Assembly: GCF_900109575.1 (NCBI RefSeq) | Contig: NZ_FOAF01000001.1 | Location: 1,149,662 to 1,213,661 of the forward strand | Reading direction: 5' to 3' | Source: Olivibacter domesticus | Lineage (GTDB): Bacteria > Bacteroidota > Bacteroidia > Sphingobacteriales > Sphingobacteriaceae | Length of the DNA: 64,000 bases | Shown here: in pieces, positions 1 through 64,000 of the stretch | Layout of the letters: each line of letters starts with the position of its first letter | Numbering within the stretch: position 1 is the first letter of the stretch | Translations under genes and position numbers: made by a program | Notes under the pieces: model-generated | The model's database searches: none | Told to the model about the DNA's origin: nothing | Seen by the model: the letters and a program-made list of their open reading frames with translations, nothing else

Positions 1-524
1 TTTACGGCATGCACCAGATCTGGAAACTTCAAAGCATCCTGAATAAAAAACACCGGCATATTATTTCCAACCAGATCAAAATTACCCTCTTGCGTATAAA
101 ATTTTACGGCAAAGCCACGAACATCCCTTGCCAGATCGGTTGAGCCTCTTGAACCCGCCACGGTAGAGAAGCGTACAAAGACCGGTGTTTCAGTAGCAGT
201 ATCATTTAAGAAATGTGCTTTTGTAAATTTATTTAGTGGCTTATAGACTTTAAATACCCCATGTGCGGCAGAACCGCGTGCATGCACAACACGTTCCGGG
301 ATACGCTCATGATCAAAATGCGTGATCTTTTCCCGCAATATAAAATCTTCCAGGAGCGTAGCACCACGATCGCCCGCTCTGAGCGAGTTTTGATCGTCAT
401 TAATCTTGACTCCCTGATCGGTCGTCATGAATGCCCCCGTGCTGTCTTCCTTATCGGGTTCCAAATTTTCAATCTTTTTATTAGGTTGATTGGTCGCATG
501 TTTTGTTTCTTGTTGTTTAGCCAT
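1..524 (-). CDS. katE: Catalase, N-terminal part (runs off the window)
   Basis: The reverse complement starts with ATG at 522-524 and gives about 174 codons before the window edge. The translation carries the heme-catalase active-site segment [12 protein letters not shown] (distal His in VHARG), then [17 protein letters not shown] and GFAVKFYT, all diagnostic of monofunctional catalase, which splits hydrogen peroxide to water and oxygen. The N-terminal extension before the motif (about 75 residues) suggests the large-subunit, KatE/HPII-like clade, but the C-terminal domain that would prove this is outside the window. The gene begins 15 nt after the YciF-like gene on the same strand, so the two are probably co-transcribed as a stress unit. 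Confidence 0.93.
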
Positions 525-539
525 TGTTGTTGTTTATTA

Positions 540-1091
540 TTAGGCTTCATCAGCAGCCTGGTAGTTCACATTATTTTCTGCAACAGCTGTTAATAATTCA
601 TCAGCTGCCTTTTCTTCCTTAAGCGTTTGTTCTAAAAGACTCGCCACTTCATCCAGCCCCAGCGTAACAGCCAATTGGTAGAGACCGCCATAGGTGGCAA
701 TTTCATAATGTTCTACTTTCTGGGCAGCTAGAATAATACCCACATCGCGCGTCGCTGTTTGGGCCTCCGTACTTTCAATGATGCTTTCCCCCTCTTTAGT
801 TAATCCTTCCATAGCATCACATTTCTTTGCAATGGCCTTCTCCCCAAGCAATTCAAATACCTGTTCAAGCCGGCTCACATGTTCTATCGTTTCTTTTAAG
901 TGATTTTCGATTGCAGTAGCAAGTTCAGCAGAAGTGGACTCTTTTACCATTTTAGGTAAATTTTTTACCAAATGGTTTTCGGCCCAGTAAATGTCCATGA
1001 TGCCGTCCAAAAACAACTCGCGGAGAGCAGGTGCTGCCGTCACAGAAGTTTTTGTTTTAAATTTAGGCTCGGTGCCTGTTTCATTTTTCAT
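540..1091 (-). CDS. YciE/YciF-like ferritin-fold stress protein (DUF892)
   Basis: This 183-residue protein matches the DUF892 family. It has an opening helix with LRELFLDGIMDIYWAENHL, then repeated helices with Glu/His pairs (ENHLKETIEHVSRLEQVFE; KVEHYEIATYGG; EEKAADELL), as expected for a four-helix ferritin-like fold. Family members are associated with general, osmotic and oxidative stress, and their chemistry is poorly defined. The first about 25 residues are a polar, charged tail. Catalase follows after 15 nt, which supports a peroxide or stationary-phase role. I saw no clear promoter in the 296-nt gap upstream. That gap does contain a perfect 16-bp A/T palindrome at 1295-1310. Confidence 0.88.
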   Translation of the reverse strand: MKNETGTEPKFKTKTSVTAAPALRELFLDGIMDIYWAENHLVKNLPKMVKESTSAELATAIENHLKETIEHVSRLEQVFELLGEKAIAKKCDAMEGLTKEGESIIESTEAQTATRDVGIILAAQKVEHYEIATYGGLYQLAVTLGLDEVASLLEQTLKEEKAADELLTAVAENNVNYQAADEA

Positions 1092-1387
1092 ATCGATGGT
1101 TTTAATGATATTACCTATTAATAAGGTGAATTATATTGTTCTTGGAATCCATTATTACAACTCATGACTTATGAGTATTTTTTGTAACAATTAGTATTAC
1201 CCAACAACCCTACCGATTCATCAATACATCCAGCAGTGTGCATTTTTTATCTGTACATGTCATGTGCACAAAAAATAAGACACGGTAAGCGAATATTTTT
1301 TTAAAAAAATGATTGTAATTATAAACTTTGGCAGGCTTTTTTCTGTGTCCTATTTCGCGTATTATATACTCTCAAATTAAGTTCAAC

Positions 1388-2391
1388 TTACTGACTGGGC
1401 ACCTGGGCATTTTCATAAATCAGTCCCTCCGTTTTTAATTCTTGCCAAAAAGCCGCCGGCACTGTTCTATTTAAAGCATTTACGTTCAATTCTACCTGCT
1501 GGGGCCTGCTTGCTCCAGGAATAATAGATACAAACTCATCTGCCGCCAATACAAAATGTAAAGCAGCAGTGATGATATCTATCCCATGTTTTCTTGCTAT
1601 CAAACTGATGCGGTCTCTCTTTTCCTCAAAGCCTTTCGGTATAACATCCTTATAGTTATAACGTTTACGTCCAGAAATAAAACCTGAATTATAGCCTGCG
1701 CCCGACACCAGTTGAACACCTGCTTTCCTTACCGCGGGTAAAAGGCGGTCAACAGCATCTTCATGTTCTATAATGGAATACTGCGTTGCAGATAAACAAA
1801 TATCCGGGTCGGCCATGCTTAAACAATCGAGGATAGGCTCTATTTTGTTAACCCCCATTCCCCAAGCTTTGATAAGTCCCTGACTTCTGTAATCACTTAA
1901 TACCCTAAATGCTCCTTCAGCTGCCTGCTTCAGAAAATAAGGATAACGGTCGCCCACTTGATCCTCTGAGAGATCATGTATATATACAATATCGATATGA
2001 TCAGCCCACTTCTTTCCAAACTATCGGCTATCGCTTTTTTAACGGCATCTGCCGTGTAGCTATGTTCAAAATCATAAGGCAATGGGTCCAGCCACATGGT
2101 TGGTGGCACCTTGTTTTCCGGAACTTTACGAAAAAGCCTACCTACCTTGGTGGAGAAAACGAAATCCTCCCGGGGCTTATCTTTCAAAAATGCGCCAAAT
2201 GTTCGCTCGCTTCTCGTAAGGCCATACCAGGGCGATGTATCATAATAACGAACACCTAGATCCCAAGCCTTCTGTAAAATATACTGTGCTTCACTCTCTG
2301 ATATCTTCTCAAACGCAGTACCTATAGGTACGCCGCCTAATCCCAACTGCTCATTTAGCTGAAAAGCATTCTTTTTTATCCAAGTTTCCAT
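1388..2391 (-). pseudogene. Aldo/keto reductase (aldose/L-fucose dehydrogenase type), frameshifted
   Basis: Two overlapping minus-strand frames are halves of one aldo/keto reductase. The N-terminal half (ATG at 2389-2391) has LGLGGVPIGTAF, then AWDLGVRYYDTSPWYG with the catalytic Asp/Tyr region and FVFSTKVGR with the catalytic Lys. The C-terminal half has WGMGVN, the substrate/NADP region and SIIPGASRP near the end. They join near position 2000-2006, where SGL-DHIDIVYIHDLSEDQVGDRY is recovered only by adding one base. The reading frame is broken by a single missing base. The family oxidises aldoses such as L-fucose or reduces aldehydes with NAD(P). Either the gene is recently inactivated or this is a sequencing error, because the rest of the protein is well conserved. 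Confidence 0.88.
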
Positions 2392-2462
2392 AGTAGATTA
2401 TTATACGGTAAGAAAAACTAATTATTAGTAAGGGATTTTTAGCATGTGTTTGCCTGATGATT

Positions 2463-2675
2463 TTATTTAACCAATTTTAATGCTGTGCCTTTATGGGCCG
2501 CAATATGATCTGATTTGTCACTCTTAATTTCATACTGTGGGTGATCCTCATCAGCATGGTGTGTATAGTTTTTATATTGAAAATCACTGGTATGTATTTT
2601 AATTATTGTGCCAGAAACATGGCCTGCTTCTGAGTTCCAAGTAACATGGTCGCCTATTTTAAATTTCCGTTCCAT
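2463..2675 (-). CDS. DUF2945 / hypervirulence-associated TUDOR-domain protein
   Basis: A small 70-residue protein. I chose the ATG at 2673-2675 because MERKFKIGDHVTWNSEAGHV is the usual start of the family; the upstream in-frame residues do not look like it. The fold is a small SH3/TUDOR-like barrel: KIGDHVTWNSEAGHVSGTI, then YEIKSDKSDHIAAHKGTALKLV at the C-terminus, both typical. The biochemical function is unknown; these genes are common in stress or redox neighbourhoods of environmental bacteria. It lies 71 nt upstream of the aldo/keto reductase on the same strand and may share its promoter. Confidence 0.82.
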   Translation of the reverse strand: MERKFKIGDHVTWNSEAGHVSGTIIKIHTSDFQYKNYTHHADEDHPQYEIKSDKSDHIAAHKGTALKLVK

Positions 2676-2854
2676 TTTAGCGTTTAATAGATAACAGGCA
2701 GCATAAAATATGGTTTTGAAATCTATCAATCTAATGAAGCGTCAAAATTCCCGTAACGGGTAAGCCTACATACAAATTAAACATCGCCGAATAATAAGGT
2801 AACATGTTACAATAACATGTAAACATCTTATATATAGACTTTTTTCAAGGCGAT

Positions 2855-2862
2855 TATATTTG
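2855..2862 (+). promoter_or_regulatory. Bacteroidota -7 box upstream of the pectate-lyase-like gene
   Basis: TATATTTG matches the Bacteroidota -7 consensus TAnnTTTG and lies 82 nt before the ATG at 2944, giving a leader of about 75 nt. No good TTG -33 element sits at the usual distance, so the call is tentative. Confidence 0.4.
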
Positions 2863-2943
2863 GGCTTTAACTAATTACCGAGCCCGCGAGCTCATGGATA
2901 CCTTAATCAACAAACATAACATCAATAAACAAAATATAAACAG

Positions 2944-4551
2944 ATGAAAAGAACTGTTAAATTATCACTTTGGATTGCTGCAGCCTTAACGGTTAATTCG
3001 GCAAGTGCACAATTCCCTAAAATCACAGAAAATTATTCTGCAGATGAAAACAATGTAATGGATAGTGTGAAAAATGATTCAGAGCAAAAGTGGGAGAAAG
3101 TATCCGCCATCGTTGATGAAGACCGTAAAAAGGGCAAACATTTCATTCCCTGGGCTTCAACACCGGGCGACTTGGTTCAGGCAGAAATCCCTGCTTTCCC
3201 TGGCGCTCAAGGAGGGGGAGCCTATTCTTTTGGTGGTCGTGGAGGAAAAGTCTATGTGGTAAGCTCCCTAGCTGATAGTGGACCGGGCACACTCAGAGAA
3301 GCTTGTGAAGCTGGAGGCGCTAGAGTGGTTGTTTTCAATGTTGCAGGTATTATCAAGCTTAAAAGTCCGGTTGTTGTAAGAGCGCCTTTCATTACAATTG
3401 CCGGGCAAACCGCTCCTGGCGATGGTGTTTGTATCGCAGGAGAATCGATATGGCTCAATACACATGACGTCGTAATCCGACATATGCGTTTCCGACGTGG
3501 GGAGACCGACAAGAGCAGGCGGGATGATGCTATTGGTGGTAACCCGGTAGGAAATATCATGATTGATCACGTATCCGCAAGTTGGGGATTAGATGAAAAC
3601 ATGTCGATGTACCGACATATGTACGATCCAGAAGATGGTTCTAAAGTAGAGAAACTCCCAACGGTAAATATAACGATACAGAATTCCATTTTCTCCGAGG
3701 CCTTAAATACCTATAATCACGCCTTTGGCAGTACAATTGGTGGTTTTAACAGTACTTTTATGCGTAATATTTGGGCAAGTAATACAGCACGAAATCCATC
3801 TATTGGCATGTATGGAGATTTCACTGCCAGCAATAACGTCATTTTTAACTGGAAGTATCGCTCCATAGATGGTGGAGATTATCGTTCCATGTACAATATT
3901 TTTAACAACTATTTTAAACCCGGGCCAGCCACACCTAAAGATAGCCCTGTAGGCTTTCGGATTTTAAAAGTTCAGTCGGGACGAAATAAACTACCTCAAA
4001 AAGTTTATGGACGAGCCTATATCAACGGAAATATTATGGAAGGCAATGAGCGTGTAACAAAAAACAACTGGGATGGCGGTGTACAGGAAGAAGGAAATCC
4101 AAATGCAGATCCTTACACCGATTATATAAAAGTAACAACCCCGTTTCGACATGCACCATTTGATATTATGAGTGCGAAGGAATCCTATAGTTTCGTGTTG
4201 GCCAATGCGGGTGCAATGCTTCCTAAAAGAGACGCAGTAGACCACAGAATTGTAACACAGATCAAAAGTGGAAAGGTAAGCTATAAAGATGGAATCATAA
4301 CAGACATTAGCCAAGTAGGCGGTTACCCCGAATATAAGGGCAGCCCTTATAAAGATTCAGATAATGATGGGATGCCCGATGAATGGGAACTAAAATTTGG
4401 TTTGAATCCCAACGATGCTACCGATGCAGTTGAAGATGTAAATGGCGATGGGTATACGAACATTGAAAAGTATATTCATAACATCAACCCCGCTAAAAAA
4501 GTAAATTGGAAAGATCCCAAGAATAACTTTGACACCTTAGCACAGAAATGA
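2944..4551 (+). CDS. Secreted pectate-lyase-like polysaccharide lyase (PL1-type beta-helix)
   Basis: A 535-residue protein with a Sec signal peptide (residues 1-22, ending ASAQ). After a polar linker, FPGAQGGGAYSFGGRGGKVY begins a right-handed beta-helix typical of pectate-lyase family PL1 and its relatives. It includes TLREACEAGGARVVVFNVAG, ITIAGQTAPGDG, VIRHMRFRRG and IMIDHVSASWGLDE, the regions that form the calcium and substrate cleft. The C-terminus carries a calcium-binding stretch (DSDNDGMPDEWE, DVNGDGYTNIEKY; about residues 475-520), common in Bacteroidota lyases. Expected action is beta-elimination of (galact)uronan in the periplasm or outside the cell. No SusC/D pair is adjacent. 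It faces GH20 convergently. Confidence 0.87.
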   Translation: MKRTVKLSLWIAAALTVNSASAQFPKITENYSADENNVMDSVKNDSEQKWEKVSAIVDEDRKKGKHFIPWASTPGDLVQAEIPAFPGAQGGGAYSFGGRGGKVYVVSSLADSGPGTLREACEAGGARVVVFNVAGIIKLKSPVVVRAPFITIAGQTAPGDGVCIAGESIWLNTHDVVIRHMRFRRGETDKSRRDDAIGGNPVGNIMIDHVSASWGLDENMSMYRHMYDPEDGSKVEKLPTVNITIQNSIFSEALNTYNHAFGSTIGGFNSTFMRNIWASNTARNPSIGMYGDFTASNNVIFNWKYRSIDGGDYRSMYNIFNNYFKPGPATPKDSPVGFRILKVQSGRNKLPQKVYGRAYINGNIMEGNERVTKNNWDGGVQEEGNPNADPYTDYIKVTTPFRHAPFDIMSAKESYSFVLANAGAMLPKRDAVDHRIVTQIKSGKVSYKDGIITDISQVGGYPEYKGSPYKDSDNDGMPDEWELKFGLNPNDATDAVEDVNGDGYTNIEKYIHNINPAKKVNWKDPKNNFDTLAQK

Positions 4552-4588
4552 TTTTTTGGTTTTCCTTTGGTATAATAGGTATTGGCCT

Positions 4589-4618
4589 GGTATGGACGCG
4601 TTTCAAGCGCGCCATACC
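4589..4618. terminator. Bidirectional hairpin between convergent lyase and GH20 genes
   Basis: GGTATGG (4589-4595) pairs with CCATACC (4612-4618), and CGCG (4597-4600) with CGCG (4608-4611), leaving one bulged A and a 7-nt loop. It fills the 69-nt gap between two converging stop codons, so it probably ends transcription from both sides, although no long T run follows. Confidence 0.65.
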
Positions 4619-4620
4619 TA

Positions 4621-6249
4621 TCATCTAGTCGTCTTGTTAGCATTTTCGACCTGCACATATTTTTTACTATAATGCACATTCATTAGATCGTAACGTTTTA
4701 ACTGTTCATTTAAACGCTTTAAAAAGTCGGTATAGTTTCGCTGACTTTTTGGCGTCCATAACATTTCACTCAATGCATCTAAACGTGGAAAGAGCATATA
4801 CTCCGCTTTAGCAGGGTTGGCTACGTATTCGCTCCAGAGGTTCCCTTGTGCGCCCCATATATAGGCAGCAGCCTCTTGGTTCAAGGATTCCGGTACCGGA
4901 TCATAACGATATACATCCTCGAGTGGCAAATACCTCGCAGCAGTTAAAGAATCGTCTTTAGCAAATTGAGCATGATTAAAATATAAAAATTTTTCCGGCG
5001 TCATGATTACCTTATGCCCCTGTCGCGCGGCAGCGATCCCACCGCTTTCCCCTCGCCAGCTCATGACCACCGCGTTAGGTGCCAACCCTCCTTCCAAAAT
5101 TTCATCCCAGCCAATAATTGTTTTGCCTTTACTGTTTACAAATTTCTCAATGCGCTGTATAAAATAGCTTTGCAGCTCCTTCATGTCCTTCAAACCTTTC
5201 TTTTTAATGAAGTTTTGACAAAAAGCAGATTTACTCCACCAAATCTTCGAGCATTCATCACCACCTATGTGAATGTAAGAGGAAGGAAAAAGATCCATAA
5301 CCTCTGTCAAGACATTCTCCAGAAAACGAAAGGCACTGTCAGAAGGTACCAGTACATTGTTAAATTTGTTAAAAATACCCCATGTTTGCGCTACCTGCTT
5401 AGGTTGATTAGGGGTGGTGCTGAATTCGGGGTATGCCGCTAATACGGCGATATTGTGACCGGGCATTTCAATTTCCGGGATAATGGTTATATAACGTTCA
5501 CTCGCATAGCGGATAACCTCTTTAATCTCTTCCTGCGTATAATATCCACCATAGCGTTTGCCATCGTTGCCGGTACCCGGATATAAGCCTATAATCGTTC
5601 CGTTACGCCATGCACCTATTTCAGTTAACCTTGGATACTTTTTGATTTCGATACGCCAGCCATGATCATCTGTTAAGTGCCAGTGAAAATAATTCATCTT
5701 ATGCAAAGCCAGGTAGTCAATGTATTTTTTCACGAAAGAAACATCAAAAAAATGCCTACTTACATCTAGGTGCATACCCCGGTAAGCAAAGCGTGGATAG
5801 TCCAAAATATCTACTGCTGGTATGAGTAAGTTAACGCTTTGTTGAACGGGCAATAGCTGAATCAATGTTTGTACACCCTGAAAAACACCTTCCGGATTAG
5901 CTGCTCGGATATACACTTCTTCTTTTGAAGAGGTTAACTGATAACCCTTAAGGTCTTTAAAGATCATGGAATCAGCAGCCAAATGCAACCCATCACCATA
6001 TAAAGCAGTACTATCACTTGTGATGGGTAAGGTAAAACCATATAACTTTTGTAGATATTCATTTAAAAAATCTGCAATATGCCTTAATGCGGGATTGTTA
6101 AGGTAGATTGTCGTTTTCTCGCTTAATTGAAATGGAGCTTCCGTTAGATGCTGCTTAACCTGAACAGGTTGAGGTATAATGGCCGGTGTTTGCGCTTTTG
6201 CGAAAAGTAAAAAAGAGATAGCAAAGATTACGGTGACCAGTTTTTTCAT
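4621..6249 (-). CDS. Beta-N-acetylhexosaminidase, GH20, secreted
   Basis: A 542-residue exo-hexosaminidase with a signal peptide (residues 1-19, LLFAKAQ). Residues about 22-150 form the GH20b accessory domain (PAIIPQPVQVKQ). The catalytic TIM barrel follows (YRGMHLDVSRHFF, HWHLTDDHGWRIEIKKYP, IIPEIEMPGH). The catalytic Asp-Glu pair sits in IHIGGDECSK at about residues 331-332, and the late tryptophans (WGAQGNLWSEYV) line the sugar pocket. The enzyme removes terminal GlcNAc/GalNAc with substrate-assisted catalysis, probably in the periplasm. It stands alone: 158 nt separate it from the GH39 gene upstream on the same strand, so the two may or may not be one transcript. Confidence 0.95.
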   Translation of the reverse strand: MKKLVTVIFAISFLLFAKAQTPAIIPQPVQVKQHLTEAPFQLSEKTTIYLNNPALRHIADFLNEYLQKLYGFTLPITSDSTALYGDGLHLAADSMIFKDLKGYQLTSSKEEVYIRAANPEGVFQGVQTLIQLLPVQQSVNLLIPAVDILDYPRFAYRGMHLDVSRHFFDVSFVKKYIDYLALHKMNYFHWHLTDDHGWRIEIKKYPRLTEIGAWRNGTIIGLYPGTGNDGKRYGGYYTQEEIKEVIRYASERYITIIPEIEMPGHNIAVLAAYPEFSTTPNQPKQVAQTWGIFNKFNNVLVPSDSAFRFLENVLTEVMDLFPSSYIHIGGDECSKIWWSKSAFCQNFIKKKGLKDMKELQSYFIQRIEKFVNSKGKTIIGWDEILEGGLAPNAVVMSWRGESGGIAAARQGHKVIMTPEKFLYFNHAQFAKDDSLTAARYLPLEDVYRYDPVPESLNQEAAAYIWGAQGNLWSEYVANPAKAEYMLFPRLDALSEMLWTPKSQRNYTDFLKRLNEQLKRYDLMNVHYSKKYVQVENANKTTR

Positions 6250-6406
6250 AGCAATAGCAATATATTAGAGGCTCCTGCATCATAAGCAGCGGCTGTATTA
6301 GCGCTTTACAAATAACACTCAATCAAAAAATGGTCAATTTAAGGAAAATTGTTGTAAATGCTCTTAGGAGTAAACACTAATTATCTCGGCATGGCACGAG
6401 GCTTTG

Positions 6407-8116
6407 TCACCAATCCAGCTTGATAAACGCTACCGCCTGCCGTTTCAGTTTTAGCGGCACTACCGTTTTCCCCTCACTTATTTGGATCGTGCTGCTGGAA
6501 ACACACTTTAGTTGACCGGCCTGTTCAAGCTTCGTTATTTGTTGTTGAGTAGGTTTTTGCGGTGAACCCATTTTCTTCCATACCTCATATGAATTACTGT
6601 TCTCATCATCGATAAGATAAATGTTCAGCATTGCCTTTTTTACCGGCACGTGGTTGAGAACGACGCTAACAGTTTCTGCAGGCCCCTGTTTATCAACATC
6701 GTGATAATTCCACACCATCACGGCGGCAGATTTTTCATCTTTCGTAGCAAACGCCCCTATATCAGTTCTTTGACCACGGATACTCGAATCCAGTACTGTT
6801 TCTAAAAGATACATTCTGTCACTTTCAACTCCTATACGATCGCCTTTCATCATGCCAAACATTCTAAAAACGTTCAATACCGGTTTATCAACGCCATTGG
6901 TTGCTAGGTCACGGAAACCATAAAACCAAGGTTGGTTTTCAAATTCGAAGGACCAAGATACCGCTCCCAGAAAATTCACCTTGGCACGGTCGGCCAACAA
7001 ATATTTCCGTGCAAAAGAAGCTGCAGTATAGCTGGAATACATGGTTCCATTGCGATAGGCATTTTCCGGGTTGGTAGCCATACCACAGGCTGCGCACCCT
7101 TCAGGATCCGATTCACCAATAATTAAGGGCAAATCTTTTGTCTCCGAATAAGAAGAGGCGATGCGAAAACCAGCAGCAATATCGCGCATTTGTGGAGCCA
7201 TATTCATCACTACCCTACCATCTACCAACTGTGGCGCCCCTTTGGCGTGAAAAAGTAACGCTTCTAAAGGAGATCCTCTTTTTCCTGTGGCATAATTGGT
7301 GCCCGATATGCAGTGTTTTATAAAGTTATTCATCCACTCTGTAGCCTTCTTACCCGATGTTCCAGCTATATTGGGCCCTCCTATTTTAGCTGTTGGTAAT
7401 GCGCGCTTAACACCGTCTGCCGCATAGTCGTAAAGTTTAAAGAATTCTTCCTGACTGGCCATCCAGTAATGCCCATTAGGTTCGTTCCAAACTTCCCAAT
7501 ACCAACTTTCTACTTCCGCCTTTCCATAGCGTTCTACCGCATGTTTTACCCACTGGTAAACCAGATCACGCCATTTATTATAATCTTTTGGCGGATAAGC
7601 CCAACCTGTTATAATATCTGTATAGGGATCTCCCGGCTTCCAATGATGTCTGTAAGGTTTGGGATTATTTGAAGATAAATCTTCGGGCATAAACCCTATT
7701 TGGGCCAAGGGCTTCATCCCTCTTTGAATATAGGTATCAAAAATACTGTCGATGATGGTCCAGTCATAAACTGGGTTGCCATCTGTATCTTCGGTATAAG
7801 CATTAGTTGAACCCCATTTTAACGCCGCTTTACCATCACCGCTTACCAATAAGCTATGCGTGCGGACGTATACGGGAACCGGACTTAACTCAGCTAATTC
7901 CGAAAGGAGCTTTTTACCATCTTTCATATAGGTATAATTCGGTTCGTCATATCCGAACCATGACCATACAGGTTTCATGGGAGCTATTTTCTTTTGAAGA
8001 TCTACCTCAATGGAATTTTCAACTAACGAGGCCTGCTGTGCCTTGACACCTATACTAGCAACCGTTAAAATTAGAAGAAAGAGACATCTTAATGTCTTAT
8101 GCATATCTGTTATCAT
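6407..8116 (-). CDS. GH39-like beta-xylosidase family glycosidase, secreted
   Basis: A 569-residue protein with a signal peptide (cleavage near VKAQQ). The first ATG (8114-8116) is only about 18 nt from the predicted transcription start, so the second ATG at 8102-8104 (MHKTLRCLF) is an equally good start. The core matches family GH39: YVRTHSLL, then WYWEVWNEPNGHYW with the acid/base Glu near residue 212, and LPLIIGESDPEG with the likely nucleophile. A beta-sandwich tail follows (AAVMVWNYHDVD, VVLNHVPV). GH39 enzymes act on beta-xylosides, alpha-iduronides or related sugars; the exact substrate cannot be read from sequence. A near-perfect promoter lies directly upstream (8139-8169). Confidence 0.85.
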   Translation of the reverse strand: MITDMHKTLRCLFLLILTVASIGVKAQQASLVENSIEVDLQKKIAPMKPVWSWFGYDEPNYTYMKDGKKLLSELAELSPVPVYVRTHSLLVSGDGKAALKWGSTNAYTEDTDGNPVYDWTIIDSIFDTYIQRGMKPLAQIGFMPEDLSSNNPKPYRHHWKPGDPYTDIITGWAYPPKDYNKWRDLVYQWVKHAVERYGKAEVESWYWEVWNEPNGHYWMASQEEFFKLYDYAADGVKRALPTAKIGGPNIAGTSGKKATEWMNNFIKHCISGTNYATGKRGSPLEALLFHAKGAPQLVDGRVVMNMAPQMRDIAAGFRIASSYSETKDLPLIIGESDPEGCAACGMATNPENAYRNGTMYSSYTAASFARKYLLADRAKVNFLGAVSWSFEFENQPWFYGFRDLATNGVDKPVLNVFRMFGMMKGDRIGVESDRMYLLETVLDSSIRGQRTDIGAFATKDEKSAAVMVWNYHDVDKQGPAETVSVVLNHVPVKKAMLNIYLIDDENSNSYEVWKKMGSPQKPTQQQITKLEQAGQLKCVSSSTIQISEGKTVVPLKLKRQAVAFIKLDW

Positions 8117-8138
8117 CTTAGGTTTTTATCTGATATAC

Positions 8139-8169
8139 CAAATATAACTGTAAAAATAACATTTATCAA
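8139..8169 (-). promoter_or_regulatory. Promoter of the GH39 gene (TTG-N20-TATATTTG)
   Basis: On the minus strand, TTG (8167-8169) and TATATTTG (8139-8146) are 20 nt apart, fitting the Bacteroidota sigma-70 consensus exactly. Predicted start of transcription is near 8134, about 20-30 nt before the start codon candidates. Confidence 0.65.
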
Positions 8170-8403
8170 ACTTCTCGTAATAATCACCCTAAAAAGAGGC
8201 ATTGGAAGTCGCAATCCGCCCCTTTGTTTGACGTATATATACTAATATCTCCATAGAATTTTCTATAGCTTTGTTTCCAAGCAAGACATCCACATTTTAA
8301 TTTTGGTTTATGAATACACAAGCGTTCATAAGACAAAACAAAGTACCAAGTAAAGTGTGTATATATATAAATAAACATAGTAATAAATCTAAAAAAAACA
8401 ATC

Positions 8404-8841
8404 ATGGCAAAGATGAATCCCTATCTGAACTTTGACGGCAATGCCGAAGAAGCGTTTAATTTTTATAGATCTGTGTTTGGTGGCGAATTCGCCGGTGGCA
8501 TCATGAAAATGGGCGATTCGCCCGGCTGCGAGGGTATTACCGAAGCAGAAAAAGACCGGGTGATGCATGTAGCACTACCTATTAAAGGTGGTGATATGCT
8601 AATGGCGTCCGACACGGTGCCTTCTATGGGGCAAAAACTTGAGGCGGGCAATAGCAATTACATTTGTATCAGTCCGGAAAGTCGGGAGGAAGCAGACCAC
8701 CTCTTTCAAAATTTATCTGCAGGCGGTGAAGTAGAAATGCCCATGCAAGAGCAGTTCTGGGGCGGTTATTTTGGCAGTTTTAAAGATAAATTCGGTATAT
8801 GTTGGATGATAAATTATGATTCATCGCCAAAAACACCCTAG
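8404..8841 (+). CDS. VOC-superfamily protein, PhnB/glyoxalase-like
   Basis: A 145-residue single-domain protein of the PhnB-like branch of the vicinal oxygen chelate superfamily. NPYLNFDGNAEEAFNFYRSVFGGE is the hallmark first beta-alpha unit, followed by MHVALPIKGGDMLMASD, YICISPESREEADHLF and the closing FWGGYFGSFKDKFGICWMIN. These proteins bind small ligands or act on aldehydes; this subgroup rarely has a proven reaction. It is monocistronic, with a strong terminator immediately after it. A possible -7 box (TAGCTTTG, 8266-8273) lies 130 nt upstream. Confidence 0.9.
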   Translation: MAKMNPYLNFDGNAEEAFNFYRSVFGGEFAGGIMKMGDSPGCEGITEAEKDRVMHVALPIKGGDMLMASDTVPSMGQKLEAGNSNYICISPESREEADHLFQNLSAGGEVEMPMQEQFWGGYFGSFKDKFGICWMINYDSSPKTP

Positions 8842-8866
8842 TAAAAAACATATCCGAACTGATTAA

Positions 8867-8896
8867 GGGGGCGTGGCTAATCACGTCCCCTTTTTT
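8867..8896 (+). terminator. Intrinsic terminator after the VOC gene
   Basis: A 9-bp stem (GGGGGCGTG, 8867-8875, with CACGTCCCC, 8882-8890, one G-U pair) has the 6-nt loop GCTAAT and is followed by six T residues, a textbook rho-independent terminator. Confidence 0.9.
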
Positions 8897-9089
8897 AAGC
8901 TTAGACACATGGGATGCATTGCTTGCCATCAACATACCTTCGATGAGCTATTACCCTTCCATCTTATAATTAGTAACTAAAAAATTATTGTTTTAATTAT
9001 TTATTCCGCATTTTAAAATACTATCTTTATCAGCAATTAGACAACATCTTGTTACGGTAGCTAATCCTAAACTGTAAAGATTTCAATTA

Positions 9090-10295
9090 ATGAAGAATGA
9101 TGACACCTCTGAAATAAAAGACTTTAAAGCCGATATAGAGGCAATCGCTAACATTGGCTCGGTGCCAATGATTCTTGAAATCATCTGCCGCACAACTGGC
9201 ATGGGCTTCGCAGCCATTGCCCGCGTAACAGAAGATCGATGGATTGCCTGCGCCGTAAAAGACAAGATTAATTTCGGACTTTTACCCGGTGGAGAGTTGG
9301 AGGTACTTACCACCATCTGCAATGAGATCAGGCAACACCATCAACCGGTAATTATCAGTAATGTAGCACTCGATAAGAAGTATGTAGACCACCACACCCC
9401 CGCAAAATACGCCATTCAAAGCTATATCAGTTTTCCTATATTTTTGAAGAACGGCGCTTTCTTTGGCACCTTGTGCGCTATTGATCCCCAACCGGCAGAC
9501 CTTGATGCGCCCGAAATAGCCGGACTTTTTGGTATTTATGCAGATCTTATTTCAAGTAACATGATCGCTGGTGACCAACTATCCGATTACAAACGGGAAC
9601 TGGAAACAGAAAGAAAAGCGAAGGAAGCCCAAGAGCTTTTCATGGCCATTTTAGGACATGATCTGTTAAATCCTATTAACGCTGTAGGTAATGCCGGGCA
9701 GCTGTTGAGCCGCTATTCAGCGGATGAAAACATTAAGCGTATTGCCAAGATGTTGAACAACTCAGCCCATCGCATGAAAGAGATGGTAGAAAATGTAATG
9801 GATTTTGCCCGTAAGCAGCTTGGTGAACGTATATCAATTGATAGTCATTCTATTGATTCGATAGAGGATGCGCTTATACAGGTGATTCTTGAAACCAAGA
9901 TGGTTGCTACAGATGTCGATATAACGACTGAATTTGATTTACCGCATGCCGTGAACTGCGACTCCAGGCGCATCTGCCAGCTGTTTTCGAACTTATTGAG
10001 TAACGCTGTTAAACATGGAGATAGAAATCACGCCGTTCATATTAAAGTAACAAGTACGCCTAGCATGTTTTCACTAGCCATCAGCAATAGTGGAACTAAA
10101 ATACCGAAGGAAGAAATCGCTACATTATTTGAACCCTTCTCTAGAACAAAAAGTGGTTCCAAAAAACGTGGTTTGGGCCTTGGGCTATTTATTGCCTCCG
10201 AAATTGCAAAGGCCCATGATGGCACTATTCAGGTCTTCTCTACCGACGAAGAAACCTCCTTTGTTTTTAATATGCCCAACGATCTAAGCAATTAA
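9090..10295 (+). CDS. Soluble GAF-domain sensor histidine kinase
   Basis: A 401-residue kinase with no membrane segment. Residues about 15-165 form a GAF domain (ending FFGTLCAIDPQPADL), which usually binds a small ligand, heme or chromophore. A coiled-coil linker (ELETERKAKEAQELF) leads to the HisKA domain, with phospho-acceptor His near residue 190 in AILGHDLLNPINA. The HATPase domain follows (LFSNLLSNAVKHG N-box, LAISNSGTKIP G1, GLGLGLFIASEIAKAHDG G2). No response regulator is adjacent, so it is an orphan kinase. Similar GAF kinases in other bacteria sense light or redox state, but nothing here identifies the signal. Confidence 0.92.
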   Translation: MKNDDTSEIKDFKADIEAIANIGSVPMILEIICRTTGMGFAAIARVTEDRWIACAVKDKINFGLLPGGELEVLTTICNEIRQHHQPVIISNVALDKKYVDHHTPAKYAIQSYISFPIFLKNGAFFGTLCAIDPQPADLDAPEIAGLFGIYADLISSNMIAGDQLSDYKRELETERKAKEAQELFMAILGHDLLNPINAVGNAGQLLSRYSADENIKRIAKMLNNSAHRMKEMVENVMDFARKQLGERISIDSHSIDSIEDALIQVILETKMVATDVDITTEFDLPHAVNCDSRRICQLFSNLLSNAVKHGDRNHAVHIKVTSTPSMFSLAISNSGTKIPKEEIATLFEPFSRTKSGSKKRGLGLGLFIASEIAKAHDGTIQVFSTDEETSFVFNMPNDLSN

Positions 10296-10343
10296 TGTAT
10301 TGAGGAAAACCTTATTTATTAGAAAGGAATACCATCAATGCAT

Positions 10344-11285
10344 TTAAGTTAGGCAAATAAAGGTAGTAATATCTCCCACAATTTTTCCTGCTTCGGTTTT
10401 TGCGATACCACGAAGTCTGAAATCAGTACCGGTGCGGGCTAGTTGCTCCACCTCCAAAGAAACTGTGTCAGCAACCATGGCTAGGTTATCGGCCGTTAAA
10501 GTACACTCTTCAACCATAATTTTAGCCTGCTCGCTATTTGTGAGGTGGTGAACAAGGTGTATACAAAGATCATGTAGCACACCGAGCAATACCGCTACAG
10601 GCAATGCCGGATAGTTAGGAAAATGACCGCTGCAGTGGTATTCCTCAATCTCGCCCAGTGTGGCTGTCGCTCTTACATCGTAGAACTGCAGATCATGGAG
10701 TTTATTTTTATGTATGTAAGGGCTTGATATGGTGGGGAGGTAATCTCTATAGCCATGTGCAAAGAGCCTGCCGAACATTCCTTGGGGAATTACATGGAAG
10801 CTAACATCAATACCGCAAATCAGCTCATTCTCCTCATCTATAAGGCAAGCCTTTGCCATGGCAAGCCTCTTATCGAACGAAACACATTCGGCTAGTAATG
10901 TTAATTGTTTACCTGGTGTTGATTTTTTATTTGATACACGCTTATACGTTCCTTTATGCGCCAAATAGTAATGTTTCGATTTTGTTGGGTTCATCATGGC
11001 GCTAGCAACAGAACCAAGAATAGCAAGGTGCCGGCAGGCTTCCGCCATGGTAATGGGCCATTCTTCGAACCCAATAGCCGATTCAGATGTCACTCTTGCC
11101 GCTACTATATTCTCTTTTAATACAAATACGTCCTGAAGAGCATAATATGGCGTATGCACATCAATAAGTTCAAAAATCTCCTTCTGGGTTAAGAAGCGTT
11201 GATTGTTTTCGTTACCTGAGTGATCTGCGTATTGAGAATGAATAAGGGCTAATGATCTGGGGCTAATCGTTGCTAATGCTTCCAT
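10344..11285 (-). CDS. Uncharacterised hotdog-fold (FabZ-like) protein
   Basis: A 313-residue protein. I chose the ATG at 11283-11285 (MEALATISPRS), which has AGAGAA just upstream; the longer frame adds 25 unlikely residues. The C-terminal half has GHFPNYPALPVAVLLGVLHDL, which resembles the catalytic helix region GHFPxxPVxPG of FabA/FabZ 3-hydroxyacyl-ACP dehydratases, and ends in a beta-rich tail (SLEVEQLARTGTDFRLRGIAKTEAGKIVGD) like the second half of a hotdog. The N-terminal half could be a second, degenerate hotdog. The canonical proline-glycine of FabZ is altered (ALPVAV), so dehydratase activity is uncertain. It might process or bind an acyl thioester. No linked lipid genes are nearby. 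Confidence 0.6.
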   Translation of the reverse strand: MEALATISPRSLALIHSQYADHSGNENNQRFLTQKEIFELIDVHTPYYALQDVFVLKENIVAARVTSESAIGFEEWPITMAEACRHLAILGSVASAMMNPTKSKHYYLAHKGTYKRVSNKKSTPGKQLTLLAECVSFDKRLAMAKACLIDEENELICGIDVSFHVIPQGMFGRLFAHGYRDYLPTISSPYIHKNKLHDLQFYDVRATATLGEIEEYHCSGHFPNYPALPVAVLLGVLHDLCIHLVHHLTNSEQAKIMVEECTLTADNLAMVADTVSLEVEQLARTGTDFRLRGIAKTEAGKIVGDITTFICLT

Positions 11286-11545
11286 AATTTCTCTTAATGA
11301 TAATACAAATAGATTTAGTGTCTGTTGATATAAAGAAAGCGATTGTTTACGCTTTTGCAAAAAACATTACACCGAATGGCAATCTCCTTACACCAAACGG
11401 TCCTTACCGTTATTGAAGTTAACCCAGTGTAAATTCATCATGAAATACGGATAAAGCAAGTCTTGCCATCATGTTAACCTATATCGGTTCTTTTTGCATG
11501 GTTCTTCCCGAGATATTAAATAGGATAACAAAACCTAAGAATAAC

Positions 11546-14500
11546 TCACAGCCTCTTGCCAAACCAAAATCCCATACCAATCAATAATGCCATAACGCTT
11601 AACAACCAAAAGGCATACGGTTCTGACGAAGCATGTCGAGTCTTCTGATGCTGATCGCTTGCTTGCCTACTGCTTTCTTCCATTTTATATCCCTTCACCG
11701 TGGTAGGTTTTCCCCCCTCTCTTCCTGCGGCGGCTTTTTGCATAGGCGTTCCAGCATTTATCGGCCTCCTACTCGATCTCGTCCGACTTCCAGAAGCAGA
11801 TTTTTCCTTTCCGGCTACTACTTTCGCCGTATTATTCCTCGTGGCAGGTGCAGATGAGTTCTTATGGATGTTACCTAGCTGTGCTACCAGACTGTTCACC
11901 ATATCTTTTTCCGTATAGTTAGCCTTTTGCTGCACAAAATCCACCAATGCCTCATTTCCACATACATTATCAGCACAAGAAAGCCCCGTTTCTTCTGCCG
12001 TTTTCAGGTATTCGGCTACGAGCTGTTGCAAACGCCGCTCATCAGGCTTCCAGTAATCTTTCCTGACCACTTCCAGCATCCGTGCCAGCATCGTCTGGTA
12101 AGCATAAGGATTACCAGCTTCCCTAAATCGCTCTTTGATATCCAGCTCATATCGATCATTGACATAGGTATCCATCCAATCTTCCCATTTCTGCGCGTCA
12201 ATTGCCTCCGGCGTTGTTACCTGCCAGCCCCACATATTATCGGCTACCTGACCAATCATCCGTGCCCCGGCGTACCCTTCATTCAGCATCTTCTCAATCC
12301 ATTTAGGATTCAGGTAACGGGTATTCATTTCTCGTCCAATAAATTTGTCGAGTGATTCCTGCCGGGTATTCCCCGGATCAGTCAGATTGGTAATCATCAC
12401 ATCGGGCGACGTTCCATCCACATGGCGTACTGCCATCGCCATCCCACCCAATGCCTGAAAGAAGTCGTCATTATCCAAGGCCCCATACACATTGGTGGAG
12501 CGGCTATGAACAACCGCTTTGGTACCAGATAGTGCCTTTTGAAAAAGTGATACCGCTAAATCCTTTGCCGTCTCCGGAAGTGCACCTTCCGGCATATTCC
12601 CCCAAAGACCTTGCCCATAGAGGTGACTCATCCGGTTAAAGTAAACGGCACCAACCTCCTGGTCTTTTTCCCATTTATCGGAAGCCTGCACCACATCGTT
12701 CAAGCCATTGCCATAACTTCCACTCTCCGTACTGAACAGGCGTACGCTCGCCAACTGACGGGCCAAGGTGGTATCACTTATTCCGTCAGACAAGAGTTTC
12801 TCCATACTTTCATCGATATGCTCCCGCAAATAGTTAACACCTTTTTGCTTATATGCCATTGAAACGGCCTTGTCCAGCAACAGCATTAGGTTAGGAAACA
12901 TATCACGGTATAAGCCCGAAGGTGTGATCACCACATCGATGCGCGGTCGTCTAAGAGCCGTATCCGCAATGGCCGCTACCCCTTTTAAACGGCCGAAACC
13001 ATCGTAAGTAGGTTTTATTCCCAATAAACTTAACATTTGTGATTCCATAATGCCTTCATGTCGAATGGTTTCTACCGACCATAAATTAAACCCCACCTTA
13101 TCCGGATACTGTCCCTTGTGCCTACTACGGTAATCATCAATCAGCTGATTGGCGAGCTTCTCCCCTTCCCGATATGTGTCGATGGTTGGAATTCGATCAG
13201 GGTCAAAAGAATAAAAATTCTTTCCCGTGGGGAGTGCCGAAGGATTCCGGATAGGATCATTGCCCGAGCCCGCCTCCACATACTTTCCATTAAGAGCCGT
13301 CATCAACGCATCCAGCTCCCGCTCGCCACTGATCATGATACGTTCGTATACATCCCTTAGCAGCACGGCAAGCGAGTCCTTCGGCAGATCCTTCATCCTT
13401 CCAACAATAGCCTCAGCCGTTTTCATCGCCATGACCGAATCTGGCGACTGCCCAAACGTATGCATCCCCATGGGTGTAAGTGTTTCCTGAACCTCCTGAA
13501 GGTAATGTTCCACCCGCTGTACATCCGCTACTTTAATATCGCCATCCACCTGTAAGTCTTTCAATATATTCGCTTGTCTGGCCAATCGATTTATCGTACG
13601 CAAATGAACAGCAGCCAATGCCTCACTTTTACCAGTGGCCACATCATAGTCATTAATCGCTCCTGCAAGCGCACGCAGCTCCGGTCTTAAAGCCGCCTGA
13701 TCAAAAGGTGGGGTGAGGTGATCAATAATCACGGCCATTCCACGCCTTTTAGCCTGTGTTCCCTCTCCTACATTGTCCATGATATACGGATAAATATTCA
13801 CCAGGTCGCCAATCAATGCCTCCGGTGCATCGTCATCATCAAAACCAACCTCCCTTCCCGAAAGCCATTCATGCGTTCCGTGCGTACCTAAGTGTATCAG
13901 CGCATCGGCCGGCATGCCTTTTTGCAGGTACAGATAAAAAGCAATATATTGGTGATGAGGCGGCAGCGATACGTCATGGTACAGCGCCTCCGCATTTTCC
14001 TCCCAACCTCTGGCTGGTTGAGGCATCAAGTTAACCTTTCCATAAGCAACCTTGGGCAAGACGAAATAACGTTTTCCTGCCGCATCACGCCATGTCATGA
14101 TTGTCGCCTCCTCCGGTTCGCCCCATTTTTTTACCACCTGTTGCCGAAAGGCAGGATGCAATTGACTAAACCATTTCTTATACCTCTCCACCGAAATCAA
14201 TACCGGATGTGTTTCCCGCACCAATCTATCCAGTTCTGCCGGTGCCCAAGTGCCAATATTACGGCCTCCGTTCATTACATCAGCAAACACGGTGGCGGAA
14301 TCAGGAACCTGCCCACCAAGGTCATATCCAGCTGCTCCCATACGGGTTAAAATGTTTGTCATACTTCTCGGCAAAACGTTCAGGTAACTGGCGCCAATAT
14401 TGTTCTTTCCCGGATGACCATTATAATAGATGAGGACAATTTTTTTCTCCGAATTAGTTTGGCTTTGCAATCTTGACCAAGCCTTAACACGTCCCACCAC

Positions 14501-15559
14501 CCTCCTGACACGACTTTCCGGAGCGTATTTGACACGGTATTCGGCAGTACCGGTTTGTCCTGACAATTCAGTAGTTGCTGCAATGGTGGGCTGTATCTGA
14601 CCACTCAATTCCTGACGAGCGAGCGATAGCGCACGTGCCGCAATCGGTATACCCAAAGATGAAGCATGCCAACTGGCGGTGTCATCACTGATCGTTATGG
14701 CATTCATTACCGGTACCCCCATATGGGCAAAAGCCGTCTGGAGCCGTTCGTTGGATGCTCCAGGTAACGATGAAAAATTAAGCAAAACTGATAAGCGCGA
14801 TTGCCCACCACTATCCAGGCAATAGCTATTAATTGCCTGATCAAGCGGATGGCCATAGAAGGCCATCACATCAAAACCAGCGGTGTCCAAGGCGTCCGCA
14901 TAAGCTTTCATATAATCCCATTGCCGAGTAACCGCTTCATAACGAAACATATATAAACCAACCAAAGGGCGTACACGCAGTTTCTCCGTTTGCGCGTACC
15001 GCGCAAAATTAGTATACACCTCACCGTTCCGTAGCGAGACGATCCCACTTTCGGGAAATGGGACAACCGGTTTTACTGGATACGCAGCACCTAAATGCCT
15101 ATGCAGCAGCATCAAGATCATATTCGCCAGGTTATCCGGACTCGGGTGTTCAAAATAAGCCGCCACTTCCGGATCAAAGCGAATGCCTTGTTTGCCATAA
15201 GTATCCGCTTCCGGGGTATTGCCAAGCGCGTATACATGACCACCGTGTTGAACAACACGCTGTAAATCACCAGCAAAAAGCTGTAACACGGCGGGCGTAT
15301 GCACATAGCAGACAGCTATATCAGCATTTCCCACATTCATGGCCGCAGCACGATCGCTAGCCGTCGACACCAGGTAAGCTTCCTTAAATCCCGGAAGCTT
15401 TTTCAATTGTGCAATGGCCTCCGCAACAGGTTTGCTATAATTTTCAGAAACCAGTATCACCATCTTTTTCGGAGCAGGCGCACAAAACCCCTTTAACACG
15501 AAACAAAGGATAACCTGACCTATTAATAGGATACGGAAAAGCAGCTTACTACCCATCAT
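11546..15559 (-). CDS. Membrane-anchored CobN-like chelatase (HmuS-like)
   Basis: A protein of about 1337 residues of the CobN / magnesium-chelatase H-subunit family. The start is taken at the MM pair (15554-15559), which overlaps the end of the preceding gene and begins a signal peptide (LLFRILLIGQVILCFVLKGF). Family motifs include NGHPGKNNIGASYLNVLPRS, LIHLGTHGTHEWLSGREVGF and VGFNLWSVETIRHEGIMESQ. Unlike cytosolic CobN of cobalamin synthesis, it has an export signal and ends in an Arg/Ser-rich linker plus one membrane helix (FWLLSVMALLIGMGFWFG), so the bulk is periplasmic. Together with the receptor, ExbB-like and DUF2149 genes this matches HmuS of Bacteroidota heme-uptake operons, proposed to remove the metal from heme. 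A cobalt/corrin role is the alternative. No CobS/CobT/BchI/D partners are visible. Confidence 0.85.
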   Translation of the reverse strand: MMGSKLLFRILLIGQVILCFVLKGFCAPAPKKMVILVSENYSKPVAEAIAQLKKLPGFKEAYLVSTASDRAAAMNVGNADIAVCYVHTPAVLQLFAGDLQRVVQHGGHVYALGNTPEADTYGKQGIRFDPEVAAYFEHPSPDNLANMILMLLHRHLGAAYPVKPVVPFPESGIVSLRNGEVYTNFARYAQTEKLRVRPLVGLYMFRYEAVTRQWDYMKAYADALDTAGFDVMAFYGHPLDQAINSYCLDSGGQSRLSVLLNFSSLPGASNERLQTAFAHMGVPVMNAITISDDTASWHASSLGIPIAARALSLARQELSGQIQPTIAATTELSGQTGTAEYRVKYAPESRVRRVVGRVKAWSRLQSQTNSEKKIVLIYYNGHPGKNNIGASYLNVLPRSMTNILTRMGAAGYDLGGQVPDSATVFADVMNGGRNIGTWAPAELDRLVRETHPVLISVERYKKWFSQLHPAFRQQVVKKWGEPEEATIMTWRDAAGKRYFVLPKVAYGKVNLMPQPARGWEENAEALYHDVSLPPHHQYIAFYLYLQKGMPADALIHLGTHGTHEWLSGREVGFDDDDAPEALIGDLVNIYPYIMDNVGEGTQAKRRGMAVIIDHLTPPFDQAALRPELRALAGAINDYDVATGKSEALAAVHLRTINRLARQANILKDLQVDGDIKVADVQRVEHYLQEVQETLTPMGMHTFGQSPDSVMAMKTAEAIVGRMKDLPKDSLAVLLRDVYERIMISGERELDALMTALNGKYVEAGSGNDPIRNPSALPTGKNFYSFDPDRIPTIDTYREGEKLANQLIDDYRSRHKGQYPDKVGFNLWSVETIRHEGIMESQMLSLLGIKPTYDGFGRLKGVAAIADTALRRPRIDVVITPSGLYRDMFPNLMLLLDKAVSMAYKQKGVNYLREHIDESMEKLLSDGISDTTLARQLASVRLFSTESGSYGNGLNDVVQASDKWEKDQEVGAVYFNRMSHLYGQGLWGNMPEGALPETAKDLAVSLFQKALSGTKAVVHSRSTNVYGALDNDDFFQALGGMAMAVRHVDGTSPDVMITNLTDPGNTRQESLDKFIGREMNTRYLNPKWIEKMLNEGYAGARMIGQVADNMWGWQVTTPEAIDAQKWEDWMDTYVNDRYELDIKERFREAGNPYAYQTMLARMLEVVRKDYWKPDERRLQQLVAEYLKTAEETGLSCADNVCGNEALVDFVQQKANYTEKDMVNSLVAQLGNIHKNSSAPATRNNTAKVVAGKEKSASGSRTRSSRRPINAGTPMQKAAAGREGGKPTTVKGYKMEESSRQASDQHQKTRHASSEPYAFWLLSVMALLIGMGFWFGKRL

Positions 15560-15893
15560 TTTCAGGCACATAGATAATTTGTCCGTCCTCCAATTGATAA
15601 GCCGTCCCCAAGCGTTCACCATGACCGGCGGCTTCTTCCGGCGACAGTTTTTTCACTTTTATTTCCTTTCCCTTTTTTGAAATAATTTCCATCTGCCCTT
15701 GCGCATTCTTCTTCGTCAAAGTTACCTCCGTATTCGGGTCAAACAGTTCCAGCATGTTAAGTGCTGTCATTAAGGCTATAATCATAGCGACGATGAGTAC
15801 CACGCTCACGTCAAAAAGGTTGGCAATACCACTTATGGGATCCTCCAGAGGCGCTTGGTCCTGCTTGCTATGATGTTCTGATAATAATTTCAT
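15549..15893 (-). CDS. DUF2149 single-pass membrane protein (HmuV-like)
   Basis: A 114-residue protein. DPISGIANLFDVSVVLIVAMIIALM is the family signature and holds one membrane helix (about residues 24-48), followed by a periplasmic domain (KVKKLSPEEAAGHGERLGTAYQLEDG). The topology resembles ExbD/MotB stator partners. It lies between the ExbB/TolQ-like gene (77 nt) and the chelatase (overlap), so it probably pairs with the former in an energy-coupling or scaffolding complex for the chelatase. Confidence 0.82.
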   Translation of the reverse strand: MKLLSEHHSKQDQAPLEDPISGIANLFDVSVVLIVAMIIALMTALNMLELFDPNTEVTLTKKNAQGQMEIISKKGKEIKVKKLSPEEAAGHGERLGTAYQLEDGQIIYVPENDG

Positions 15894-15970
15894 ATGTATA
15901 CTGCTTACTTTTTAATGGCCATATGGAATACTCATGTGTGTTTGTGTTAGGGAGACATGCGTATTTCATG

Positions 15971-16564
15971 CTAAAGTGATTGATTATAAACCGAAGATAC
16001 AGCAGTGTCCATTTGCTGTGAATCGGCCATCCTTAAACGCGTTTCCGCCTCTACTTCACAAGCAAGAAAATCTGCGTGTAGCCACTTTTCCCATTTTAAG
16101 CTGATCAGGTAGGCAATCGTTCCGCATACCAATCCAATGATGGTAGAAGTAAAAGCCGTTAGCATATTGCCCGACATCGCAGTCATATCGCCACCAGATA
16201 AGGAAGCCAACGCTTTTCCCATCGGTATCAACGTACCCACCAAGCCGATGGACGGTCCTGTTTTAATCAGAAAGCGGATATTGTCCAAACGCCCATTCTG
16301 CTTTTTTTCCCAGGACCGCACCAGTTCCGTCAGCCTGATATCCGGATAAGGGCTTTCTGTCAAAATAGCCTTTATCTCCCCTTCATGCTGCTTAAAAAAA
16401 GCATGAACAGCTTCCTTCGGTTTTCGTATACGCACCATTCCGGTACGCAAAAAAATCCCAATACCGATCAAGGTCCATACCACCATCGCAAAAAGTGCCC
16501 ATAAAACAGGAACGTGCAAAAGTTCCGTGAGCTGAAAAAGAAAACGATCAATAAATGCTGCCAT
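15971..16564 (-). CDS. MotA/TolQ/ExbB-family proton channel protein (HmuU-like)
   Basis: A 197-residue protein with three predicted membrane helices: about 16-36 (VLWALFAMVVWTLIGIGIFL), about 105-125 and about 140-160. The core IRFLIKTGPSIGLVGTLIPMGKALASLSGGDM and LTAFTSTIIGLVCGTIAYLIS is the MotA/TolQ/ExbB signature. Such proteins use the proton gradient to drive TonB or a related stator. It lies 15 nt after the TonB-dependent receptor and 77 nt before the DUF2149 gene, so a dedicated energy module for this uptake system is likely. Confidence 0.88.
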   Translation of the reverse strand: MAAFIDRFLFQLTELLHVPVLWALFAMVVWTLIGIGIFLRTGMVRIRKPKEAVHAFFKQHEGEIKAILTESPYPDIRLTELVRSWEKKQNGRLDNIRFLIKTGPSIGLVGTLIPMGKALASLSGGDMTAMSGNMLTAFTSTIIGLVCGTIAYLISLKWEKWLHADFLACEVEAETRLRMADSQQMDTAVSSVYNQSL

Positions 16565-16579
16565 TTTTTTATTTTTATA

Positions 16580-18907
16580 TTATAATTGATAAGATACCCC
16601 GGCAAAAACACTTCTTCCCGGCGCGTAGTAATAACTGGTTGGCGACGTATAGCTTCCATAATAGCGCTTGTCGAACAAATTGGTCACATTAACATTGAGT
16701 GTAAGTGGGCCGATAGCCTTACCAAATTTGATATCGAAGACCGTTATGGCAGGCATCCTCTTTTCAGATGTATTTTCCAGATCACCATAATAAGAACCCG
16801 TATGTCTAGCCCAAAAGCTCAGATGGAACAGTCGCTGGCGATCAAAAATCAAGGCTCCGCTCACATTGTGAGCGGGGTTATCGCTCATATCATTACCTTC
16901 ATATTCCGGATTAGTCTCATAACGTTTAATCTCAGATGAATTATAAAAGTAGCTGGCCTGCAGGGAGAAATCCGGTCTTAGCCGATAACGCGCAAAGGTT
17001 TCTGCCCCCCATAAATTCACTTTTCCAATATTGATATATTGCCTTACCGGCAACCCTTGCACATCCAAATAATCAGGAACTTCGCCCTCATTAATCAATA
17101 CTGCTGCCAGAAAATCACTGTATTGAGACGTATAAAGCGTACCGGAAAGTTCCAGTTTATCAGACAGCTGGAAGTCAGCCCCTATATCATAAGAATACCG
17201 CATCCGCTCCGGCTTCAATCCCGGATTTCCCAAACGGAAAGACGAACCTAATGGAGCAGCATTGTACATATAGAAACTGCTCGGTGCCCGGAATCCGGTA
17301 GCATATACCGCTCTTAAACGCAAGTTGCTTAGCAAGTCATAACTCAATCCTACTTTAGGATTGACAATATTAGAAGAAGCATTATCATAGGCGATGGAAA
17401 TATCGTTGCCCGACATATTATCAAAGAATTTTCCATTTCGGTTAGCCCAATGATCGTACCTTAGTCCCACATTCGCATGCAAGCGATCCGTAATGTCCAG
17501 GTCGTCATTAATAAAGAAAGACACAAAATCCTGCCTTCCGGTAAAATCCTGGATGCCCTGACCATAATAATATTTCCGGGATACCACCTCCGTAAAGCGG
17601 GCATCTGCTCCCACCGTCACGATATGCGCCCCCCAAGTGCGGTGCACCTTTGCGATCAGGCCATACGTATCAAGCGGTACCCGCGAATCATAGTAGCGGT
17701 TATCAAAGGCATTATGCTCCTGATTCCAGCTAATAGCGTTCGATTCACGATCCTGCACATTATAATAAACAAGCACATCGGGGGCGTATAAGGCTGTCGG
17801 ATTGGTATAACGCAACTGGTAATTCCCAGCCATACTACGGTCATCATAGATGGTAGCCGTACCAGAACGGGGCTGTTGAAGGTTATAATCTGCGATAGCG
17901 GTAAGCGTTCCCGCCGACGGAAAATCATAGGAAACTTTAGCATTGACATTGAGCAGTTTCATGCTCGGTTTTAAGTAATAACTTTTCCAAAGGCTATCCG
18001 CCATGTAAGCATAGCCATCCGTTTGCTTATACTCGGCAAACACGATAGCGCCCCAGCGATCGGCAAATCGCTTTCCGGCCTTTATACTGGCCTGATAAGT
18101 ATTCATGGAGCCGTATCGAAAATCCGCTCCAAGCGTAGGTTTATCTGAGGGGTTCTGCGTTACCAAGTTGATGGTACCACCCATGGAATTGGAACCGTAG
18201 ATGGAAGAACCCGGCCCCCTTACCACTTCAATACGTTCAATGCTGTTTCCCGCCAAGCTGTTCCATTCAGAAACCCCACCCGTGTAGGAATCGTTGATGG
18301 GTACACCATCTTTTAATATTAACGTCCTATTTGCCGATCCGGTTCCGCGCATGATCACACTGGTGTGCGTGCCGGTGGTGGTTAAGCCACGGGAGCGGTC
18401 TACCGACACGCCGGGCAGATAAGCCAGCGCCTCATCCAATGTCTGGATTTGGCGGAGCTCGGGAGCGTCTTTTTGTATGATGGATACACTTGACGCAATT
18501 TTCCGGAGTTCAAGTGGCTTCGCAGAGGCCGTTACCGAAATAACGTCCAACATATTGACTTTAGGTTGTAATATCCAATGAAAAGAGGGCGATGAAATGG
18601 AATCCACATCCACCTCCAGCGATTGATAATTGATATGCCGTAGCGTAAAAGACTTCATCTGCAATAACGAAATAGAAAAGGTACCCTTGCTGTCAGAAGA
18701 TGCTACGGTACCTTTTCCACGCACTTCGATCGTCACGCCAGCGATAGGTCTTTTTGCGGAATCAGTCACCAGCCCCTGCAGTTTCACAGAACCGGCAGTT
18801 TGTGCATATGTTGGAATGTAAAGAACAATAAGTAGCGAAAAAACAAAAACTGACAATACTAGTGGAAGCCACATGGCGCTGTTCATAGCGCGATCAAAAC
18901 GTTTCAT
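16580..18907 (-). CDS. TonB-dependent outer-membrane receptor (heme/cobalamin type, HmuR-like)
   Basis: A 775-residue receptor with an N-terminal export helix, a carboxypeptidase-regulatory-like beta domain (VKLQGLVTDSAKRPIAGVTIEVRG, about residues 42-115), a plug (TLDEALAYLPGVSVDRS, VIMRGTGSANRTLILKDGVPIN, IERIEVVRGPGSSIYGSNSMGGTINLVT) and a 22-strand barrel ending YAPGRSVFAGVSYQL with the terminal aromatic-x-Leu. As first gene of the operon with an ExbB-like, DUF2149 and CobN-like chelatase, heme or another tetrapyrrole is the likely cargo. The HmuY hemophore gene usual in Bacteroidetes hmu loci is absent. A good promoter precedes it. Confidence 0.88.
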   Translation of the reverse strand: MKRFDRAMNSAMWLPLVLSVFVFSLLIVLYIPTYAQTAGSVKLQGLVTDSAKRPIAGVTIEVRGKGTVASSDSKGTFSISLLQMKSFTLRHINYQSLEVDVDSISSPSFHWILQPKVNMLDVISVTASAKPLELRKIASSVSIIQKDAPELRQIQTLDEALAYLPGVSVDRSRGLTTTGTHTSVIMRGTGSANRTLILKDGVPINDSYTGGVSEWNSLAGNSIERIEVVRGPGSSIYGSNSMGGTINLVTQNPSDKPTLGADFRYGSMNTYQASIKAGKRFADRWGAIVFAEYKQTDGYAYMADSLWKSYYLKPSMKLLNVNAKVSYDFPSAGTLTAIADYNLQQPRSGTATIYDDRSMAGNYQLRYTNPTALYAPDVLVYYNVQDRESNAISWNQEHNAFDNRYYDSRVPLDTYGLIAKVHRTWGAHIVTVGADARFTEVVSRKYYYGQGIQDFTGRQDFVSFFINDDLDITDRLHANVGLRYDHWANRNGKFFDNMSGNDISIAYDNASSNIVNPKVGLSYDLLSNLRLRAVYATGFRAPSSFYMYNAAPLGSSFRLGNPGLKPERMRYSYDIGADFQLSDKLELSGTLYTSQYSDFLAAVLINEGEVPDYLDVQGLPVRQYINIGKVNLWGAETFARYRLRPDFSLQASYFYNSSEIKRYETNPEYEGNDMSDNPAHNVSGALIFDRQRLFHLSFWARHTGSYYGDLENTSEKRMPAITVFDIKFGKAIGPLTLNVNVTNLFDKRYYGSYTSPTSYYYAPGRSVFAGVSYQL

Positions 18908-18929
18908 GAAATTTAAATATAATCTGCCG

Positions 18930-18960
18930 CAAACATAAGAAAGAGATTAATCAAATGCAA
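18930..18960 (-). promoter_or_regulatory. Promoter of the receptor/chelatase operon (TTG-N20-TATGTTTG)
   Basis: On the minus strand TTG (18958-18960) and TATGTTTG (18930-18937) are 20 nt apart, matching the Bacteroidota consensus. Transcription would begin around 18924, about 17 nt before the ATG, which leaves no room for a cobalamin riboswitch. Confidence 0.6.
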
Positions 18961-19329
18961 CATTGTATATTTAATAAGTTAAGCTAATCTATTTCTTATT
19001 CATCTGGAAAATTAGAGTCAAATAAGATTATGATAAATAATGTCTCTTATTATAAGGTAGTATCTTCTTGAAAAAGGGCGAACAATAAACACTAAATAGC
19101 ATCAAGGTTGCATATTATTTCATTCAAGAGTTAACGAAGGGAATACGCCCATTGTTGCGGCAATAGGAAGTCTATAACAATCACGTTCAGAAATAAGCTA
19201 TTTTTGTATAATAACATTAAAATACTAATTGCATATAATACACCAATGCAATGATCCCATTACAGCTTGAACGCTCTATAGGGCATTTTTCGCGAGGAGG
19301 AGACACCTTTTTTATAATAAGATTACCAT
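18961..19329 (+). other. Intergenic region between receptor operon and crp-like gene
   Basis: AT-rich, no convincing small gene. It contains the inverted pair AATAAGA (19021-19027) / TCTTATT (19045-19051), 61 nt upstream of the receptor promoter and possibly a metal-repressor site, and a -7-like box TATTTTTG (19199-19206) for the gene at 19330. No B12 box, Fur consensus or RNA structure was recognised. Confidence 0.35.
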
Positions 19330-19902
19330 ATGAACGCACAAGAAATTCTGAGGACACATATTAAGAAAACAGTCGATCTTACAGATGAGCAGTTTGATTA
19401 TTTTTTTTCCTTCTTTAAACCCAAATTTTTTAAAAAAGGTCAGGTCGTCATCAGCGAGGGCGAACAGGTTGATCACGAATATTTTGTTCTAGACGGCTGC
19501 TTAAAAACATTTTATATAAACGATAATCTGAAAATGCATATTCTTCAGTTTGCAACAGGCACCTGGTGGGCTTCAGATTATAATGCTTTGTACAATAACG
19601 AAAAGGCTTCTGTTAATGTCGATTGTGTTTCGGACGCACATACGTTATGCCTTTATAGTGAAGACAGGGAAAAAGTATGTCGGGAAATTCATGAAATAGA
19701 ACGCTTTCTTCGTTGGCGTTCAAATAGAGGTTATGTTGGGTTACAAAAGAGAATCCTATCTCTCTTGAATAATAACGCACGCAGTCGATATGAGGAGTTA
19801 ATAGCACAGCATCCTGAATTGTACAATCTTGTACCCAAACAGCTAATTGCAGCCTATTTAGGCGTTTCTAGAGAGACGCTAAGCCGTCTATATCATTTCT
19901 AA
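19330..19902 (+). CDS. Crp/Fnr-family transcription regulator
   Basis: A 190-residue regulator. Residues about 20-120 form a cyclic-nucleotide-binding-like beta barrel (FFKKGQVVISEGEQVDHEYFVLDGCLKTFY). The C-terminal helix-turn-helix includes LVPKQLIAAYLGVSRETLSRLYHF. It lacks the Cys cluster of oxygen-sensing Fnr and the complete cAMP pocket of Crp, as is usual for Bacteroidota members. The gene ends about 4 nt before an FNR-like half palindrome and about 40 nt before a perfect TGTGA-N6-TCACA palindrome that precedes the DJ-1/PfpI gene. The regulator may therefore control that gene. Confidence 0.92.
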   Translation: MNAQEILRTHIKKTVDLTDEQFDYFFSFFKPKFFKKGQVVISEGEQVDHEYFVLDGCLKTFYINDNLKMHILQFATGTWWASDYNALYNNEKASVNVDCVSDAHTLCLYSEDREKVCREIHEIERFLRWRSNRGYVGLQKRILSLLNNNARSRYEELIAQHPELYNLVPKQLIAAYLGVSRETLSRLYHF

Positions 19903-19905
19903 CAA

Positions 19906-19956
19906 TTGATCTATATCACAAAAAAGCAGTTTCTATTTAATGTGATGTAGGTCACA
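19906..19956 (+). promoter_or_regulatory. Two Crp/Fnr-type operator palindromes
   Basis: TGTGATGTAGGTCACA at 19941-19956 is a perfect TGTGA-N6-TCACA palindrome, the consensus Crp/Fnr operator. TTGATCTATATCAC at 19906-19919 fits the Fnr consensus TTGAT-N4-ATCAA with one mismatch. Both lie between a Crp/Fnr-family gene and the DJ-1/PfpI gene, about 150-200 nt before the latter's ATG. Confidence 0.6.
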
Positions 19957-20102
19957 CAAGGTTCTTCTCTTTTTACTTCAAATTTGTATTGTTATTTAAA
20001 AACAAGAAGAATAGAACTACACATCGAATCAACATAACATCATTAAGTGAGCCAATCGCTATACTTAAATAGATGGATGAAAGATTCTTAAAACGCGAAA
20101 CA

Positions 20103-20804
20103 ATGACAACATCAATTTTTAAAGTACTTATTGTACTTACATCACATGATCAATTAGGTAACACCGGAATTAAAACCGGCTTTTGGTCGGAGGAACTTGC
20201 CGCTCCCTATTATGCACTTACAGATAGCGGTATTGAAGTTACGCTTGCTTCCCCGCTAGGCGGCAGACCTCCCCTCGATCCTAAAAGTGAGCTTCCCGAC
20301 TTTCAAACGGATGAAACCAGACGTTTTGACGCAGATGAAGCCCTGCAGGAGAAACTTTCTCATACCCTGAAACTTAGCGAAGTGAAAGAGGAAGATTACG
20401 ACGCCATTTTTTATCCCGGAGGCCACGGACCACTTTGGGATCTGACCAATGATGAAAAGTCTATTGCCCTGATTGAAGCCTTTTACCGGAATGGTAAACC
20501 CGTCGCAGCGGTTTGTCACGCGCCGGGAGTATTGAGATACGTAAAAGAGGAGGACGGTTCGCCCTTGGTAAAAGGAAAACAAGTCACAGGATTTGCGAAC
20601 ACGGAAGAAGAGGCCGTTAATTTGACCGATATTGTTCCATATTTAGTTGAAGATGAACTAAAAAACCTTGGAGGAATTTACAGCAAAACGGCGGATTGGC
20701 AAAGCTATGTCCTACAGGATGGTCATTTAATTACAGGACAAAATCCAGGATCATCCACAGGAGTTGCTCAGAAATTAATTGAATTGCTGAACAGCAAAAA
20801 GTAA
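20103..20804 (+). CDS. DJ-1/PfpI (Hsp31-like) type 1 glutamine-amidotransferase-fold protein
   Basis: A 233-residue protein. The ATG at 20103 (MTTSIFKVLIVLTSHDQ) fits the family better than the in-frame ATG at 20073. It has the nucleophile elbow AAVCHAPGVL with the catalytic Cys, the Glu region GFWSEELAAPYYAL, and YDAIFYPGGHGPLWDL with the oxyanion loop. It closes with LITGQNPGSSTGVAQKLIELL. Hsp31-type members are chaperones and glutathione-independent glyoxalases that detoxify methylglyoxal. A strong terminator follows. Two Crp/Fnr-type sites upstream suggest redox or carbon-linked control. Confidence 0.92.
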   Translation: MTTSIFKVLIVLTSHDQLGNTGIKTGFWSEELAAPYYALTDSGIEVTLASPLGGRPPLDPKSELPDFQTDETRRFDADEALQEKLSHTLKLSEVKEEDYDAIFYPGGHGPLWDLTNDEKSIALIEAFYRNGKPVAAVCHAPGVLRYVKEEDGSPLVKGKQVTGFANTEEEAVNLTDIVPYLVEDELKNLGGIYSKTADWQSYVLQDGHLITGQNPGSSTGVAQKLIELLNSKK

Positions 20805-20854
20805 TTTCTCCTACTAAATAGCATTGCATTATTCATCTGAGTTTTAGCATTATA

Positions 20855-20888
20855 AAAAGGCAGGTTCAAAAATGACCTGCCTTTTTTT
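20855..20888 (+). terminator. Intrinsic terminator after the DJ-1/PfpI gene
   Basis: AAAAGGCAGGT pairs with ACCTGCCTTTT around the loop TCAAAAATG, followed by a T run that ends at 20888. It also ends only 4 nt before the stop of the convergent gene, so it may work in both directions. Confidence 0.88.
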
Positions 20889-20891
20889 GCT

Positions 20892-21536
20892 TTAAACACT
20901 TGCAATAAATGGAGACTTTCGAACGTATTGATTGTCCGTCAGTTGCTCATTAAGAAAGCATGCCAAATCAGTTGCACTTACTTTTTCGCCAGGACAATCC
21001 GTTAAACTGACACGAATTTGCATTCTTTTATCAGTCTGTTCTATCATTGGGAGTCTTACCAAAGTCCAATCAATATTACTTTTTGACAACAACTCGTATT
21101 CCAACTGCTTGTTAATGGTAGAAAGCGGATACGTGTTTTTCATCCAGTCCGTTGCAGCTAAAACTTTCGGGCTTTTCCTATCAAAAGGCGTATCGACGTT
21201 TAGTCCGGTCGTTACAATATAACGGCGGACACCACATTCAGTCATAGCACGAAGAATATTGGATGTCGATAAACTAAAGATGGTTGGTTCACTTGCAGGG
21301 TTTCCCAGGCCCAACGTACTAATTACTGCTTGACAGCCGTTCACCAAATTAAAAACGGCATCATAATCGGCTACATTGCCGTTAACAGATTCTATCAAAG
21401 GATTTTTAAGAGTAAGATTATGGGGATTTCTTAGTAAAACTTTAATGCTGAAGTGCTGGTTTAGTAAATATTTAACGAGGTATTTACCAGATTTGCCAGT
21501 CCCACCGATGACGGCAATTTTTATATTTTGTTCCAT
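20892..21536 (-). CDS. NAD(P)-binding NmrA/SDR-like reductase
   Basis: A 214-residue atypical short-chain dehydrogenase. IAVIGGTGKSGKYLVKYLL is the dinucleotide-binding GxxGxxG loop, followed by VKVLLRNP-like and VNGNVADYDAVFNLVNGCQAVISTLG segments. There is no classical YxxxK pair, as in NmrA/HSCARG proteins that sense or use NAD(P)H. The C-terminal part (YVRKSPFIASV) resembles other Bacteroidota members of unknown substrate. It lies between the DJ-1 gene (convergent) and the MDR reductase; all three are redox proteins. Confidence 0.85.
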   Translation of the reverse strand: MEQNIKIAVIGGTGKSGKYLVKYLLNQHFSIKVLLRNPHNLTLKNPLIESVNGNVADYDAVFNLVNGCQAVISTLGLGNPASEPTIFSLSTSNILRAMTECGVRRYIVTTGLNVDTPFDRKSPKVLAATDWMKNTYPLSTINKQLEYELLSKSNIDWTLVRLPMIEQTDKRMQIRVSLTDCPGEKVSATDLACFLNEQLTDNQYVRKSPFIASV

Positions 21537-21849
21537 ATTATTCTTTATAAAATTATTGAAAAATGAATATCCATCTGATTTTCATAAGTTTGAAATCAGC
21601 CTGCAAAGCCCTCGGCTTTTTACAAGTAAATCAATATTTATAAAGAGATTTTAATAAAGCAAGGTTACAAAATATCCTAAAAAAACAGAACAGCAATGAC
21701 ATAATATTTATTAACTTTCCTTTACGGAGTCAGGATAGGCACAGTAAATTGAAGTGAAGGGAAAGTCTAATTCGGTGCCCATTGATAAAATCAAAGATAC
21801 TACCAAGAGATAGAAGCTAAGCACGGCGTTGACCACCGAGAAAGACCGT
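21537..21849 (+). other. Intergenic region, no gene seen
   Basis: AT-rich with no plausible coding frame. A short stretch (21781-21810; IDKIKDTTKR then stop) resembles part of the small ORF at 28425-28523, matching about 25 of 30 bases by eye, and may be a decayed copy. Confidence 0.3.
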
Positions 21850-22878
21850 TTATATTTTAATTACAATCTTACCAAAGGGACCTCGATCCAGGTGATCAAG
21901 GGCTACCAGCAGATCGGAAATCGAATATATGGTATCAATCATAGGTTTCATTTTCGCCTGATCAATTGCACGGACCAACCTTTCCAGCGCAAGTCGATGT
22001 CCTGTACCGATTCCTTGGATTTTTATATCCTTAAATAGCAGTGGCATAACCGGCGATGAAACCTCAAAACCTTCCAACGCACCAATCAGTGAAATCGTTC
22101 CGCCAACAGCCACGGCGGCCGCCGCTTTACCCAGATGCGAACCACCAACCAATTCGAGAATATGATCTACTCCACGGTTTTCGGTAATTCGGTGTACCCC
22201 CTCAACCAAATCTTCTTTATGTCGGTTAATCACGTGATCCGCTCCTACCTTTTTTGCACGTTCAAGCTTATCGGCAGTTCCAGAAACGATCACTTCCGCT
22301 CCGAGCATTTTGGCAATTTGAACACCAAATAACGCAACACCACCTGTACCTTCGATCAGTACCGTTTTTCCTGGATGTAGGTTACCCCGTTCAACTAAGG
22401 CAAACCAAGCTGTCAAACCAGAACAAGGTAAGGTGCAAGCTTCAATAGCACTCAATGTCTTGGGAGCATGCACAAACCATTCTTCAGAAAATGCGACGTA
22501 TTCAGCTAATACGCCCGGATAAAAGCCACCCAATGTTCGATAAGCTAAGGTTTTGGCATCTCCGGGGCGGGCACCATCTATCCAATCAGGTGTAAACATC
22601 GATATTACTTTATCATCAATATTGAATCGAGTTACCTGATCGCCAAGTGCAACAACAGTGCCTGCGAGGTCTGAACCCGGGGTAAAGGGAAAATGAAGCG
22701 GTAATCCACGGCCGGTTTCAATTACCATTTTATCACGATAATTAAGGGAAACTGCGGATATTTTCACCAAGATTTCGTCACTTTTGGGTTGCGGAACCGG
22801 CACTTCCCCCAGTGTCAATCGTTCCCTTCCAATACCATCTAGCTGCCAACTTTTCATTTTATTATCTACCATTATCAT
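21850..22878 (-). CDS. Zinc-free MDR-family NAD(P) alcohol dehydrogenase / quinone reductase
   Basis: A 342-residue medium-chain dehydrogenase/reductase. Three in-frame ATGs lie close together (22878, 22872 and 22857); MKSWQLDGIGRERLTLGEVP at the last one already aligns with family N-termini. It has the GroES-like fold (ILVKISAVSLNYRDKMV; PFTPGSDLAGTVVALG) and the Rossmann segment VLIEGTGGVALFGVQIAKMLGAEVIV. The structural zinc Cys cluster and the catalytic Cys are missing, so it is of the quinone/crotonyl reductase type. Its promoter and a perfect 18-bp palindrome lie between it and the divergent HxlR regulator, so it is probably the regulator's target and handles an electrophile or quinone. 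Confidence 0.92.
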   Translation of the reverse strand: MIMVDNKMKSWQLDGIGRERLTLGEVPVPQPKSDEILVKISAVSLNYRDKMVIETGRGLPLHFPFTPGSDLAGTVVALGDQVTRFNIDDKVISMFTPDWIDGARPGDAKTLAYRTLGGFYPGVLAEYVAFSEEWFVHAPKTLSAIEACTLPCSGLTAWFALVERGNLHPGKTVLIEGTGGVALFGVQIAKMLGAEVIVSGTADKLERAKKVGADHVINRHKEDLVEGVHRITENRGVDHILELVGGSHLGKAAAAVAVGGTISLIGALEGFEVSSPVMPLLFKDIKIQGIGTGHRLALERLVRAIDQAKMKPMIDTIYSISDLLVALDHLDRGPFGKIVIKI

Positions 22879-22895
22879 TTATATTTATTCCACGG

Positions 22896-22926
22896 CAAAG
22901 TTATCCAGCTTCTTAAAGGTGCACAA
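22896..22926 (-). promoter_or_regulatory. Promoter of the MDR reductase (TTG-N20-TAACTTTG)
   Basis: On the minus strand TTG (22924-22926) and TAACTTTG (22896-22903) are 20 nt apart. The HxlR-type palindrome starts 2 nt upstream of the -33 element. Confidence 0.6.
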
Positions 22927-22928
22927 TA

Positions 22929-22946
22929 ACTGATAAATTTATCAGT
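22929..22946. promoter_or_regulatory. Perfect 18-bp palindrome, likely HxlR operator
   Basis: ACTGATAAATTTATCAGT reads identically on both strands. It lies in the 104-nt gap between the HxlR gene and the divergent MDR reductase, directly beside the reductase promoter and about 25 nt before the -7-like box of the regulator (TAGTTTTG, 22971-22978). This is the typical place for an autoregulatory operator. Confidence 0.7.
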
Positions 22947-22982
22947 ACCTAACCTGTTTGTAATATTTTTTAGTTTTGTGCG

Positions 22983-23336
22983 ATGGCACATTACGAACGA
23001 AAAATTCCAATATTGGATTGTGGGCATGAGTACACCAGAAGAGTTCTTCACGGTAAATGGAAAATCCGAATCTTGCTGTATATAGCAGAGGGCATTAACC
23101 GACCAAGTGAATTGGAACGTCATATTCCGCAGGCCACCAGAAGGGTGCTTGACGCGCAATTGGCAGAACTCTTAAAGCATGAGATCATTGACAGAACTGT
23201 ATTTGATGAGTCTGTAAAGCATGTGGAGTACTTCCTTACAGACCTAGGAAAATCTTTAATGCCCATTATTGCCGTAATGGGAAAATGGGGCAACGAACAT
23301 ATTGACAAGCTGCGGAAAGCCATCAATAGCAATTAG
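22983..23336 (+). CDS. HxlR-family transcriptional regulator
   Basis: A 117-residue winged-helix regulator. It has the family signature Cys near the N-terminus (ILDCGHEYTRRVLHGKWKIRILLYI), then INRPSELERHIPQATRRVLDAQLAELLKHEIIDR for the recognition helix and YFLTDLGKSLMPIIAVMGKWG for the dimer helix. HxlR proteins often sense aldehydes, quinones or oxidants through that Cys. It is divergent from an MDR reductase, with a perfect palindrome between them. The start codon lies only 5 nt after a TAGTTTTG box, so the transcript may be nearly leaderless. Confidence 0.93.
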   Translation: MAHYERKIPILDCGHEYTRRVLHGKWKIRILLYIAEGINRPSELERHIPQATRRVLDAQLAELLKHEIIDRTVFDESVKHVEYFLTDLGKSLMPIIAVMGKWGNEHIDKLRKAINSN

Positions 23337-23535
23337 AAAAAAATGTTTGATGAGTTTATAAAAATTCGATTCTCATTTGTGGCGTTATGCAAATTCAAAA
23401 TTTATTTCATGTATTTTCAAAATTTACATTTTGTTTAAATAACATTTTTCGTTGGTTCTTATCTTTTAAATCGGCTAAACATTTCGGAAAGCCATTCGTT
23501 AGTAAGATAATGACGCTTCCAACACAACACCAATA

Positions 23536-24183
23536 ATGGCGATAATCTGTGTTTTTACTAAAATATTACTCATGACGCACGTTTTACAGCTTGACAGTGA
23601 CACTGCATCGTTTGGCGGGTTCAAGCAAAATAAGGATATTCCAAAGGTTATTGAATCAAATGTATTGAAGGCACTTTCCTATTATCCGGAGCTGAAGAAT
23701 ACCCACATTCGCTTTGAATTTAAACAACACATAAAAAAATCAGTTATGCAGGCGCAACCGGTAGCCTTATCATTGCTCCGAAAAAAAGAAAACAGAATCT
23801 ACAAAATAAATATCAGTGCCCTCTTTCAGCTTAACCATACCGCTATCCCTATCCATCAGCTCCCGGATAGCATCATGATTGGATGGATTGGCCATGAGCT
23901 CGGGCATATTATGGATTATGAATCGAGGAATACCTGGAGCATTATTGGGTTTGGAGTTTCCTACCTGTTTTCAAAAAAGTTTATTCAGCGCGCCGAACTT
24001 ACCGCTGATACCTTTGCAGTAAATCATGGCTTAGGAGCTTATATTATAGAAACAAAACGCTACATTCTGGAAAATGCAGATATCCCTCAAGTTTACAAAG
24101 ATAGAATTGCCCGATTATATACTTCGCCCGACGAAATTGTAGAACAGGTTAGAGCACTGGAAGAAGATCGAACATTACCCTAA
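23536..24183 (+). CDS. Small HExxH zinc-metalloprotease-like protein
   Basis: A 215-residue protein. The ATG at 23536 or the one at 23572 (MTHVLQLDSD) may be the start. The motif IGHELGHIMDYESR (HExxH, His near residue 120) lies in a helix, and RAELTADTFAVNHGLG, about 40 residues later, could supply the third zinc ligand (Glu/Asp), as in gluzincin-like proteases. A hydrophobic stretch SIIGFGVSYLFS separates the two and may touch the membrane. No close named family is recognised. It overlaps the convergent GH3 gene by 9 nt at the 3' end. Confidence 0.7.
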   Translation: MAIICVFTKILLMTHVLQLDSDTASFGGFKQNKDIPKVIESNVLKALSYYPELKNTHIRFEFKQHIKKSVMQAQPVALSLLRKKENRIYKINISALFQLNHTAIPIHQLPDSIMIGWIGHELGHIMDYESRNTWSIIGFGVSYLFSKKFIQRAELTADTFAVNHGLGAYIIETKRYILENADIPQVYKDRIARLYTSPDEIVEQVRALEEDRTLP

Positions 24184-25695
24184 GTCGTTAAGGAACTTCT
24201 CAAAGGATAAAAACTCGTCCTCCTTCATCACTCTCGGTATTTTTACCTGTCCACCTAGCTTCTTTGTTTGTGCGCTCCATTCGTAAAAATGATCAACAGG
24301 AACAAGTCTCACCTCTACGGATTTCAATGCCTTGTTTCTGGCCACGTCGTAGTTTTTATTCAAGGTACGCAATTGTTTATCTAAGTACTCTGCCATTTTC
24401 ACCCCATCGGCCAATTCACTTGCCGTTCCCATGATCCATCGATTTTTGTATTCCTGTTCATTCACCAAGGCCGCAACGGTAAATTCCTCAATCGTGATAT
24501 TAAATTCCCGTTCTACCAAGGCCATGGCCTCATTCATTTGGTAAACTGACAATTGCTCCCCAACAACATTTAAATAATGTTTTGTTCGGCCGCTTATTTT
24601 AATCTCCATCTTCTCTTTGTTGGTTACCATCACCGTATCGCCGATCATATAGCGCCACGCTCCCGCTACGGTCGAAATTAGGAGTACATAATTTACGTTC
24701 TCTTCTACTTCAGCAATACATAATACCTGGACATCCTGTTTAACCGTTCCATCTTCCGCTATATTTTCATCGGTAAAGGGCACAAACTCGAAGAACACAC
24801 CATTATCCGTAATGAGGGCCATGTCAGCATCGGGTCGTTTTTGCGTCGCTAGGTAACCCTCAGAGGCCAAATAGGTGTCAATGTAAACAATAGGTCGCCC
24901 CACCAGTTTCTCAAAGCTCTTCCGGTAGGGTTCAAAGGCAACACCACCAGAAGTATACACTTCCAAATTCGGCCATACATCGTGGATAGTGTTCAATTTA
25001 TTAAAAGAAATGATTTCCTTTAACATAAGTTCCGTCCATGACGGAATACCCGTAATACTGCCAATATCCCAATCGGGGGCATGCTCCGCTATCTTCCTTA
25101 TTTTCTGCTCCCAGTTATCCAGCGAAGCAATTTCGTTACCCGGTTTATAGAACTTTCTGAACCAAAAAGGAATATTGGCCGCACTGATCCCGCTGATCTC
25201 TCCTTCCAAGTGGTCATCCTTTTGAATCAAATTGGTGCTGCTGCCCAGCATCAATATCTGTTTCTCAAAAAATGCGGGCGGAAGATCAAAATTTCTTAAA
25301 CTGGTTATTTGCTGGATCCCCGCTCTGCGGATGGCTTCAAGCATATCCTCCGTTACCGGTATGTATTTGCTGTTGCTGGTTGTTCCGCTACTTATAGCAA
25401 AATATGACTGTCCGCCGGGCCAGGTAACGTTTTGATGTCCAGCTAATAGGTGATGCCACCATTCCTTATACAACTTATCGTAATCGAAAATAGGTACCGC
25501 CTGCTGGAATGCCTGCACCAAGGATTCGTGCGATAAAATCTCCTGAAAACCATATCGCTTTCCAAAAGCAGTTTGCTTGGCTTTGTTTAAGAGCTTTCTC
25601 AATACCTGATGTTGCTCCTTCACGGGATCGGTTTCTGTACTAATTGCATCCGAAAGATGAATAGCTTGCTTAATGATTTTACCTACTATAGCCAT
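24175..25695 (-). CDS. GH3-family acyl-adenylating (auxin-responsive-like) enzyme
   Basis: A 506-residue member of the GH3 family, first known from plant hormone-amino acid conjugating enzymes and widespread in Bacteroidota with unknown substrate. Motifs: FAISSGTTSNSKYIPVT (phosphate-binding loop), VYTSGGVAFEPYRKSFEKLVG, YIDTYLASEGYLATQ, and VAGAWRYMIGDTVMVTNKEKMEIKISGRTKHYLNVVGEQL (hinge and C-domain). The enzyme should activate a carboxylic acid as acyl-AMP and pass it to an amine or thiol. It stands alone on its strand, with no linked substrate pathway. The gene ends inside the end of the HExxH gene. Confidence 0.93.
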   Translation of the reverse strand: MAIVGKIIKQAIHLSDAISTETDPVKEQHQVLRKLLNKAKQTAFGKRYGFQEILSHESLVQAFQQAVPIFDYDKLYKEWWHHLLAGHQNVTWPGGQSYFAISSGTTSNSKYIPVTEDMLEAIRRAGIQQITSLRNFDLPPAFFEKQILMLGSSTNLIQKDDHLEGEISGISAANIPFWFRKFYKPGNEIASLDNWEQKIRKIAEHAPDWDIGSITGIPSWTELMLKEIISFNKLNTIHDVWPNLEVYTSGGVAFEPYRKSFEKLVGRPIVYIDTYLASEGYLATQKRPDADMALITDNGVFFEFVPFTDENIAEDGTVKQDVQVLCIAEVEENVNYVLLISTVAGAWRYMIGDTVMVTNKEKMEIKISGRTKHYLNVVGEQLSVYQMNEAMALVEREFNITIEEFTVAALVNEQEYKNRWIMGTASELADGVKMAEYLDKQLRTLNKNYDVARNKALKSVEVRLVPVDHFYEWSAQTKKLGGQVKIPRVMKEDEFLSFEKFLNDLG

Positions 25696-25978
25696 ACTTC
25701 AGTTATTTTATACTACAGTTTAGGTACTGAATCGTTTTAAAAACTTCAAAACAGAAATCATTCAGTACTTAACCATTTAACTACTTCCCTACTTAACTAA
25801 GAATCAGGAGCAAGCAATTAGTGTACTAAAAGCGAACAATTCTGTTTCGAAAGCGAACAGCCTTCTTTCTAAAAAAATACACATCATACTAAAAACCAAC
25901 AACATACACATATAGCATCCCTTTGGTAGTTGATATAGAACAACTTTCTATTAGGTTTTATAGAACGACCGGTATGCT

Positions 25979-28356
25979 ATGATCAGGAATTTTTTAAAGG
26001 TAGTTTACAGAAACCTTTTTCGACATAAAGGGTTTTCTGTAATCAATATTACAGGACTAGCCATTGGCATGGCCACCACCATACTTATTCTCTTGTGGAT
26101 ACAAGATGAGGTAAGCTATGATCGCTTTCATCAAAATAAAGATAGGATATACGAAATCTGGAATCGAGCACCCATTGATGGAGAAATCTCCAGCTGGAAT
26201 ACCACCCCTACACCGCTCGCACACGCTTTGGAAAAAGATTTACCGGAAGTAGAGCGTGCGGTAAGAGTAAAAACCGATGTGAACGCGCTCCTTTCTATTG
26301 GCGAAAAAAGAATAGTGAAGTCGGGAAACATCGTTGATACTGGTTTTCTGCAAATGTTTAGCTTCCCTCTATTACAAGGTGATCCTTCAACCGCATTGGA
26401 TAATGTGCATTCGGTGGTGCTTACGAAAAAAACAGCCAAAAGCCTGTTCGGCAACGAAGATGCGATGGGTAAAACGATAAAAATTGGAGATACAGACCAT
26501 TTTACCATTGCAGGTATTTTAAAAGATCCACCAAGCAATACACGGTTCAATTTGACTATCTAATACCCTGGGCTTATCTAAAATATGGAGAGGGACAGGA
26601 TTTGGGCTGGAATGATAATAGTATTTCCACTTATGCGATGTTAAAGCCCAATGCAAGCTACGCCGCCGCAGCTGCTAAAATAAAAGAGCTGAAGCAACAA
26701 TACACAGATGAAGCAAAAACGATGAAATGGGAACTGTTTATGTATCCGCTTGATCGCTGGCGATTACACTCAAGCTTCACCAATGGCGTAGAGGATAATA
26801 AGGGCCGTAGTACATTTATAAACTTATTTGGCATCATTGCAGGGTTTATATTATTGATTGCATGCATCAATTTCATGAACCTGAGTACTGCACGAAGTGA
26901 AAAACGGGCAAAAGAAGTAGGTATACGGAAAGTGGCGGGTGCTCAGCGAGGTTCGCTTATCGTCCAATTTATAGCAGAATCTGTCTTTCTCTCCGTTCTG
27001 GCCGGGCTGGTAGCTATCCTTATTGTTTGGATAACCCTACCCGGTTTTAACCAGCTTACCAATAAAGAGCTATCCATAAGCTATAACAACCTCAATACAT
27101 GGGCGGCACTTATCGGATTTATTCTATTCACCGGCTTTCTAGCAGGCAGTTATCCTGCCTTTTTTCTTTCATCTTTCAAGCCCGTTAAAGTACTCAAGGG
27201 AACATTTAAGAAAGCAAACGCCTTGTTAACGCCCAGAAAAATACTGGTGGTATTACAGTTTACTTTCGCCATCATTCTTATAATCTGTACCATCATTATA
27301 AAACAACAGATAGATTATGCGCGCGAACGGAATACCGGATATAACAAAAACAATCTCATTTATCACTTCATGACGGGGGATGTAACGAAGAATTACCCCT
27401 TAATAAAAAATGAGTTGATTGCTTCGGGCATTGCAGAATCGGTTACAAAAACAAATTCACCCCTTACGGAAAGGTGGAGCGATGGATGGGGACAGGCTTG
27501 GGAAGGAAAAGATCCAAATGATAGAACATCTTTCGATCGGTATTTAGCAGATGAAGGATTAGGAGCTACGGCAGGATTAAAATTTATACAGGGCCGTGAT
27601 TTCGATCTGAAGAACTTCCCTACCGATTCAACCGGACTCATTATTAATGAATCATCCCTTAAAGTGATGAAGTTTAAAGACCCTATTGGGAAAATAGTAG
27701 AAGATCTTGGAATTAGTTGGCATATCGTAGGCGTGGTAAAAGATTTTATACTTACCAGCCCTTATGAACCTACAAGGCCCATATTAATATGCGGAGCGAA
27801 GAGCCGCTTCATGACTTTTAACGTAGTGCAGATAAAATTAAATGGAAATCATTCTATAGCAAAAAATCTAGAAAGGACAGAAGCGATCTTCAAAAAATAC
27901 AACTCCGAATATCCCTTTGATCCAAGATTTATTGACGAAGAATATGCCAGAAAATTTGAAGATGAAAATCTTCAAGGCACCCTTGCCAGCTTGTTTGCAG
28001 GCCTCACCATCTTCATTTCATGTCTTGGTTTATTTGGTCTAGCAGCCTATATGACGGAAAATAGAGTTAAAGAAATCGGTATCAGAAAGGTTTTGGGTGC
28101 ATCGGTTGCCGGTATTACTGCACTCTTATCGAGAGATTTTATAAAACTCGTGATCATTTCGTTTCTGATAGCAGCACCACTGGCATGGTACGGCATGTAT
28201 AAATGGTTGGCAAACTACACGTACCGAATTGGCATTGAGTGGTGGGTGTTTGCATTGGCGGGATTTTTATCTGTGATAATAGCATTATTGACCGTAAGCT
28301 ATCAGTCGATAAAAGCAGCAATCGTAAATCCTGTAAAAAGCCTGAGAACAGAATAA
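25979..28356 (+). pseudogene. FtsX/MacB-like ABC transporter permease, frameshifted
   Basis: A Bacteroidota-type MacB_PCD/FtsX permease of about 793 residues, split by one frameshift. The first frame (MIRNFLKVVYRNLFRHKGFSVINITGLAIGMA) ends with TAA at 26561-26563. The second frame continues from 26551 (FDYLIPWAYLKYGEGQDLGWN) to the stop at 28356. Restoring one T in the short T run at 26551-26553 rejoins both halves perfectly, so the break is a -1 slip in a homopolymer. Four helix groups are present: residues about 22-42, then clusters near 280-420 and 680-780 with FtsX hallmark EVGIRKVAGAQRG and EIGIRKVLGASV. No ATPase gene is adjacent. It may be inactive, corrected by slippage, or a sequencing error. 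Confidence 0.9.
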
Positions 28357-28424
28357 GATGATTTAACAGCAGTATACCATGAAATGGAGATGACGCATTT
28401 TTGTTTAAGTTGTTAATGCATTTT

Positions 28425-28523
28425 ATGGAATTGATTATAGATATTGATAAAATCAAGGACACCATCAAGAAAGAGTGGCTTTTGAGTACATTGAAATTAA
28501 TGGAAAGATTTCAAAAAACCTAA
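28425..28523 (+). CDS. Possible small protein (32 residues) upstream of toxin-antitoxin pair
   Basis: MELIIDIDKIKDTIKKEWLL begins a 32-residue reading frame ending TAA at 28521-28523, 46 nt before the antitoxin ATG. The alternating beta then amphipathic helix resembles the N-terminal part of small antitoxins, but the frame is short and unverified; part of it also matches a fragment at 21781-21810. It may be a remnant of an older antitoxin. Confidence 0.3.
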   Translation: MELIIDIDKIKDTIKKEWLLSTLKLMERFQKT

Positions 28524-28569
28524 AAACTTAATTTTGCCATGATTTTCAATTTTAGTATATTTGATCATT

Positions 28570-28800
28570 ATGACTACTATAACTGCTACACTTCATAACA
28601 ACAAGGATGTTAAGCTCTTACAAGAGGTACTCAACCGTTTCGGTATTGCATATACTATAAACGAGGATACAAATGAATATCCGTTTACTGAAGCCGAGCT
28701 CAAAAGTTTCCGCGACACACAAAAGGCTTTTAAAGAAGGTAAAATAATCGCGAAAGATTGGAGCGAAATCCAAAAAGATCTTGACCGTGCGTTCCATTAA
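28570..28800 (+). CDS. Antitoxin of a ParE-type toxin-antitoxin pair
   Basis: A 76-residue protein starting with ATG at 28570 (MTTITATLHNNKDVKLLQEV). The N-terminal half is beta/alpha (DNA-binding or dimer part); the C-terminal half (FKEGKIIAKDWSEIQKDLDRAF) is a charged helix typical of the toxin-wrapping tail of type II antitoxins. Its stop overlaps the toxin start by 20 nt, the usual arrangement for coupled translation. A second, partial copy of the toxin start exists at 49926-49971. Confidence 0.75.
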   Translation: MTTITATLHNNKDVKLLQEVLNRFGIAYTINEDTNEYPFTEAELKSFRDTQKAFKEGKIIAKDWSEIQKDLDRAFH

Positions 28801-29086
28801 ATTATTAGAAAGAGCTGAAAAAGAACTATATGCTTCTGCTGAATGGTATGAAGAACAACAAAAAGGCCTATCAGGCAAATTCGTTAAACGGATTTCAGCA
28901 ACACTGAATTCAGTCAAAAATTCTCCACTTCTTTTTCCTATAAGAACAGGTGACGATATCCGTTTTGCTCCGGTAAAAGTTTTCCCTTTCGTCATCATCT
29001 ATTGGTTTGATCAGCCTAACGATACCGTATACGTTATCTCAATTTTTCATACCTCAATGGCCCCAAACTATCCCAATAAAGGTTAA
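28781..29086 (+). CDS. RelE/ParE-superfamily toxin
   Basis: A 101-residue protein of the RelE/ParE fold: KLLERAEKELYASAEWYEEQQKGLSGKFVKRI (two helices), then SPLLFPIRTGDDIRFAPVKVFPFVIIYWF and VYVISIFHTSMAP (beta sheet with the conserved Arg and Phe). No ATG lies near the coupled start. The frame opens with TTG at 28781 or GTG at 28787, inside the antitoxin end, so translation is probably weak and coupled. Toxins of this type cleave mRNA or poison gyrase; which one cannot be read from sequence. Confidence 0.82.
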   Translation: MTVRSIKLLERAEKELYASAEWYEEQQKGLSGKFVKRISATLNSVKNSPLLFPIRTGDDIRFAPVKVFPFVIIYWFDQPNDTVYVISIFHTSMAPNYPNKG

Positions 29087-29271
29087 TACAGCCATTATTC
29101 GGTGAACTAGCAGCGACACAGCAGATGAATAAAACATTGATTTATGGTGGTGGTGAAAATCAGCAGCGAAAAAAATACAGCGTATTAAACTGAGAAATAT
29201 GGGCAGCAGATAAGTTTTCTCAAGGTTACTAGTTAGACTATAATAGCTTAATCTATTACAAGCACATGTAT
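29087..29271 (+). other. Non-coding gap after the toxin, with a short coding-like relic
   Basis: No full gene. In one frame 29113-29190 reads ATQQMNKTLIYGGGENQQRK and then a stop soon after, which has a coding look and might be the C-terminal relic of a lost protein. The rest is AT-rich. The following 29272-29415 is the repeat unit described separately. Confidence 0.25.
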
Positions 29272-29371
29272 AAAAAAAGTCTTCAACCGGGGAGATTGAA
29301 GACTTTTAACTAACCAATTATAAACCTAAATTATGATGACACAAAGATAGTGTACAAATCACACTTTGCAA
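29272..29371 (-). ncRNA. Repeat unit copy 1: candidate small RNA with own promoter and terminator
   Basis: On the minus strand: TTG (29369-29371), 19 nt, TATCTTTG (29342-29349), a leader of about 30 nt, then a stem AAAAGTCTTCAA / TTGAAGACTTTT (12 bp) around the 9-nt loop TCTCCCCGG, ending in seven T at 29272-29278. The predicted RNA is about 65 nt. The repeat similarity extends to about 29415. The -33 region is slightly changed here (19-nt spacer against 20 in copies 2 and 3). It lies after the toxin gene and 165 nt downstream of the PepSY gene, in the same direction as PepSY. I did not recognise a named RNA family. Confidence 0.55.
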
Positions 29372-29535
29372 AATATTTTTTCCATTTTTTTTGAGTATGA
29401 TATTAGCATGACATAAGCTCTTAATTTTTCCAGGAGATGTACAGAGTCAACCCTACTTCTATTCTAAACTATTTAATTATATTAAAACATATAAATAATT
29501 GAAAAATAAAATATTAAATGATTCATTTAAACTGA

Positions 29536-30756
29536 TTATAGAATAACAATCTTTCGGTTTTTCTTTTTCTTTCCCCATTTCCGATTGTACCATATAATAA
29601 ACCCAGTTACTGGTAAACCAGCACCAATGATACAAGCAAAAAAAGCTAAGATCTTACTGGGAAGTCCGATAATCTGACCCGTATGAATATCAAAATTCAT
29701 TCGAAATATTTTTTCTCCGAGCGATAGGTTTTTGTAAGGCTTCGTGCGTTCGGTTGTGCCAGATAGTTCCTTAAGACTACCTTGATCGAAATAACGAAAA
29801 TCCATATTATAGATCAGCGTGCCATCTCCAAAACCGACGTAGGTTTCATAGGTGTCCGCTGGCCTTTCTGGAAATCCGATAAACAAACGCGCAAAGCCAT
29901 TCGGATATAAGCTGTTTATCTTATGAAAGATCATATCCTCTGGATGATTCAGTTTCGGCAGCCCTACAGTCAGCGTATCAGAGAGCGGCGTTTCTGCGGT
30001 AGCTGCTGGTTGCTGCTTCCAGGTAAGCGTACTGTAAACCGCTTTCTCGAACCATTCGAAGGTAAACACCACCCCACTGATTGTTAACGCCATCACAACA
30101 AGCAGCGAATAAAAGCCCAGCACATTATGCAGGTCGATGTTAAGCCTTTTCCATTTCGCACCCCACTTTATTTTAAAGCTCTTTTCTCTAGCCTTTTTAT
30201 TCCACTTGCTCGGGTACCACCAGATGAAACCCGTAATGAGCGTAATAAGAAATAAGATACAAGCGGCACCAACGATGGGACTGCCTATTTTCTGCGGTAG
30301 CCAGAAGAAACGGTGGCCTGCCCGAATAAAAATAAAAAACTTCTCCGAAGGTGAGGGTTCCCTTTTATCTTTTAATTTTTCGCCAGTGTAAGGGTTTACA
30401 TAAACTAGTGCACCTCCATCCTTCCCCAGCTTAAAGCTCAAATAAGCCGCCCGGTTAACTTTTCCATAGGTAATCGACTGCGCGTTAACCGCCTTGCCCG
30501 ACTTTTCGCTGAGGTATTGCCCGGTACGCGCAATAAGTCTTGAGGGAACGAGAAAAGAAGCCTTTTGAGGAGCAACCTGTTGGTACCTTTCCGTAAAATG
30601 CCAAACCTCATATCGCCAAACCCATATACCGCCCGTGAGGCACACTACAAACACAATAATCCCAGAGAAAAGACCAATCCAGAGGTGAAGCCATTCAGAG
30701 ACCTTTCGGAAGGTAGACTTATTAGCCTTAACACTTCTTTCTTTTTTAATTAGCAT
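29536..30756 (-). CDS. PepSY-associated transmembrane protein (iron-uptake reductase type)
   Basis: A 406-residue inner-membrane protein of the PepSY_TM family. Membrane helices: about 25-47 (LHLWIGLFSGIIVFVVCLTGGIWVW), 155-178, 210-232 and 372-395. Between them are periplasmic PepSY domains (AVNAQSITYGKVNRAAYLSF; VYVNPYTGEKL). Conserved His in the helices (WLHLWIGL, RAGHRFFW, DLHNVLGFYS, FDIHTGQIIGLPSK) are thought to bind heme; related proteins reduce ferric siderophores. The gene starts 1 nt after the stop of the siderophore receptor gene, so the pair is an operon for iron uptake. Confidence 0.9.
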   Translation of the reverse strand: MLIKKERSVKANKSTFRKVSEWLHLWIGLFSGIIVFVVCLTGGIWVWRYEVWHFTERYQQVAPQKASFLVPSRLIARTGQYLSEKSGKAVNAQSITYGKVNRAAYLSFKLGKDGGALVYVNPYTGEKLKDKREPSPSEKFFIFIRAGHRFFWLPQKIGSPIVGAACILFLITLITGFIWWYPSKWNKKAREKSFKIKWGAKWKRLNIDLHNVLGFYSLLVVMALTISGVVFTFEWFEKAVYSTLTWKQQPAATAETPLSDTLTVGLPKLNHPEDMIFHKINSLYPNGFARLFIGFPERPADTYETYVGFGDGTLIYNMDFRYFDQGSLKELSGTTERTKPYKNLSLGEKIFRMNFDIHTGQIIGLPSKILAFFACIIGAGLPVTGFIIWYNRKWGKKKKNRKIVIL

Positions 30757-30757
30757 A

Positions 30758-33130
30758 TTAAAACTTAAAACTGATCGTACCCAGGTACTGCCTTAACGTT
30801 TCCGGGATACCGTAATTAGTCCAGTACCGCTCATTGGAAAGATTATTAGCCTTAAGGCTTAAGCGCCATTTCGGCTGATCATAAAAAACAGACGCATTCA
30901 GTACCGTATAGGCTGGAATAACGATGGTATTTTCTGCATCGAAGAAACATGAAGACACGTAATTACCGCCAAATCCCAATCCAATATTCTTCAGCACATT
31001 TCCCGTGAATTTATAACTCGCCCAGAAGTTGATGAAATCTGTAGGAACCTGTGCCTGGTAGTTCCCGATATTAGCCGAGGCATTCAATATCCGGTAGCTG
31101 TTGGAGGCATATCCAGCAATGATATTCAAACCATCCACCGGGTTAGCAATCAGTTCCGCCTCAAAGCCCTTACTTTTTGAGGTAGCATCCTGAATCATTA
31201 CACCTTCCACATTACGCGTGTCATTGCTGATCTTTATGTCGTAATACGATAGCGTGGCATTTAATTTTTTATTAAGCACCTCCAACTTTACGCCACCCTC
31301 CCATTGGTTTGCTTGGCGAGGCTTGAAGATATCCACCGTACCCGTAGGCTGCGTAACCGGGCCCACATTCTGGAAACCATTCATGTAATTTCCAAACACC
31401 GAGAGCTGGTCTTTCACCAGCTGGTACGTTAAGCCCAGCTTAGGGGAGAAAGCCGTTTGGTTATAAGCACCCGTAGCGGCCTTCACACCATTGGCAATGG
31501 GTGCTGCGTTCTCAAAACGATCTACACGAAGGCTCAACATAGCCATTAAGCGATCAGTAATATTCAATACATCAGACGCATAAGCACTGTAAGAGCCCTG
31601 TTTATTCTCCGTATTGGATTGCGGCTTGGTAGCAACAATCGCATTTACCGCTTCCAGGTTGATGCCGGGAATAATCGGCGAAGCCGAAAGATCTATCTGA
31701 TCATACGTGCCTACACTCGTAAATCGTAAAAAACTGCGGAAGGTATAAAAACTAACGCCCACCAAAAGTCTATTACGAAGTCCTCCTATCTTGAAGTCAC
31801 CATTGAAATTCTGCTGACCGTTCAAGGAAGTAAAAATTCTAGGGCCATAGTTCGAAATAGTTCTGTTGAACTTGTTATCCTCCGTCCATTGCGGGTAGAT
31901 CTGGTTACTATGGTCAATTTGATTTTCGCCGTAGGCGATGCTCGTTGTTGACGTCCATTTATCAGAGATCTCATACTTTGCTTCGCCATAAAAGTTATTA
32001 GCGGTAAGTTGTGCATCTATATCAGCACCCCCCAGAGAAATGTCAAAGCCAATGGGAATATCACGGAAATTCTTGTAGGAAGTGTTGTTCAAATTTTGGT
32101 AATAGGCCACCGTAGAACGGTTTGTTTTATTCAGTTCCGCCTCCAGCAAAAATGTTAGTCGATCGCTCACCTTATACGAAAAACTCGGGGCGAAGGTATA
32201 CATCTTCTTATGCCCGAAATTCTGGAAAGAATTTTCCTTATGGGCGGCAGCATTGATACGCAGCAATGCCGTTTTATCCTCATTTAAAGGCGTATTAATA
32301 TCCGCTGTTAGTCTGCTCAGCTCATAGCTACCCAAGGTAAAAGACACCTCACCCAAAAAAGTATCCATCGGCTTTTTCGTCACCTGGTTCATCAAGCCAC
32401 CAAAGCTCACGATGCTCGATCCGAACAAGGTGCCCGAAGGGCCCTTGATCACTTCCACCCGTTCCAAATTGATGGGATCAGACTGATAAGATTGCACCGC
32501 TAGGCCATTCCGAACGGTGGTTGTCGCACCGAAGCCCCTGATATTAGCTCCCGTACCACCAGCAGGGTTATTATTGGGGGCCACGCCAGGCACATTACGT
32601 AAGATCTCCTTGAAGTCAACAATTTGCTGTTCAGCAATCAGCTCTTTACCAACAGCCGTGTACACCTGCGGATTTTCCAAGTTGTCTAAAGGCATCCGAG
32701 CGATGTAATCGCTTTTTTTAACGGCAAATTTGTTTGTTCCCAAGGAATTGATGTTCACCGCCTCCAGCTGTGCAGACGTTTCTGTAAGCACAAAATCCAA
32801 CTTGGCGATGTCTTCTGTACCAAGTGTAACCTGTTTTTCCTGCGACTGCAGGCCGATAGACCGCGCAATGACGCTGTAGGTTCCAGCTGGTAATCGATTG
32901 ATACGGTATTCGCCCACTTCATCCGTCAGGCCACTTCGCTGAATAGACGGTATAGAAATAGTGACAGATGGTACCGGTTTTCCGTCGGCAGTTTTTACCG
33001 ATCCACGCAAACTAGTTTGCGCTTGCGCTGCTTGTGATAATAGCACTAATGCTATGAATAGACAGGCCATGAGTACATTAGGCACATGTCTGCGATTGCC
33101 CGATCGAGACCGCGTAAATATAGAGCACAT
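30758..33130 (-). CDS. TonB-dependent siderophore receptor
   Basis: A 790-residue outer-membrane receptor. Signal peptide about 1-38 (cleavage near QAQT). A CarboxypepD_reg-like domain follows (TSLRGSVKTADGKPVPSVTISIP, about 40-115), then a plug (YTAVGKELIAEQQIVDFKEILRNVPGV, ANIRGFGATTTVRNGLAVQSYQ, RVEVIKGPSGTLFGSSIVSFGGLMNQVT) typical of ferric-siderophore receptors, then a barrel ending RQYLGTISFKF. It is translationally adjacent to the PepSY reductase. An AraC-type regulator is divergent at 33418, which often controls such receptors in response to siderophore or iron. Confidence 0.93.
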   Translation of the reverse strand: MCSIFTRSRSGNRRHVPNVLMACLFIALVLLSQAAQAQTSLRGSVKTADGKPVPSVTISIPSIQRSGLTDEVGEYRINRLPAGTYSVIARSIGLQSQEKQVTLGTEDIAKLDFVLTETSAQLEAVNINSLGTNKFAVKKSDYIARMPLDNLENPQVYTAVGKELIAEQQIVDFKEILRNVPGVAPNNNPAGGTGANIRGFGATTTVRNGLAVQSYQSDPINLERVEVIKGPSGTLFGSSIVSFGGLMNQVTKKPMDTFLGEVSFTLGSYELSRLTADINTPLNEDKTALLRINAAAHKENSFQNFGHKKMYTFAPSFSYKVSDRLTFLLEAELNKTNRSTVAYYQNLNNTSYKNFRDIPIGFDISLGGADIDAQLTANNFYGEAKYEISDKWTSTTSIAYGENQIDHSNQIYPQWTEDNKFNRTISNYGPRIFTSLNGQQNFNGDFKIGGLRNRLLVGVSFYTFRSFLRFTSVGTYDQIDLSASPIIPGINLEAVNAIVATKPQSNTENKQGSYSAYASDVLNITDRLMAMLSLRVDRFENAAPIANGVKAATGAYNQTAFSPKLGLTYQLVKDQLSVFGNYMNGFQNVGPVTQPTGTVDIFKPRQANQWEGGVKLEVLNKKLNATLSYYDIKISNDTRNVEGVMIQDATSKSKGFEAELIANPVDGLNIIAGYASNSYRILNASANIGNYQAQVPTDFINFWASYKFTGNVLKNIGLGFGGNYVSSCFFDAENTIVIPAYTVLNASVFYDQPKWRLSLKANNLSNERYWTNYGIPETLRQYLGTISFKF

Positions 33131-33417
33131 ATAAAGTTAGTTAAGAATGATTATAAATTGCGACGAAAATAGTGATTTATTTAGTTTAATTCTAAATAAT
33201 ATGATAATTATTTGTCGAAGTGACGATTAAGCAATACTCCTCCCCTTAGTCGCCGTACCTCATTGTCCTAAGGGATAGCACAAGCGGTCATATTACACCT
33301 TGAAAATTGGCGTCTAAAAACTTGTTAATCCAACAATTTTATATGACATTTATTTCCTGTTCCAGCAAAGCTTGATCGTAACAATAAACATAAAAAACCG
33401 TTTACCTAAAAGTACTC

Positions 33418-34554
33418 ATGACAGTTTTCACTCTGTTCAATACCATTGTGTTAATGGGCTCCGTTCAGGGCTTTATTTTGTGCGGTTTGCTTCTTACATC
33501 AACCAAAAACAGGCGGTCAAATCGGTTCCTAGCGTTTATTATGCTTATTTTTGGTATGGCCTGTTTCAATTTACTGTTAGATGGTTTGCCTCTTCATGAA
33601 TATTTCCCTTGGATAAATTTTCTACTCAATTTTATTCCCTTAATTGTGGTGATGCCGGTGGGGCCACTCGTATATTTCTACATCCAGTCCAGCTTAGACC
33701 CGACGTTTAGGTTAAAAAAGAAACATCGGTGGCATTTTGTTCCTGTCATCGTCGATTTCGGTGCTCCACTCATTGCTATCACTTTTGTGATCGGGCTAAT
33801 CAGTGGGTTCGTCAAGAATGATCCTCAACCATGGGGTCTATTGATTGACAACTATAACGTCTATTCTGATATTCCACGCTGGTTTTCTGTTACACTTTAT
33901 TTAGGCTTGTCTTACCGTTACTTAAACGCTCATACCATCCAGCATCAACAACGAAAATGGTTCCGTCAATTTATTCATATCTTTCTGGCCTTTCAGTTTA
34001 TCTGGCTACTCTATTTAATTCCATATGTTATCCCTTCACTAACCGACCTCGTATTGAACACCGTAGATTGGTATCCGGTCTATATTCCATTAGTGGTGCT
34101 GATTTATTCATTAGGTATAAAAGGCTATCTGTTACCCGCACAGGAGTTGCCCACCTCCAAAAAAGTCGCTACGCCTCCGCCTCCTGATACCGTTAACGAA
34201 GTAATGCCCCTTCTTAAAAAGGCCATGGAGAAAGATGAGCTATACCTCAATCCCGAATTAAGCCTAACACTATTATCGCAACACACAGGTATTGCCAGTA
34301 AAACAATTTCATCTGTACTGAATCAATACCTACAAAAAAGCTTTAATGAATATGTAAATGGCTATCGTATTGAGGCCTTCAAACAAAAAGTTCTAAAACC
34401 AGATTTCGAGCACCTCACGATCATGGGCATTGCCTTCGAATCGGGCTTCAATTCACAAGCTACCTTCCAGCGGACATTCAAACAAACCATTGGCATGTCA
34501 CCAAAAGAATACCTAACCGAATGCAAGAGAAAAAAAAGCGATCAATCGGCTTAA
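33418..34554 (+). CDS. Membrane-bound AraC-family regulator
   Basis: A 378-residue protein. The N-terminal about 245 residues carry about seven hydrophobic helices (TLFNTIVLMGSVQGFILCGLLL; AFIMLIFGMACFNLLL; INFLLNFIPLIVVMPVGPLVYFYI and others). The C-terminus is an AraC-type double helix-turn-helix (LSLTLLSQHTGIASKTISSVLNQ; IMGIAFESGFNSQATFQRTFKQTIGMSPKEYL). This architecture is common in Bacteroidota, where the membrane part is thought to sense an external or lipid signal. It is divergent from the siderophore receptor operon (gap 287 nt) and 71 nt before the M1 peptidase gene, with a perfect palindrome between. Confidence 0.9.
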   Translation: MTVFTLFNTIVLMGSVQGFILCGLLLTSTKNRRSNRFLAFIMLIFGMACFNLLLDGLPLHEYFPWINFLLNFIPLIVVMPVGPLVYFYIQSSLDPTFRLKKKHRWHFVPVIVDFGAPLIAITFVIGLISGFVKNDPQPWGLLIDNYNVYSDIPRWFSVTLYLGLSYRYLNAHTIQHQQRKWFRQFIHIFLAFQFIWLLYLIPYVIPSLTDLVLNTVDWYPVYIPLVVLIYSLGIKGYLLPAQELPTSKKVATPPPPDTVNEVMPLLKKAMEKDELYLNPELSLTLLSQHTGIASKTISSVLNQYLQKSFNEYVNGYRIEAFKQKVLKPDFEHLTIMGIAFESGFNSQATFQRTFKQTIGMSPKEYLTECKRKKSDQSA

Positions 34555-34559
34555 AATAG

Positions 34560-34581
34560 TATTCAAATCCGGATTTGAATA
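34560..34581. promoter_or_regulatory. Perfect 22-bp palindrome before the M1 peptidase gene
   Basis: The 22 bases are their own reverse complement (core ATTCAAATCCGGATTTGAAT). They lie 6 nt after the AraC stop and 45 nt before the peptidase ATG. With a CCGG centre it could form a 9-bp hairpin with a 4-nt loop (a weak terminator, no T run) or be an operator. Confidence 0.5.
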
Positions 34582-34625
34582 GTTTGGAATTGTAAAAAGG
34601 ACTTCATTTGCTTCAAAAAAACCTT

Positions 34626-37589
34626 ATGAAACTCCTTTTTACTTATTGCCTCATCACCTTGTTATTGTGCTGGAGTAACCCTATTATCAGTCAGGAGCAG
34701 GATGTTGCCTTCACTGGAAACATTCATGTTTCCGGTTCCGTCCAACCTATTGCTAACGCAAGCATCCAGTTAAAAAAAGGAAAGATCGGCACTTCATCCA
34801 ATGCCGATGGTAGATTCATCCTTAACGTGCCAAGCCAATTCCTACCCGATTCATTAGTTGTTTCCTGTGTAGGCTTTGAAACTTTAGTAGTTCCGCTAAC
34901 TGCCAGCAACAAAGAGCGCATGCAATTAACGTTACACCCTATCGTCGTTAAGCTCGGCGAAGTAATGGTTAATAAGCGAGATGGGCTCGCGATTATGAAA
35001 GAAGTCATTGCCCGTATACCTCAAAACTATGATACCACCAATATTCGCCTCACGGCTTCTTATCGTGAGTATATCCGCTTAAAGGACGATACCATTAACT
35101 ATAATGAATCATTACTCGATATTTATAAAACATTCCACACCACAAAAACCAATCAAAACCAAATCAAGATTTTAAAAGGGCAGAAATTACCCTCGGACGA
35201 CCACGGAGATCCCCGATTTTACAACTGGATCAAGAATATCACCAACACCGCCTATAGCTCGCTAAGCGAAGATGTTCAGCCATATACCGAGGCACCGCGT
35301 TCTTTTATGAATGCCAACAACTTCCGCTATTATAACTTCGACTACGTTGAAACGATCCAAAAAGACACAAGCAATCTAATGGTTATTTCGTTTTCACCTA
35401 AACGATCCAGCAAGCGGGCGCTTATCGAAGGAAAACTATATATTGAGGAAGCAACCCTGGCCATTGTTATGTGCGAATGGCGTTTAACACCCGCCGGTGT
35501 ACGCTATATTAACCGACACGGTAAAGGAGGGATTGGCTATACTATTATGTCGGCGGTATTACGGGCATCGATGGATTTTAGGGGGATAAAAACGGTCATC
35601 AACTATAAAAAACACGGAGATAAATGGTATTTATCAGCTATCAACCGCTATTGGGACGTATTAATAGACAGTCGTAAGCGTAACATGAAAGCCATTCCCT
35701 GGAAGGGGCACTTCAGCATGTTAGTGACTGATATCAATACAAAAGACGTAAAACCTTTCACCAACGGTGTTATCAGTCCGGCGTCCTCACTTAATAATGA
35801 AATCCGCAGAACGGCCAATCGAGCTTCATGGGAAGATGCTACGATCCTATCACAGAAAGTATTCGACACGTTAAAAAATACCGAAACTAATTCTGCAAAG
35901 CATGATGACCATAAGCCCGACTCGGATATCATCCATATTTCAAACAGAGCCAATGGCTTTACCTATGCAGATACCCTACGTGGTATGCTCAGTGCCCCAA
36001 GAACCTGCTATGATGTAACTTTTTATCATCTTGATGTAGATGTCGACTTAGCATCACGTGCCATTAAGGGTAATAACAAAATAAAATTCAAGGTGGTGAC
36101 CCCATTTAAACGTATGCAGGTAGATTTATACGCCAACATGCCTATTGATAAAATACTTTTTAAGGAGCAATCCCTGCCCTATGAGCGTGTCCATAATGCC
36201 GTCTTTATCGATTTCCCTGAAGTTCAACAAGAAGGCACCCTACAAGAACTCAGTATCTTTTACAAGGGCACGCCACAAGTACCAGATCTTAAGTTACCGA
36301 TGTACGGCGGATTTTTGTGGGACAAGGATGCGTTAGGAAATCCGTGGGTACAAATGGTTTGTCAGGGATCAGGAGCGAGCCTTTTGTGGGACAAGGATGC
36401 GTTAGGAAATCCGTGGGTACAAATGGTTTGTCAGGGATCAGGAGCGAGCCTTTGGTGGCCTAATAAAGATCACCAGTCGGACGAGCCCGACAGCATGCGC
36501 ATCTGGATTACCGTACCACAGGAATATACCGAAATATCAAACGGCGTACTGGCACACAAGACACCCCTTGCCAACCAGAAAATGCGCTTTGAATGGAAAA
36601 TAACCTATCCCATCAATAACTACAATGTAAGTTTTTGTATCGGAAAATATGCTCATTTCGATGATCATTATATTGACAACAATAATGACACCTTAAAACT
36701 GAATTATTACGTAATGCCCTATCATCTCCAACTGGGAAAACAGTTATTTCAGCAAGTAAAACCAATGTTGAAGATTTATGAAAAATATTTCGGTAAATAT
36801 CCCTTTCCTCGAGACGGTTTTACCCTATTGGAAAGTCCCTACCCGATGGAACATCAAAGCGGCGTTTGTATCGGAAAAGCGATAGTAGACAGCTCAAGCC
36901 TGATAATACCTCGGGTTATGTGGCATGAGGTAGCGCACGAGTGGTGGGGTAATGCCGTCACCAGCAAGGACATTGCAGATATGTGGATTCATGAGGCATT
37001 TGCTACCTATGCAGAATCGTTAATGGTGGAAGAAAGTTATGGCAAAGCTGCTGCCATTGAGTATATCAATAACCAGCGAAACGAGGTGCTGAACCATGAA
37101 CCAGTCATCGGCGTATACGATGTAAACCATATCCACTACAATATTGAAGACATGTACACCAAAGGCAGTTTATTGCTACACACATTTCGCAGTGTATTGA
37201 ATGATGACGAACGTTGGTTTAGTTTACTGAAAAACATCCAAGCGCACTTCCGTTACCAAACAATTACATCCGATGAGCTGATTGATTATATCTGTCGGCA
37301 AACCGGTCGAAATTACAGACCTATTTTCGACCAATACTTAAGATACACGGGAATTCCGACCTTACAATATAGCCTACTGGAAAATAACAATAATCTAACA
37401 GTCCGTTATCGCTGGCAAGCGGATCATCCCAACTTTGATATGCCGATAAAGATTAGTGTAGCTGAAAACCAATTTGATACCATCTATCCTAGTAGCGAAT
37501 GGAAAACGGTAACCTTAAAGAATATGAACGAGGATAACTTTGAAGTAGATGAAGAGGGTTTCTACATTAAGTCAGCGCAAATTGAATAA
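34626..37589 (+). CDS. Secreted M1-family aminopeptidase with CarboxypepD-like domain
   Basis: A protein of about 987 residues. The ATG at 34626 (MKLLFTYCLITLLLCW signal peptide) is preferred to the TTG at 34608. Residues about 30-115 form a CarboxypepD_reg-like domain (VSGSVQPIANASIQL, KIGTSSNADGRFILN). After a long central region, the M1 core runs from about residue 470 on. The zinc motif MWHEVAHEWWGN is followed by MWIHEAFATYAES, giving HExxH-x18-E, with the first His near residue 766. The exopeptidase loop is not of the classical GxMEN form, but YPMEHQSGVC occupies its place. A 23-residue in-frame duplication (LWDKDALGNPWVQMVCQGSG and following) lies near residue 570 and may disturb folding. 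It follows an AraC regulator. Confidence 0.9.
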   Translation: MKLLFTYCLITLLLCWSNPIISQEQDVAFTGNIHVSGSVQPIANASIQLKKGKIGTSSNADGRFILNVPSQFLPDSLVVSCVGFETLVVPLTASNKERMQLTLHPIVVKLGEVMVNKRDGLAIMKEVIARIPQNYDTTNIRLTASYREYIRLKDDTINYNESLLDIYKTFHTTKTNQNQIKILKGQKLPSDDHGDPRFYNWIKNITNTAYSSLSEDVQPYTEAPRSFMNANNFRYYNFDYVETIQKDTSNLMVISFSPKRSSKRALIEGKLYIEEATLAIVMCEWRLTPAGVRYINRHGKGGIGYTIMSAVLRASMDFRGIKTVINYKKHGDKWYLSAINRYWDVLIDSRKRNMKAIPWKGHFSMLVTDINTKDVKPFTNGVISPASSLNNEIRRTANRASWEDATILSQKVFDTLKNTETNSAKHDDHKPDSDIIHISNRANGFTYADTLRGMLSAPRTCYDVTFYHLDVDVDLASRAIKGNNKIKFKVVTPFKRMQVDLYANMPIDKILFKEQSLPYERVHNAVFIDFPEVQQEGTLQELSIFYKGTPQVPDLKLPMYGGFLWDKDALGNPWVQMVCQGSGASLLWDKDALGNPWVQMVCQGSGASLWWPNKDHQSDEPDSMRIWITVPQEYTEISNGVLAHKTPLANQKMRFEWKITYPINNYNVSFCIGKYAHFDDHYIDNNNDTLKLNYYVMPYHLQLGKQLFQQVKPMLKIYEKYFGKYPFPRDGFTLLESPYPMEHQSGVCIGKAIVDSSSLIIPRVMWHEVAHEWWGNAVTSKDIADMWIHEAFATYAESLMVEESYGKAAAIEYINNQRNEVLNHEPVIGVYDVNHIHYNIEDMYTKGSLLLHTFRSVLNDDERWFSLLKNIQAHFRYQTITSDELIDYICRQTGRNYRPIFDQYLRYTGIPTLQYSLLENNNNLTVRYRWQADHPNFDMPIKISVAENQFDTIYPSSEWKTVTLKNMNEDNFEVDEEGFYIKSAQIE
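36313..36453 (+). repeat. In-frame 69-bp tandem duplication in the M1 gene
   Basis: Two copies of a 69-bp unit (36313-36381 and 36382-36450) are identical base for base by eye, followed by a further 3 matching bases. Each encodes 23 residues ending GSGASL. Related M1 enzymes carry a single copy of this segment, so the second is an insertion of new material that keeps the frame. The lack of divergence points to a recent event or an assembly artefact. Confidence 0.9.
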
Positions 37590-37652
37590 ACAACGAGTCT
37601 AATAATTTTATGATGGGATGATAACCGATATCTTTTCTAAAAACTTTTCAAC

Positions 37653-37753
37653 AAAAAAAGTCTTCAACCGGGGAGATTGAAGACTTTTAACTAACCAATT
37701 ATAAACCTAAATTATGATGATACAAAGATAGTGTACATATTACACTTTGACAA
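37653..37753 (-). ncRNA. Repeat unit copy 2: candidate small RNA
   Basis: Same organisation as copy 1: TTG (37751-37753), 20 nt, TATCTTTG (37723-37730), leader, identical stem and loop, terminal T7 at 37653-37659. Repeat similarity runs to about 37801. It sits between the M1 gene (plus) and the end of the GH26 gene (minus), 79 nt after the latter on the same strand. Confidence 0.55.
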
Positions 37754-37831
37754 GTTTTCTTACATTTTTTTTTCTAGTGTGAGATAAGCATGACATTAGG
37801 TGAGTACTACAAGCCCATAATTCCGGAGTGG

Positions 37832-38974
37832 TTAAGGCCTGATGGCCTTATTTAGCAAAATACGTGGTTTTCGCACAAAGTCGTTAAAATTACCCGCAGC
37901 CTTATGGCCTTTGTGCGGGGTGTAGTAATGGTTTGGTTTATCAGCTTCCCAAGCATTTCGCCAAAATAATATCCAGGAAACATTGTAATCTTTTAAGAGC
38001 GGATAAACAATATCTGTAAAATAGGCTGTATCCTTAACGCTTTCCAAGCCCGTTTCACCAATAATTGGAATTTTATGATGAGCTTCTGCATAAGCCGTAA
38101 TAATACGGAGATTTAATCGCATTTCTGCCCGATAACGGTTGATAGCGGTCGAATCAATTCCCGTTAAATAACAATCATAGCCAATTATATCCACATAATC
38201 ATCACCCGGATAACGTTCAAAAAATTCTTCTTTTGACTTTACCGTTGCCGGAGAATAGGCATATAAGAGATTGTGTACATTCTTTTTATATCTAAGGTAG
38301 TCTACCGTCATTCTCCATAATTTCTTGTATTCTTCGAGAGTGCATTGCTTATTACCCCACCAAAACCAGCCGCCTGTATGCTCGTGATACATCCTAAACA
38401 CGACCGGAATAAGCTCATTATTGCTGTCCTTTAAGCTTAAAAAGAAATCAGCAAGCCGGTCGAGCCATGCAAGATAACCTTGATGATGGCGCCCCCCTTC
38501 CAGCACATTCGCCACTACAGTATCCTGCTTACAATCCCAAGCAGAACCTCCCGTAGCGATGTTGTTGCCGTGCCAACTAAGCGTGGCGATTCCCCCTCTA
38601 GCAAATGTTTCTTTTATATATTGCCGCATATCAGAAAAATAGACCGAATCCAAATTACGCTCAGCACCCAGCTCTAGGTTGCCCAATTCCCAACCAATCA
38701 CTGCCGGGTAATCGCCAGCCAAATCTTTAACGTCTGATCTGCCAGGCTCTTTATACCATGAATGGCCATATGCCAAATCATCCTGATGACCAAGCATAAC
38801 GCCCTTTGCTTTCCATTGAAATAAATTATTGTACAACGATATCGTTGCTAGATTTGCCTGTTTATCTATCGGTTTATAAGTTATTTGACTGCCCTCTTGT
38901 AAACCAAAAAAGCAGGTAAAAAGCGTTAAAAAATATAAGTTTCCCATATTGTAAGAGCTGAAAAATTTATTCAA
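37832..38974 (-). CDS. GH26 endo-beta-1,4-mannanase
   Basis: A 380-residue secreted enzyme with a hydrophobic N-terminus (MGNLYFLTLFTCFFGL). Family GH26 hallmarks: MLGHQDDLAYGHSW, GGIATLSWHGNN, then PVVFRMYHEHTGGWFWWG with the acid/base Glu near residue 198, and IPIIGETGLES with the nucleophile Glu near residue 307; VSWILFWRNAW closes the barrel. It cuts internal beta-1,4-mannosyl bonds, releasing mannobiose. It is the last gene of a four-gene operon and overlaps the epimerase by 8 nt. The Cys in the signal region is not a good lipobox, so it is probably soluble in the periplasm. Confidence 0.95.
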   Translation of the reverse strand: MNKFFSSYNMGNLYFLTLFTCFFGLQEGSQITYKPIDKQANLATISLYNNLFQWKAKGVMLGHQDDLAYGHSWYKEPGRSDVKDLAGDYPAVIGWELGNLELGAERNLDSVYFSDMRQYIKETFARGGIATLSWHGNNIATGGSAWDCKQDTVVANVLEGGRHHQGYLAWLDRLADFFLSLKDSNNELIPVVFRMYHEHTGGWFWWGNKQCTLEEYKKLWRMTVDYLRYKKNVHNLLYAYSPATVKSKEEFFERYPGDDYVDIIGYDCYLTGIDSTAINRYRAEMRLNLRIITAYAEAHHKIPIIGETGLESVKDTAYFTDIVYPLLKDYNVSWILFWRNAWEADKPNHYYTPHKGHKAAGNFNDFVRKPRILLNKAIRP

Positions 38975-40130
38975 AAGAGAAGTGGCTGATCATCTCAAAG
39001 CACATGCGCCCATTGTGATAAGGACATTTCCAAAAGCCAGCTTTATCGTCGATCCTGTTGGGTCGCCCGTTGTCATCCACACTCCAAAACCACTCACCCG
39101 CCACATTATCGACTAAATAGCTTTGAATGTACGCCCACAGGTTGCTAGCAAGGTTAAGATACATCTTATCATCAGTAAGCTCATAGCTATACATAAAACC
39201 CACCACCGCTTCTGCTTGCACCCACCAATGCCTATCCATATCGATGCCATCCGGTTTTTTTTCGTAAATCATACTGCCATCCTGTTGAATACCATCTGTG
39301 GCCGCCCTGGCGATGTTAACCGCTAACATGTGAATCTGCCCTTTCAGGGCAGGCTCATTCAATTCCGCTGTCGCTTTAAGCAACAGCCAAGCACTTTCGA
39401 TGTCGTGCCCATAAGAAATGTCTGTCGATTTCACCCCCCACGCCTCGTTAAAAAACAAGTTTAGGTGATAAGAAGCCGGATCAACAATCTTTTCTCGGAA
39501 AATAATAATCAGCTCGCGCAAAGCGCCTTTGAGCCGTTTATCTTTCCATACGCGGTAAAGATTAGTATAAGGTTCCAAAATATGCAAGTGCGTATTCATT
39601 GACTTTTTCTCGTTGGCATCTTTTGCGCTCAGCCGCATATCAGCCAAAGGCTTCCAATCTTGCGTAAAGGCTTCAAAATAACCGCCGTGATGCGTGTCTT
39701 TATGCTTTTCCAGTAAATGAAAAAGATTGATAGCCAATTCAAGGGCCTTTGCATTGGAAGTAGCGAGGTAAAATTCCGTAAGCCCATAGATGGCAAAACC
39801 TTGTGCATAAATCTGCTTTTTCGCGTTTATAACATCACCTTTCGAGTCCAACTCCCAATACAAACCACCATGGGTTTTATCAATAAAGTAATTCATTATA
39901 TAATGAAAGGCCCGCTCTGCAACCTGTAAATAAGTCGGACTGCCAAATGTTCGATAGGCCGCTGAAAAGGTCCATAAAATCCGACAATTCAATACCGCTC
40001 CCTTATTGGCATCCGGATGCAATTGATTTCTCCCATCAATTTGACCATAAAAACCGCCATACTTATGGTCTACCATATGCTCGCTCCAAAAAGCGAGAAT
40101 CCGTTTAGCTTCTTCTTTGAACCCTTCCAT
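38967..40130 (-). CDS. Mannobiose/cellobiose 2-epimerase (AGE family)
   Basis: A 387-residue cytoplasmic enzyme of the N-acylglucosamine 2-epimerase family, all-alpha barrel. Key segments: WSEHMVDHKYGGFYGQIDGRN, GAVLNCRILWTFSAAYR, GGLYWELDSKGD, LHILEPYTNLYR, SYGHDIESAWLL with the catalytic His, and DRHWWVQAEAVVGFMY with a second His. It converts beta-1,4-mannobiose to mannosyl-glucose. It lies 5 nt after the transporter gene and overlaps the mannanase gene by 8 nt, and its neighbours make mannobiose the clear substrate. It supplies the substrate for the GH130 phosphorylase of the same operon. Confidence 0.92.
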   Translation of the reverse strand: MEGFKEEAKRILAFWSEHMVDHKYGGFYGQIDGRNQLHPDANKGAVLNCRILWTFSAAYRTFGSPTYLQVAERAFHYIMNYFIDKTHGGLYWELDSKGDVINAKKQIYAQGFAIYGLTEFYLATSNAKALELAINLFHLLEKHKDTHHGGYFEAFTQDWKPLADMRLSAKDANEKKSMNTHLHILEPYTNLYRVWKDKRLKGALRELIIIFREKIVDPASYHLNLFFNEAWGVKSTDISYGHDIESAWLLLKATAELNEPALKGQIHMLAVNIARAATDGIQQDGSMIYEKKPDGIDMDRHWWVQAEAVVGFMYSYELTDDKMYLNLASNLWAYIQSYLVDNVAGEWFWSVDDNGRPNRIDDKAGFWKCPYHNGRMCFEMISHFSFE

Positions 40131-40135
40131 GCGTT

Positions 40136-41533
40136 TTATTGATTTCGTTTGACTTCTAATTCGGCCGTAATCTGCAGCAGTTTGTCTTTCGTGAGTGGAT
40201 AGCGGTATACAAAAAAAATAGATAGAAAAGCCCCTGCAGCAGGTAGAAAGCTTAAAAACATTTTTATTCCATCGATGGTTTCTGCATTTTGTACCTTATT
40301 CGCTTGAAAGCCAAAATAAGTGAGCAGCCAGCCTGTTAAAGCACTCCCTATGGCCCAACCAATCTTCTGGCTCATCGAAGAAGAACTGAAAATCAATCCT
40401 GTTGCCCGGTGACCCGTTTTCCATTCAGAATAATCAGCGCAGTCGGCATACATCGACCACAACAAAGGGAATACACATCCGGCACAAATACTTATCATAA
40501 TTTGTAAGAAAAAGATAAGGAATAAGTCGCCCCTATCTATCCAAAAAAACAAGATACTCAGCACGGTCGCTATAGCCATAACCAACATATAAGTGTTTTT
40601 TTTTCCTATTCGATTACTTAGCGGAGCCGCAAGTATCACTCCCACTATATTAGATAATTGCCCTAGAGCCAAATACAAGCCGCTTAGTATAAAAGGAATA
40701 TTAAAAACATGAACCGCGCCAAGCTGCTCTTCATTCACGTAATATTTGAAATAATACACAGTGGCACCGTCTCGTATTGAATTAAAAATCAAGGCACAGA
40801 TCCCCGCCCCCAACAAAATCCACCAAGGTCTATTTTTAATTAAATCGCTCAGGTCTTTTTTTAGCGATGATTGATGCTCCCCTACTGGTTTAACACGTTC
40901 TCTGGTCAGTTTAAAACATCCAAAAAAGAGTAGCGCGCTCAGTGAACCAATCACGGCAACGGTAGCCGTCCAAGCATACTGCTGATCAACAAGCAGTTTA
41001 CTATTCTCACTAAAATAATTAACCAACGGAATAAAAAGTAGCAAGGCTAGAAAGCTACCCAAATAGGCGAAAGCCATGCGATAAGTAGATAAAATATTCC
41101 GATCAGCCGGATAAGGGCTCATTACGCCTAGGAGAGATGCATAAGGCACATTAATGGCCGAATATATCATCATCATCAAGGAGTAAGTAACATAAGCATA
41201 AATAAGTTTGCCCTGCAAGTCTAGCGGAGGTGTATAAAAAGTAAATACACCAATGATTGCGATAGGGATAGCTAAAAAAAGCAGATAAGGCCTAAACTTC
41301 CCCCATCGTGTCTGCGTTCTATCTGCCACGACGCCAACAATCGGATCAAAAAAGGAGTCCCATATGCGGGTAATCAGAAACATAGTGCCCACCGCTGCCG
41401 CCTCCAATCCAAAAACATCCGTATAAAAGATCAAGAGATAAGAGCCGAATAATTTCCAAAACATGGAAGATGCAGCATCTCCCAAGCCATAACCAATACA
41501 CTCTTTTAGGTTTATAATTGATTTTCTGTTCAT
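40136..41533 (-). CDS. GPH-type sugar:cation symporter (mannobiose importer)
   Basis: A 465-residue MFS protein of the glycoside-pentoside-hexuronide (MelB-like) family with about 12 membrane helices. Characteristic parts: GYGLGDAASSMFWKLFGSYLL, TRIWDSFFDPIVGVVADRTQTRWGKFRPYLL (conserved Asp residues of the cation site), and WSMYADCADYSEWKTGHRATGLIFS, all family signatures. It lies 3 nt after the GH130 gene and 5 nt before the epimerase gene, so it should carry mannobiose across the inner membrane with Na+ or H+. Confidence 0.93.
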   Translation of the reverse strand: MNRKSIINLKECIGYGLGDAASSMFWKLFGSYLLIFYTDVFGLEAAAVGTMFLITRIWDSFFDPIVGVVADRTQTRWGKFRPYLLFLAIPIAIIGVFTFYTPPLDLQGKLIYAYVTYSLMMMIYSAINVPYASLLGVMSPYPADRNILSTYRMAFAYLGSFLALLLFIPLVNYFSENSKLLVDQQYAWTATVAVIGSLSALLFFGCFKLTRERVKPVGEHQSSLKKDLSDLIKNRPWWILLGAGICALIFNSIRDGATVYYFKYYVNEEQLGAVHVFNIPFILSGLYLALGQLSNIVGVILAAPLSNRIGKKNTYMLVMAIATVLSILFFWIDRGDLFLIFFLQIMISICAGCVFPLLWSMYADCADYSEWKTGHRATGLIFSSSSMSQKIGWAIGSALTGWLLTYFGFQANKVQNAETIDGIKMFLSFLPAAGAFLSIFFVYRYPLTKDKLLQITAELEVKRNQ

Positions 41534-41536
41534 AAT

Positions 41537-42721
41537 TTAGCCATCTTTCAACAGCGATTTATTTCTATCGATAATCGTGTTCAACGTTTCTACAGATGCT
41601 GCCGACCGGTATCCATCCGGTACCGTATTGATACAATAATCCAATAAGCGATCAATCGAACTGGTTGCCACATGCATGCGCGTGTCACTTGAGGCATAAT
41701 AAATATACACGGTTCCATCTGGGTCGGCTATCCATCCATTGGCAAAAAGCACATTAGACACGTCACCAATCCGTTCCTCATCTTGGGGAGCCAATAAATA
41801 TCCGGCAGGTTCTGCGGTTAATTTATAAGGTTCGTTTAAATCGGTTAAATATACATAAAGTACATAACGTAAACCAGCGGCACAGCTCCGAACACCGTGG
41901 GCAAGATGAAGCCATCCCTTATCCGTTTTGAGCGGATGTGGCCCTTCTCCATTCTTAAGCTCTTTAATGGTATGATACTGGCGAGCATTGATAATCATTT
42001 CATTCTTCGCCTCGGCCTGTATCATATCGGGCACTAAGGTCCAACCAATGCCGCCGCCATTACCTGCATCTATAAAGCTATCTTGCGGCCGCGTATATAA
42101 AGCATATTTTCCATCCACAAATTCGGGGTGCAACACCACATTACGTTGCTGACTTTCAGCCTTTAAATCGGGCAAACGCTCCCAGTTTTTAAAATCCTTT
42201 GTACGGGCAATCCCGGTAGATGCAATAGCCGATGAAAGATCGCCCGGCTTTGCTTCGGGATCCTTCCGTTCGGTGCAGAAGATGCCATACACCCAACCGT
42301 CTTCATGCGCTGTAAGTCGCATATCATATACATTTGTATCAGGTGTATCGGTTTCCGGCAAACGAATCGGATATTCCCAGAACCTGAAATTATCTACGCC
42401 ATTCGGGCTTTCGGCAACCGCAAAAAAAGATTTGCGGTCGTTCCCCTCCACGCGTGCCACCAATAAGTATTTATCCTTCCATTTAATCGCTCCTGCATTG
42501 AAAATACCGTTAATACCAAACCTTTCCATAAAATATGGATTCGTTTCGGGCGACAAATCATATCGCCAGTATACCGGTGTATGGGCAGCCGTCAGAATAG
42601 GATATTTATAGCGCTCATAGATTCCATTACCGGGACAAATAAGTTCGTTTTTCCGTGTAATCAGCTTTTCATAGGCTTCCTCAATCTCTTTTATTCGATC
42701 GTCAAATCGCTGGTTCATCAT
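41537..42721 (-). CDS. 4-O-beta-D-mannosyl-D-glucose phosphorylase (GH130)
   Basis: A 394-residue cytosolic five-bladed beta-propeller enzyme of GH130 subfamily 1. Segments: [71 protein letters not shown] with the catalytic Asp, [22 protein letters not shown], and [16 protein letters not shown] for phosphate. It phosphorolyses mannosyl-glucose to mannose-1-phosphate and glucose, closing the pathway opened by mannanase and epimerase. It is the first gene of the operon. Two ATGs lie side by side (42719-42721 and 42716-42718). Confidence 0.95.
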
Positions 42722-42763
42722 AATGCTCTTTAGAAATGTTTTCTTGTTTTGGTTTATCGGTCA

Positions 42764-42795
42764 CAATACTAGCTGATATCCCTAGCTTATTTCAA
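42764..42795 (-). promoter_or_regulatory. Possible promoter of the mannan operon
   Basis: On the minus strand TTG (42793-42795), 21 nt, TAGTATTG (42764-42771, one mismatch to TAnnTTTG), about 43 nt before the GH130 ATG. The 339-nt gap 42722-43060 also holds the divergent SusC promoter and no gene. Confidence 0.35.
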
Positions 42796-43004
42796 TATTA
42801 TTTTTGCAATTTATAATACAATTAAAACCATAGCAACCGAATAGTTGACATATCCATTTTTATGCGCTCACAAAATAAACAGCATTTGAACACACTTAAG
42901 ACCCATTAATTCATAAAGTACGGATTGCCATTAATGAAAAAGGGAATGTTAAATAAGTGTCGGTTCTTGCTAACATTATACATGTAGCGGGGCAAGCAAA
43001 GCAT

Positions 43005-43012
43005 TACATTTG
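43005..43012 (+). promoter_or_regulatory. -7 box of the mannan SusC gene
   Basis: TACATTTG fits TAnnTTTG and lies 49 nt before the ATG at 43061, giving a leader of about 42 nt. No TTG is found at the right distance, as expected if the AraC activator is needed. Confidence 0.4.
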
Positions 43013-43060
43013 CTATCAGAATTATAAGCAATTATCCTTTTATCCTAATCTTAAATCTAA

Positions 43061-46000
43061 ATGAAATCCAAAATTTACAAAAAGAGGGGGCGAGCTTCGC
43101 TATGCTTTGCTTTAAAGTGGACGATGACGTCCCTAGCACTATTCGCAATTGCTCCCGATTCACACGCAGGCAAACGATTAATACTGCCTGGCGAATCCGC
43201 AATAAGCGTACAAAGAACAATTAACGGCAGAGTTACCAACGGCAAGAGTGAACCCCTGCCCGGCGTTAGCGTAAAAGAGTCAGGTTCTACCAGAGGAACC
43301 ACCACCGACAGCAATGGTAGGTACAGCATGCAGGTGGGCGATGCCAATGCTACCTTAATCTTTTCTTATGTCGGCTACCTTAGCCAAAGTGTCAGCATTG
43401 GTAGTCAGGTTACCCTGGATGTCACCTTGGAAGACGCCGTTAACAGCTTGGATGAACTCGTTATCATCGGCTATGGTACCCAAAAGAAGAAGCTAACAAC
43501 CGGTGCTTCTGTACAAGTAAAGGGCGAAGACATACAAAAACTGAGTACCACTAGTGTGATGGGTGCCCTGCAGAGCCAATCGCCCGGGGTTCAGATCACG
43601 CAGGGCTCCGGGATGCCGGGAGAAGGTTTCAAAGTAACCGTACGTGGTTTAGGAACCATCGGTGACTCCTCCCCACTTTACGTTATCGACGGTATTCCCG
43701 GAGGTGATATCAACACGCTCAATCCGTCGGATATCGAGTCGGTCGACATTCTAAAGGATGCCGCCTCCGCAGCAATTTATGGTTCACGAGCAGCCAACGG
43801 CGTTGTACTCGTTACCACCAAGCAGGGTAAAGCCGGAAAATTAGCCCTGAGCTACGACGCTTTTGCAGGCTGGCAGAATCCCTATAAAATACCCTCGCTG
43901 CTGAATGCGCAAGAATATATGACCATTCTGAATGAAATTCGTTTTAATGAAGGACAGGCTCCTTACGATTGGGCGAACCTCATACCTAAGCAATATGAGC
44001 AAATTACAAACGGTACCTGGAATGGCACTAACTGGCTGAAAGAAATTCGAAATGAGAATGCCTTAACCCAGAATCATGCCATTAACCTGAACGGAGGTAA
44101 CGAGCAATCCCGGTTTACCCTGGGCTATTCATTCTCCAACCAAGACGGTATTTTCGGAAAACCAGTTCAGCCAAATTTCACGAGGCATAACTTCCGGATC
44201 AATTCTGAACATATCTTATTAAAGAACGATCGCTTTAATGTGATCACCTTGGGTGAAAACCTCACCTATTCCTACAATAAGAAAACCGGTATTGGTATCG
44301 GTAATATTTACTGGAATGATATTCACAACATGTTAATAGGAAATCCACTGATGCCAGTTTACAACGATGCAGGAGAATATTACGACCAAGCTAGTAAAAC
44401 GGCTGATGGCTGGGTATTAGACGGCGCAACCGCCAACCCTATAGCCGATATGGTATACAGACGCGGCCAGAATATTAGCAATAACCATTCGCTCTTTGCC
44501 AATGCCTCATTGGAGATACAACCGATCGAAAACTTACGCTTTAAAAGTACCTTCGGTTACAAGATGACTGCTTCTTCTTACCGTCAATACACGCCAGTCT
44601 TTACCTTGTCTACAACCAATGCCAACCCACAAGATGATGTGCAACAAAGTCAGGGAAGCGGTAATAGCCTGACCTTCCAGAATACCCTTTCTTACTTATG
44701 GAAACTTGGCGACAAGCATAACTTCGATGCAGTTCTAGGGCAATCCATTGAAAAATGGGGCATGGGTTCAGATTTAAGCGCCACCAATTCAAACTCCATA
44801 TTTCCGGGATCATGGAAAAATGCCTGGATTACCAACACCAAAGGCGTTGCAGAAGGTGTTACAATTTTATCCGGTTCACCTTGGCCTGAAGGTTCCCTGG
44901 CGTCCTTTTTCGGCCGCTTAAACTATAATTACAATGAAACCTATATGGCTACCCTCATTCTACGGGCGGATGGATCATCCAACTTTGCTCCGGGTAACCG
45001 TTGGGGATATTTCCCTTCGGTAGCAGCCGGTTGGGTGGTGAGCAACGAATCATTTATGCAGGGCAGCAAAGACTGGTTAGATTTTTTTAAACTAAGGGCC
45101 AGCTGGGGGCAAAATGGTAATCAAAATATTGCTGGCTGGCAATACCTGGCAACCGTTGCCTTTGACACCCAAAACGGTTATTATTTTGGCAACAATAAAG
45201 GGGCTTTGCAAACTGGTGGCTATCCAAACATCCTACCAAATCCAGACATTACTTGGGAAACGTCTGAACAACTCAATATAGGTTTCGACGCTCGGTTTGC
45301 CAATGGCCGCCTGGGTTGGACCTTCGATTGGTATAAAAAAACCACTAAAGACTGGTTGGTGGCAGCACCAACTTTAGCTATCTACGGCACGAATGCACCA
45401 TTTATTAATGGTGGAGATGTGGAGAATCGCGGTGTTGAACTAGGCTTAACCTGGAACGAAACCATCAACGACTTTCGATATGGCATTAGCTTAAATGGCG
45501 CATACAATAAAAACAAAGTGTTGCGAATAGCCAATGCCGAAGGCATTATCCATGGAGCAGAAAATGTGCTTAGCCAGGGCACAACCGAGATGTATCGTGC
45601 TCAAGTAGACTACCCTATCGGTTACTTCTATGGTTATCAAACCGCCGGTATTTTTCAGAATATCCAGCAAATTGAAGACTACAGAAACCAAGGCTTAGGT
45701 GTGTTGTCAACCGCGCAGCCGGGTGATGTAATTTTCGTCGACAACAATCGCGACGGCGCAATTACAAATGCAGATAAAACCATGATCGGTAATCCGCACC
45801 CCGACTTCACGGGTGGCTTAAATCTTACCGTTGGCTATAAAGGTTTTGACCTTTCTATCACAGCTACTGGAGCCTTTGGCCATCAAATTGCCAAATCGTA
45901 TCGTTCCTTTGCCGATAGCCCCTTGCAAAACTACACCACCGAAGTATTTGAGCGTTGGCATGGAGAAGGCACCTCTAACAGGTACCCCCGTTTAACCATG

Positions 46001-46291
46001 GGCAGTCACACCAATAGCCAGTACATTTCAGATATCTACATAGAAGATGGCGATTATGTAAAAATTCAAAACATCACTTTCGGTTACGACTTAAAGTCGT
46101 GGTTCCCGAAGATGCCTTTTGGCCAAGCCAGACTTTATTTTACAGCGCAAAACCTATACACCTTTACAGGATATTCGGGTATGGATCCAGAGATTGGTTA
46201 CGGCTATGATCAGTCGTGGGTCTCCGGTATCGACCTCGGTTTTTACCCAAGCCCACGAACCTACCTGATTGGTTTAAACCTAAAATTCTAA
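43061..46291 (+). CDS. SusC-like TonB-linked outer-membrane transporter (mannan PUL)
   Basis: A 1076-residue transporter. Signal sequence about 1-37, then the CarboxypepD_reg domain (TINGRVTNGKSEPLPGVSVKE, about 52-130), the linker LDELVIIGYGTQKKKLTTGA typical of SusC, plug (VRGLGTIGDSSPLYVIDGIPGG; SVDILKDAASAAIYGSRAANG), and a large barrel ending RTYLIGLNLKF. It lacks an STN domain, so it is not coupled to an anti-sigma factor. With the SusD partner 10 nt downstream it imports manno-oligosaccharides. It is divergent from the mannan operon at a 339-nt gap. The AraC-type regulator at 48905 is the likely controller. Confidence 0.96.
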   Translation: MKSKIYKKRGRASLCFALKWTMTSLALFAIAPDSHAGKRLILPGESAISVQRTINGRVTNGKSEPLPGVSVKESGSTRGTTTDSNGRYSMQVGDANATLIFSYVGYLSQSVSIGSQVTLDVTLEDAVNSLDELVIIGYGTQKKKLTTGASVQVKGEDIQKLSTTSVMGALQSQSPGVQITQGSGMPGEGFKVTVRGLGTIGDSSPLYVIDGIPGGDINTLNPSDIESVDILKDAASAAIYGSRAANGVVLVTTKQGKAGKLALSYDAFAGWQNPYKIPSLLNAQEYMTILNEIRFNEGQAPYDWANLIPKQYEQITNGTWNGTNWLKEIRNENALTQNHAINLNGGNEQSRFTLGYSFSNQDGIFGKPVQPNFTRHNFRINSEHILLKNDRFNVITLGENLTYSYNKKTGIGIGNIYWNDIHNMLIGNPLMPVYNDAGEYYDQASKTADGWVLDGATANPIADMVYRRGQNISNNHSLFANASLEIQPIENLRFKSTFGYKMTASSYRQYTPVFTLSTTNANPQDDVQQSQGSGNSLTFQNTLSYLWKLGDKHNFDAVLGQSIEKWGMGSDLSATNSNSIFPGSWKNAWITNTKGVAEGVTILSGSPWPEGSLASFFGRLNYNYNETYMATLILRADGSSNFAPGNRWGYFPSVAAGWVVSNESFMQGSKDWLDFFKLRASWGQNGNQNIAGWQYLATVAFDTQNGYYFGNNKGALQTGGYPNILPNPDITWETSEQLNIGFDARFANGRLGWTFDWYKKTTKDWLVAAPTLAIYGTNAPFINGGDVENRGVELGLTWNETINDFRYGISLNGAYNKNKVLRIANAEGIIHGAENVLSQGTTEMYRAQVDYPIGYFYGYQTAGIFQNIQQIEDYRNQGLGVLSTAQPGDVIFVDNNRDGAITNADKTMIGNPHPDFTGGLNLTVGYKGFDLSITATGAFGHQIAKSYRSFADSPLQNYTTEVFERWHGEGTSNRYPRLTMGSHTNSQYISDIYIEDGDYVKIQNITFGYDLKSWFPKMPFGQARLYFTAQNLYTFTGYSGMDPEIGYGYDQSWVSGIDLGFYPSPRTYLIGLNLKF

Positions 46292-46301
46292 CAGAACGAT
46301 C

Positions 46302-47993
46302 ATGAAAAAACTATTATATACAGCAGCCGTAATGCTTTCACTAACAAGCTGCGAGAAATTTTTGGATTCAGAAGATTATACCAAGAAAAATACGGGCAAC
46401 TTTCCGAAAACCGTAGCAGACGCAAATCAAATGATTACCGGCATTTACTCTACCTTAAGTCAGGCGATCTCCAACTCGCAAAACACGTCATTTTATATGG
46501 CAGAATTGGCTTCCGATGACCGCTTTGGCGGCGGTGGGGAGAACGATAAGGATATGCAGGGGTTGGATCATTTAATGAATACCAAACCCAGTCGCTTTGA
46601 AACTTATTGGACCGCCCGTTACCAGGGGATTTATAGAGCAAACACAGCACTTGCCAATTTTGACAATATCGAAGGGTGGGAAAGCGAAGCGCAGAAGAAT
46701 CAACTAAAAGGAGAAGCCTATTTTCTACGGGCCCTATTCTATTTTGAATTATCACAGCTATTTGGTGAAGTTCCGCTCGTAATCAGCGTAGAAGCACAGA
46801 ATCTGCCGAAAGCGCCAGCAGATGAAACGTATGCACAAATCGCATCCGATCTACAGGAGGCTATAAACCTGATGCCCGGTAGCGCTTACAGCAGTACCAG
46901 CGCTGGCCATGCCACCAAATGGGCGGCAGAAGCGTTAATGGCCCGTGTGTTCCTCTTCTATACCGGTTATTATCAAAAAACGTCATTGCCGGTGGCTGGT
47001 GGCGGTGCAATTGAAAAAAACCAAGTGATAAGCTGGTTGGAAGATTGTATCAGTAACAGTGGGCATGATCTGGTGAGCGACTTTCGCAATCTCTGGCCCT
47101 ATACCAATGAATTCACCGCTGCCGATTATGACTATGTAAAAGACAACAACCTCAAATGGGAAGGCGACGGTAATAAGGAGACAGTCTTTGCCGTGAAGTT
47201 TGGTATTTCGGTAGATTGGGGCGACAATTATCAATTGGGCTACTCTAACCAATATGTATTGCATTTTGGCCTTCGTTCTAATAACGGCGGTGAAGCTACC
47301 TTTCCTTTCGGTCCCGGATGGGGTGCAGGCCCCGTAAACACAAGTTTATGGAATGAATGGCGACAAGCCGAACCCACTGATATCCGTCGCACCGGCTCCA
47401 TCCTAAATGTAGAAACAGATGTAGAGAATTATATATACGGTGCCGATGCGCAAATGGAAGAAACCGGTTTCTGGCAGAAAAAATACATTCCTATACGCGC
47501 ATACAAAGATGGCACCCTAATCAATTCGTATGCAGTATTAAAAGACAATGCCATTGATGATATGCAAAGAAGCCATATGCAAGACCTCATACTTATCCGT
47601 TTTGCCGATGTGCTATTAATGCATGCCGAGCTAAAAGAAGATGCCACGAATCTAAATCGCGTGCGTGCACGTGCTCAATTAGCGGCAGTTCCCTATTCAT
47701 TAACCGCGTTAAAAAGAGAACGACGTTGGGAACTGGCTTTCGAGGGGATACGCTATTTCGATTTGATGCGCTGGGGAGATGCTGCCAATGCTTTAGCGGC
47801 GCAAGAAGGTGTTGATATCAAAAACAAAGGGATAGACACCAAAATGCGCGCCTTTGGCGGTGGCTATCGGGCAAGATATGAAGCAACAGGTGGGTTTTGG
47901 CCATTGCCCGAATCCCAAATACAATTGTCGGAAGGTGTAATGACCCAAAATAAAGGTTGGGGCACAGCCGAGGCCGAATTCCCAGGATGGTAA
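46302..47993 (+). CDS. SusD/RagB-like surface glycan-binding lipoprotein
   Basis: A 563-residue protein with a lipobox (VMLSLTSC, Cys at residue 17), the first Bacteroidota SusD segment CEKFLDSEDYTKKNTGNFPK, then TPR-like helices (YRANTALANFDNI; QLKGEAYFLRALFYFELSQLFG) and the C-terminal RERRWELAFEGIRYFDLMRWGD. SusD covers its SusC and binds the sugar chain at the surface. It is 10 nt after SusC in the same operon. Confidence 0.95.
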   Translation: MKKLLYTAAVMLSLTSCEKFLDSEDYTKKNTGNFPKTVADANQMITGIYSTLSQAISNSQNTSFYMAELASDDRFGGGGENDKDMQGLDHLMNTKPSRFETYWTARYQGIYRANTALANFDNIEGWESEAQKNQLKGEAYFLRALFYFELSQLFGEVPLVISVEAQNLPKAPADETYAQIASDLQEAINLMPGSAYSSTSAGHATKWAAEALMARVFLFYTGYYQKTSLPVAGGGAIEKNQVISWLEDCISNSGHDLVSDFRNLWPYTNEFTAADYDYVKDNNLKWEGDGNKETVFAVKFGISVDWGDNYQLGYSNQYVLHFGLRSNNGGEATFPFGPGWGAGPVNTSLWNEWRQAEPTDIRRTGSILNVETDVENYIYGADAQMEETGFWQKKYIPIRAYKDGTLINSYAVLKDNAIDDMQRSHMQDLILIRFADVLLMHAELKEDATNLNRVRARAQLAAVPYSLTALKRERRWELAFEGIRYFDLMRWGDAANALAAQEGVDIKNKGIDTKMRAFGGGYRARYEATGGFWPLPESQIQLSEGVMTQNKGWGTAEAEFPGW

Positions 47994-48009
47994 TCAAAAA
48001 TCTAATATT

Positions 48010-48846
48010 ATGAATCGTTTTATTATATATATAATCGTATTAATCACGAACCTCGCATTTATCGGATGCGACCCGATGGAAGATCGGCTGGATATAGGAG
48101 GCGCAATTAACGCCGAACAGCTTGATATAACGGCAACACCTCTAGTCATTGATGGAAAAAACACCAACAAAGTGGTATTGGACAATAAAAGTCCGGTATT
48201 ATCGTCTTGGGATTTCGGTGTTGGAACATCAGCAAAGAAAACAGACACTGTGTTGCTCGTAGTAACAGGGCAAAACGAAATTACATTCACCGGTAGAAAC
48301 CCCGATGGCACGGAGATCTCGAAAACACTATCCGTAAATGTGGATGAACTATACTTTGAAGTACCTTTAGAATGGAGCTATCTAACAGGTGGCACTGAAA
48401 AAGAATGGACCTGGGATGATACACAGCCAGCCGTATGGGGTAATGGAGGTTACATGACCAATTCAGCGCCCGCATGGTGGACGCTTAAGATAGCCGACAT
48501 TGACGATCAAGCGGCAAACGAAGGTGCTGGTGCGAAAATGACTTTTTCGCTTAAAGGCGCCAAGTTCACCAAAGAAAAATCGGACGGTTCTACCGAGACT
48601 GGAAAATTCACGTTTGATATGACGAAAAAGATAACCTTAGATGACGGCACGGTTTGGGCAAAAGGCAAACTAACACTCAGTGGCGCTACCGTTCTTTGCG
48701 GCAAATCGCCTAATGAGGATGGCGCTCCTGTTTATGTGTATGACATCTTGTTGCTAAACGATGGAAGCATGGTGCTCAGCTATCCGGAACCCGGAGCTGG
48801 CTCAGGCGGAACAGGTTGGTTCTGGATGTTTAAAGCAAGTAATTAA
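48010..48846 (+). CDS. Putative surface glycan-binding lipoprotein of the mannan PUL
   Basis: A 278-residue protein with signal peptide and lipobox (NLAFIGC, Cys near residue 20) at the position of SusE/SusF. It starts 16 nt after SusD. Residues about 25-120 resemble an Ig-like/PKD module (VVLDNKSPVLSSWDFGVG; VLLVVTGQNEITFTG), and the C-terminal part is rich in Trp/Tyr and Gly (TWDDTQPAVWGNGGYMTN, SGGTGWFWMFKAS), suiting carbohydrate binding. No named family is recognised. The likely role is binding mannan at the cell surface. Confidence 0.75.
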   Translation: MNRFIIYIIVLITNLAFIGCDPMEDRLDIGGAINAEQLDITATPLVIDGKNTNKVVLDNKSPVLSSWDFGVGTSAKKTDTVLLVVTGQNEITFTGRNPDGTEISKTLSVNVDELYFEVPLEWSYLTGGTEKEWTWDDTQPAVWGNGGYMTNSAPAWWTLKIADIDDQAANEGAGAKMTFSLKGAKFTKEKSDGSTETGKFTFDMTKKITLDDGTVWAKGKLTLSGATVLCGKSPNEDGAPVYVYDILLLNDGSMVLSYPEPGAGSGGTGWFWMFKASN

Positions 48847-48871
48847 GGGCTAAGGACGTTATGAAATTTCA

Positions 48872-48905
48872 ATAAATAGGAGGTGTAGTACCACCTCCTA
48901 TTTAT
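48872..48905. terminator. Bidirectional terminator between lipoprotein and AraC genes
   Basis: A perfect 14-bp stem (ATAAATAGGAGGTG, 48872-48885, with CACCTCCTATTTAT, 48892-48905) around the loop TAGTAC. It lies 26 nt after the plus-strand stop and touches the minus-strand AraC stop. Confidence 0.75.
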
Positions 48906-49786
48906 CAAACCAGCACCTTCTTTTTCAGATAGTTATCTCTAAATTCAGAAGGAGCATATTTTTTACTTTTCTTAAAAAGTCTGTTAAAGTTTGAAATATT
49001 ATTAAAACCACAGTCATAGCAGATTTCAGCTACCGTCATTCGTGATTCAATCAATAAGCGGGTGGCATGGCCCAATCGAATGTCAATAATATAATCGGTA
49101 AGAGACCGGCCTGTTCGTAATTTAAAAAAACGACTAAAGGCAACGGGCGACATCCCTGTTAAATCTGCCATTTGGTTCAGACGAATATCCTTCTTATAGT
49201 TATCAAATATATACTGTTGAACCTTTTTTATCCTACGACTGTTGTTGTCAACCGTTACATGAGCAAATGAGGTGCTAGATAAACTTTTGGCTACATCCGT
49301 AAAACCCGATAACTCGTGTAATATCGTCAGAAATTTCATTACGGTATAAAAGCCTTGCTCGCCATGAGCAATCGTATCCAACAAATGATATACCTTCATA
49401 ATAGCCTTCAAGGGATATGAAATGCCATTCTGAGCTTTTTCCAACATAGCTTTAATGCTATTAAATTGATTTTTATGAAGAAAGTTGTTGAAAAACAAAT
49501 CAGGTGAAAACTGTACGGTAATCTCCCGTACATTTGTCAGCTTACAATTGTTCTGAAGCCAAGCATGTTCCAGATCTTTGCCCGTAATAAGCACCAGGTC
49601 GTAATCACCGATGGTTTCTATTGAATCGCCCACAATCCGTTTCACCCCTGCCGCACGTTCGATGAAATTTAATTCGTATTCCTCGTGGCTATGTATAGGG
49701 TAAGTGAACTCACTTTTCACACGATCGGCAATGTACAGGCAATCTTTAGGTGAAAGCGGTGTTATCTCGCGTAATATTGAAGACAT
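48905..49786 (-). CDS. AraC-family regulator with cupin domain (likely mannan PUL regulator)
   Basis: A 293-residue soluble regulator. Residues about 30-110 form a cupin-like beta barrel (FTYPIHSHEEYELNFIERAAGVKRIVGD) that probably binds a sugar; the C-terminal 100 residues form the double helix-turn-helix (IRLNQMADLTGMSPVAFSRFFKLRTGRSLTDYI; VAEICYDCGFNNISNFNRLFKKSKKYAPSEFR). It closes the mannan locus and converges on its lipoprotein gene. The sugar ligand is not known from sequence; mannobiose is the natural guess. Confidence 0.9.
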   Translation of the reverse strand: MSSILREITPLSPKDCLYIADRVKSEFTYPIHSHEEYELNFIERAAGVKRIVGDSIETIGDYDLVLITGKDLEHAWLQNNCKLTNVREITVQFSPDLFFNNFLHKNQFNSIKAMLEKAQNGISYPLKAIMKVYHLLDTIAHGEQGFYTVMKFLTILHELSGFTDVAKSLSSTSFAHVTVDNNSRRIKKVQQYIFDNYKKDIRLNQMADLTGMSPVAFSRFFKLRTGRSLTDYIIDIRLGHATRLLIESRMTVAEICYDCGFNNISNFNRLFKKSKKYAPSEFRDNYLKKKVLV

Positions 49787-49925
49787 AGATATAGGTTTCG
49801 AGCTAAATTAACTATAAAGTTCGAATACAGCAATACTAAACCATTGCTTTTCACAACAAAGAGAACCCCATGCCTAATTAACACCTGCCCAAGCCCTAAG
49901 TTCTTAAATTGTATGCATGAAGTAT

Positions 49926-49971
49926 GATCTTGACAGTGCGTTCATTAAATTATTAGAAAGAGATGAAAATG
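49926..49971 (+). pseudogene. Fragment of a ParE toxin start
   Basis: About 46 bases match 28777-28822 (the antitoxin/toxin junction) with three substitutions and one missing base by eye, for example GATCTTGAC, ATTAAATTATTAGAAAGAG. The reading frame is lost after about 15 codons. It stands right beside repeat unit copy 3, as the intact toxin stands near copy 1. Confidence 0.8.
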
Positions 49972-49988
49972 CTGTAAATTTACTAAAC

Positions 49989-50089
49989 AAAAAAAGTCTT
50001 CAACCGGGGAGATTGAAGACTTTTAACTAACCAATTATAAACCTAAATTATGATGACACAAAGATAGTGTACAAATTACACTTTGACAA
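49989..50089 (-). ncRNA. Repeat unit copy 3: candidate small RNA
   Basis: TTG (50087-50089), 20 nt, TATCTTTG (50059-50066), leader, the identical 12-bp stem and C-rich loop, and T7 at 49989-49995, all on the minus strand. Similarity runs to about 50135. It lies 298 nt after the Fic stop and about 200 nt upstream of the AraC regulator, and its downstream end meets the toxin fragment at 49926-49971. Confidence 0.55.
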
Positions 50090-50148
50090 GTTTTCTTACA
50101 TTTTTTTTCTACTATGAGATAAGCATGACATTAGGTTGATACAAGTTT

Positions 50149-50180
50149 GAGTTGCGAGTTGTCAGTTGCGAGTTGTGAGT
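50149..50180 (+). repeat. Heptanucleotide tandem repeat (GAGTTGY)
   Basis: Units GAGTTGC, GAGTTGT, CAGTTGC, GAGTTGT and a partial GAGT run from 50149 to 50180, 4.6 units of 7 bp. It is in non-coding DNA and of the sort that varies by slippage. Confidence 0.7.
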
Positions 50181-50275
50181 GACGGAAGCATTGCGCGATA
50201 AATGACACGCTTGTACGACCCATGGATCAAATAAATAATAGTCCGATAGGAAAGTCTGTTCATAACAAAAAAAAT

Positions 50276-50343
50276 CGGCCTCAAAATGTTCGGGCAGTAA
50301 AGGCTAAGTAACTGTACAGCCGCTCGAAGAACATTTTAAGCCG
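50276..50343. repeat. Imperfect inverted repeat with a 37-nt centre
   Basis: CGGCCTCAAAATGTTC (50276-50291) pairs with GAACATTTTAAGCCG (50329-50343) with two irregularities. It may be a small mobile-element relic or a structured RNA. Together with the following hairpin it occupies the 3' side of the Fic gene. No second copy was noticed in this window. Confidence 0.5.
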
Positions 50344-50356
50344 AGAGCTTTCTTTG

Positions 50357-50385
50357 CTACTTTCTTTCGCGGAGAAAGAAAGTAG
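50357..50385. terminator. Hairpin just after the Fic stop
   Basis: CTACTTTCTTTC (50357-50368) and GAAAGAAAGTAG (50374-50385) form a perfect 12-bp stem with a 5-nt loop, one base from the Fic stop codon. It probably ends the Fic transcript, although no strong T run follows. The sequence type is reminiscent of repetitive extragenic palindromes. Confidence 0.55.
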
Positions 50386-50386
50386 G

Positions 50387-51484
50387 TTAAAAAACCAATT
50401 CATACCTAACAGACCTGCCGGCACCAATTTGATTCAAGATCCCTATAGCGTGCAAGTGTTGTAAATCTCGGGTGGCAGTTGCTTTAGAAGTTTTAGCTAT
50501 CGCCATGAACTTTTTAGCTGTCATCCCGCCTTCAAAGCCCTCCAATCCATTTTCGAGCATTCGTTTAATCACCTTTAATTCCCGCTCATTAAGGAGGGCA
50601 GTAAACCGATCAAAAAATTTGGCCTTTTTTACGGTGAACTCCACCAACTCTCTTGCATTTCGTTGTGCTTCTACTATAACCTCGGTAAAATAATGAATCC
50701 ATGCTGTTAAATCTAAGCCCGACTGCGCCTGTTTTAGTGCCTCGTAATATTGCTTTTTGTCTTTTTCAATGGTTTTGGATATAGACAGCAAAACAGGGCT
50801 CTGAAGTGTATTGGAGAGTGTATATTCAGCCAAAGCTCTTCCAACACGTCCATTTCCGTCTTCAAAGGGATGGATAGACTCAAAATAAACATGGGCAACT
50901 GCGGCCTTTAATAAAGCCTGCATAATGTTGTCTTTTACGTCAAAACGATCGTGATGAAACCAGTCTATAAACTGCTCCATCTCTTTGGGCATTTGAGAAG
51001 ATGGGGGTGCCTCGTAATGGATAATCTCTTTGCCATATGCGCCCGAGACAACCTGCATTGGCTCTTCACCCCTACGCCATTCACCTCCACTAATTTTTGG
51101 AAAACCCTCCACTAAAAGCCGATGCCAACGCTGTATCATATTGAGTGACAATTTGTCCGCAGCATCTGTTCTAACAGTGGTCATCAATTTAGCTATCCCA
51201 GTAACTCGCTTATCGCGAACAGGGGTGTCATCATCTAATCCTAAATTTCTCTTGATAGAAGACATGACATCTTCACGGCTCATATACTCCCCTTCAATTT
51301 CAGATGTTTTGATAGCTTCTGCTATAAGAACTTCTACCAGGGCCTCTTGCTTCAACTCATCATTCAAGCCCGTTATCAGGCCGCCTATCAATCCAAGCTC
51401 CCTTGCAAATACGATGCTAGTAGCGGATAGATCTGCTATCGAATAAGTGAAATTGGGCCAATCTTTATATTGCCAGTTGTACAT
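50387..51484 (-). CDS. fic: Fic-family AMP-transferase with N-terminal inhibitory helix
   Basis: A 365-residue protein. The inhibitory motif TSEIEGEY (S/T-xxx-E-G type) lies near residue 60, N-terminal to the Fic core, which makes it a class II Fic protein. The Fic motif HPFEDGNGRVGR begins near residue 205 with the catalytic His. The C-terminal part (MTAKKFMAIAKTSKATATRDLQHLHAIGILNQIGAGRSVRYEL) is a winged helix that could bind DNA. Fic enzymes modify hydroxyl side chains of targets with AMP, and in some cases act as toxins or self-regulators. Two palindromic operators lie directly upstream, fitting autoregulation through the winged helix. Confidence 0.9.
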   Translation of the reverse strand: MYNWQYKDWPNFTYSIADLSATSIVFARELGLIGGLITGLNDELKQEALVEVLIAEAIKTSEIEGEYMSREDVMSSIKRNLGLDDDTPVRDKRVTGIAKLMTTVRTDAADKLSLNMIQRWHRLLVEGFPKISGGEWRRGEEPMQVVSGAYGKEIIHYEAPPSSQMPKEMEQFIDWFHHDRFDVKDNIMQALLKAAVAHVYFESIHPFEDGNGRVGRALAEYTLSNTLQSPVLLSISKTIEKDKKQYYEALKQAQSGLDLTAWIHYFTEVIVEAQRNARELVEFTVKKAKFFDRFTALLNERELKVIKRMLENGLEGFEGGMTAKKFMAIAKTSKATATRDLQHLHAIGILNQIGAGRSVRYELVF

Positions 51485-51486
51485 AA

Positions 51487-51559
51487 TGAGCCGATTAGTA
51501 TAATTAATCGGCTCAAATATAACATTTTTTTGAGCCGATTAAAAGAAATAATCGGCTCA
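51487..51559 (-). promoter_or_regulatory. Twin operator upstream of fic
   Basis: TGAGCCGATTA-N7-TAATCGGCTCA occurs twice: 51487-51497/51505-51515 and 51531-51541/51549-51559. Arms are 11 bp and identical, both spacers are 7 nt, and the centres are 44 bp apart (about four helical turns). The -7-like box TATATTTG (51514-51521) lies at the edge of the first copy, and the start codon is 3 nt beyond it, so a bound repressor would block transcription and translation signals. Confidence 0.75.
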
Positions 51560-51611
51560 TGTTCCCAATAAAGCGGCTTAAGTACACCAATCAAAAACAA
51601 TCCTATTTTCT

Positions 51612-54338
51612 TCATATAATTTCTACTTTCAGCGATTCCGTCGGTTTTAAAACAAGAGTAGTTTTCAAGCGAATCAACATCTTATTGTTTAACTGCTCCG
51701 CCTTTAATGCGATTTTTTTACCGTTGTGGTGAACAATAACTTGCCTTTCCTCGCCAGCATTCAACAGTTCAAAGGATAAGGACGAAAGCGTTAATTCTCC
51801 ATAAGCTAAGCTAATTGTATGACGTTGTTGCCCGTTGTTTTTTTGCTGTGAATAGGTGCCCCAACCCTCCGCAGCGGTAAAGGCAGCACGAAAATCCTCC
51901 GGTTTAACCTTAGGGGCAAAACCGATATGCCCTTTCGGGCCATGATATTCATAACCACATGCGCTGATAAAAGTACCGTAACTAGCCATCGCCCGCGCGT
52001 AGTGGTCACTGCATTCTATCTCATTAAACGGATTTCTTTTAGCGGCATGGTAACGATCATGTATTACCCGCGTCAGTATCAAACTTTCGTCTATCATCCC
52101 TTCAGCCATCATATGGGCCGCTACCTGATGTTCAAAACCGCTCATACATTCGTGGAAATAGCCCAATTGCCAAGTTACATTCTCTCCATAAGGTTTCGGT
52201 TCATTCTTCGGGTTCGTATTCATCACCATCCCACCCTCACCTGCAAGAGCATAAGGCCTTCCACCAACATGCGTTTTGATATAGGGGCCTACATCCATGG
52301 CAAAATTGTATTTCCACAACGCTTTTAAAGCCGAAAGCGTTTTATCCCGATCCAATACCCGTGGCAGTCCCACCTGAAAAGCCCAGCTTTGTCCATATAC
52401 CTGATCAATGTGGCACGTATTATAAGAGCCTAGCTTCTTTCTACCCTGCACTGAATCTGGCCGATGAATAAAGTATTCCCCGTTATAAAGCTGCTCTTCC
52501 ATGTTTTTACGACCTTTTGTCACATATTCCGAACAAACTTTAGCGAAAGCTTTATCTCCTACCTCATTCGCCATCTCCTCCGCTGCGCGGGCCGCAGCAA
52601 CACAAAGCCCTACAATCCAAGCAATTTCACCCTCCCATACGGCATCCAAGGTATTTTCCATCGGTGTATCAATCATACCATCCCCATTTTTATCCTGTGC
52701 CAACATAAATTGCACGGCCTTTTTTATACCGAACCAATTGGTTTTTAAGAACTGGTCATCACTACTCATCTGATGTTCCCGGTAAAAACGCAAAATCGTA
52801 CCGGCCTGCCCGTCGATCGCTGGATGGGTTTGATTTTCTCCACGAAAAAGGATCACACCGCTATCTTGCTTAAAGCCTACACCCAGATCCACCCGCTGCC
52901 GAAGATCACGTTCCAATTCCGGAAATATACGAGCAACTGCCTGCGCATACTGCCAAACATGGGTACAAGTGCCCGGGCAGGCTCCTACACCTTCCCACCC
53001 CCAAAAACGGCCACTTGCAAAACGATAGGTATTCGCCGTTGCCAAGGTACCGATATTCACAAAGGTACGGTCCAAAAACCAATGCGGTAAAGAACTGTCA
53101 TTCCAGGTCTGCTGCCACAGTTCCGTATGGGTGGTTAGATAATCCCACTTCGATGCGATGTATTGGTTTACCTCCCATGCATCTTTAAATTTCGTTGCAT
53201 ACCAATAACCCGCCTGCGCATCCTTTACCAACTCCTTCAATTTCGGATGCAGATTATTAAAATGCCAGGAAATGGAATAATCCGCTTTAAAGCTCTTTCC
53301 AGCTTCAATAGCACTGCCCAATAAGATCGCTCCTACTAACTTCTCTCCTGCATCTTTTTCTATTTGTGCAGCGCCTTGTTCAAGCTTGTTAAAACTTTCA
53401 CTGCTGACCGGCCACGGTGAAAAATCGGCAATACAATAGGCGTCCTGTGTATGGCAAGCTAAACACATCGTACCCGCATCCTGTGCAGAGGCAAGAGCCT
53501 TGTCCGTACTGCTAAAATCAAATAACAAAGCCTTTCCCCTCTCCAGATCATTCACCTTACTTCGCTTCTTTCCCTTGCCTTTTTCGGCAGTAAACCTATT
53601 CGCTCCGTTTTCCATCCATCCAACAATGGACATTTCCAGATCCTCATTCACTAGATTTTTGATTTCCAGACGCAGAATAGTGGCGGGTAAGGAAGAACTC
53701 TCAGTATCTAAAGGAATAAAAGGAGCATAAGCTGTGAATTGCACTTCCACAGGAAATTCCGACGTTTTATAGGTGATCAAGGATATTGGATAAGAAGGTT
53801 GAAAGATCACCTCCTCCCAATGATCGGCTTTCAATTCCTTTATAAAAGTTTCTCCCTTATAAATAACTTTAATAGCGAAACCCTGATCCAGCACTCTTTT
53901 ATTCTCAGCAATAGCCGGTTCAACATAAGCAGATCCATCTCGCGATCGTATCTCACGCACCGAAGTGCCGTCATCCCAGCGCACCGTTTTCGGGTCAATC
54001 CCTTCATGACACGGCTCGATCGTTTGGTTATATATCTGCCAAAGCCATAAGCGCCCATCCCCACCGATATAGACGGTTCCGCTGTGCAGTCCGCCAACAG
54101 GCATACCGATATAATTCAGCTCGTTTCGACTTTTCAAATAGCTAATCGGCGTCCCTCGCACTCTTAGGCCCCGCAACCAGTTCGCATCGATATTTTTATC
54201 AACAGGGATGTTATGTTTCGGATAATCCTGGGCAAAAGTACTCGCTGCCCACGTGGGGAATCGAGTCGCTAGTAAACCGAATCCAATAAGTACTGATTGC
54301 TTTAAAAATCTTCGTCGCTGCATTTTATTATTCATCAT
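51612..54338 (-). CDS. GH116-family glycosidase, Tat-exported
   Basis: A 908-residue protein of the GBA2-like glycosidase family GH116. The N-terminus MQRRRFLKQSVLIGFGLLAT is a twin-arginine signal. The N-terminal beta-sandwich domain (LNYIGMPVGGLHSGTVYIGGDG, residues about 70-330) and a C-terminal alpha/alpha barrel (YRFASGRFWGWEGVGACPGTCTHVWQY; DGMIDTPMENTLDAVWEGE; YGQSWAFQVGLPRVL) follow, as in GH116. Family members hydrolyse beta-glucosides or related beta-linked sugars. It starts about 30 nt after the relic at 54369, and no SusC/D remains nearby on this strand, although one scar suggests it was once in a PUL. Confidence 0.9.
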   Translation of the reverse strand: MMNNKMQRRRFLKQSVLIGFGLLATRFPTWAASTFAQDYPKHNIPVDKNIDANWLRGLRVRGTPISYLKSRNELNYIGMPVGGLHSGTVYIGGDGRLWLWQIYNQTIEPCHEGIDPKTVRWDDGTSVREIRSRDGSAYVEPAIAENKRVLDQGFAIKVIYKGETFIKELKADHWEEVIFQPSYPISLITYKTSEFPVEVQFTAYAPFIPLDTESSSLPATILRLEIKNLVNEDLEMSIVGWMENGANRFTAEKGKGKKRSKVNDLERGKALLFDFSSTDKALASAQDAGTMCLACHTQDAYCIADFSPWPVSSESFNKLEQGAAQIEKDAGEKLVGAILLGSAIEAGKSFKADYSISWHFNNLHPKLKELVKDAQAGYWYATKFKDAWEVNQYIASKWDYLTTHTELWQQTWNDSSLPHWFLDRTFVNIGTLATANTYRFASGRFWGWEGVGACPGTCTHVWQYAQAVARIFPELERDLRQRVDLGVGFKQDSGVILFRGENQTHPAIDGQAGTILRFYREHQMSSDDQFLKTNWFGIKKAVQFMLAQDKNGDGMIDTPMENTLDAVWEGEIAWIVGLCVAAARAAEEMANEVGDKAFAKVCSEYVTKGRKNMEEQLYNGEYFIHRPDSVQGRKKLGSYNTCHIDQVYGQSWAFQVGLPRVLDRDKTLSALKALWKYNFAMDVGPYIKTHVGGRPYALAGEGGMVMNTNPKNEPKPYGENVTWQLGYFHECMSGFEHQVAAHMMAEGMIDESLILTRVIHDRYHAAKRNPFNEIECSDHYARAMASYGTFISACGYEYHGPKGHIGFAPKVKPEDFRAAFTAAEGWGTYSQQKNNGQQRHTISLAYGELTLSSLSFELLNAGEERQVIVHHNGKKIALKAEQLNNKMLIRLKTTLVLKPTESLKVEII

Positions 54339-54368
54339 AGTCCATCAACAATTAAATTTTGAAAATTC

Positions 54369-54551
54369 CTACCAGCCCGGATTCTGTATCACGTCTTGCA
54401 GACCTTCCTCATCCTGTATAAACTTTAAGCTATATCTGTACAAGGCGTCGAAACTATTATTATAAATTACCGTAAAGGCTGATTGGCTACCTCTGATGAA
54501 AGCGGGCCAGTGAGTGGCAATTAGATTATAAGTAGCTTGGTTCGTATTCAT
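54369..54551 (-). pseudogene. Deletion scar: ECF sigma N-terminus joined to a SusD C-terminus
   Basis: The 60-residue frame begins like an ECF sigma factor (WPAFIRGSQSAFTVIYNNSF; ALYRYSLKFIQDEEGLQDVIQ) and ends NPGW-stop, the usual last residues of SusD proteins. An intact ECF protein is about 190 residues. The natural order in such loci is ECF, FecR, SusC, SusD, then enzyme genes, and the GH116 gene follows here by about 30 nt. A single deletion removing FecR, SusC and most of SusD explains the chimera. The joining point lies near 54378-54385. Confidence 0.65.
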
Positions 54552-55137
54552 ACAATGACATTATACCATCGCCCCTCATTACAAATTTCAGCAAAAAAAA
54601 TTTCAATTATTAGGCAACTATTGGGTTACACATAGTTACTAAAGGGAATAAACATCTCATTCAACAATATTAGCATTGTTGGCAACTATATTCACTAATT
54701 TATGCAATCGATTGATCAGTGGAGGTTAAGATGTAGGCGGCACGCATGCATGACCGGCCTCATGGAATGAGCGTCAAAAGATTCAGAAAAGTGGAGGATA
54801 GAAAATCATGTGAAGAAGCGAAGCGTTGGCCATCGCGCTGAGCGGCTACACAGGATTGAGCGTTCAGACCTGAATCTTTAGCGAAAGCCATAAAGCCTTG
54901 ATGTTTTGGTTCTTTCACATCCAAGGTAAAAGAACAACTAATTATCAAGAATAAAGAACAATTAACGCTAAGCATTCCTTCAGGTTTTGCAATGCCATTC
55001 TGTGCTCAAATAAAATCTATAGATTTTATAGATTAACAAAATATCCCTATATTTGGTCGGCGAATGGAATAAAGAAATAGGAAAAAACAATCTTCTTCTA
55101 CTGATGATGATCGTACCTAGCCAGTGTAAAAGATTTC
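54552..55137 (+). other. Long intergenic region without a gene
   Basis: No plausible coding frame. The stretch 54770-54950 has a less AT-rich, palindrome-like texture, including GTTCTTT (54909-54915) / AAAGAAC (54929-54935), of the type seen in repetitive extragenic elements. The region also holds the promoter of the ECF sigma gene at its 3' end. Confidence 0.4.
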
Positions 55138-55167
55138 TTGCGTGACGTGGAAAATCTACTATATTTG
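55138..55167 (+). promoter_or_regulatory. Promoter of the ECF sigma operon (TTG-N19-TATATTTG)
   Basis: TTG (55138-55140) and TATATTTG (55160-55167) are 19 nt apart, fitting the Bacteroidota consensus. Transcription would begin near 55173, about 32 nt before the ATG. Confidence 0.65.
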
Positions 55168-55204
55168 TTTCTAAACCAAAATAAATCTCAATAATTTACA
55201 TTTT

Positions 55205-55774
55205 ATGCCTGAATATAGGTTGTACACCGACGAGCAGCTTTTTCATGAGGTTAGTGCAGGAGATCATCAGGCATATAAAGAATTATATGAACGGTATTGG
55301 GAGGTACTTTGGCTTTACGTTTCTGGAACCACCCATCCAGATGATGCGAAGGATATTATACAAGACGTTTTTATTTCTATCTGGCAAAAAAGAGAAAATT
55401 TACAGCTAAAACGCTCGTTCCGCGCCTACCTGTATAGAGCGACCCTGAATAAGATAATCGACCATTCATCTCGCGCAAAATATGCCCATCATTATATCGA
55501 CACCCTTGCTAAAAACTATCAGGAAGGCCATAATACAATAGATGATCTCTTATTTGAAAAAGAGTTGATCCAACGCTTTGAAGCATGCCTTGAAAAAATG
55601 CCACCTAAAATGCGTACCATATTTCAGTTTAGCCGCGAGGACATGCTGAGCCACCAGGAAATTAGCGAACGCTTAGATATTTCACGTGATAATGTAAATA
55701 GACAGATCAAAAATGCGCTCATACGCTTAAAAAAATCCCTCTTATTACTTTTTTTATTTTTTTTCTTACCCTAA
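55205..55774 (+). CDS. ECF-type RNA polymerase sigma factor
   Basis: A 189-residue sigma factor. Region 2 (EVSAGDHQAYKELYERYW to DIIQDVFISIWQKRENLQL, about residues 15-80) and region 4 (MPPKMRTIFQFSREDMLSHQEISERLDISRDNVNRQIKNALIRLKKSL, about 133-182) are both complete. It directs transcription of the downstream SusC/D locus when the SusC STN domain signals through FecR. The FecR gene lies 52 nt downstream. Confidence 0.95.
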   Translation: MPEYRLYTDEQLFHEVSAGDHQAYKELYERYWEVLWLYVSGTTHPDDAKDIIQDVFISIWQKRENLQLKRSFRAYLYRATLNKIIDHSSRAKYAHHYIDTLAKNYQEGHNTIDDLLFEKELIQRFEACLEKMPPKMRTIFQFSREDMLSHQEISERLDISRDNVNRQIKNALIRLKKSLLLLFLFFFLP

Positions 55775-55826
55775 AGACTCATCCATCCGTCTTTGTAGAA
55801 AAGGGGAACCTAAACAATTATGCACC

Positions 55827-56930
55827 ATGACGAAGGACGAACTAGCCGAGCTCCTCAAGCGCTATCAGCAGGGTATGTGTACAGCAGCAGAAAAGCGCTT
55901 GATAGAGCGTCTTCATCTATACAGCCATGATCCCAAAGCCGCACCAAGTGATGACCTTGTGAAAGACGAGATTTGGCAAAACATTGAAGCGCACACCACC
56001 GGGCAAAAAAGAAAAAACCATCGTCCTGTTTATAGTGCCGCTGCAGCCATCATGTTACTCATCGGCGTTTATTTCCTATATCATTACATGAGGCCTTCTC
56101 CCACCCCTTCTGCCAAGCAACATATGGTAGTAGACATACCTGCTGGCGGCAATAGAGCTACTTTGAAGCTAAGCAACGGAAAAAGAATAACATTAGACAG
56201 CCTAAATGCCGGCATCAAGATGCACGCCAGCGCAGTAAGTTACTTAAACGGAGTACCCGTTCCAGGTCAGCGTACAAACGATGATTTATCATTATCCACT
56301 TTTCATGAGCTCGAAACACCTAAAGGTGGTCAGTACCAGTTAATGCTAGCAGACGGCACCAAAGTATGGTTAAATGCGGCCTCATCCATTCGTTTTCCCA
56401 GTAGCTTTTCCAACGATCTAAGAGAAGTGACGATCAGCGGCGAAGTTTATTTTGAAATCGCCCAGGATAAAAACCGTCCATTCCGGGTTAAGACAAAAAA
56501 TCAACACATACAAGTACTGGGCACAAGTTTCAATGTGCAAGCCTATCCGGATGAAGCCGTGGAGCATACCACCCTAGTTTCCGGAAAAATTAAAATAGAG
56601 CGAGAAGGGTTCTCAGAAATCATCTATCCCGGTCATCGCGCATCCATCGCCACTGAAGGTGTTACCATCAGCGAAGTAGACACAGACGAAACAACTGCTT
56701 GGAGATCAGGATTTATCTCTTTCAACGAACAAACTTTAGCAGACATTATGCAGCAAATCAGCCGTTGGTATAACGTTCGTATAAGCTATGAACAGGTCGA
56801 TCCCTCCTTACGTTTCGGGGGCCGAGTATCTCGCTATGCTAACGTTTCTGAGGTTTTGCGGAGATTAGAATTAACGGAACAAGTTCGTTTTAAAATTGAT
56901 GAAAGGAGGATTGTTGTGATGAAATACTAA
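55827..56930 (+). CDS. FecR-family anti-sigma factor
   Basis: A 367-residue inner-membrane protein. Residues about 1-65 are the cytoplasmic sigma-binding domain (LLKRYQQGMCTAAEKRLIERLH), a membrane helix follows (AAAAIMLLIGVYFLYHYM, about 71-88), and the periplasmic FecR domain includes TPKGGQYQLMLADGTKVWLNAAS and FEIAQDKNRPFRVKTKNQHIQVLGTSFNVQAY. The C-terminal part (DIMQQISRWYNVRISYE) resembles an STN domain and contacts the SusC STN. It is the partner of the ECF factor just upstream. Confidence 0.95.
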   Translation: MTKDELAELLKRYQQGMCTAAEKRLIERLHLYSHDPKAAPSDDLVKDEIWQNIEAHTTGQKRKNHRPVYSAAAAIMLLIGVYFLYHYMRPSPTPSAKQHMVVDIPAGGNRATLKLSNGKRITLDSLNAGIKMHASAVSYLNGVPVPGQRTNDDLSLSTFHELETPKGGQYQLMLADGTKVWLNAASSIRFPSSFSNDLREVTISGEVYFEIAQDKNRPFRVKTKNQHIQVLGTSFNVQAYPDEAVEHTTLVSGKIKIEREGFSEIIYPGHRASIATEGVTISEVDTDETTAWRSGFISFNEQTLADIMQQISRWYNVRISYEQVDPSLRFGGRVSRYANVSEVLRRLELTEQVRFKIDERRIVVMKY

Positions 56931-56954
56931 CCATAAAACCATTGGGAAATTAAA

Positions 56955-57113
56955 ATCCGGAGGTTGAAGCCCTCCGGATATGTCCCGACTTTTACATTTA
57001 ATTCATGTGGATCAACCTCCAGCGCTCAAACATGAAGGTTCTCCATCAGTCAAAACCTAGGCAAACTTAACGAACCTTGCCTGCTTATACAAATGTACAC
57101 AAAGCAGGTAAGG
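56955..57113 (+). promoter_or_regulatory. Two hairpins between FecR and SusC
   Basis: Hairpin one: ATCCGGAGG (56955-56963) / CCTCCGGAT (56971-56979), 9 bp, 7-nt loop. Hairpin two: CCTTGCCTGCTT (57075-57086) / AAGCAGGTAAGG (57102-57113), 11 of 12 pairs, 15-nt loop. Neither has a T run. They may attenuate the SusC transcript or protect it from decay, separating the low-level sigma/anti-sigma mRNA from the SusC/D mRNA. Confidence 0.4.
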
Positions 57114-57143
57114 TACGCGGTTATGCCGCAGAAATAATTATTG

Positions 57144-60100
57144 ATGCTTATTCATTTAAAAAGCTATTACAATCATAGCATGAGGGCTTACCTCGTAAAA
57201 ATATTGAAAATTATGAAATTAACGTGCCTGCTGTTGATGATTTTCATTTTCCAGTCGAACGCTGACACTTTGGCCCAGACCCTAACATTGAAAAAGGACA
57301 AAGCCACGCTAAGAGAAATTTTCAAAGATATTCAACACCAAACAGGTTACTCTGTTATTTACAATGTGCAATACATCAAAGATATACCACCTATTTCGGT
57401 TGCCTTTGATCAGGAGCCCCTGGCATCTGCTCTGCATAAAATACTGACAAACAGCGGTATTGGTTTTGTTATTGTCAATAAAGAAATTGTTATTAAAACC
57501 AAAAAACCTACGGCATCAGCAGTAAACAGTTTAGCGGTGCAGCCAAGCCTTAGTGGTGGCATCTACGACGGCGACGGGAAGCCCCTTGTAGGTGCCGCGG
57601 TTCAAGTTATCGGAACCCCGCAAGGCACCAGTACAGACCAGAACGGGCACTTCTTGCTCAAAAATGTTCCCAGTACAAGCACCTTGCGTATATCCCATAT
57701 AGGGTATGAAAGCCTCGAAATAAAAGCCACGGCAGATTTAGGACATATCGTACTGAAGATGAGCGATGCCAAATTAGAAGAGGTAGTGGTAATCGGTTAT
57801 GGCTCTCTGCGCAAAAGTGATGTTACCGGTTCCGTTGTCTCCCTCAGTCCGAAAGACCTGAACACCGTCAACAGCATTTCTGCAGATCAGCTATTGCAAG
57901 GACGCGCGCCCGGTGTCCAGATTACGCAAAGTAGCCATGCGCCCGGCGGCGGTAGTACCATCCGGATTCGAGGTATCGGCTCTATCAATGCCGGAAACGA
58001 ACCCTTATATGTGATTGATGGTGTCCCGATAGACAACCGTGCAACGGCCAATAGTAAAGGGTCTAGCTCCTTTAGCGGTGATATGCCACCAGCCAATCCA
58101 TTGAACATTGTCAATGCCGCCGATATTGCTTCGATCGAAATATTAAAAGATGCATCAGCAACAGCCATTTATGGCTCTAGAGGTGCTAATGGTGTTATTT
58201 TGATTACCACCAAAACAGGTGGCGGTGCTTTTATGGCCAATTTCAACAGCAACTATGGCCTCACCCAGATCGCCCGAAAAATGGATGTGCTTTCTACAAA
58301 AGATTATATTCAGGTAATGAATGACCTCGCCCGGGATCGTGGAGAAAAGCCAGTCTTTGATCAGGATTTTATAACATCGGTTGGCAAAGGAACAGATTGG
58401 CAAAAAGCCTTATTTAAAAATGGCCATAACGAAAACCATAATCTTTCCCTATCTGGCGGTGTAGGAAAATCAAACTATTATTCGTCATTAGGTTATACCA
58501 ATCAGGTGGGGATCATCCCCAACACCAAATACCAGCGTTTACAGGGGCGTTTAAACTTTGAACATACCGTTAGCGATAAATTTAAATTCGGCTTTAACGT
58601 AAATACCTCCCAGGAAAACAACTATTCCGTTCCAGTCAACGGCTTTTCCATCAACCAGGATGCTGATGCTATTAATAGCGCACTCAATACACCGCCCATA
58701 TTTCCCATTTATTATCCAGACGGCACTTTCTATCGGCCAGAGAGCGGCGAGCCCGTATCCGTTACCCTTGATAATCCGCTGGCTATTGTAGAAGGACAAA
58801 AGGCAACAGACCGTATTAATAGAACTTTAGCCAATTTTTTTGGCGAATACGAGCTCATTCCGGGTTTGAAAGCACGCTTAAATATTGGCTCTGATAGGTC
58901 GAACAAAAGGCGTGATTTATACCTCAGCCGCATCTCACAAGTTGGAAATGCCGTAGATGGGAGCGCATCCGTACAGTCAGGCGACCTGAACAATATCCTG
59001 GTAGAGGCATTATTAAAATATAACAGAACTATCCGCGAGAAGCATAGCCTAAACGTCCTTGCCGGCGCCACCGTACAACAATTTGATGAGCGCACCGTAG
59101 GGGTCGGTACGAAAGGTTTTGCTTCGGACGTCATTGGTAGCGACAACCTCGGTCTGGGCACTATTGAGTTCAATACCGCGGGCAGCTATTTTGGTCGCAG
59201 ACGCCTGTTGTCGTACCTCGGCCGGGTAAATTATGGTTACCAAAACAAATACCTCTTCACCGGAACCATTCGTGCCGATGGATCATCCAATTTCGGCATC
59301 AACAACCGCTTTGGTATATTCCCTTCCTTCTCTGCTGCCTGGAACCTAAGCGAAGAAGATTTCTTAAAACAAGCACCTACCGTTTCCTCGCTAAAGCTGC
59401 GCGTGGGATGGGGCCAGATCGGGAATGACGATATCGGTATAGGCACCGGTTTAACAACCTACTCCGGCAGCGGCAATGTCGTGCTGGGGGGCGCCCTTCA
59501 AACCGCCATATCCCCCGCCCGCATCCCCAACCCCAATCTAAAATGGGAAACCAGTCAGCAAACCAACATAGGTTTAGACTTCGGCTTCTGGGGTAGCCGG
59601 CTTAGTGGAAGTATAGACTATTTTATAAAAACCAACAAAGACCTGTTGTTCAACCTCCCCATTCCGAGCTCATCAGGCTTTGCTGTTTACACCGAAAACA
59701 TCGGAAAAATCAGTAATAAGGGTATCGAACTGTACCTCAGCTCAGAAAACCTGACCGGAAATTTCAACTGGCGCAGCACCTTCAATGTAACAAAAATCAC
59801 CAATAAAGTAGATGACTTAGGTGGTATCAGCGAATATGTACCTTCAAATGAGCCCACCACCTTGGTTAGGCCCGGTGAAGCCCTCTTTTCCTATTTCGGC
59901 TACCGGTCTGTCGGCATCTTCCAAACAGCAGCAGAAGCAAGCGCTTCCGCCCAACCAAATGCTAAACCCGGCGATCCAAAATGGGACGACGTCAATGGCG
60001 ATGGGGTAATCAATGAACGCGACCGCGTGGTGCTAGGCAACCCCTATCCCGATGTCACATTAGGCTTAAGCAATGATTTCAGTTATAAAAACTTTGCATT

Positions 60101-60542
60101 AACCATCTTTTTTGAAGGAGCCTTTGGTGCCGACCTTTTCCATTGGCAAACGGTAGATGCGCTCTATGCAAACGACCCCTATCGAAACCGCATGGCCACC
60201 CCACTATTAAACCGATGGACGCCAGAAAACCCTGGAAATACTTGGCCATCCGGCGTATCCATCGCACAGTTGCAATATTCCAAAACAAACAGCTACACCA
60301 TTCTTGATGCTTCTTATATCCGCCTAAAGAACGTGCAGCTCTCTTACCAGATTCCTATAAAAAACACCAAAACAATAAAAGGCCTACGCGTTTCCTTATC
60401 CGGCCAGAACCTGGCACTAATTACCGACTATCCCGGTTTTGACCCCGATGTTAACGCCACCGGTACCGGAAACATTCGCTATGATCGGAATGCCTATCCA
60501 GCCTCCAGAACCTATATGCTGGGTTTAAACCTCAACTTTTAA
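57144..60542 (+). CDS. SusC-like outer-membrane transporter with STN signalling domain
   Basis: A protein of about 1132 residues. ATGs at 57144, 57180 and 57213 are possible starts; the signal peptide is MKLTCLLLMIFIFQSNADTL. The STN domain (TLKKDKATLREIFKDIQHQTGYSVIY, about 45-115) contacts FecR, the CarboxypepD_reg domain follows (SGGIYDGDGKPLVGAAVQVIG), then VVIGYGSLRKSDVTGSVVSL, plug (IRIRGIGSINAGNEPLYVIDGVPI) and barrel ending RTYMLGLNLNF. This is a transporter that also senses its sugar and triggers the ECF factor upstream. It forms an operon with SusD and the sulfatase. Confidence 0.95.
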   Translation: MLIHLKSYYNHSMRAYLVKILKIMKLTCLLLMIFIFQSNADTLAQTLTLKKDKATLREIFKDIQHQTGYSVIYNVQYIKDIPPISVAFDQEPLASALHKILTNSGIGFVIVNKEIVIKTKKPTASAVNSLAVQPSLSGGIYDGDGKPLVGAAVQVIGTPQGTSTDQNGHFLLKNVPSTSTLRISHIGYESLEIKATADLGHIVLKMSDAKLEEVVVIGYGSLRKSDVTGSVVSLSPKDLNTVNSISADQLLQGRAPGVQITQSSHAPGGGSTIRIRGIGSINAGNEPLYVIDGVPIDNRATANSKGSSSFSGDMPPANPLNIVNAADIASIEILKDASATAIYGSRGANGVILITTKTGGGAFMANFNSNYGLTQIARKMDVLSTKDYIQVMNDLARDRGEKPVFDQDFITSVGKGTDWQKALFKNGHNENHNLSLSGGVGKSNYYSSLGYTNQVGIIPNTKYQRLQGRLNFEHTVSDKFKFGFNVNTSQENNYSVPVNGFSINQDADAINSALNTPPIFPIYYPDGTFYRPESGEPVSVTLDNPLAIVEGQKATDRINRTLANFFGEYELIPGLKARLNIGSDRSNKRRDLYLSRISQVGNAVDGSASVQSGDLNNILVEALLKYNRTIREKHSLNVLAGATVQQFDERTVGVGTKGFASDVIGSDNLGLGTIEFNTAGSYFGRRRLLSYLGRVNYGYQNKYLFTGTIRADGSSNFGINNRFGIFPSFSAAWNLSEEDFLKQAPTVSSLKLRVGWGQIGNDDIGIGTGLTTYSGSGNVVLGGALQTAISPARIPNPNLKWETSQQTNIGLDFGFWGSRLSGSIDYFIKTNKDLLFNLPIPSSSGFAVYTENIGKISNKGIELYLSSENLTGNFNWRSTFNVTKITNKVDDLGGISEYVPSNEPTTLVRPGEALFSYFGYRSVGIFQTAAEASASAQPNAKPGDPKWDDVNGDGVINERDRVVLGNPYPDVTLGLSNDFSYKNFALTIFFEGAFGADLFHWQTVDALYANDPYRNRMATPLLNRWTPENPGNTWPSGVSIAQLQYSKTNSYTILDASYIRLKNVQLSYQIPIKNTKTIKGLRVSLSGQNLALITDYPGFDPDVNATGTGNIRYDRNAYPASRTYMLGLNLNF

Positions 60543-60561
60543 TTAAGATAAAAAGCTCCTC

Positions 60562-61989
60562 ATGAATACATTATATAAAATATCCCTCGCTTTCCTGTTC
60601 AGCTGCCTACTTAGTAGCTGTGCCGAACAATTCCTGGATGTCGAGCCAGGCTCTCAATATTCATCCGAATTTCTGGAAACCAAAGAAGGGGTGGAAGCCA
60701 TCACCAACTCTGCCTATCAAAATATCCTGTTAACAGGTGATGCCGGCGTAAACCGCATTTATGTAGAAGAATCCTGTACGGATGTATTGGTTAACTTCAG
60801 AGGATTATTAAACGGTAATCTTCAGCCTTTTATGGACTTCACTTGGTCTGCCTCGCAAATCTATTTACAAGATTTCTGGCGAAGCAATTACCGGGCTATC
60901 CGAGATGCCAATTTGCTACTGGAGGCGATTCCCAACCACCCACAATTGGATGAGGCAACAAAAACTCAGTTAAGCGGTGAGATGCACTTTATACGAGGTT
61001 TTGCCTATGCCTATTTATACGGATGGTTTGGTAGCGTACCGCTGGTGAACCAGCAGGACGATTTGTTTCTGCCGCGCGCCTCCGAGGCCGACATCCGCAC
61101 ACAGATTGAAAGTGATTTAACAACAGCAGCAGAAAACCTAGGTACAAGCGCTCCCCTATACGGACGGGCCACCAAAGGCGCCGCCTTAGGCCTGCTGGCG
61201 CAGTACTATTTACAAACCCGCCAGTGGGAAAAAGCCAGCGATGCCGCACAGCAGGTTATCGATCTTCAGCAATATGAGCTATGGCCCGACGTGCGCAGCC
61301 TCTTTGCATTGGCCAACGAAGGCAATAAAGAAATGATTTATGCGGCACCGGCTCTGGCCTTATCGGGTTATGGCAATGTCTGGATTGCCAATGCCTTACC
61401 TCCCGGGTACCCCACTGATGTAATGAATACCGCCACCCAGGTATGTTTACCCGTCGCCTTTTACAACTCTTTTGCCACCGATGATCAGCGCAAGGCACTG
61501 ATACTTACCCAATACACCAATAATAAGGGTGCCGTGATTGATTTGACCACTGGCGTGGAATACCAGAACCCACGGAGCTTCAAATATCCTCTTGATCCAG
61601 CACAGATTGAACGGCACGGTGGCATGGATTTTCCTATTTTGCGCTATGCGGAGATTCTATTGATCAAAGCAGAAGCAGATGTGATGGCGGGCCGAAGCAT
61701 CGCCGACGCCCTTCCCTATCTTAACCAAGTGCACACCCGGGCCGGTTTAGCACCCTATACCAGTTCAGCAGCTTCAGATCAGGCGCGCTTTATAGCCTTG
61801 GTATTAGACGAGCGCAAATGGGAGTTTTTCAGCGAAGGTAGAAGAAGACAGGACCTGTTGCGGCACGATCAATTTTTACAGAACGCAACCGATCGCGGCA
61901 AAAGCCCGCAAGCATTTAGACAATTGTTTCCCATCCCACAAAGCGAGATGGATGCCAACCCTCAACTGGTTCAAAATGAAGGTTATTAA
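60562..61989 (+). CDS. SusD-like surface glycan-binding lipoprotein (sulfatase PUL)
   Basis: A 475-residue SusD-like protein with a lipobox (CLLSSC, Cys near residue 20), then AEQFLDVEPGSQYSSEFLET. TPR-like helices follow (YRAIRDANLLLEAI; QLSGEMHFIRGFAYAYLYGWFG), and the C-terminal FFSEGRRRQDLLRHDQF and IPQSEMDANPQLVQNEGY complete the fold. It is 19 nt after SusC and 28 nt before the sulfatase. Confidence 0.94.
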   Translation: MNTLYKISLAFLFSCLLSSCAEQFLDVEPGSQYSSEFLETKEGVEAITNSAYQNILLTGDAGVNRIYVEESCTDVLVNFRGLLNGNLQPFMDFTWSASQIYLQDFWRSNYRAIRDANLLLEAIPNHPQLDEATKTQLSGEMHFIRGFAYAYLYGWFGSVPLVNQQDDLFLPRASEADIRTQIESDLTTAAENLGTSAPLYGRATKGAALGLLAQYYLQTRQWEKASDAAQQVIDLQQYELWPDVRSLFALANEGNKEMIYAAPALALSGYGNVWIANALPPGYPTDVMNTATQVCLPVAFYNSFATDDQRKALILTQYTNNKGAVIDLTTGVEYQNPRSFKYPLDPAQIERHGGMDFPILRYAEILLIKAEADVMAGRSIADALPYLNQVHTRAGLAPYTSSAASDQARFIALVLDERKWEFFSEGRRRQDLLRHDQFLQNATDRGKSPQAFRQLFPIPQSEMDANPQLVQNEGY

Positions 61990-62017
61990 TTAGAGATCAT
62001 TTTAATTTGACAGTAAC

Positions 62018-63691
62018 ATGAAATTATTTCAAAAAACACAACGGTTTTGTACGCTATCCCTAGCAGCACTCGTGCTGCTGGGTAACAGCAGTTTCACCTC
62101 GGGAAACCATCCGCAAAGGCCACAAAAATCAGAAAAGCCCAATATCATCCTGATCATGTCTGATGATATGGGCTATTCAGACATCGGCTGTTTCGGGGGT
62201 GAAATTGAGACACCCAATCTAGACAAGTTAGCGGCAGGCGGTGTTCGGTTTACGCAGTTTTATAACGGAGCACGCTGCTGCCCTTCACGTGTTTCGTTGA
62301 TGACTGGCCTATATCCCCACCAGGCCGGTATCGGCCATATGACCAATCCAAACGAAAATTTTGAACAACACGATTATCATGTTCCCGGTTATCGCGGTGA
62401 AATGAGCCCTCAAACCCATACCCTGGCAGAAGTGCTCAAGACGGCGGGCTATACCACCCTCATGGCCGGTAAATGGCATCTCGGTATGGAGCAGAAAACG
62501 CAATGGCCATTACAAAGAGGCTTCGATCGCTTTTACGGTATTTTAGATGGTGCCAGCAATTATTTCCAACCTGCTCCGCCACGCGGCATCACCCTGAACA
62601 ACGAAAACATTTCGACGCAAGATCCCCATTATTATACCACGGATGCCTTTACTGATCATGCTATTCAATTTATCGATGAAAACCACCAGCAAAAGAGCGG
62701 CCAGCCTTTCTTCCTTTATTTAGCATACAATGCTCCCCACTGGCCTTTACAGGCACCCAAGGAAGTCATTGATAAATACCGCAACCGTTATCGCGAAGGA
62801 TGGACGAAACTGCGCGAAGAACGCTATCAACGCATGAAACAGATGGGCCTCGTGGATGCAAATTGGGCTTTAAGCAAGCAAGACATTTTCAACTGGGATA
62901 CCTTGCCCCCCGAAAAGCAAGATGAAATGGCCTTGAGACGTGCCATATATGCTGCCCAAGTAGATCGTATGGATCAAAATATCGGTAAACTAGTAGCCTA
63001 TTTAAAGAAAAATAAACTGTATGATAATACCCTTATTGTTTTTATTAATGATAATGGTGCCTGCGCCGAAGGAGGTGATCTGGGAGGCGGTAAAAAAGAA
63101 AATCTGGAAACCAAGGTAGGTTTCTTTTTAAGCTATGGTAAAGGTTGGGCAAATGCCTCCAATACACCGTATCGCGAATATAAGCATTGGGTACATGAAG
63201 GAGGGATCTCCTCACCTTTCATTGCCCATTGGCCAGCAAAAATTCCGCAGCAACTAAACGGCTCCCTTATACACCACTATAGCTTTTTGCCCGATATGAT
63301 GGCTACCTTTGTGGATATCTCGGGTGCCCGCTATTCGAGCAATAAAAATGGAAAAGCCGTACCTTCCCCAGTGGGAAATAGTTTTGCTCCCTTGTTATCG
63401 GGCATCAACCAGCCCATACATAAGCAAGCTATTTTTTGGGAACACGAAGGTAATAAGGCCGTTCGCTTAGGCGATTACAAAGCGGTAATGACTTGGGAAG
63501 AAGGAAAAACGCATCAATGGGAGCTCTACAACATTCGGCAGGACCGAACCGAGCAGCATGATTTAGCCACAACAATGCCCCAAAAACTTAAAAGCATGGC
63601 AGCTGCCTGGCAGCAATGGGCCGATACGCATCAAGTACGCCCGTGGGAGCAAATGTTAGACAGTTTGCGAGCGAATGAACGGAGACAATAG
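62018..63691 (+). CDS. Secreted type I arylsulfatase
   Basis: A 557-residue sulfatase with a signal peptide (residues 1-29). NIILIMSDDMGYSDIGCFGG has the calcium-binding Asp pair; GARCCPSRVSLMTGLYPHQAGIGHM carries the C-x-P-x-R motif (Cys near residue 86) whose Cys is converted to formylglycine. LAEVLKTAGYTTLMAGKWHLG, HWPLQAP and FINDNGACAEGG complete the active site. It removes sulfate esters from the glycan handled by the adjacent SusC/D pair. No maturase is seen in the window. A terminator follows about 200 nt downstream. Confidence 0.93.
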   Translation: MKLFQKTQRFCTLSLAALVLLGNSSFTSGNHPQRPQKSEKPNIILIMSDDMGYSDIGCFGGEIETPNLDKLAAGGVRFTQFYNGARCCPSRVSLMTGLYPHQAGIGHMTNPNENFEQHDYHVPGYRGEMSPQTHTLAEVLKTAGYTTLMAGKWHLGMEQKTQWPLQRGFDRFYGILDGASNYFQPAPPRGITLNNENISTQDPHYYTTDAFTDHAIQFIDENHQQKSGQPFFLYLAYNAPHWPLQAPKEVIDKYRNRYREGWTKLREERYQRMKQMGLVDANWALSKQDIFNWDTLPPEKQDEMALRRAIYAAQVDRMDQNIGKLVAYLKKNKLYDNTLIVFINDNGACAEGGDLGGGKKENLETKVGFFLSYGKGWANASNTPYREYKHWVHEGGISSPFIAHWPAKIPQQLNGSLIHHYSFLPDMMATFVDISGARYSSNKNGKAVPSPVGNSFAPLLSGINQPIHKQAIFWEHEGNKAVRLGDYKAVMTWEEGKTHQWELYNIRQDRTEQHDLATTMPQKLKSMAAAWQQWADTHQVRPWEQMLDSLRANERRQ

Positions 63692-63891
63692 AAATGGCAA
63701 TAAAATTGACATCAATATGTCCAATCTAACCAAGTTGATTGCCATATTTGCAAACGCAAGAAAATGGAAAATTCAAACAACAACGACTTTATCATATGGT
63801 TTATCTGCCAACAAATTTCGATGTCTACATGTAGCGGCAACGCGCAACAGAAAAGGCCGTAAATAACATATAAATTTGTAGTATTACACGT

Positions 63892-63919
63892 AAGGGGGAA
63901 ATTGACCGTTTCCCCCTTT
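63892..63919 (+). terminator. Intrinsic terminator after the sulfatase operon
   Basis: AAGGGGGAAA (63892-63901) pairs with TTTCCCCCTT (63909-63918) around the loop TTGACCG, with AT-rich flanks. The 200 nt between the sulfatase stop and this hairpin hold no convincing gene. Confidence 0.75.
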
Positions 63920-63925
63920 ACCGTT

Positions 63926-64000
63926 TCACTCCATTGTAGAGATCACTTGTCCTCTTTCGCAACGGTAGATATTGCCGATGCGACAATTCCTGCAGTAGCC
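63926..64000 (-). CDS. Possible end of a gene entering from the right edge
   Basis: Twenty-four codons and a TGA in one minus-strand frame (GYCRNCRIGNIYRCERGQV, then ISTME), Cys-rich with a CxxC pair. It may be the C-terminus of an unidentified protein. The terminator on its left at 63892-63919 fits a convergent gene. Too short for a firm call. Confidence 0.3.
   Translation of the reverse strand, partial: GYCRNCRIGNIYRCERGQVISTME

Follow-up and report, generated by a model that had tools for sequence, protein, structure and literature searches.

A 60-codon open reading frame upstream of an orphaned GH116 gene in Olivibacter domesticus is very probably the remnant of a lost ECF-FecR-SusC-SusD core

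The window, a 64,000-nucleotide stretch of the Olivibacter domesticus genome, carries a 60-codon open reading frame (ORF) on its minus strand (MNTNQ...DVIQNPGW-stop), followed shortly by a GH116 glycoside hydrolase gene (Table 1) that encodes 908 aa with the Pfam domains DUF608 and Glyco_hydr_116N. Upstream of the ORF, and in the opposite direction, lies a complete and separate ECF-FecR-SusC-SusD cluster, then a sulfatase-like gene (a label read from the sequence, not from a search). In 36 of 62 loci, GH116 is followed at a distance of up to about 1 kb by an RbsD/FucU-like gene. The window is without it, and a Fic/DOC gene with an upstream palindromic stretch occupies its place. This Fic/DOC unit (1176 bp) is 89–90% identical in two congeners (L185 and L186) and has different surroundings each time, as if it moved as a cassette. 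A stretch beside the Fic gene also has a 71% match over 107 nt in another genome (L041:13489-13595), close downstream of a GH116 gene.

Table 1. Features of the locus, with positions in the window
Feature	Position	Strand	Remarks
Chimeric 60-codon ORF (probable scar)	54369..54551	-	ATG start, TAG stop
ECF sigma-factor-derived half, residues 1–57	54381..54551	-	N-terminal stretch and first part of region 2, ending ...DVIQN
Likely junction ACAGAAT (last base of ATA, then CAG AAT)	54381..54387	-	Would belong to both parents
SusD-derived 3' end, QNPGW-stop	54369..54387	-	17/19 nt identical to the L081 SusD end
30-nt spacer from ORF stop to GH116 start	54339..54368	-	Same place as the SusD-GH116 spacer of intact loci
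GH116 glycoside hydrolase gene	51612..54338	-	Complete open frame, orphaned; Pfam and residue alignment
Intergenic region	54552..55204	.	FecR, SusC, SusD and remaining ECF: no convincing remnant (all E>0.05)
Neighbouring ECF-FecR-SusC-SusD PUL	55205..61989	+	Separate cluster
Fic/DOC gene	50387..51562	-	

The original prediction read the ORF as the start of an ECF sigma factor, up to region 2, joined to a SusD-type end. Its first part is borne out by residues 13–57, which match ECF genes of the same genome (best E 1.6e-5). Among the matches listed in a search of 399 genomes of the family, with up to 16 candidates scored in each, the best relatives reach E of about 8e-10 per genome. Matches at E<=1e-6 occur in 8 genomes, that of the window included, and the best three from other genomes are ECF genes of G252, G351 and G376. 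Those of G252 and G376 adjoin the FecR gene of a GH116 locus, and that of G351, 99.5% identical to the G252 one, shares a contig with GH116 at a distance of 27 kb; none of the next four among the matches listed (G087, G178, G354 and G225) is beside GH116. The ECF protein of the G252 locus (L079) has 198 residues with the Pfam domains Sigma70_r2 and Sigma70_r4, its sigma region 2 spanning residues 26–92, and shares 40.8% identity with the ORF over 49 aa (tblastn, E 8e-11). The ECF part of the ORF ends at residue 57, the equivalent of about residue 53 of this protein; it resembles the start of an ECF factor with region 2, complete regions 2 and 4 being absent, and the 60-mer itself gives no Pfam match at E<=5. 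The closest-type ECF proteins, those of L079 and L076, read DVIQNVF and DVIHNVF. When their first 57 residues were searched against seven ECF loci fetched from the genome (of 52 places matching the L079 ECF at E<=1e-4) together with the window, the ORF was the best match both for L079 (42.1 versus 33.1 bits) and for L076 (36.8 versus 33.4 bits). At the sequence level, the ECF half thus resembles the L079/L076 type, with an identity of only about 40% to its nearest relatives, and it may once have belonged to the GH116 locus itself. By eye, there is a weak likeness some 30 nt before the start between TATATTTG in the ECF genes of L079 and L076 and GAAATTTG in the window; a scan with a promoter consensus did no better than on shuffled sequences (7 found versus a mean of 9.2 in shuffles). 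A second broken ECF gene, an 85-aa open frame, is present elsewhere in the genome (L006, on C10 around 1941983). It was considered as another ECF-SusD joint and rejected, as it reads as a frame-shifted ECF gene and not as a fusion.

The other half is far shorter (about 5 codons or about 19 nt), has no SusD_RagB domain (no Pfam hit) and consists of a C-terminal QN.GW-stop placed before an enzyme gene. In the loci examined, 16 of 28 SusD-classed ORFs over 400 aa end in QN[PKTA][GN]W, and a single one of 2531 non-SusD ORFs does so, namely the ORF of the window. This agrees with the predicted SusD-type end. None of about 2000 random 140-nt windows matched the L081 SusD end as well as the last 19 nt of the ORF do; with the three other reference tails (L079, L076 and L048), 55, 4 and 72 of about 2000 did so. 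On a DNA profile of SusD tails, built from the ten intact loci described below, the window scores 6.3 bits, which is within the range of the 555 control windows (maximum 11.3). Because of this score and of the weaker match to other tails, the case for the SusD half rests on motif, stop codon and position rather than on length. As for position, the SusD stops of intact loci lie 0 to 114 nt before GH116, and the QNPGW-stop of the window lies at that place. The ORF might be a broken ECF fragment whose stop comes after QNPGW by chance, as the SusD part is so short and its profile score alone is not significant, but the rarity of the motif on non-SusD ORFs and its location where SusD ends in intact loci leave this coincidence hardly credible. 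That the ORF encodes a functional small protein, e.g. a conserved mini-regulator or a leader peptide, is very improbable too: its frame is open and close to GH116, but its ECF part stops inside the equivalent of sigma region 2, it ends in SusD-like codons and, among the matches listed at E<=1e-6 in the 399 family genomes, the only full-length match is the window itself. The ORF is therefore not conserved as a unit across species in this set.

Joining through short homology had also been proposed, at codons for VIQN. Short homology does exist in relatives: a 7-nt ACAAAAT is common to the L079 ECF codons and to the SusD tails of L079, L076, L053 and L054 (4 of the 10 tails tested, the other 6 sharing less with these ECF codons), and the window reads ACAGAAT there. 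The codons concerned are different, since the parental SusD family reads LPQN or IIQN; the shared codons are likely those of QN (7 nt, ACARAAT), with N belonging to both parents, and not those of VIQN.

If the ORF is a scar, its parental gene order is expected in relatives. GH116 was found by protein search in 60 of the 399 family genomes, its own included. Of the 60 matches other than that of the window, 59 were fetched together with up to 12 kb of upstream DNA. Two distant ones (32–35%) were left out, so that 57 loci remained, 7 of them with less than 8 kb upstream. FecR-SusC-SusD directly precedes GH116 in 10 of these 57 loci (L048, L053, L054, L063, L070, L072, L081, L079, L076 and L077), so GH116 is indeed the gene expected after SusD in an ECF-FecR-SusC-SusD-enzyme locus, and related PULs with the predicted order do exist. 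The SusC-SusD pairs of the ten constitute one orthologous set (53–83% identity for SusC and 57–86% for SusD, relative to L048), whereas SusC and SusD of other PULs, those of the window included, reach at most about 33% and 29% to this set over comparable lengths. Some loci have a different SusCD pair upstream of GH116 (e.g. L056, L064, L078 and L094). The ECF gene is beside the core in nine of the ten intact loci, on the same strand and ahead of FecR in seven (L048, L053, L054, L063, L070, L072 and L081) and on the opposite strand in two (L079 and L076); in L077 it is displaced, 27 kb away. In the same-strand loci, ECF starts 6.9–7.9 kb before GH116, compared with 213 nt for the remnant in the window. 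The relatives with this order are not close strains, as the best identity of the window GH116 to any relative is 67%, and no closely related strain with an intact locus was found. A class-level draw detected GH116 at E<=1e-150 in only 2 of 395 genomes, its own and G019, which was already in the set, and a scan of further genome contigs yielded 6 loci, two of which are copies of family loci.

FecR does not form one orthologous set (L048 and L079 FecR share about 29% identity). Across the intact loci (L079, L048 and others), SusC-SusD-GH116 is orthologous between genera while the FecR and ECF regulators are of differing type, as if regulator modules had been exchanged while importer and enzyme stayed together.

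The window thus resembles an ECF/anti-sigma (FecR)-regulated SusCD PUL in that its scar fuses both ends of the parental order seen in relatives, and differs from it in that FecR and SusC are absent, little is left of ECF and SusD, and only the enzyme is intact. The missing SusD and ECF were searched for in the whole genome, which is listed as 100% complete. The L079 SusD finds nothing above 37% identity there, compared with 57–86% within the lost SusD family; apart from the scar, the best long match of the L079 ECF is 32% (37% over 63 aa). The SusC-SusD pair that belongs to the enzyme is absent from the window, whose own pairs are unrelated to the parental pair. The enzyme is orphaned from its transporter, as predicted, and a move of the core to another place in the genome is unsupported for both SusD and the ECF type. 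The neighbouring PUL was also considered as the lost core in inverted position and was rejected, since it has a complete SusD and since its identity to the L048 proteins is only about 30% for SusC and 24% for SusD. For FecR, the identity to L048 is 40%, which is within the spread of FecR between loci.

Taken as a whole, the ORF is very probably what is left of an ECF-FecR-SusC-SusD core lost from in front of GH116, and its origin can be viewed as follows. In an ancestor with the order ECF-FecR-SusC-SusD-GH116, recombination would have occurred between short matches in the ECF gene (the DVIQN codons) and at the SusD end (the PQN codons). It would have taken out FecR, SusC, the remainder of ECF and almost the whole of SusD, about 6.7–7.7 kb judging from the loci with a same-strand ECF, and would have fused the ECF start in frame to the last SusD codons, the ORF being a dead junction. 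GH116 would have been spared with its own start and spacer and would now lie directly behind the former ECF start region, so that it is probably no longer expressed under the former sigma factor or together with a SusCD importer.

A single deletion of several kilobases, as originally predicted, is the simplest course for the window and a reasonably likely one, in line with the parental order in relatives and with a joint found in L083 (see below); it is unproven, as the nearest relatives of the ECF half lie on the strand opposite to GH116. L079-type ECF genes (L079 and L076) or their remnants (L083, L073, L075 and L074) are antisense to GH116, whereas the ECF half of the window is on the same strand. 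Since these nearest relatives are antisense to FecR-SusC-SusD-GH116, and since CARAAT is present in both parental genes in relatives, an inversion with subsequent loss is conceivable, if doubtful: starting from an antisense ECF, inverted short matches (VIQN codons in ECF and PQN codons in SusD) would have flipped the core and made the joint, and the flipped core would have been lost later. This requires a second loss that left no trace, as the genome has no ECF of this type above 37% (best long match 32%) and the intergenic region upstream of the ORF holds no remnant of FecR, SusC, SusD or the rest of ECF. Moreover, the importer of the reversed neighbouring PUL is unrelated, despite the similarity of its FecR, and cousins of the L079-type ECF are on the same strand as FecR-SusC-SusD in L114 and L117 (they are on the opposite strand in L116). 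A mechanism other than one deletion or inversion plus loss is unlikely. One such course, with an ECF half from another PUL beside which GH116 and the SusD tail were moved by translocation or transfer, would find a parallel in L080. It would also suit the four other genomes of the genus, in which no GH116 exceeds 36% identity at E<=1e-50, and the variation of both flanks of the locus between congeners. The best matches of the ECF half among those listed for the 399 genomes include regulators of GH116 loci, which makes a foreign regulator quite improbable. Sister species offer no empty site for comparison: the Fic gene has different surroundings in G001, G003 and G004, and in the four congeners nothing exceeds 46% identity to the SusC of the neighbouring PUL.

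Two joints in relatives bear on the single deletion and on its limits. Over the left flank, L083 (G336) is collinear with L079 (G252) at 90–92% identity as far as position 4847 of L079. It then keeps L079 positions 5278–5376 (part of the antisense ECF), continues at 11367–11575 (SusD) and resumes at 11925 (SusD tail and GH116), the about 430 bp between 4847 and 5278 being missing as well. The ECF piece and SusD meet at a pair of nearly identical 15-nt direct repeats, which are 6.0 kb apart in the intact relative (TTGATAAAAACATTT at 5362 and TTGAAAAAAACATTT at 11367 of L079, 6005 bp apart, one mismatch). For the last jump, the corresponding L079 sequences are GCTAACTGGCCAATT at 11550 and TATTTGTGGCCAATTCC at 11919, both with TGGCCAATT. 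Deletion between short direct repeats leaves a scar of a generally known kind. Like such scars, the ORF of the window joins two genes in frame at a short stretch common to both (the L083 joint is comparable) and has an intact counterpart in relatives (the ten loci above, whose GH116 is at most 67% identical); it differs in that its lost DNA, and with it the orientation of the parental ECF gene, lies beyond view. The L083 joint is not clean. Its left flank is 90–94% identical to G252 and G351 while its GH116 part is only 78% identical to both, so exchange of the GH116 part may have been involved, and the L079 allele need not be the parent. Similarly, between G252 and G351 (L079 against L077 and L113), identity is 96% in the flank, 68% across FecR and the beginning of SusC, and 84% from the SusD gene to GH116. 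These contrasts between flank and core suggest that strains exchange the locus or that it changes more quickly than the DNA around it. In L080 (G177), an ECF start is joined, out of frame, to the last 22 SusD codons, and this ECF half is 92% identical to a G351 ECF gene that heads a different PUL on another contig. Since the L080 joint mixes two PULs, ECF-SusD joints alone are no proof of a deletion within a single locus.

The same core seems to have been lost from other loci. With the SusD-tail profile (best control 11.3 bits), clear remnants were found before GH116 in eight loci without a complete SusD of the orthologous set, at 32–69 bits (L093, 68.9; L075, 58.6; L080, 55.8; L073, 51.8; L090, 48.3; L082, 45.4; L083, 43.1; L084, 32.2). 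L071 has a short tail whose 8.0 bits are inside the control range; none of about 2000 random windows matches the tail of its neighbour L072 as well. The tails of L087 and L089 are borderline (score reached once each in about 2000 random windows), and those of L085 and L088 are not significant (reached by 142 and 145 of about 2000). When the 2.5 kb before GH116 were scanned in 18 loci, antisense remnants of an L079-type ECF appeared in L083, L073, L075 and L074 (E 6e-11 to 4e-7), the last of which has no detectable SusD tail. In L093, an unrelated SusC-SusD pair stands directly ahead of the old SusD remnant, which suggests that the lost importer was replaced.

In a GH116 tree (61 proteins, quick method, SH-aLRT support only), the ten remnant loci, with the window and L071 among them, are interleaved with the ten intact ones. 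Given the well-supported branches, each label (remnant or intact) must have changed at least 6 times; shuffled labels give similar numbers, so the count means only that the labels are scattered, and it could be inflated by GH116 transfer or core exchange. The GH116 of the window is sister, on a long branch and with a support of only 80, to a clade (g16) that would correspond to Sphingobacterium, since the loci of L079 (G252) and L077 (G351) recur in L044 (Sphingobacterium sp. GVS05A) and L046 (S. detergens).

The enzyme that outlived the core appears intact. Its best solved relative is ExoMA2 (PDB 8ic6/8ic7; E 5e-67, about 230 bits), the GH116 beta-glucosidases being at about 1e-16. ExoMA2 is a GH116 exo-beta-D-arabinofuranosidase for which the published study names Glu431, Asp557, His446 and Arg483 (PMC10509167). 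The nucleophile, the acid/base and two subsite residues align with E449, D565, H460 and R499 of the window (counted on the alignment, with a chain offset of 4), so the catalytic Glu and Asp are both present, together with both Pfam domains. Among the relatives and the window taken together, the WEG...GTCTHVW stretch is found in 57 of 61 proteins and the NT.D stretch in 55 of 61. On this basis, a D-arabinofuranoside substrate is a lead rather than a result.

A literature search of titles and abstracts, with most subscription journals outside its scope, found no description of ECF-to-SusD scars. PULs are usually read as units, the SusCD neighbours of an enzyme serving to infer its substrate; that PULs in general lose and reshuffle genes is familiar. 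As a deletion scar, the ORF of the window is of a known kind, and the repeated loss of the core is the interesting part: one enzyme outlives the same importer in several lineages, and readable junctions show how the unit comes apart. Conceivably, though this is unlikely, the core before GH116 has been excised repeatedly and in parallel since its loss is useful, the scars then being convergent regulatory rewiring and not plain decay. The enzyme would have been kept each time and freed from sigma-factor control, sometimes behind the regulator's own start region, and an inducible, importer-coupled enzyme would have become a stand-alone one. These loci warn against treating enzyme neighbourhoods as stable, and the set of ten intact loci, eight clear remnants, one short remnant and a few faint ones forms a natural experiment on whether the enzyme still has a role once its importer is lost.
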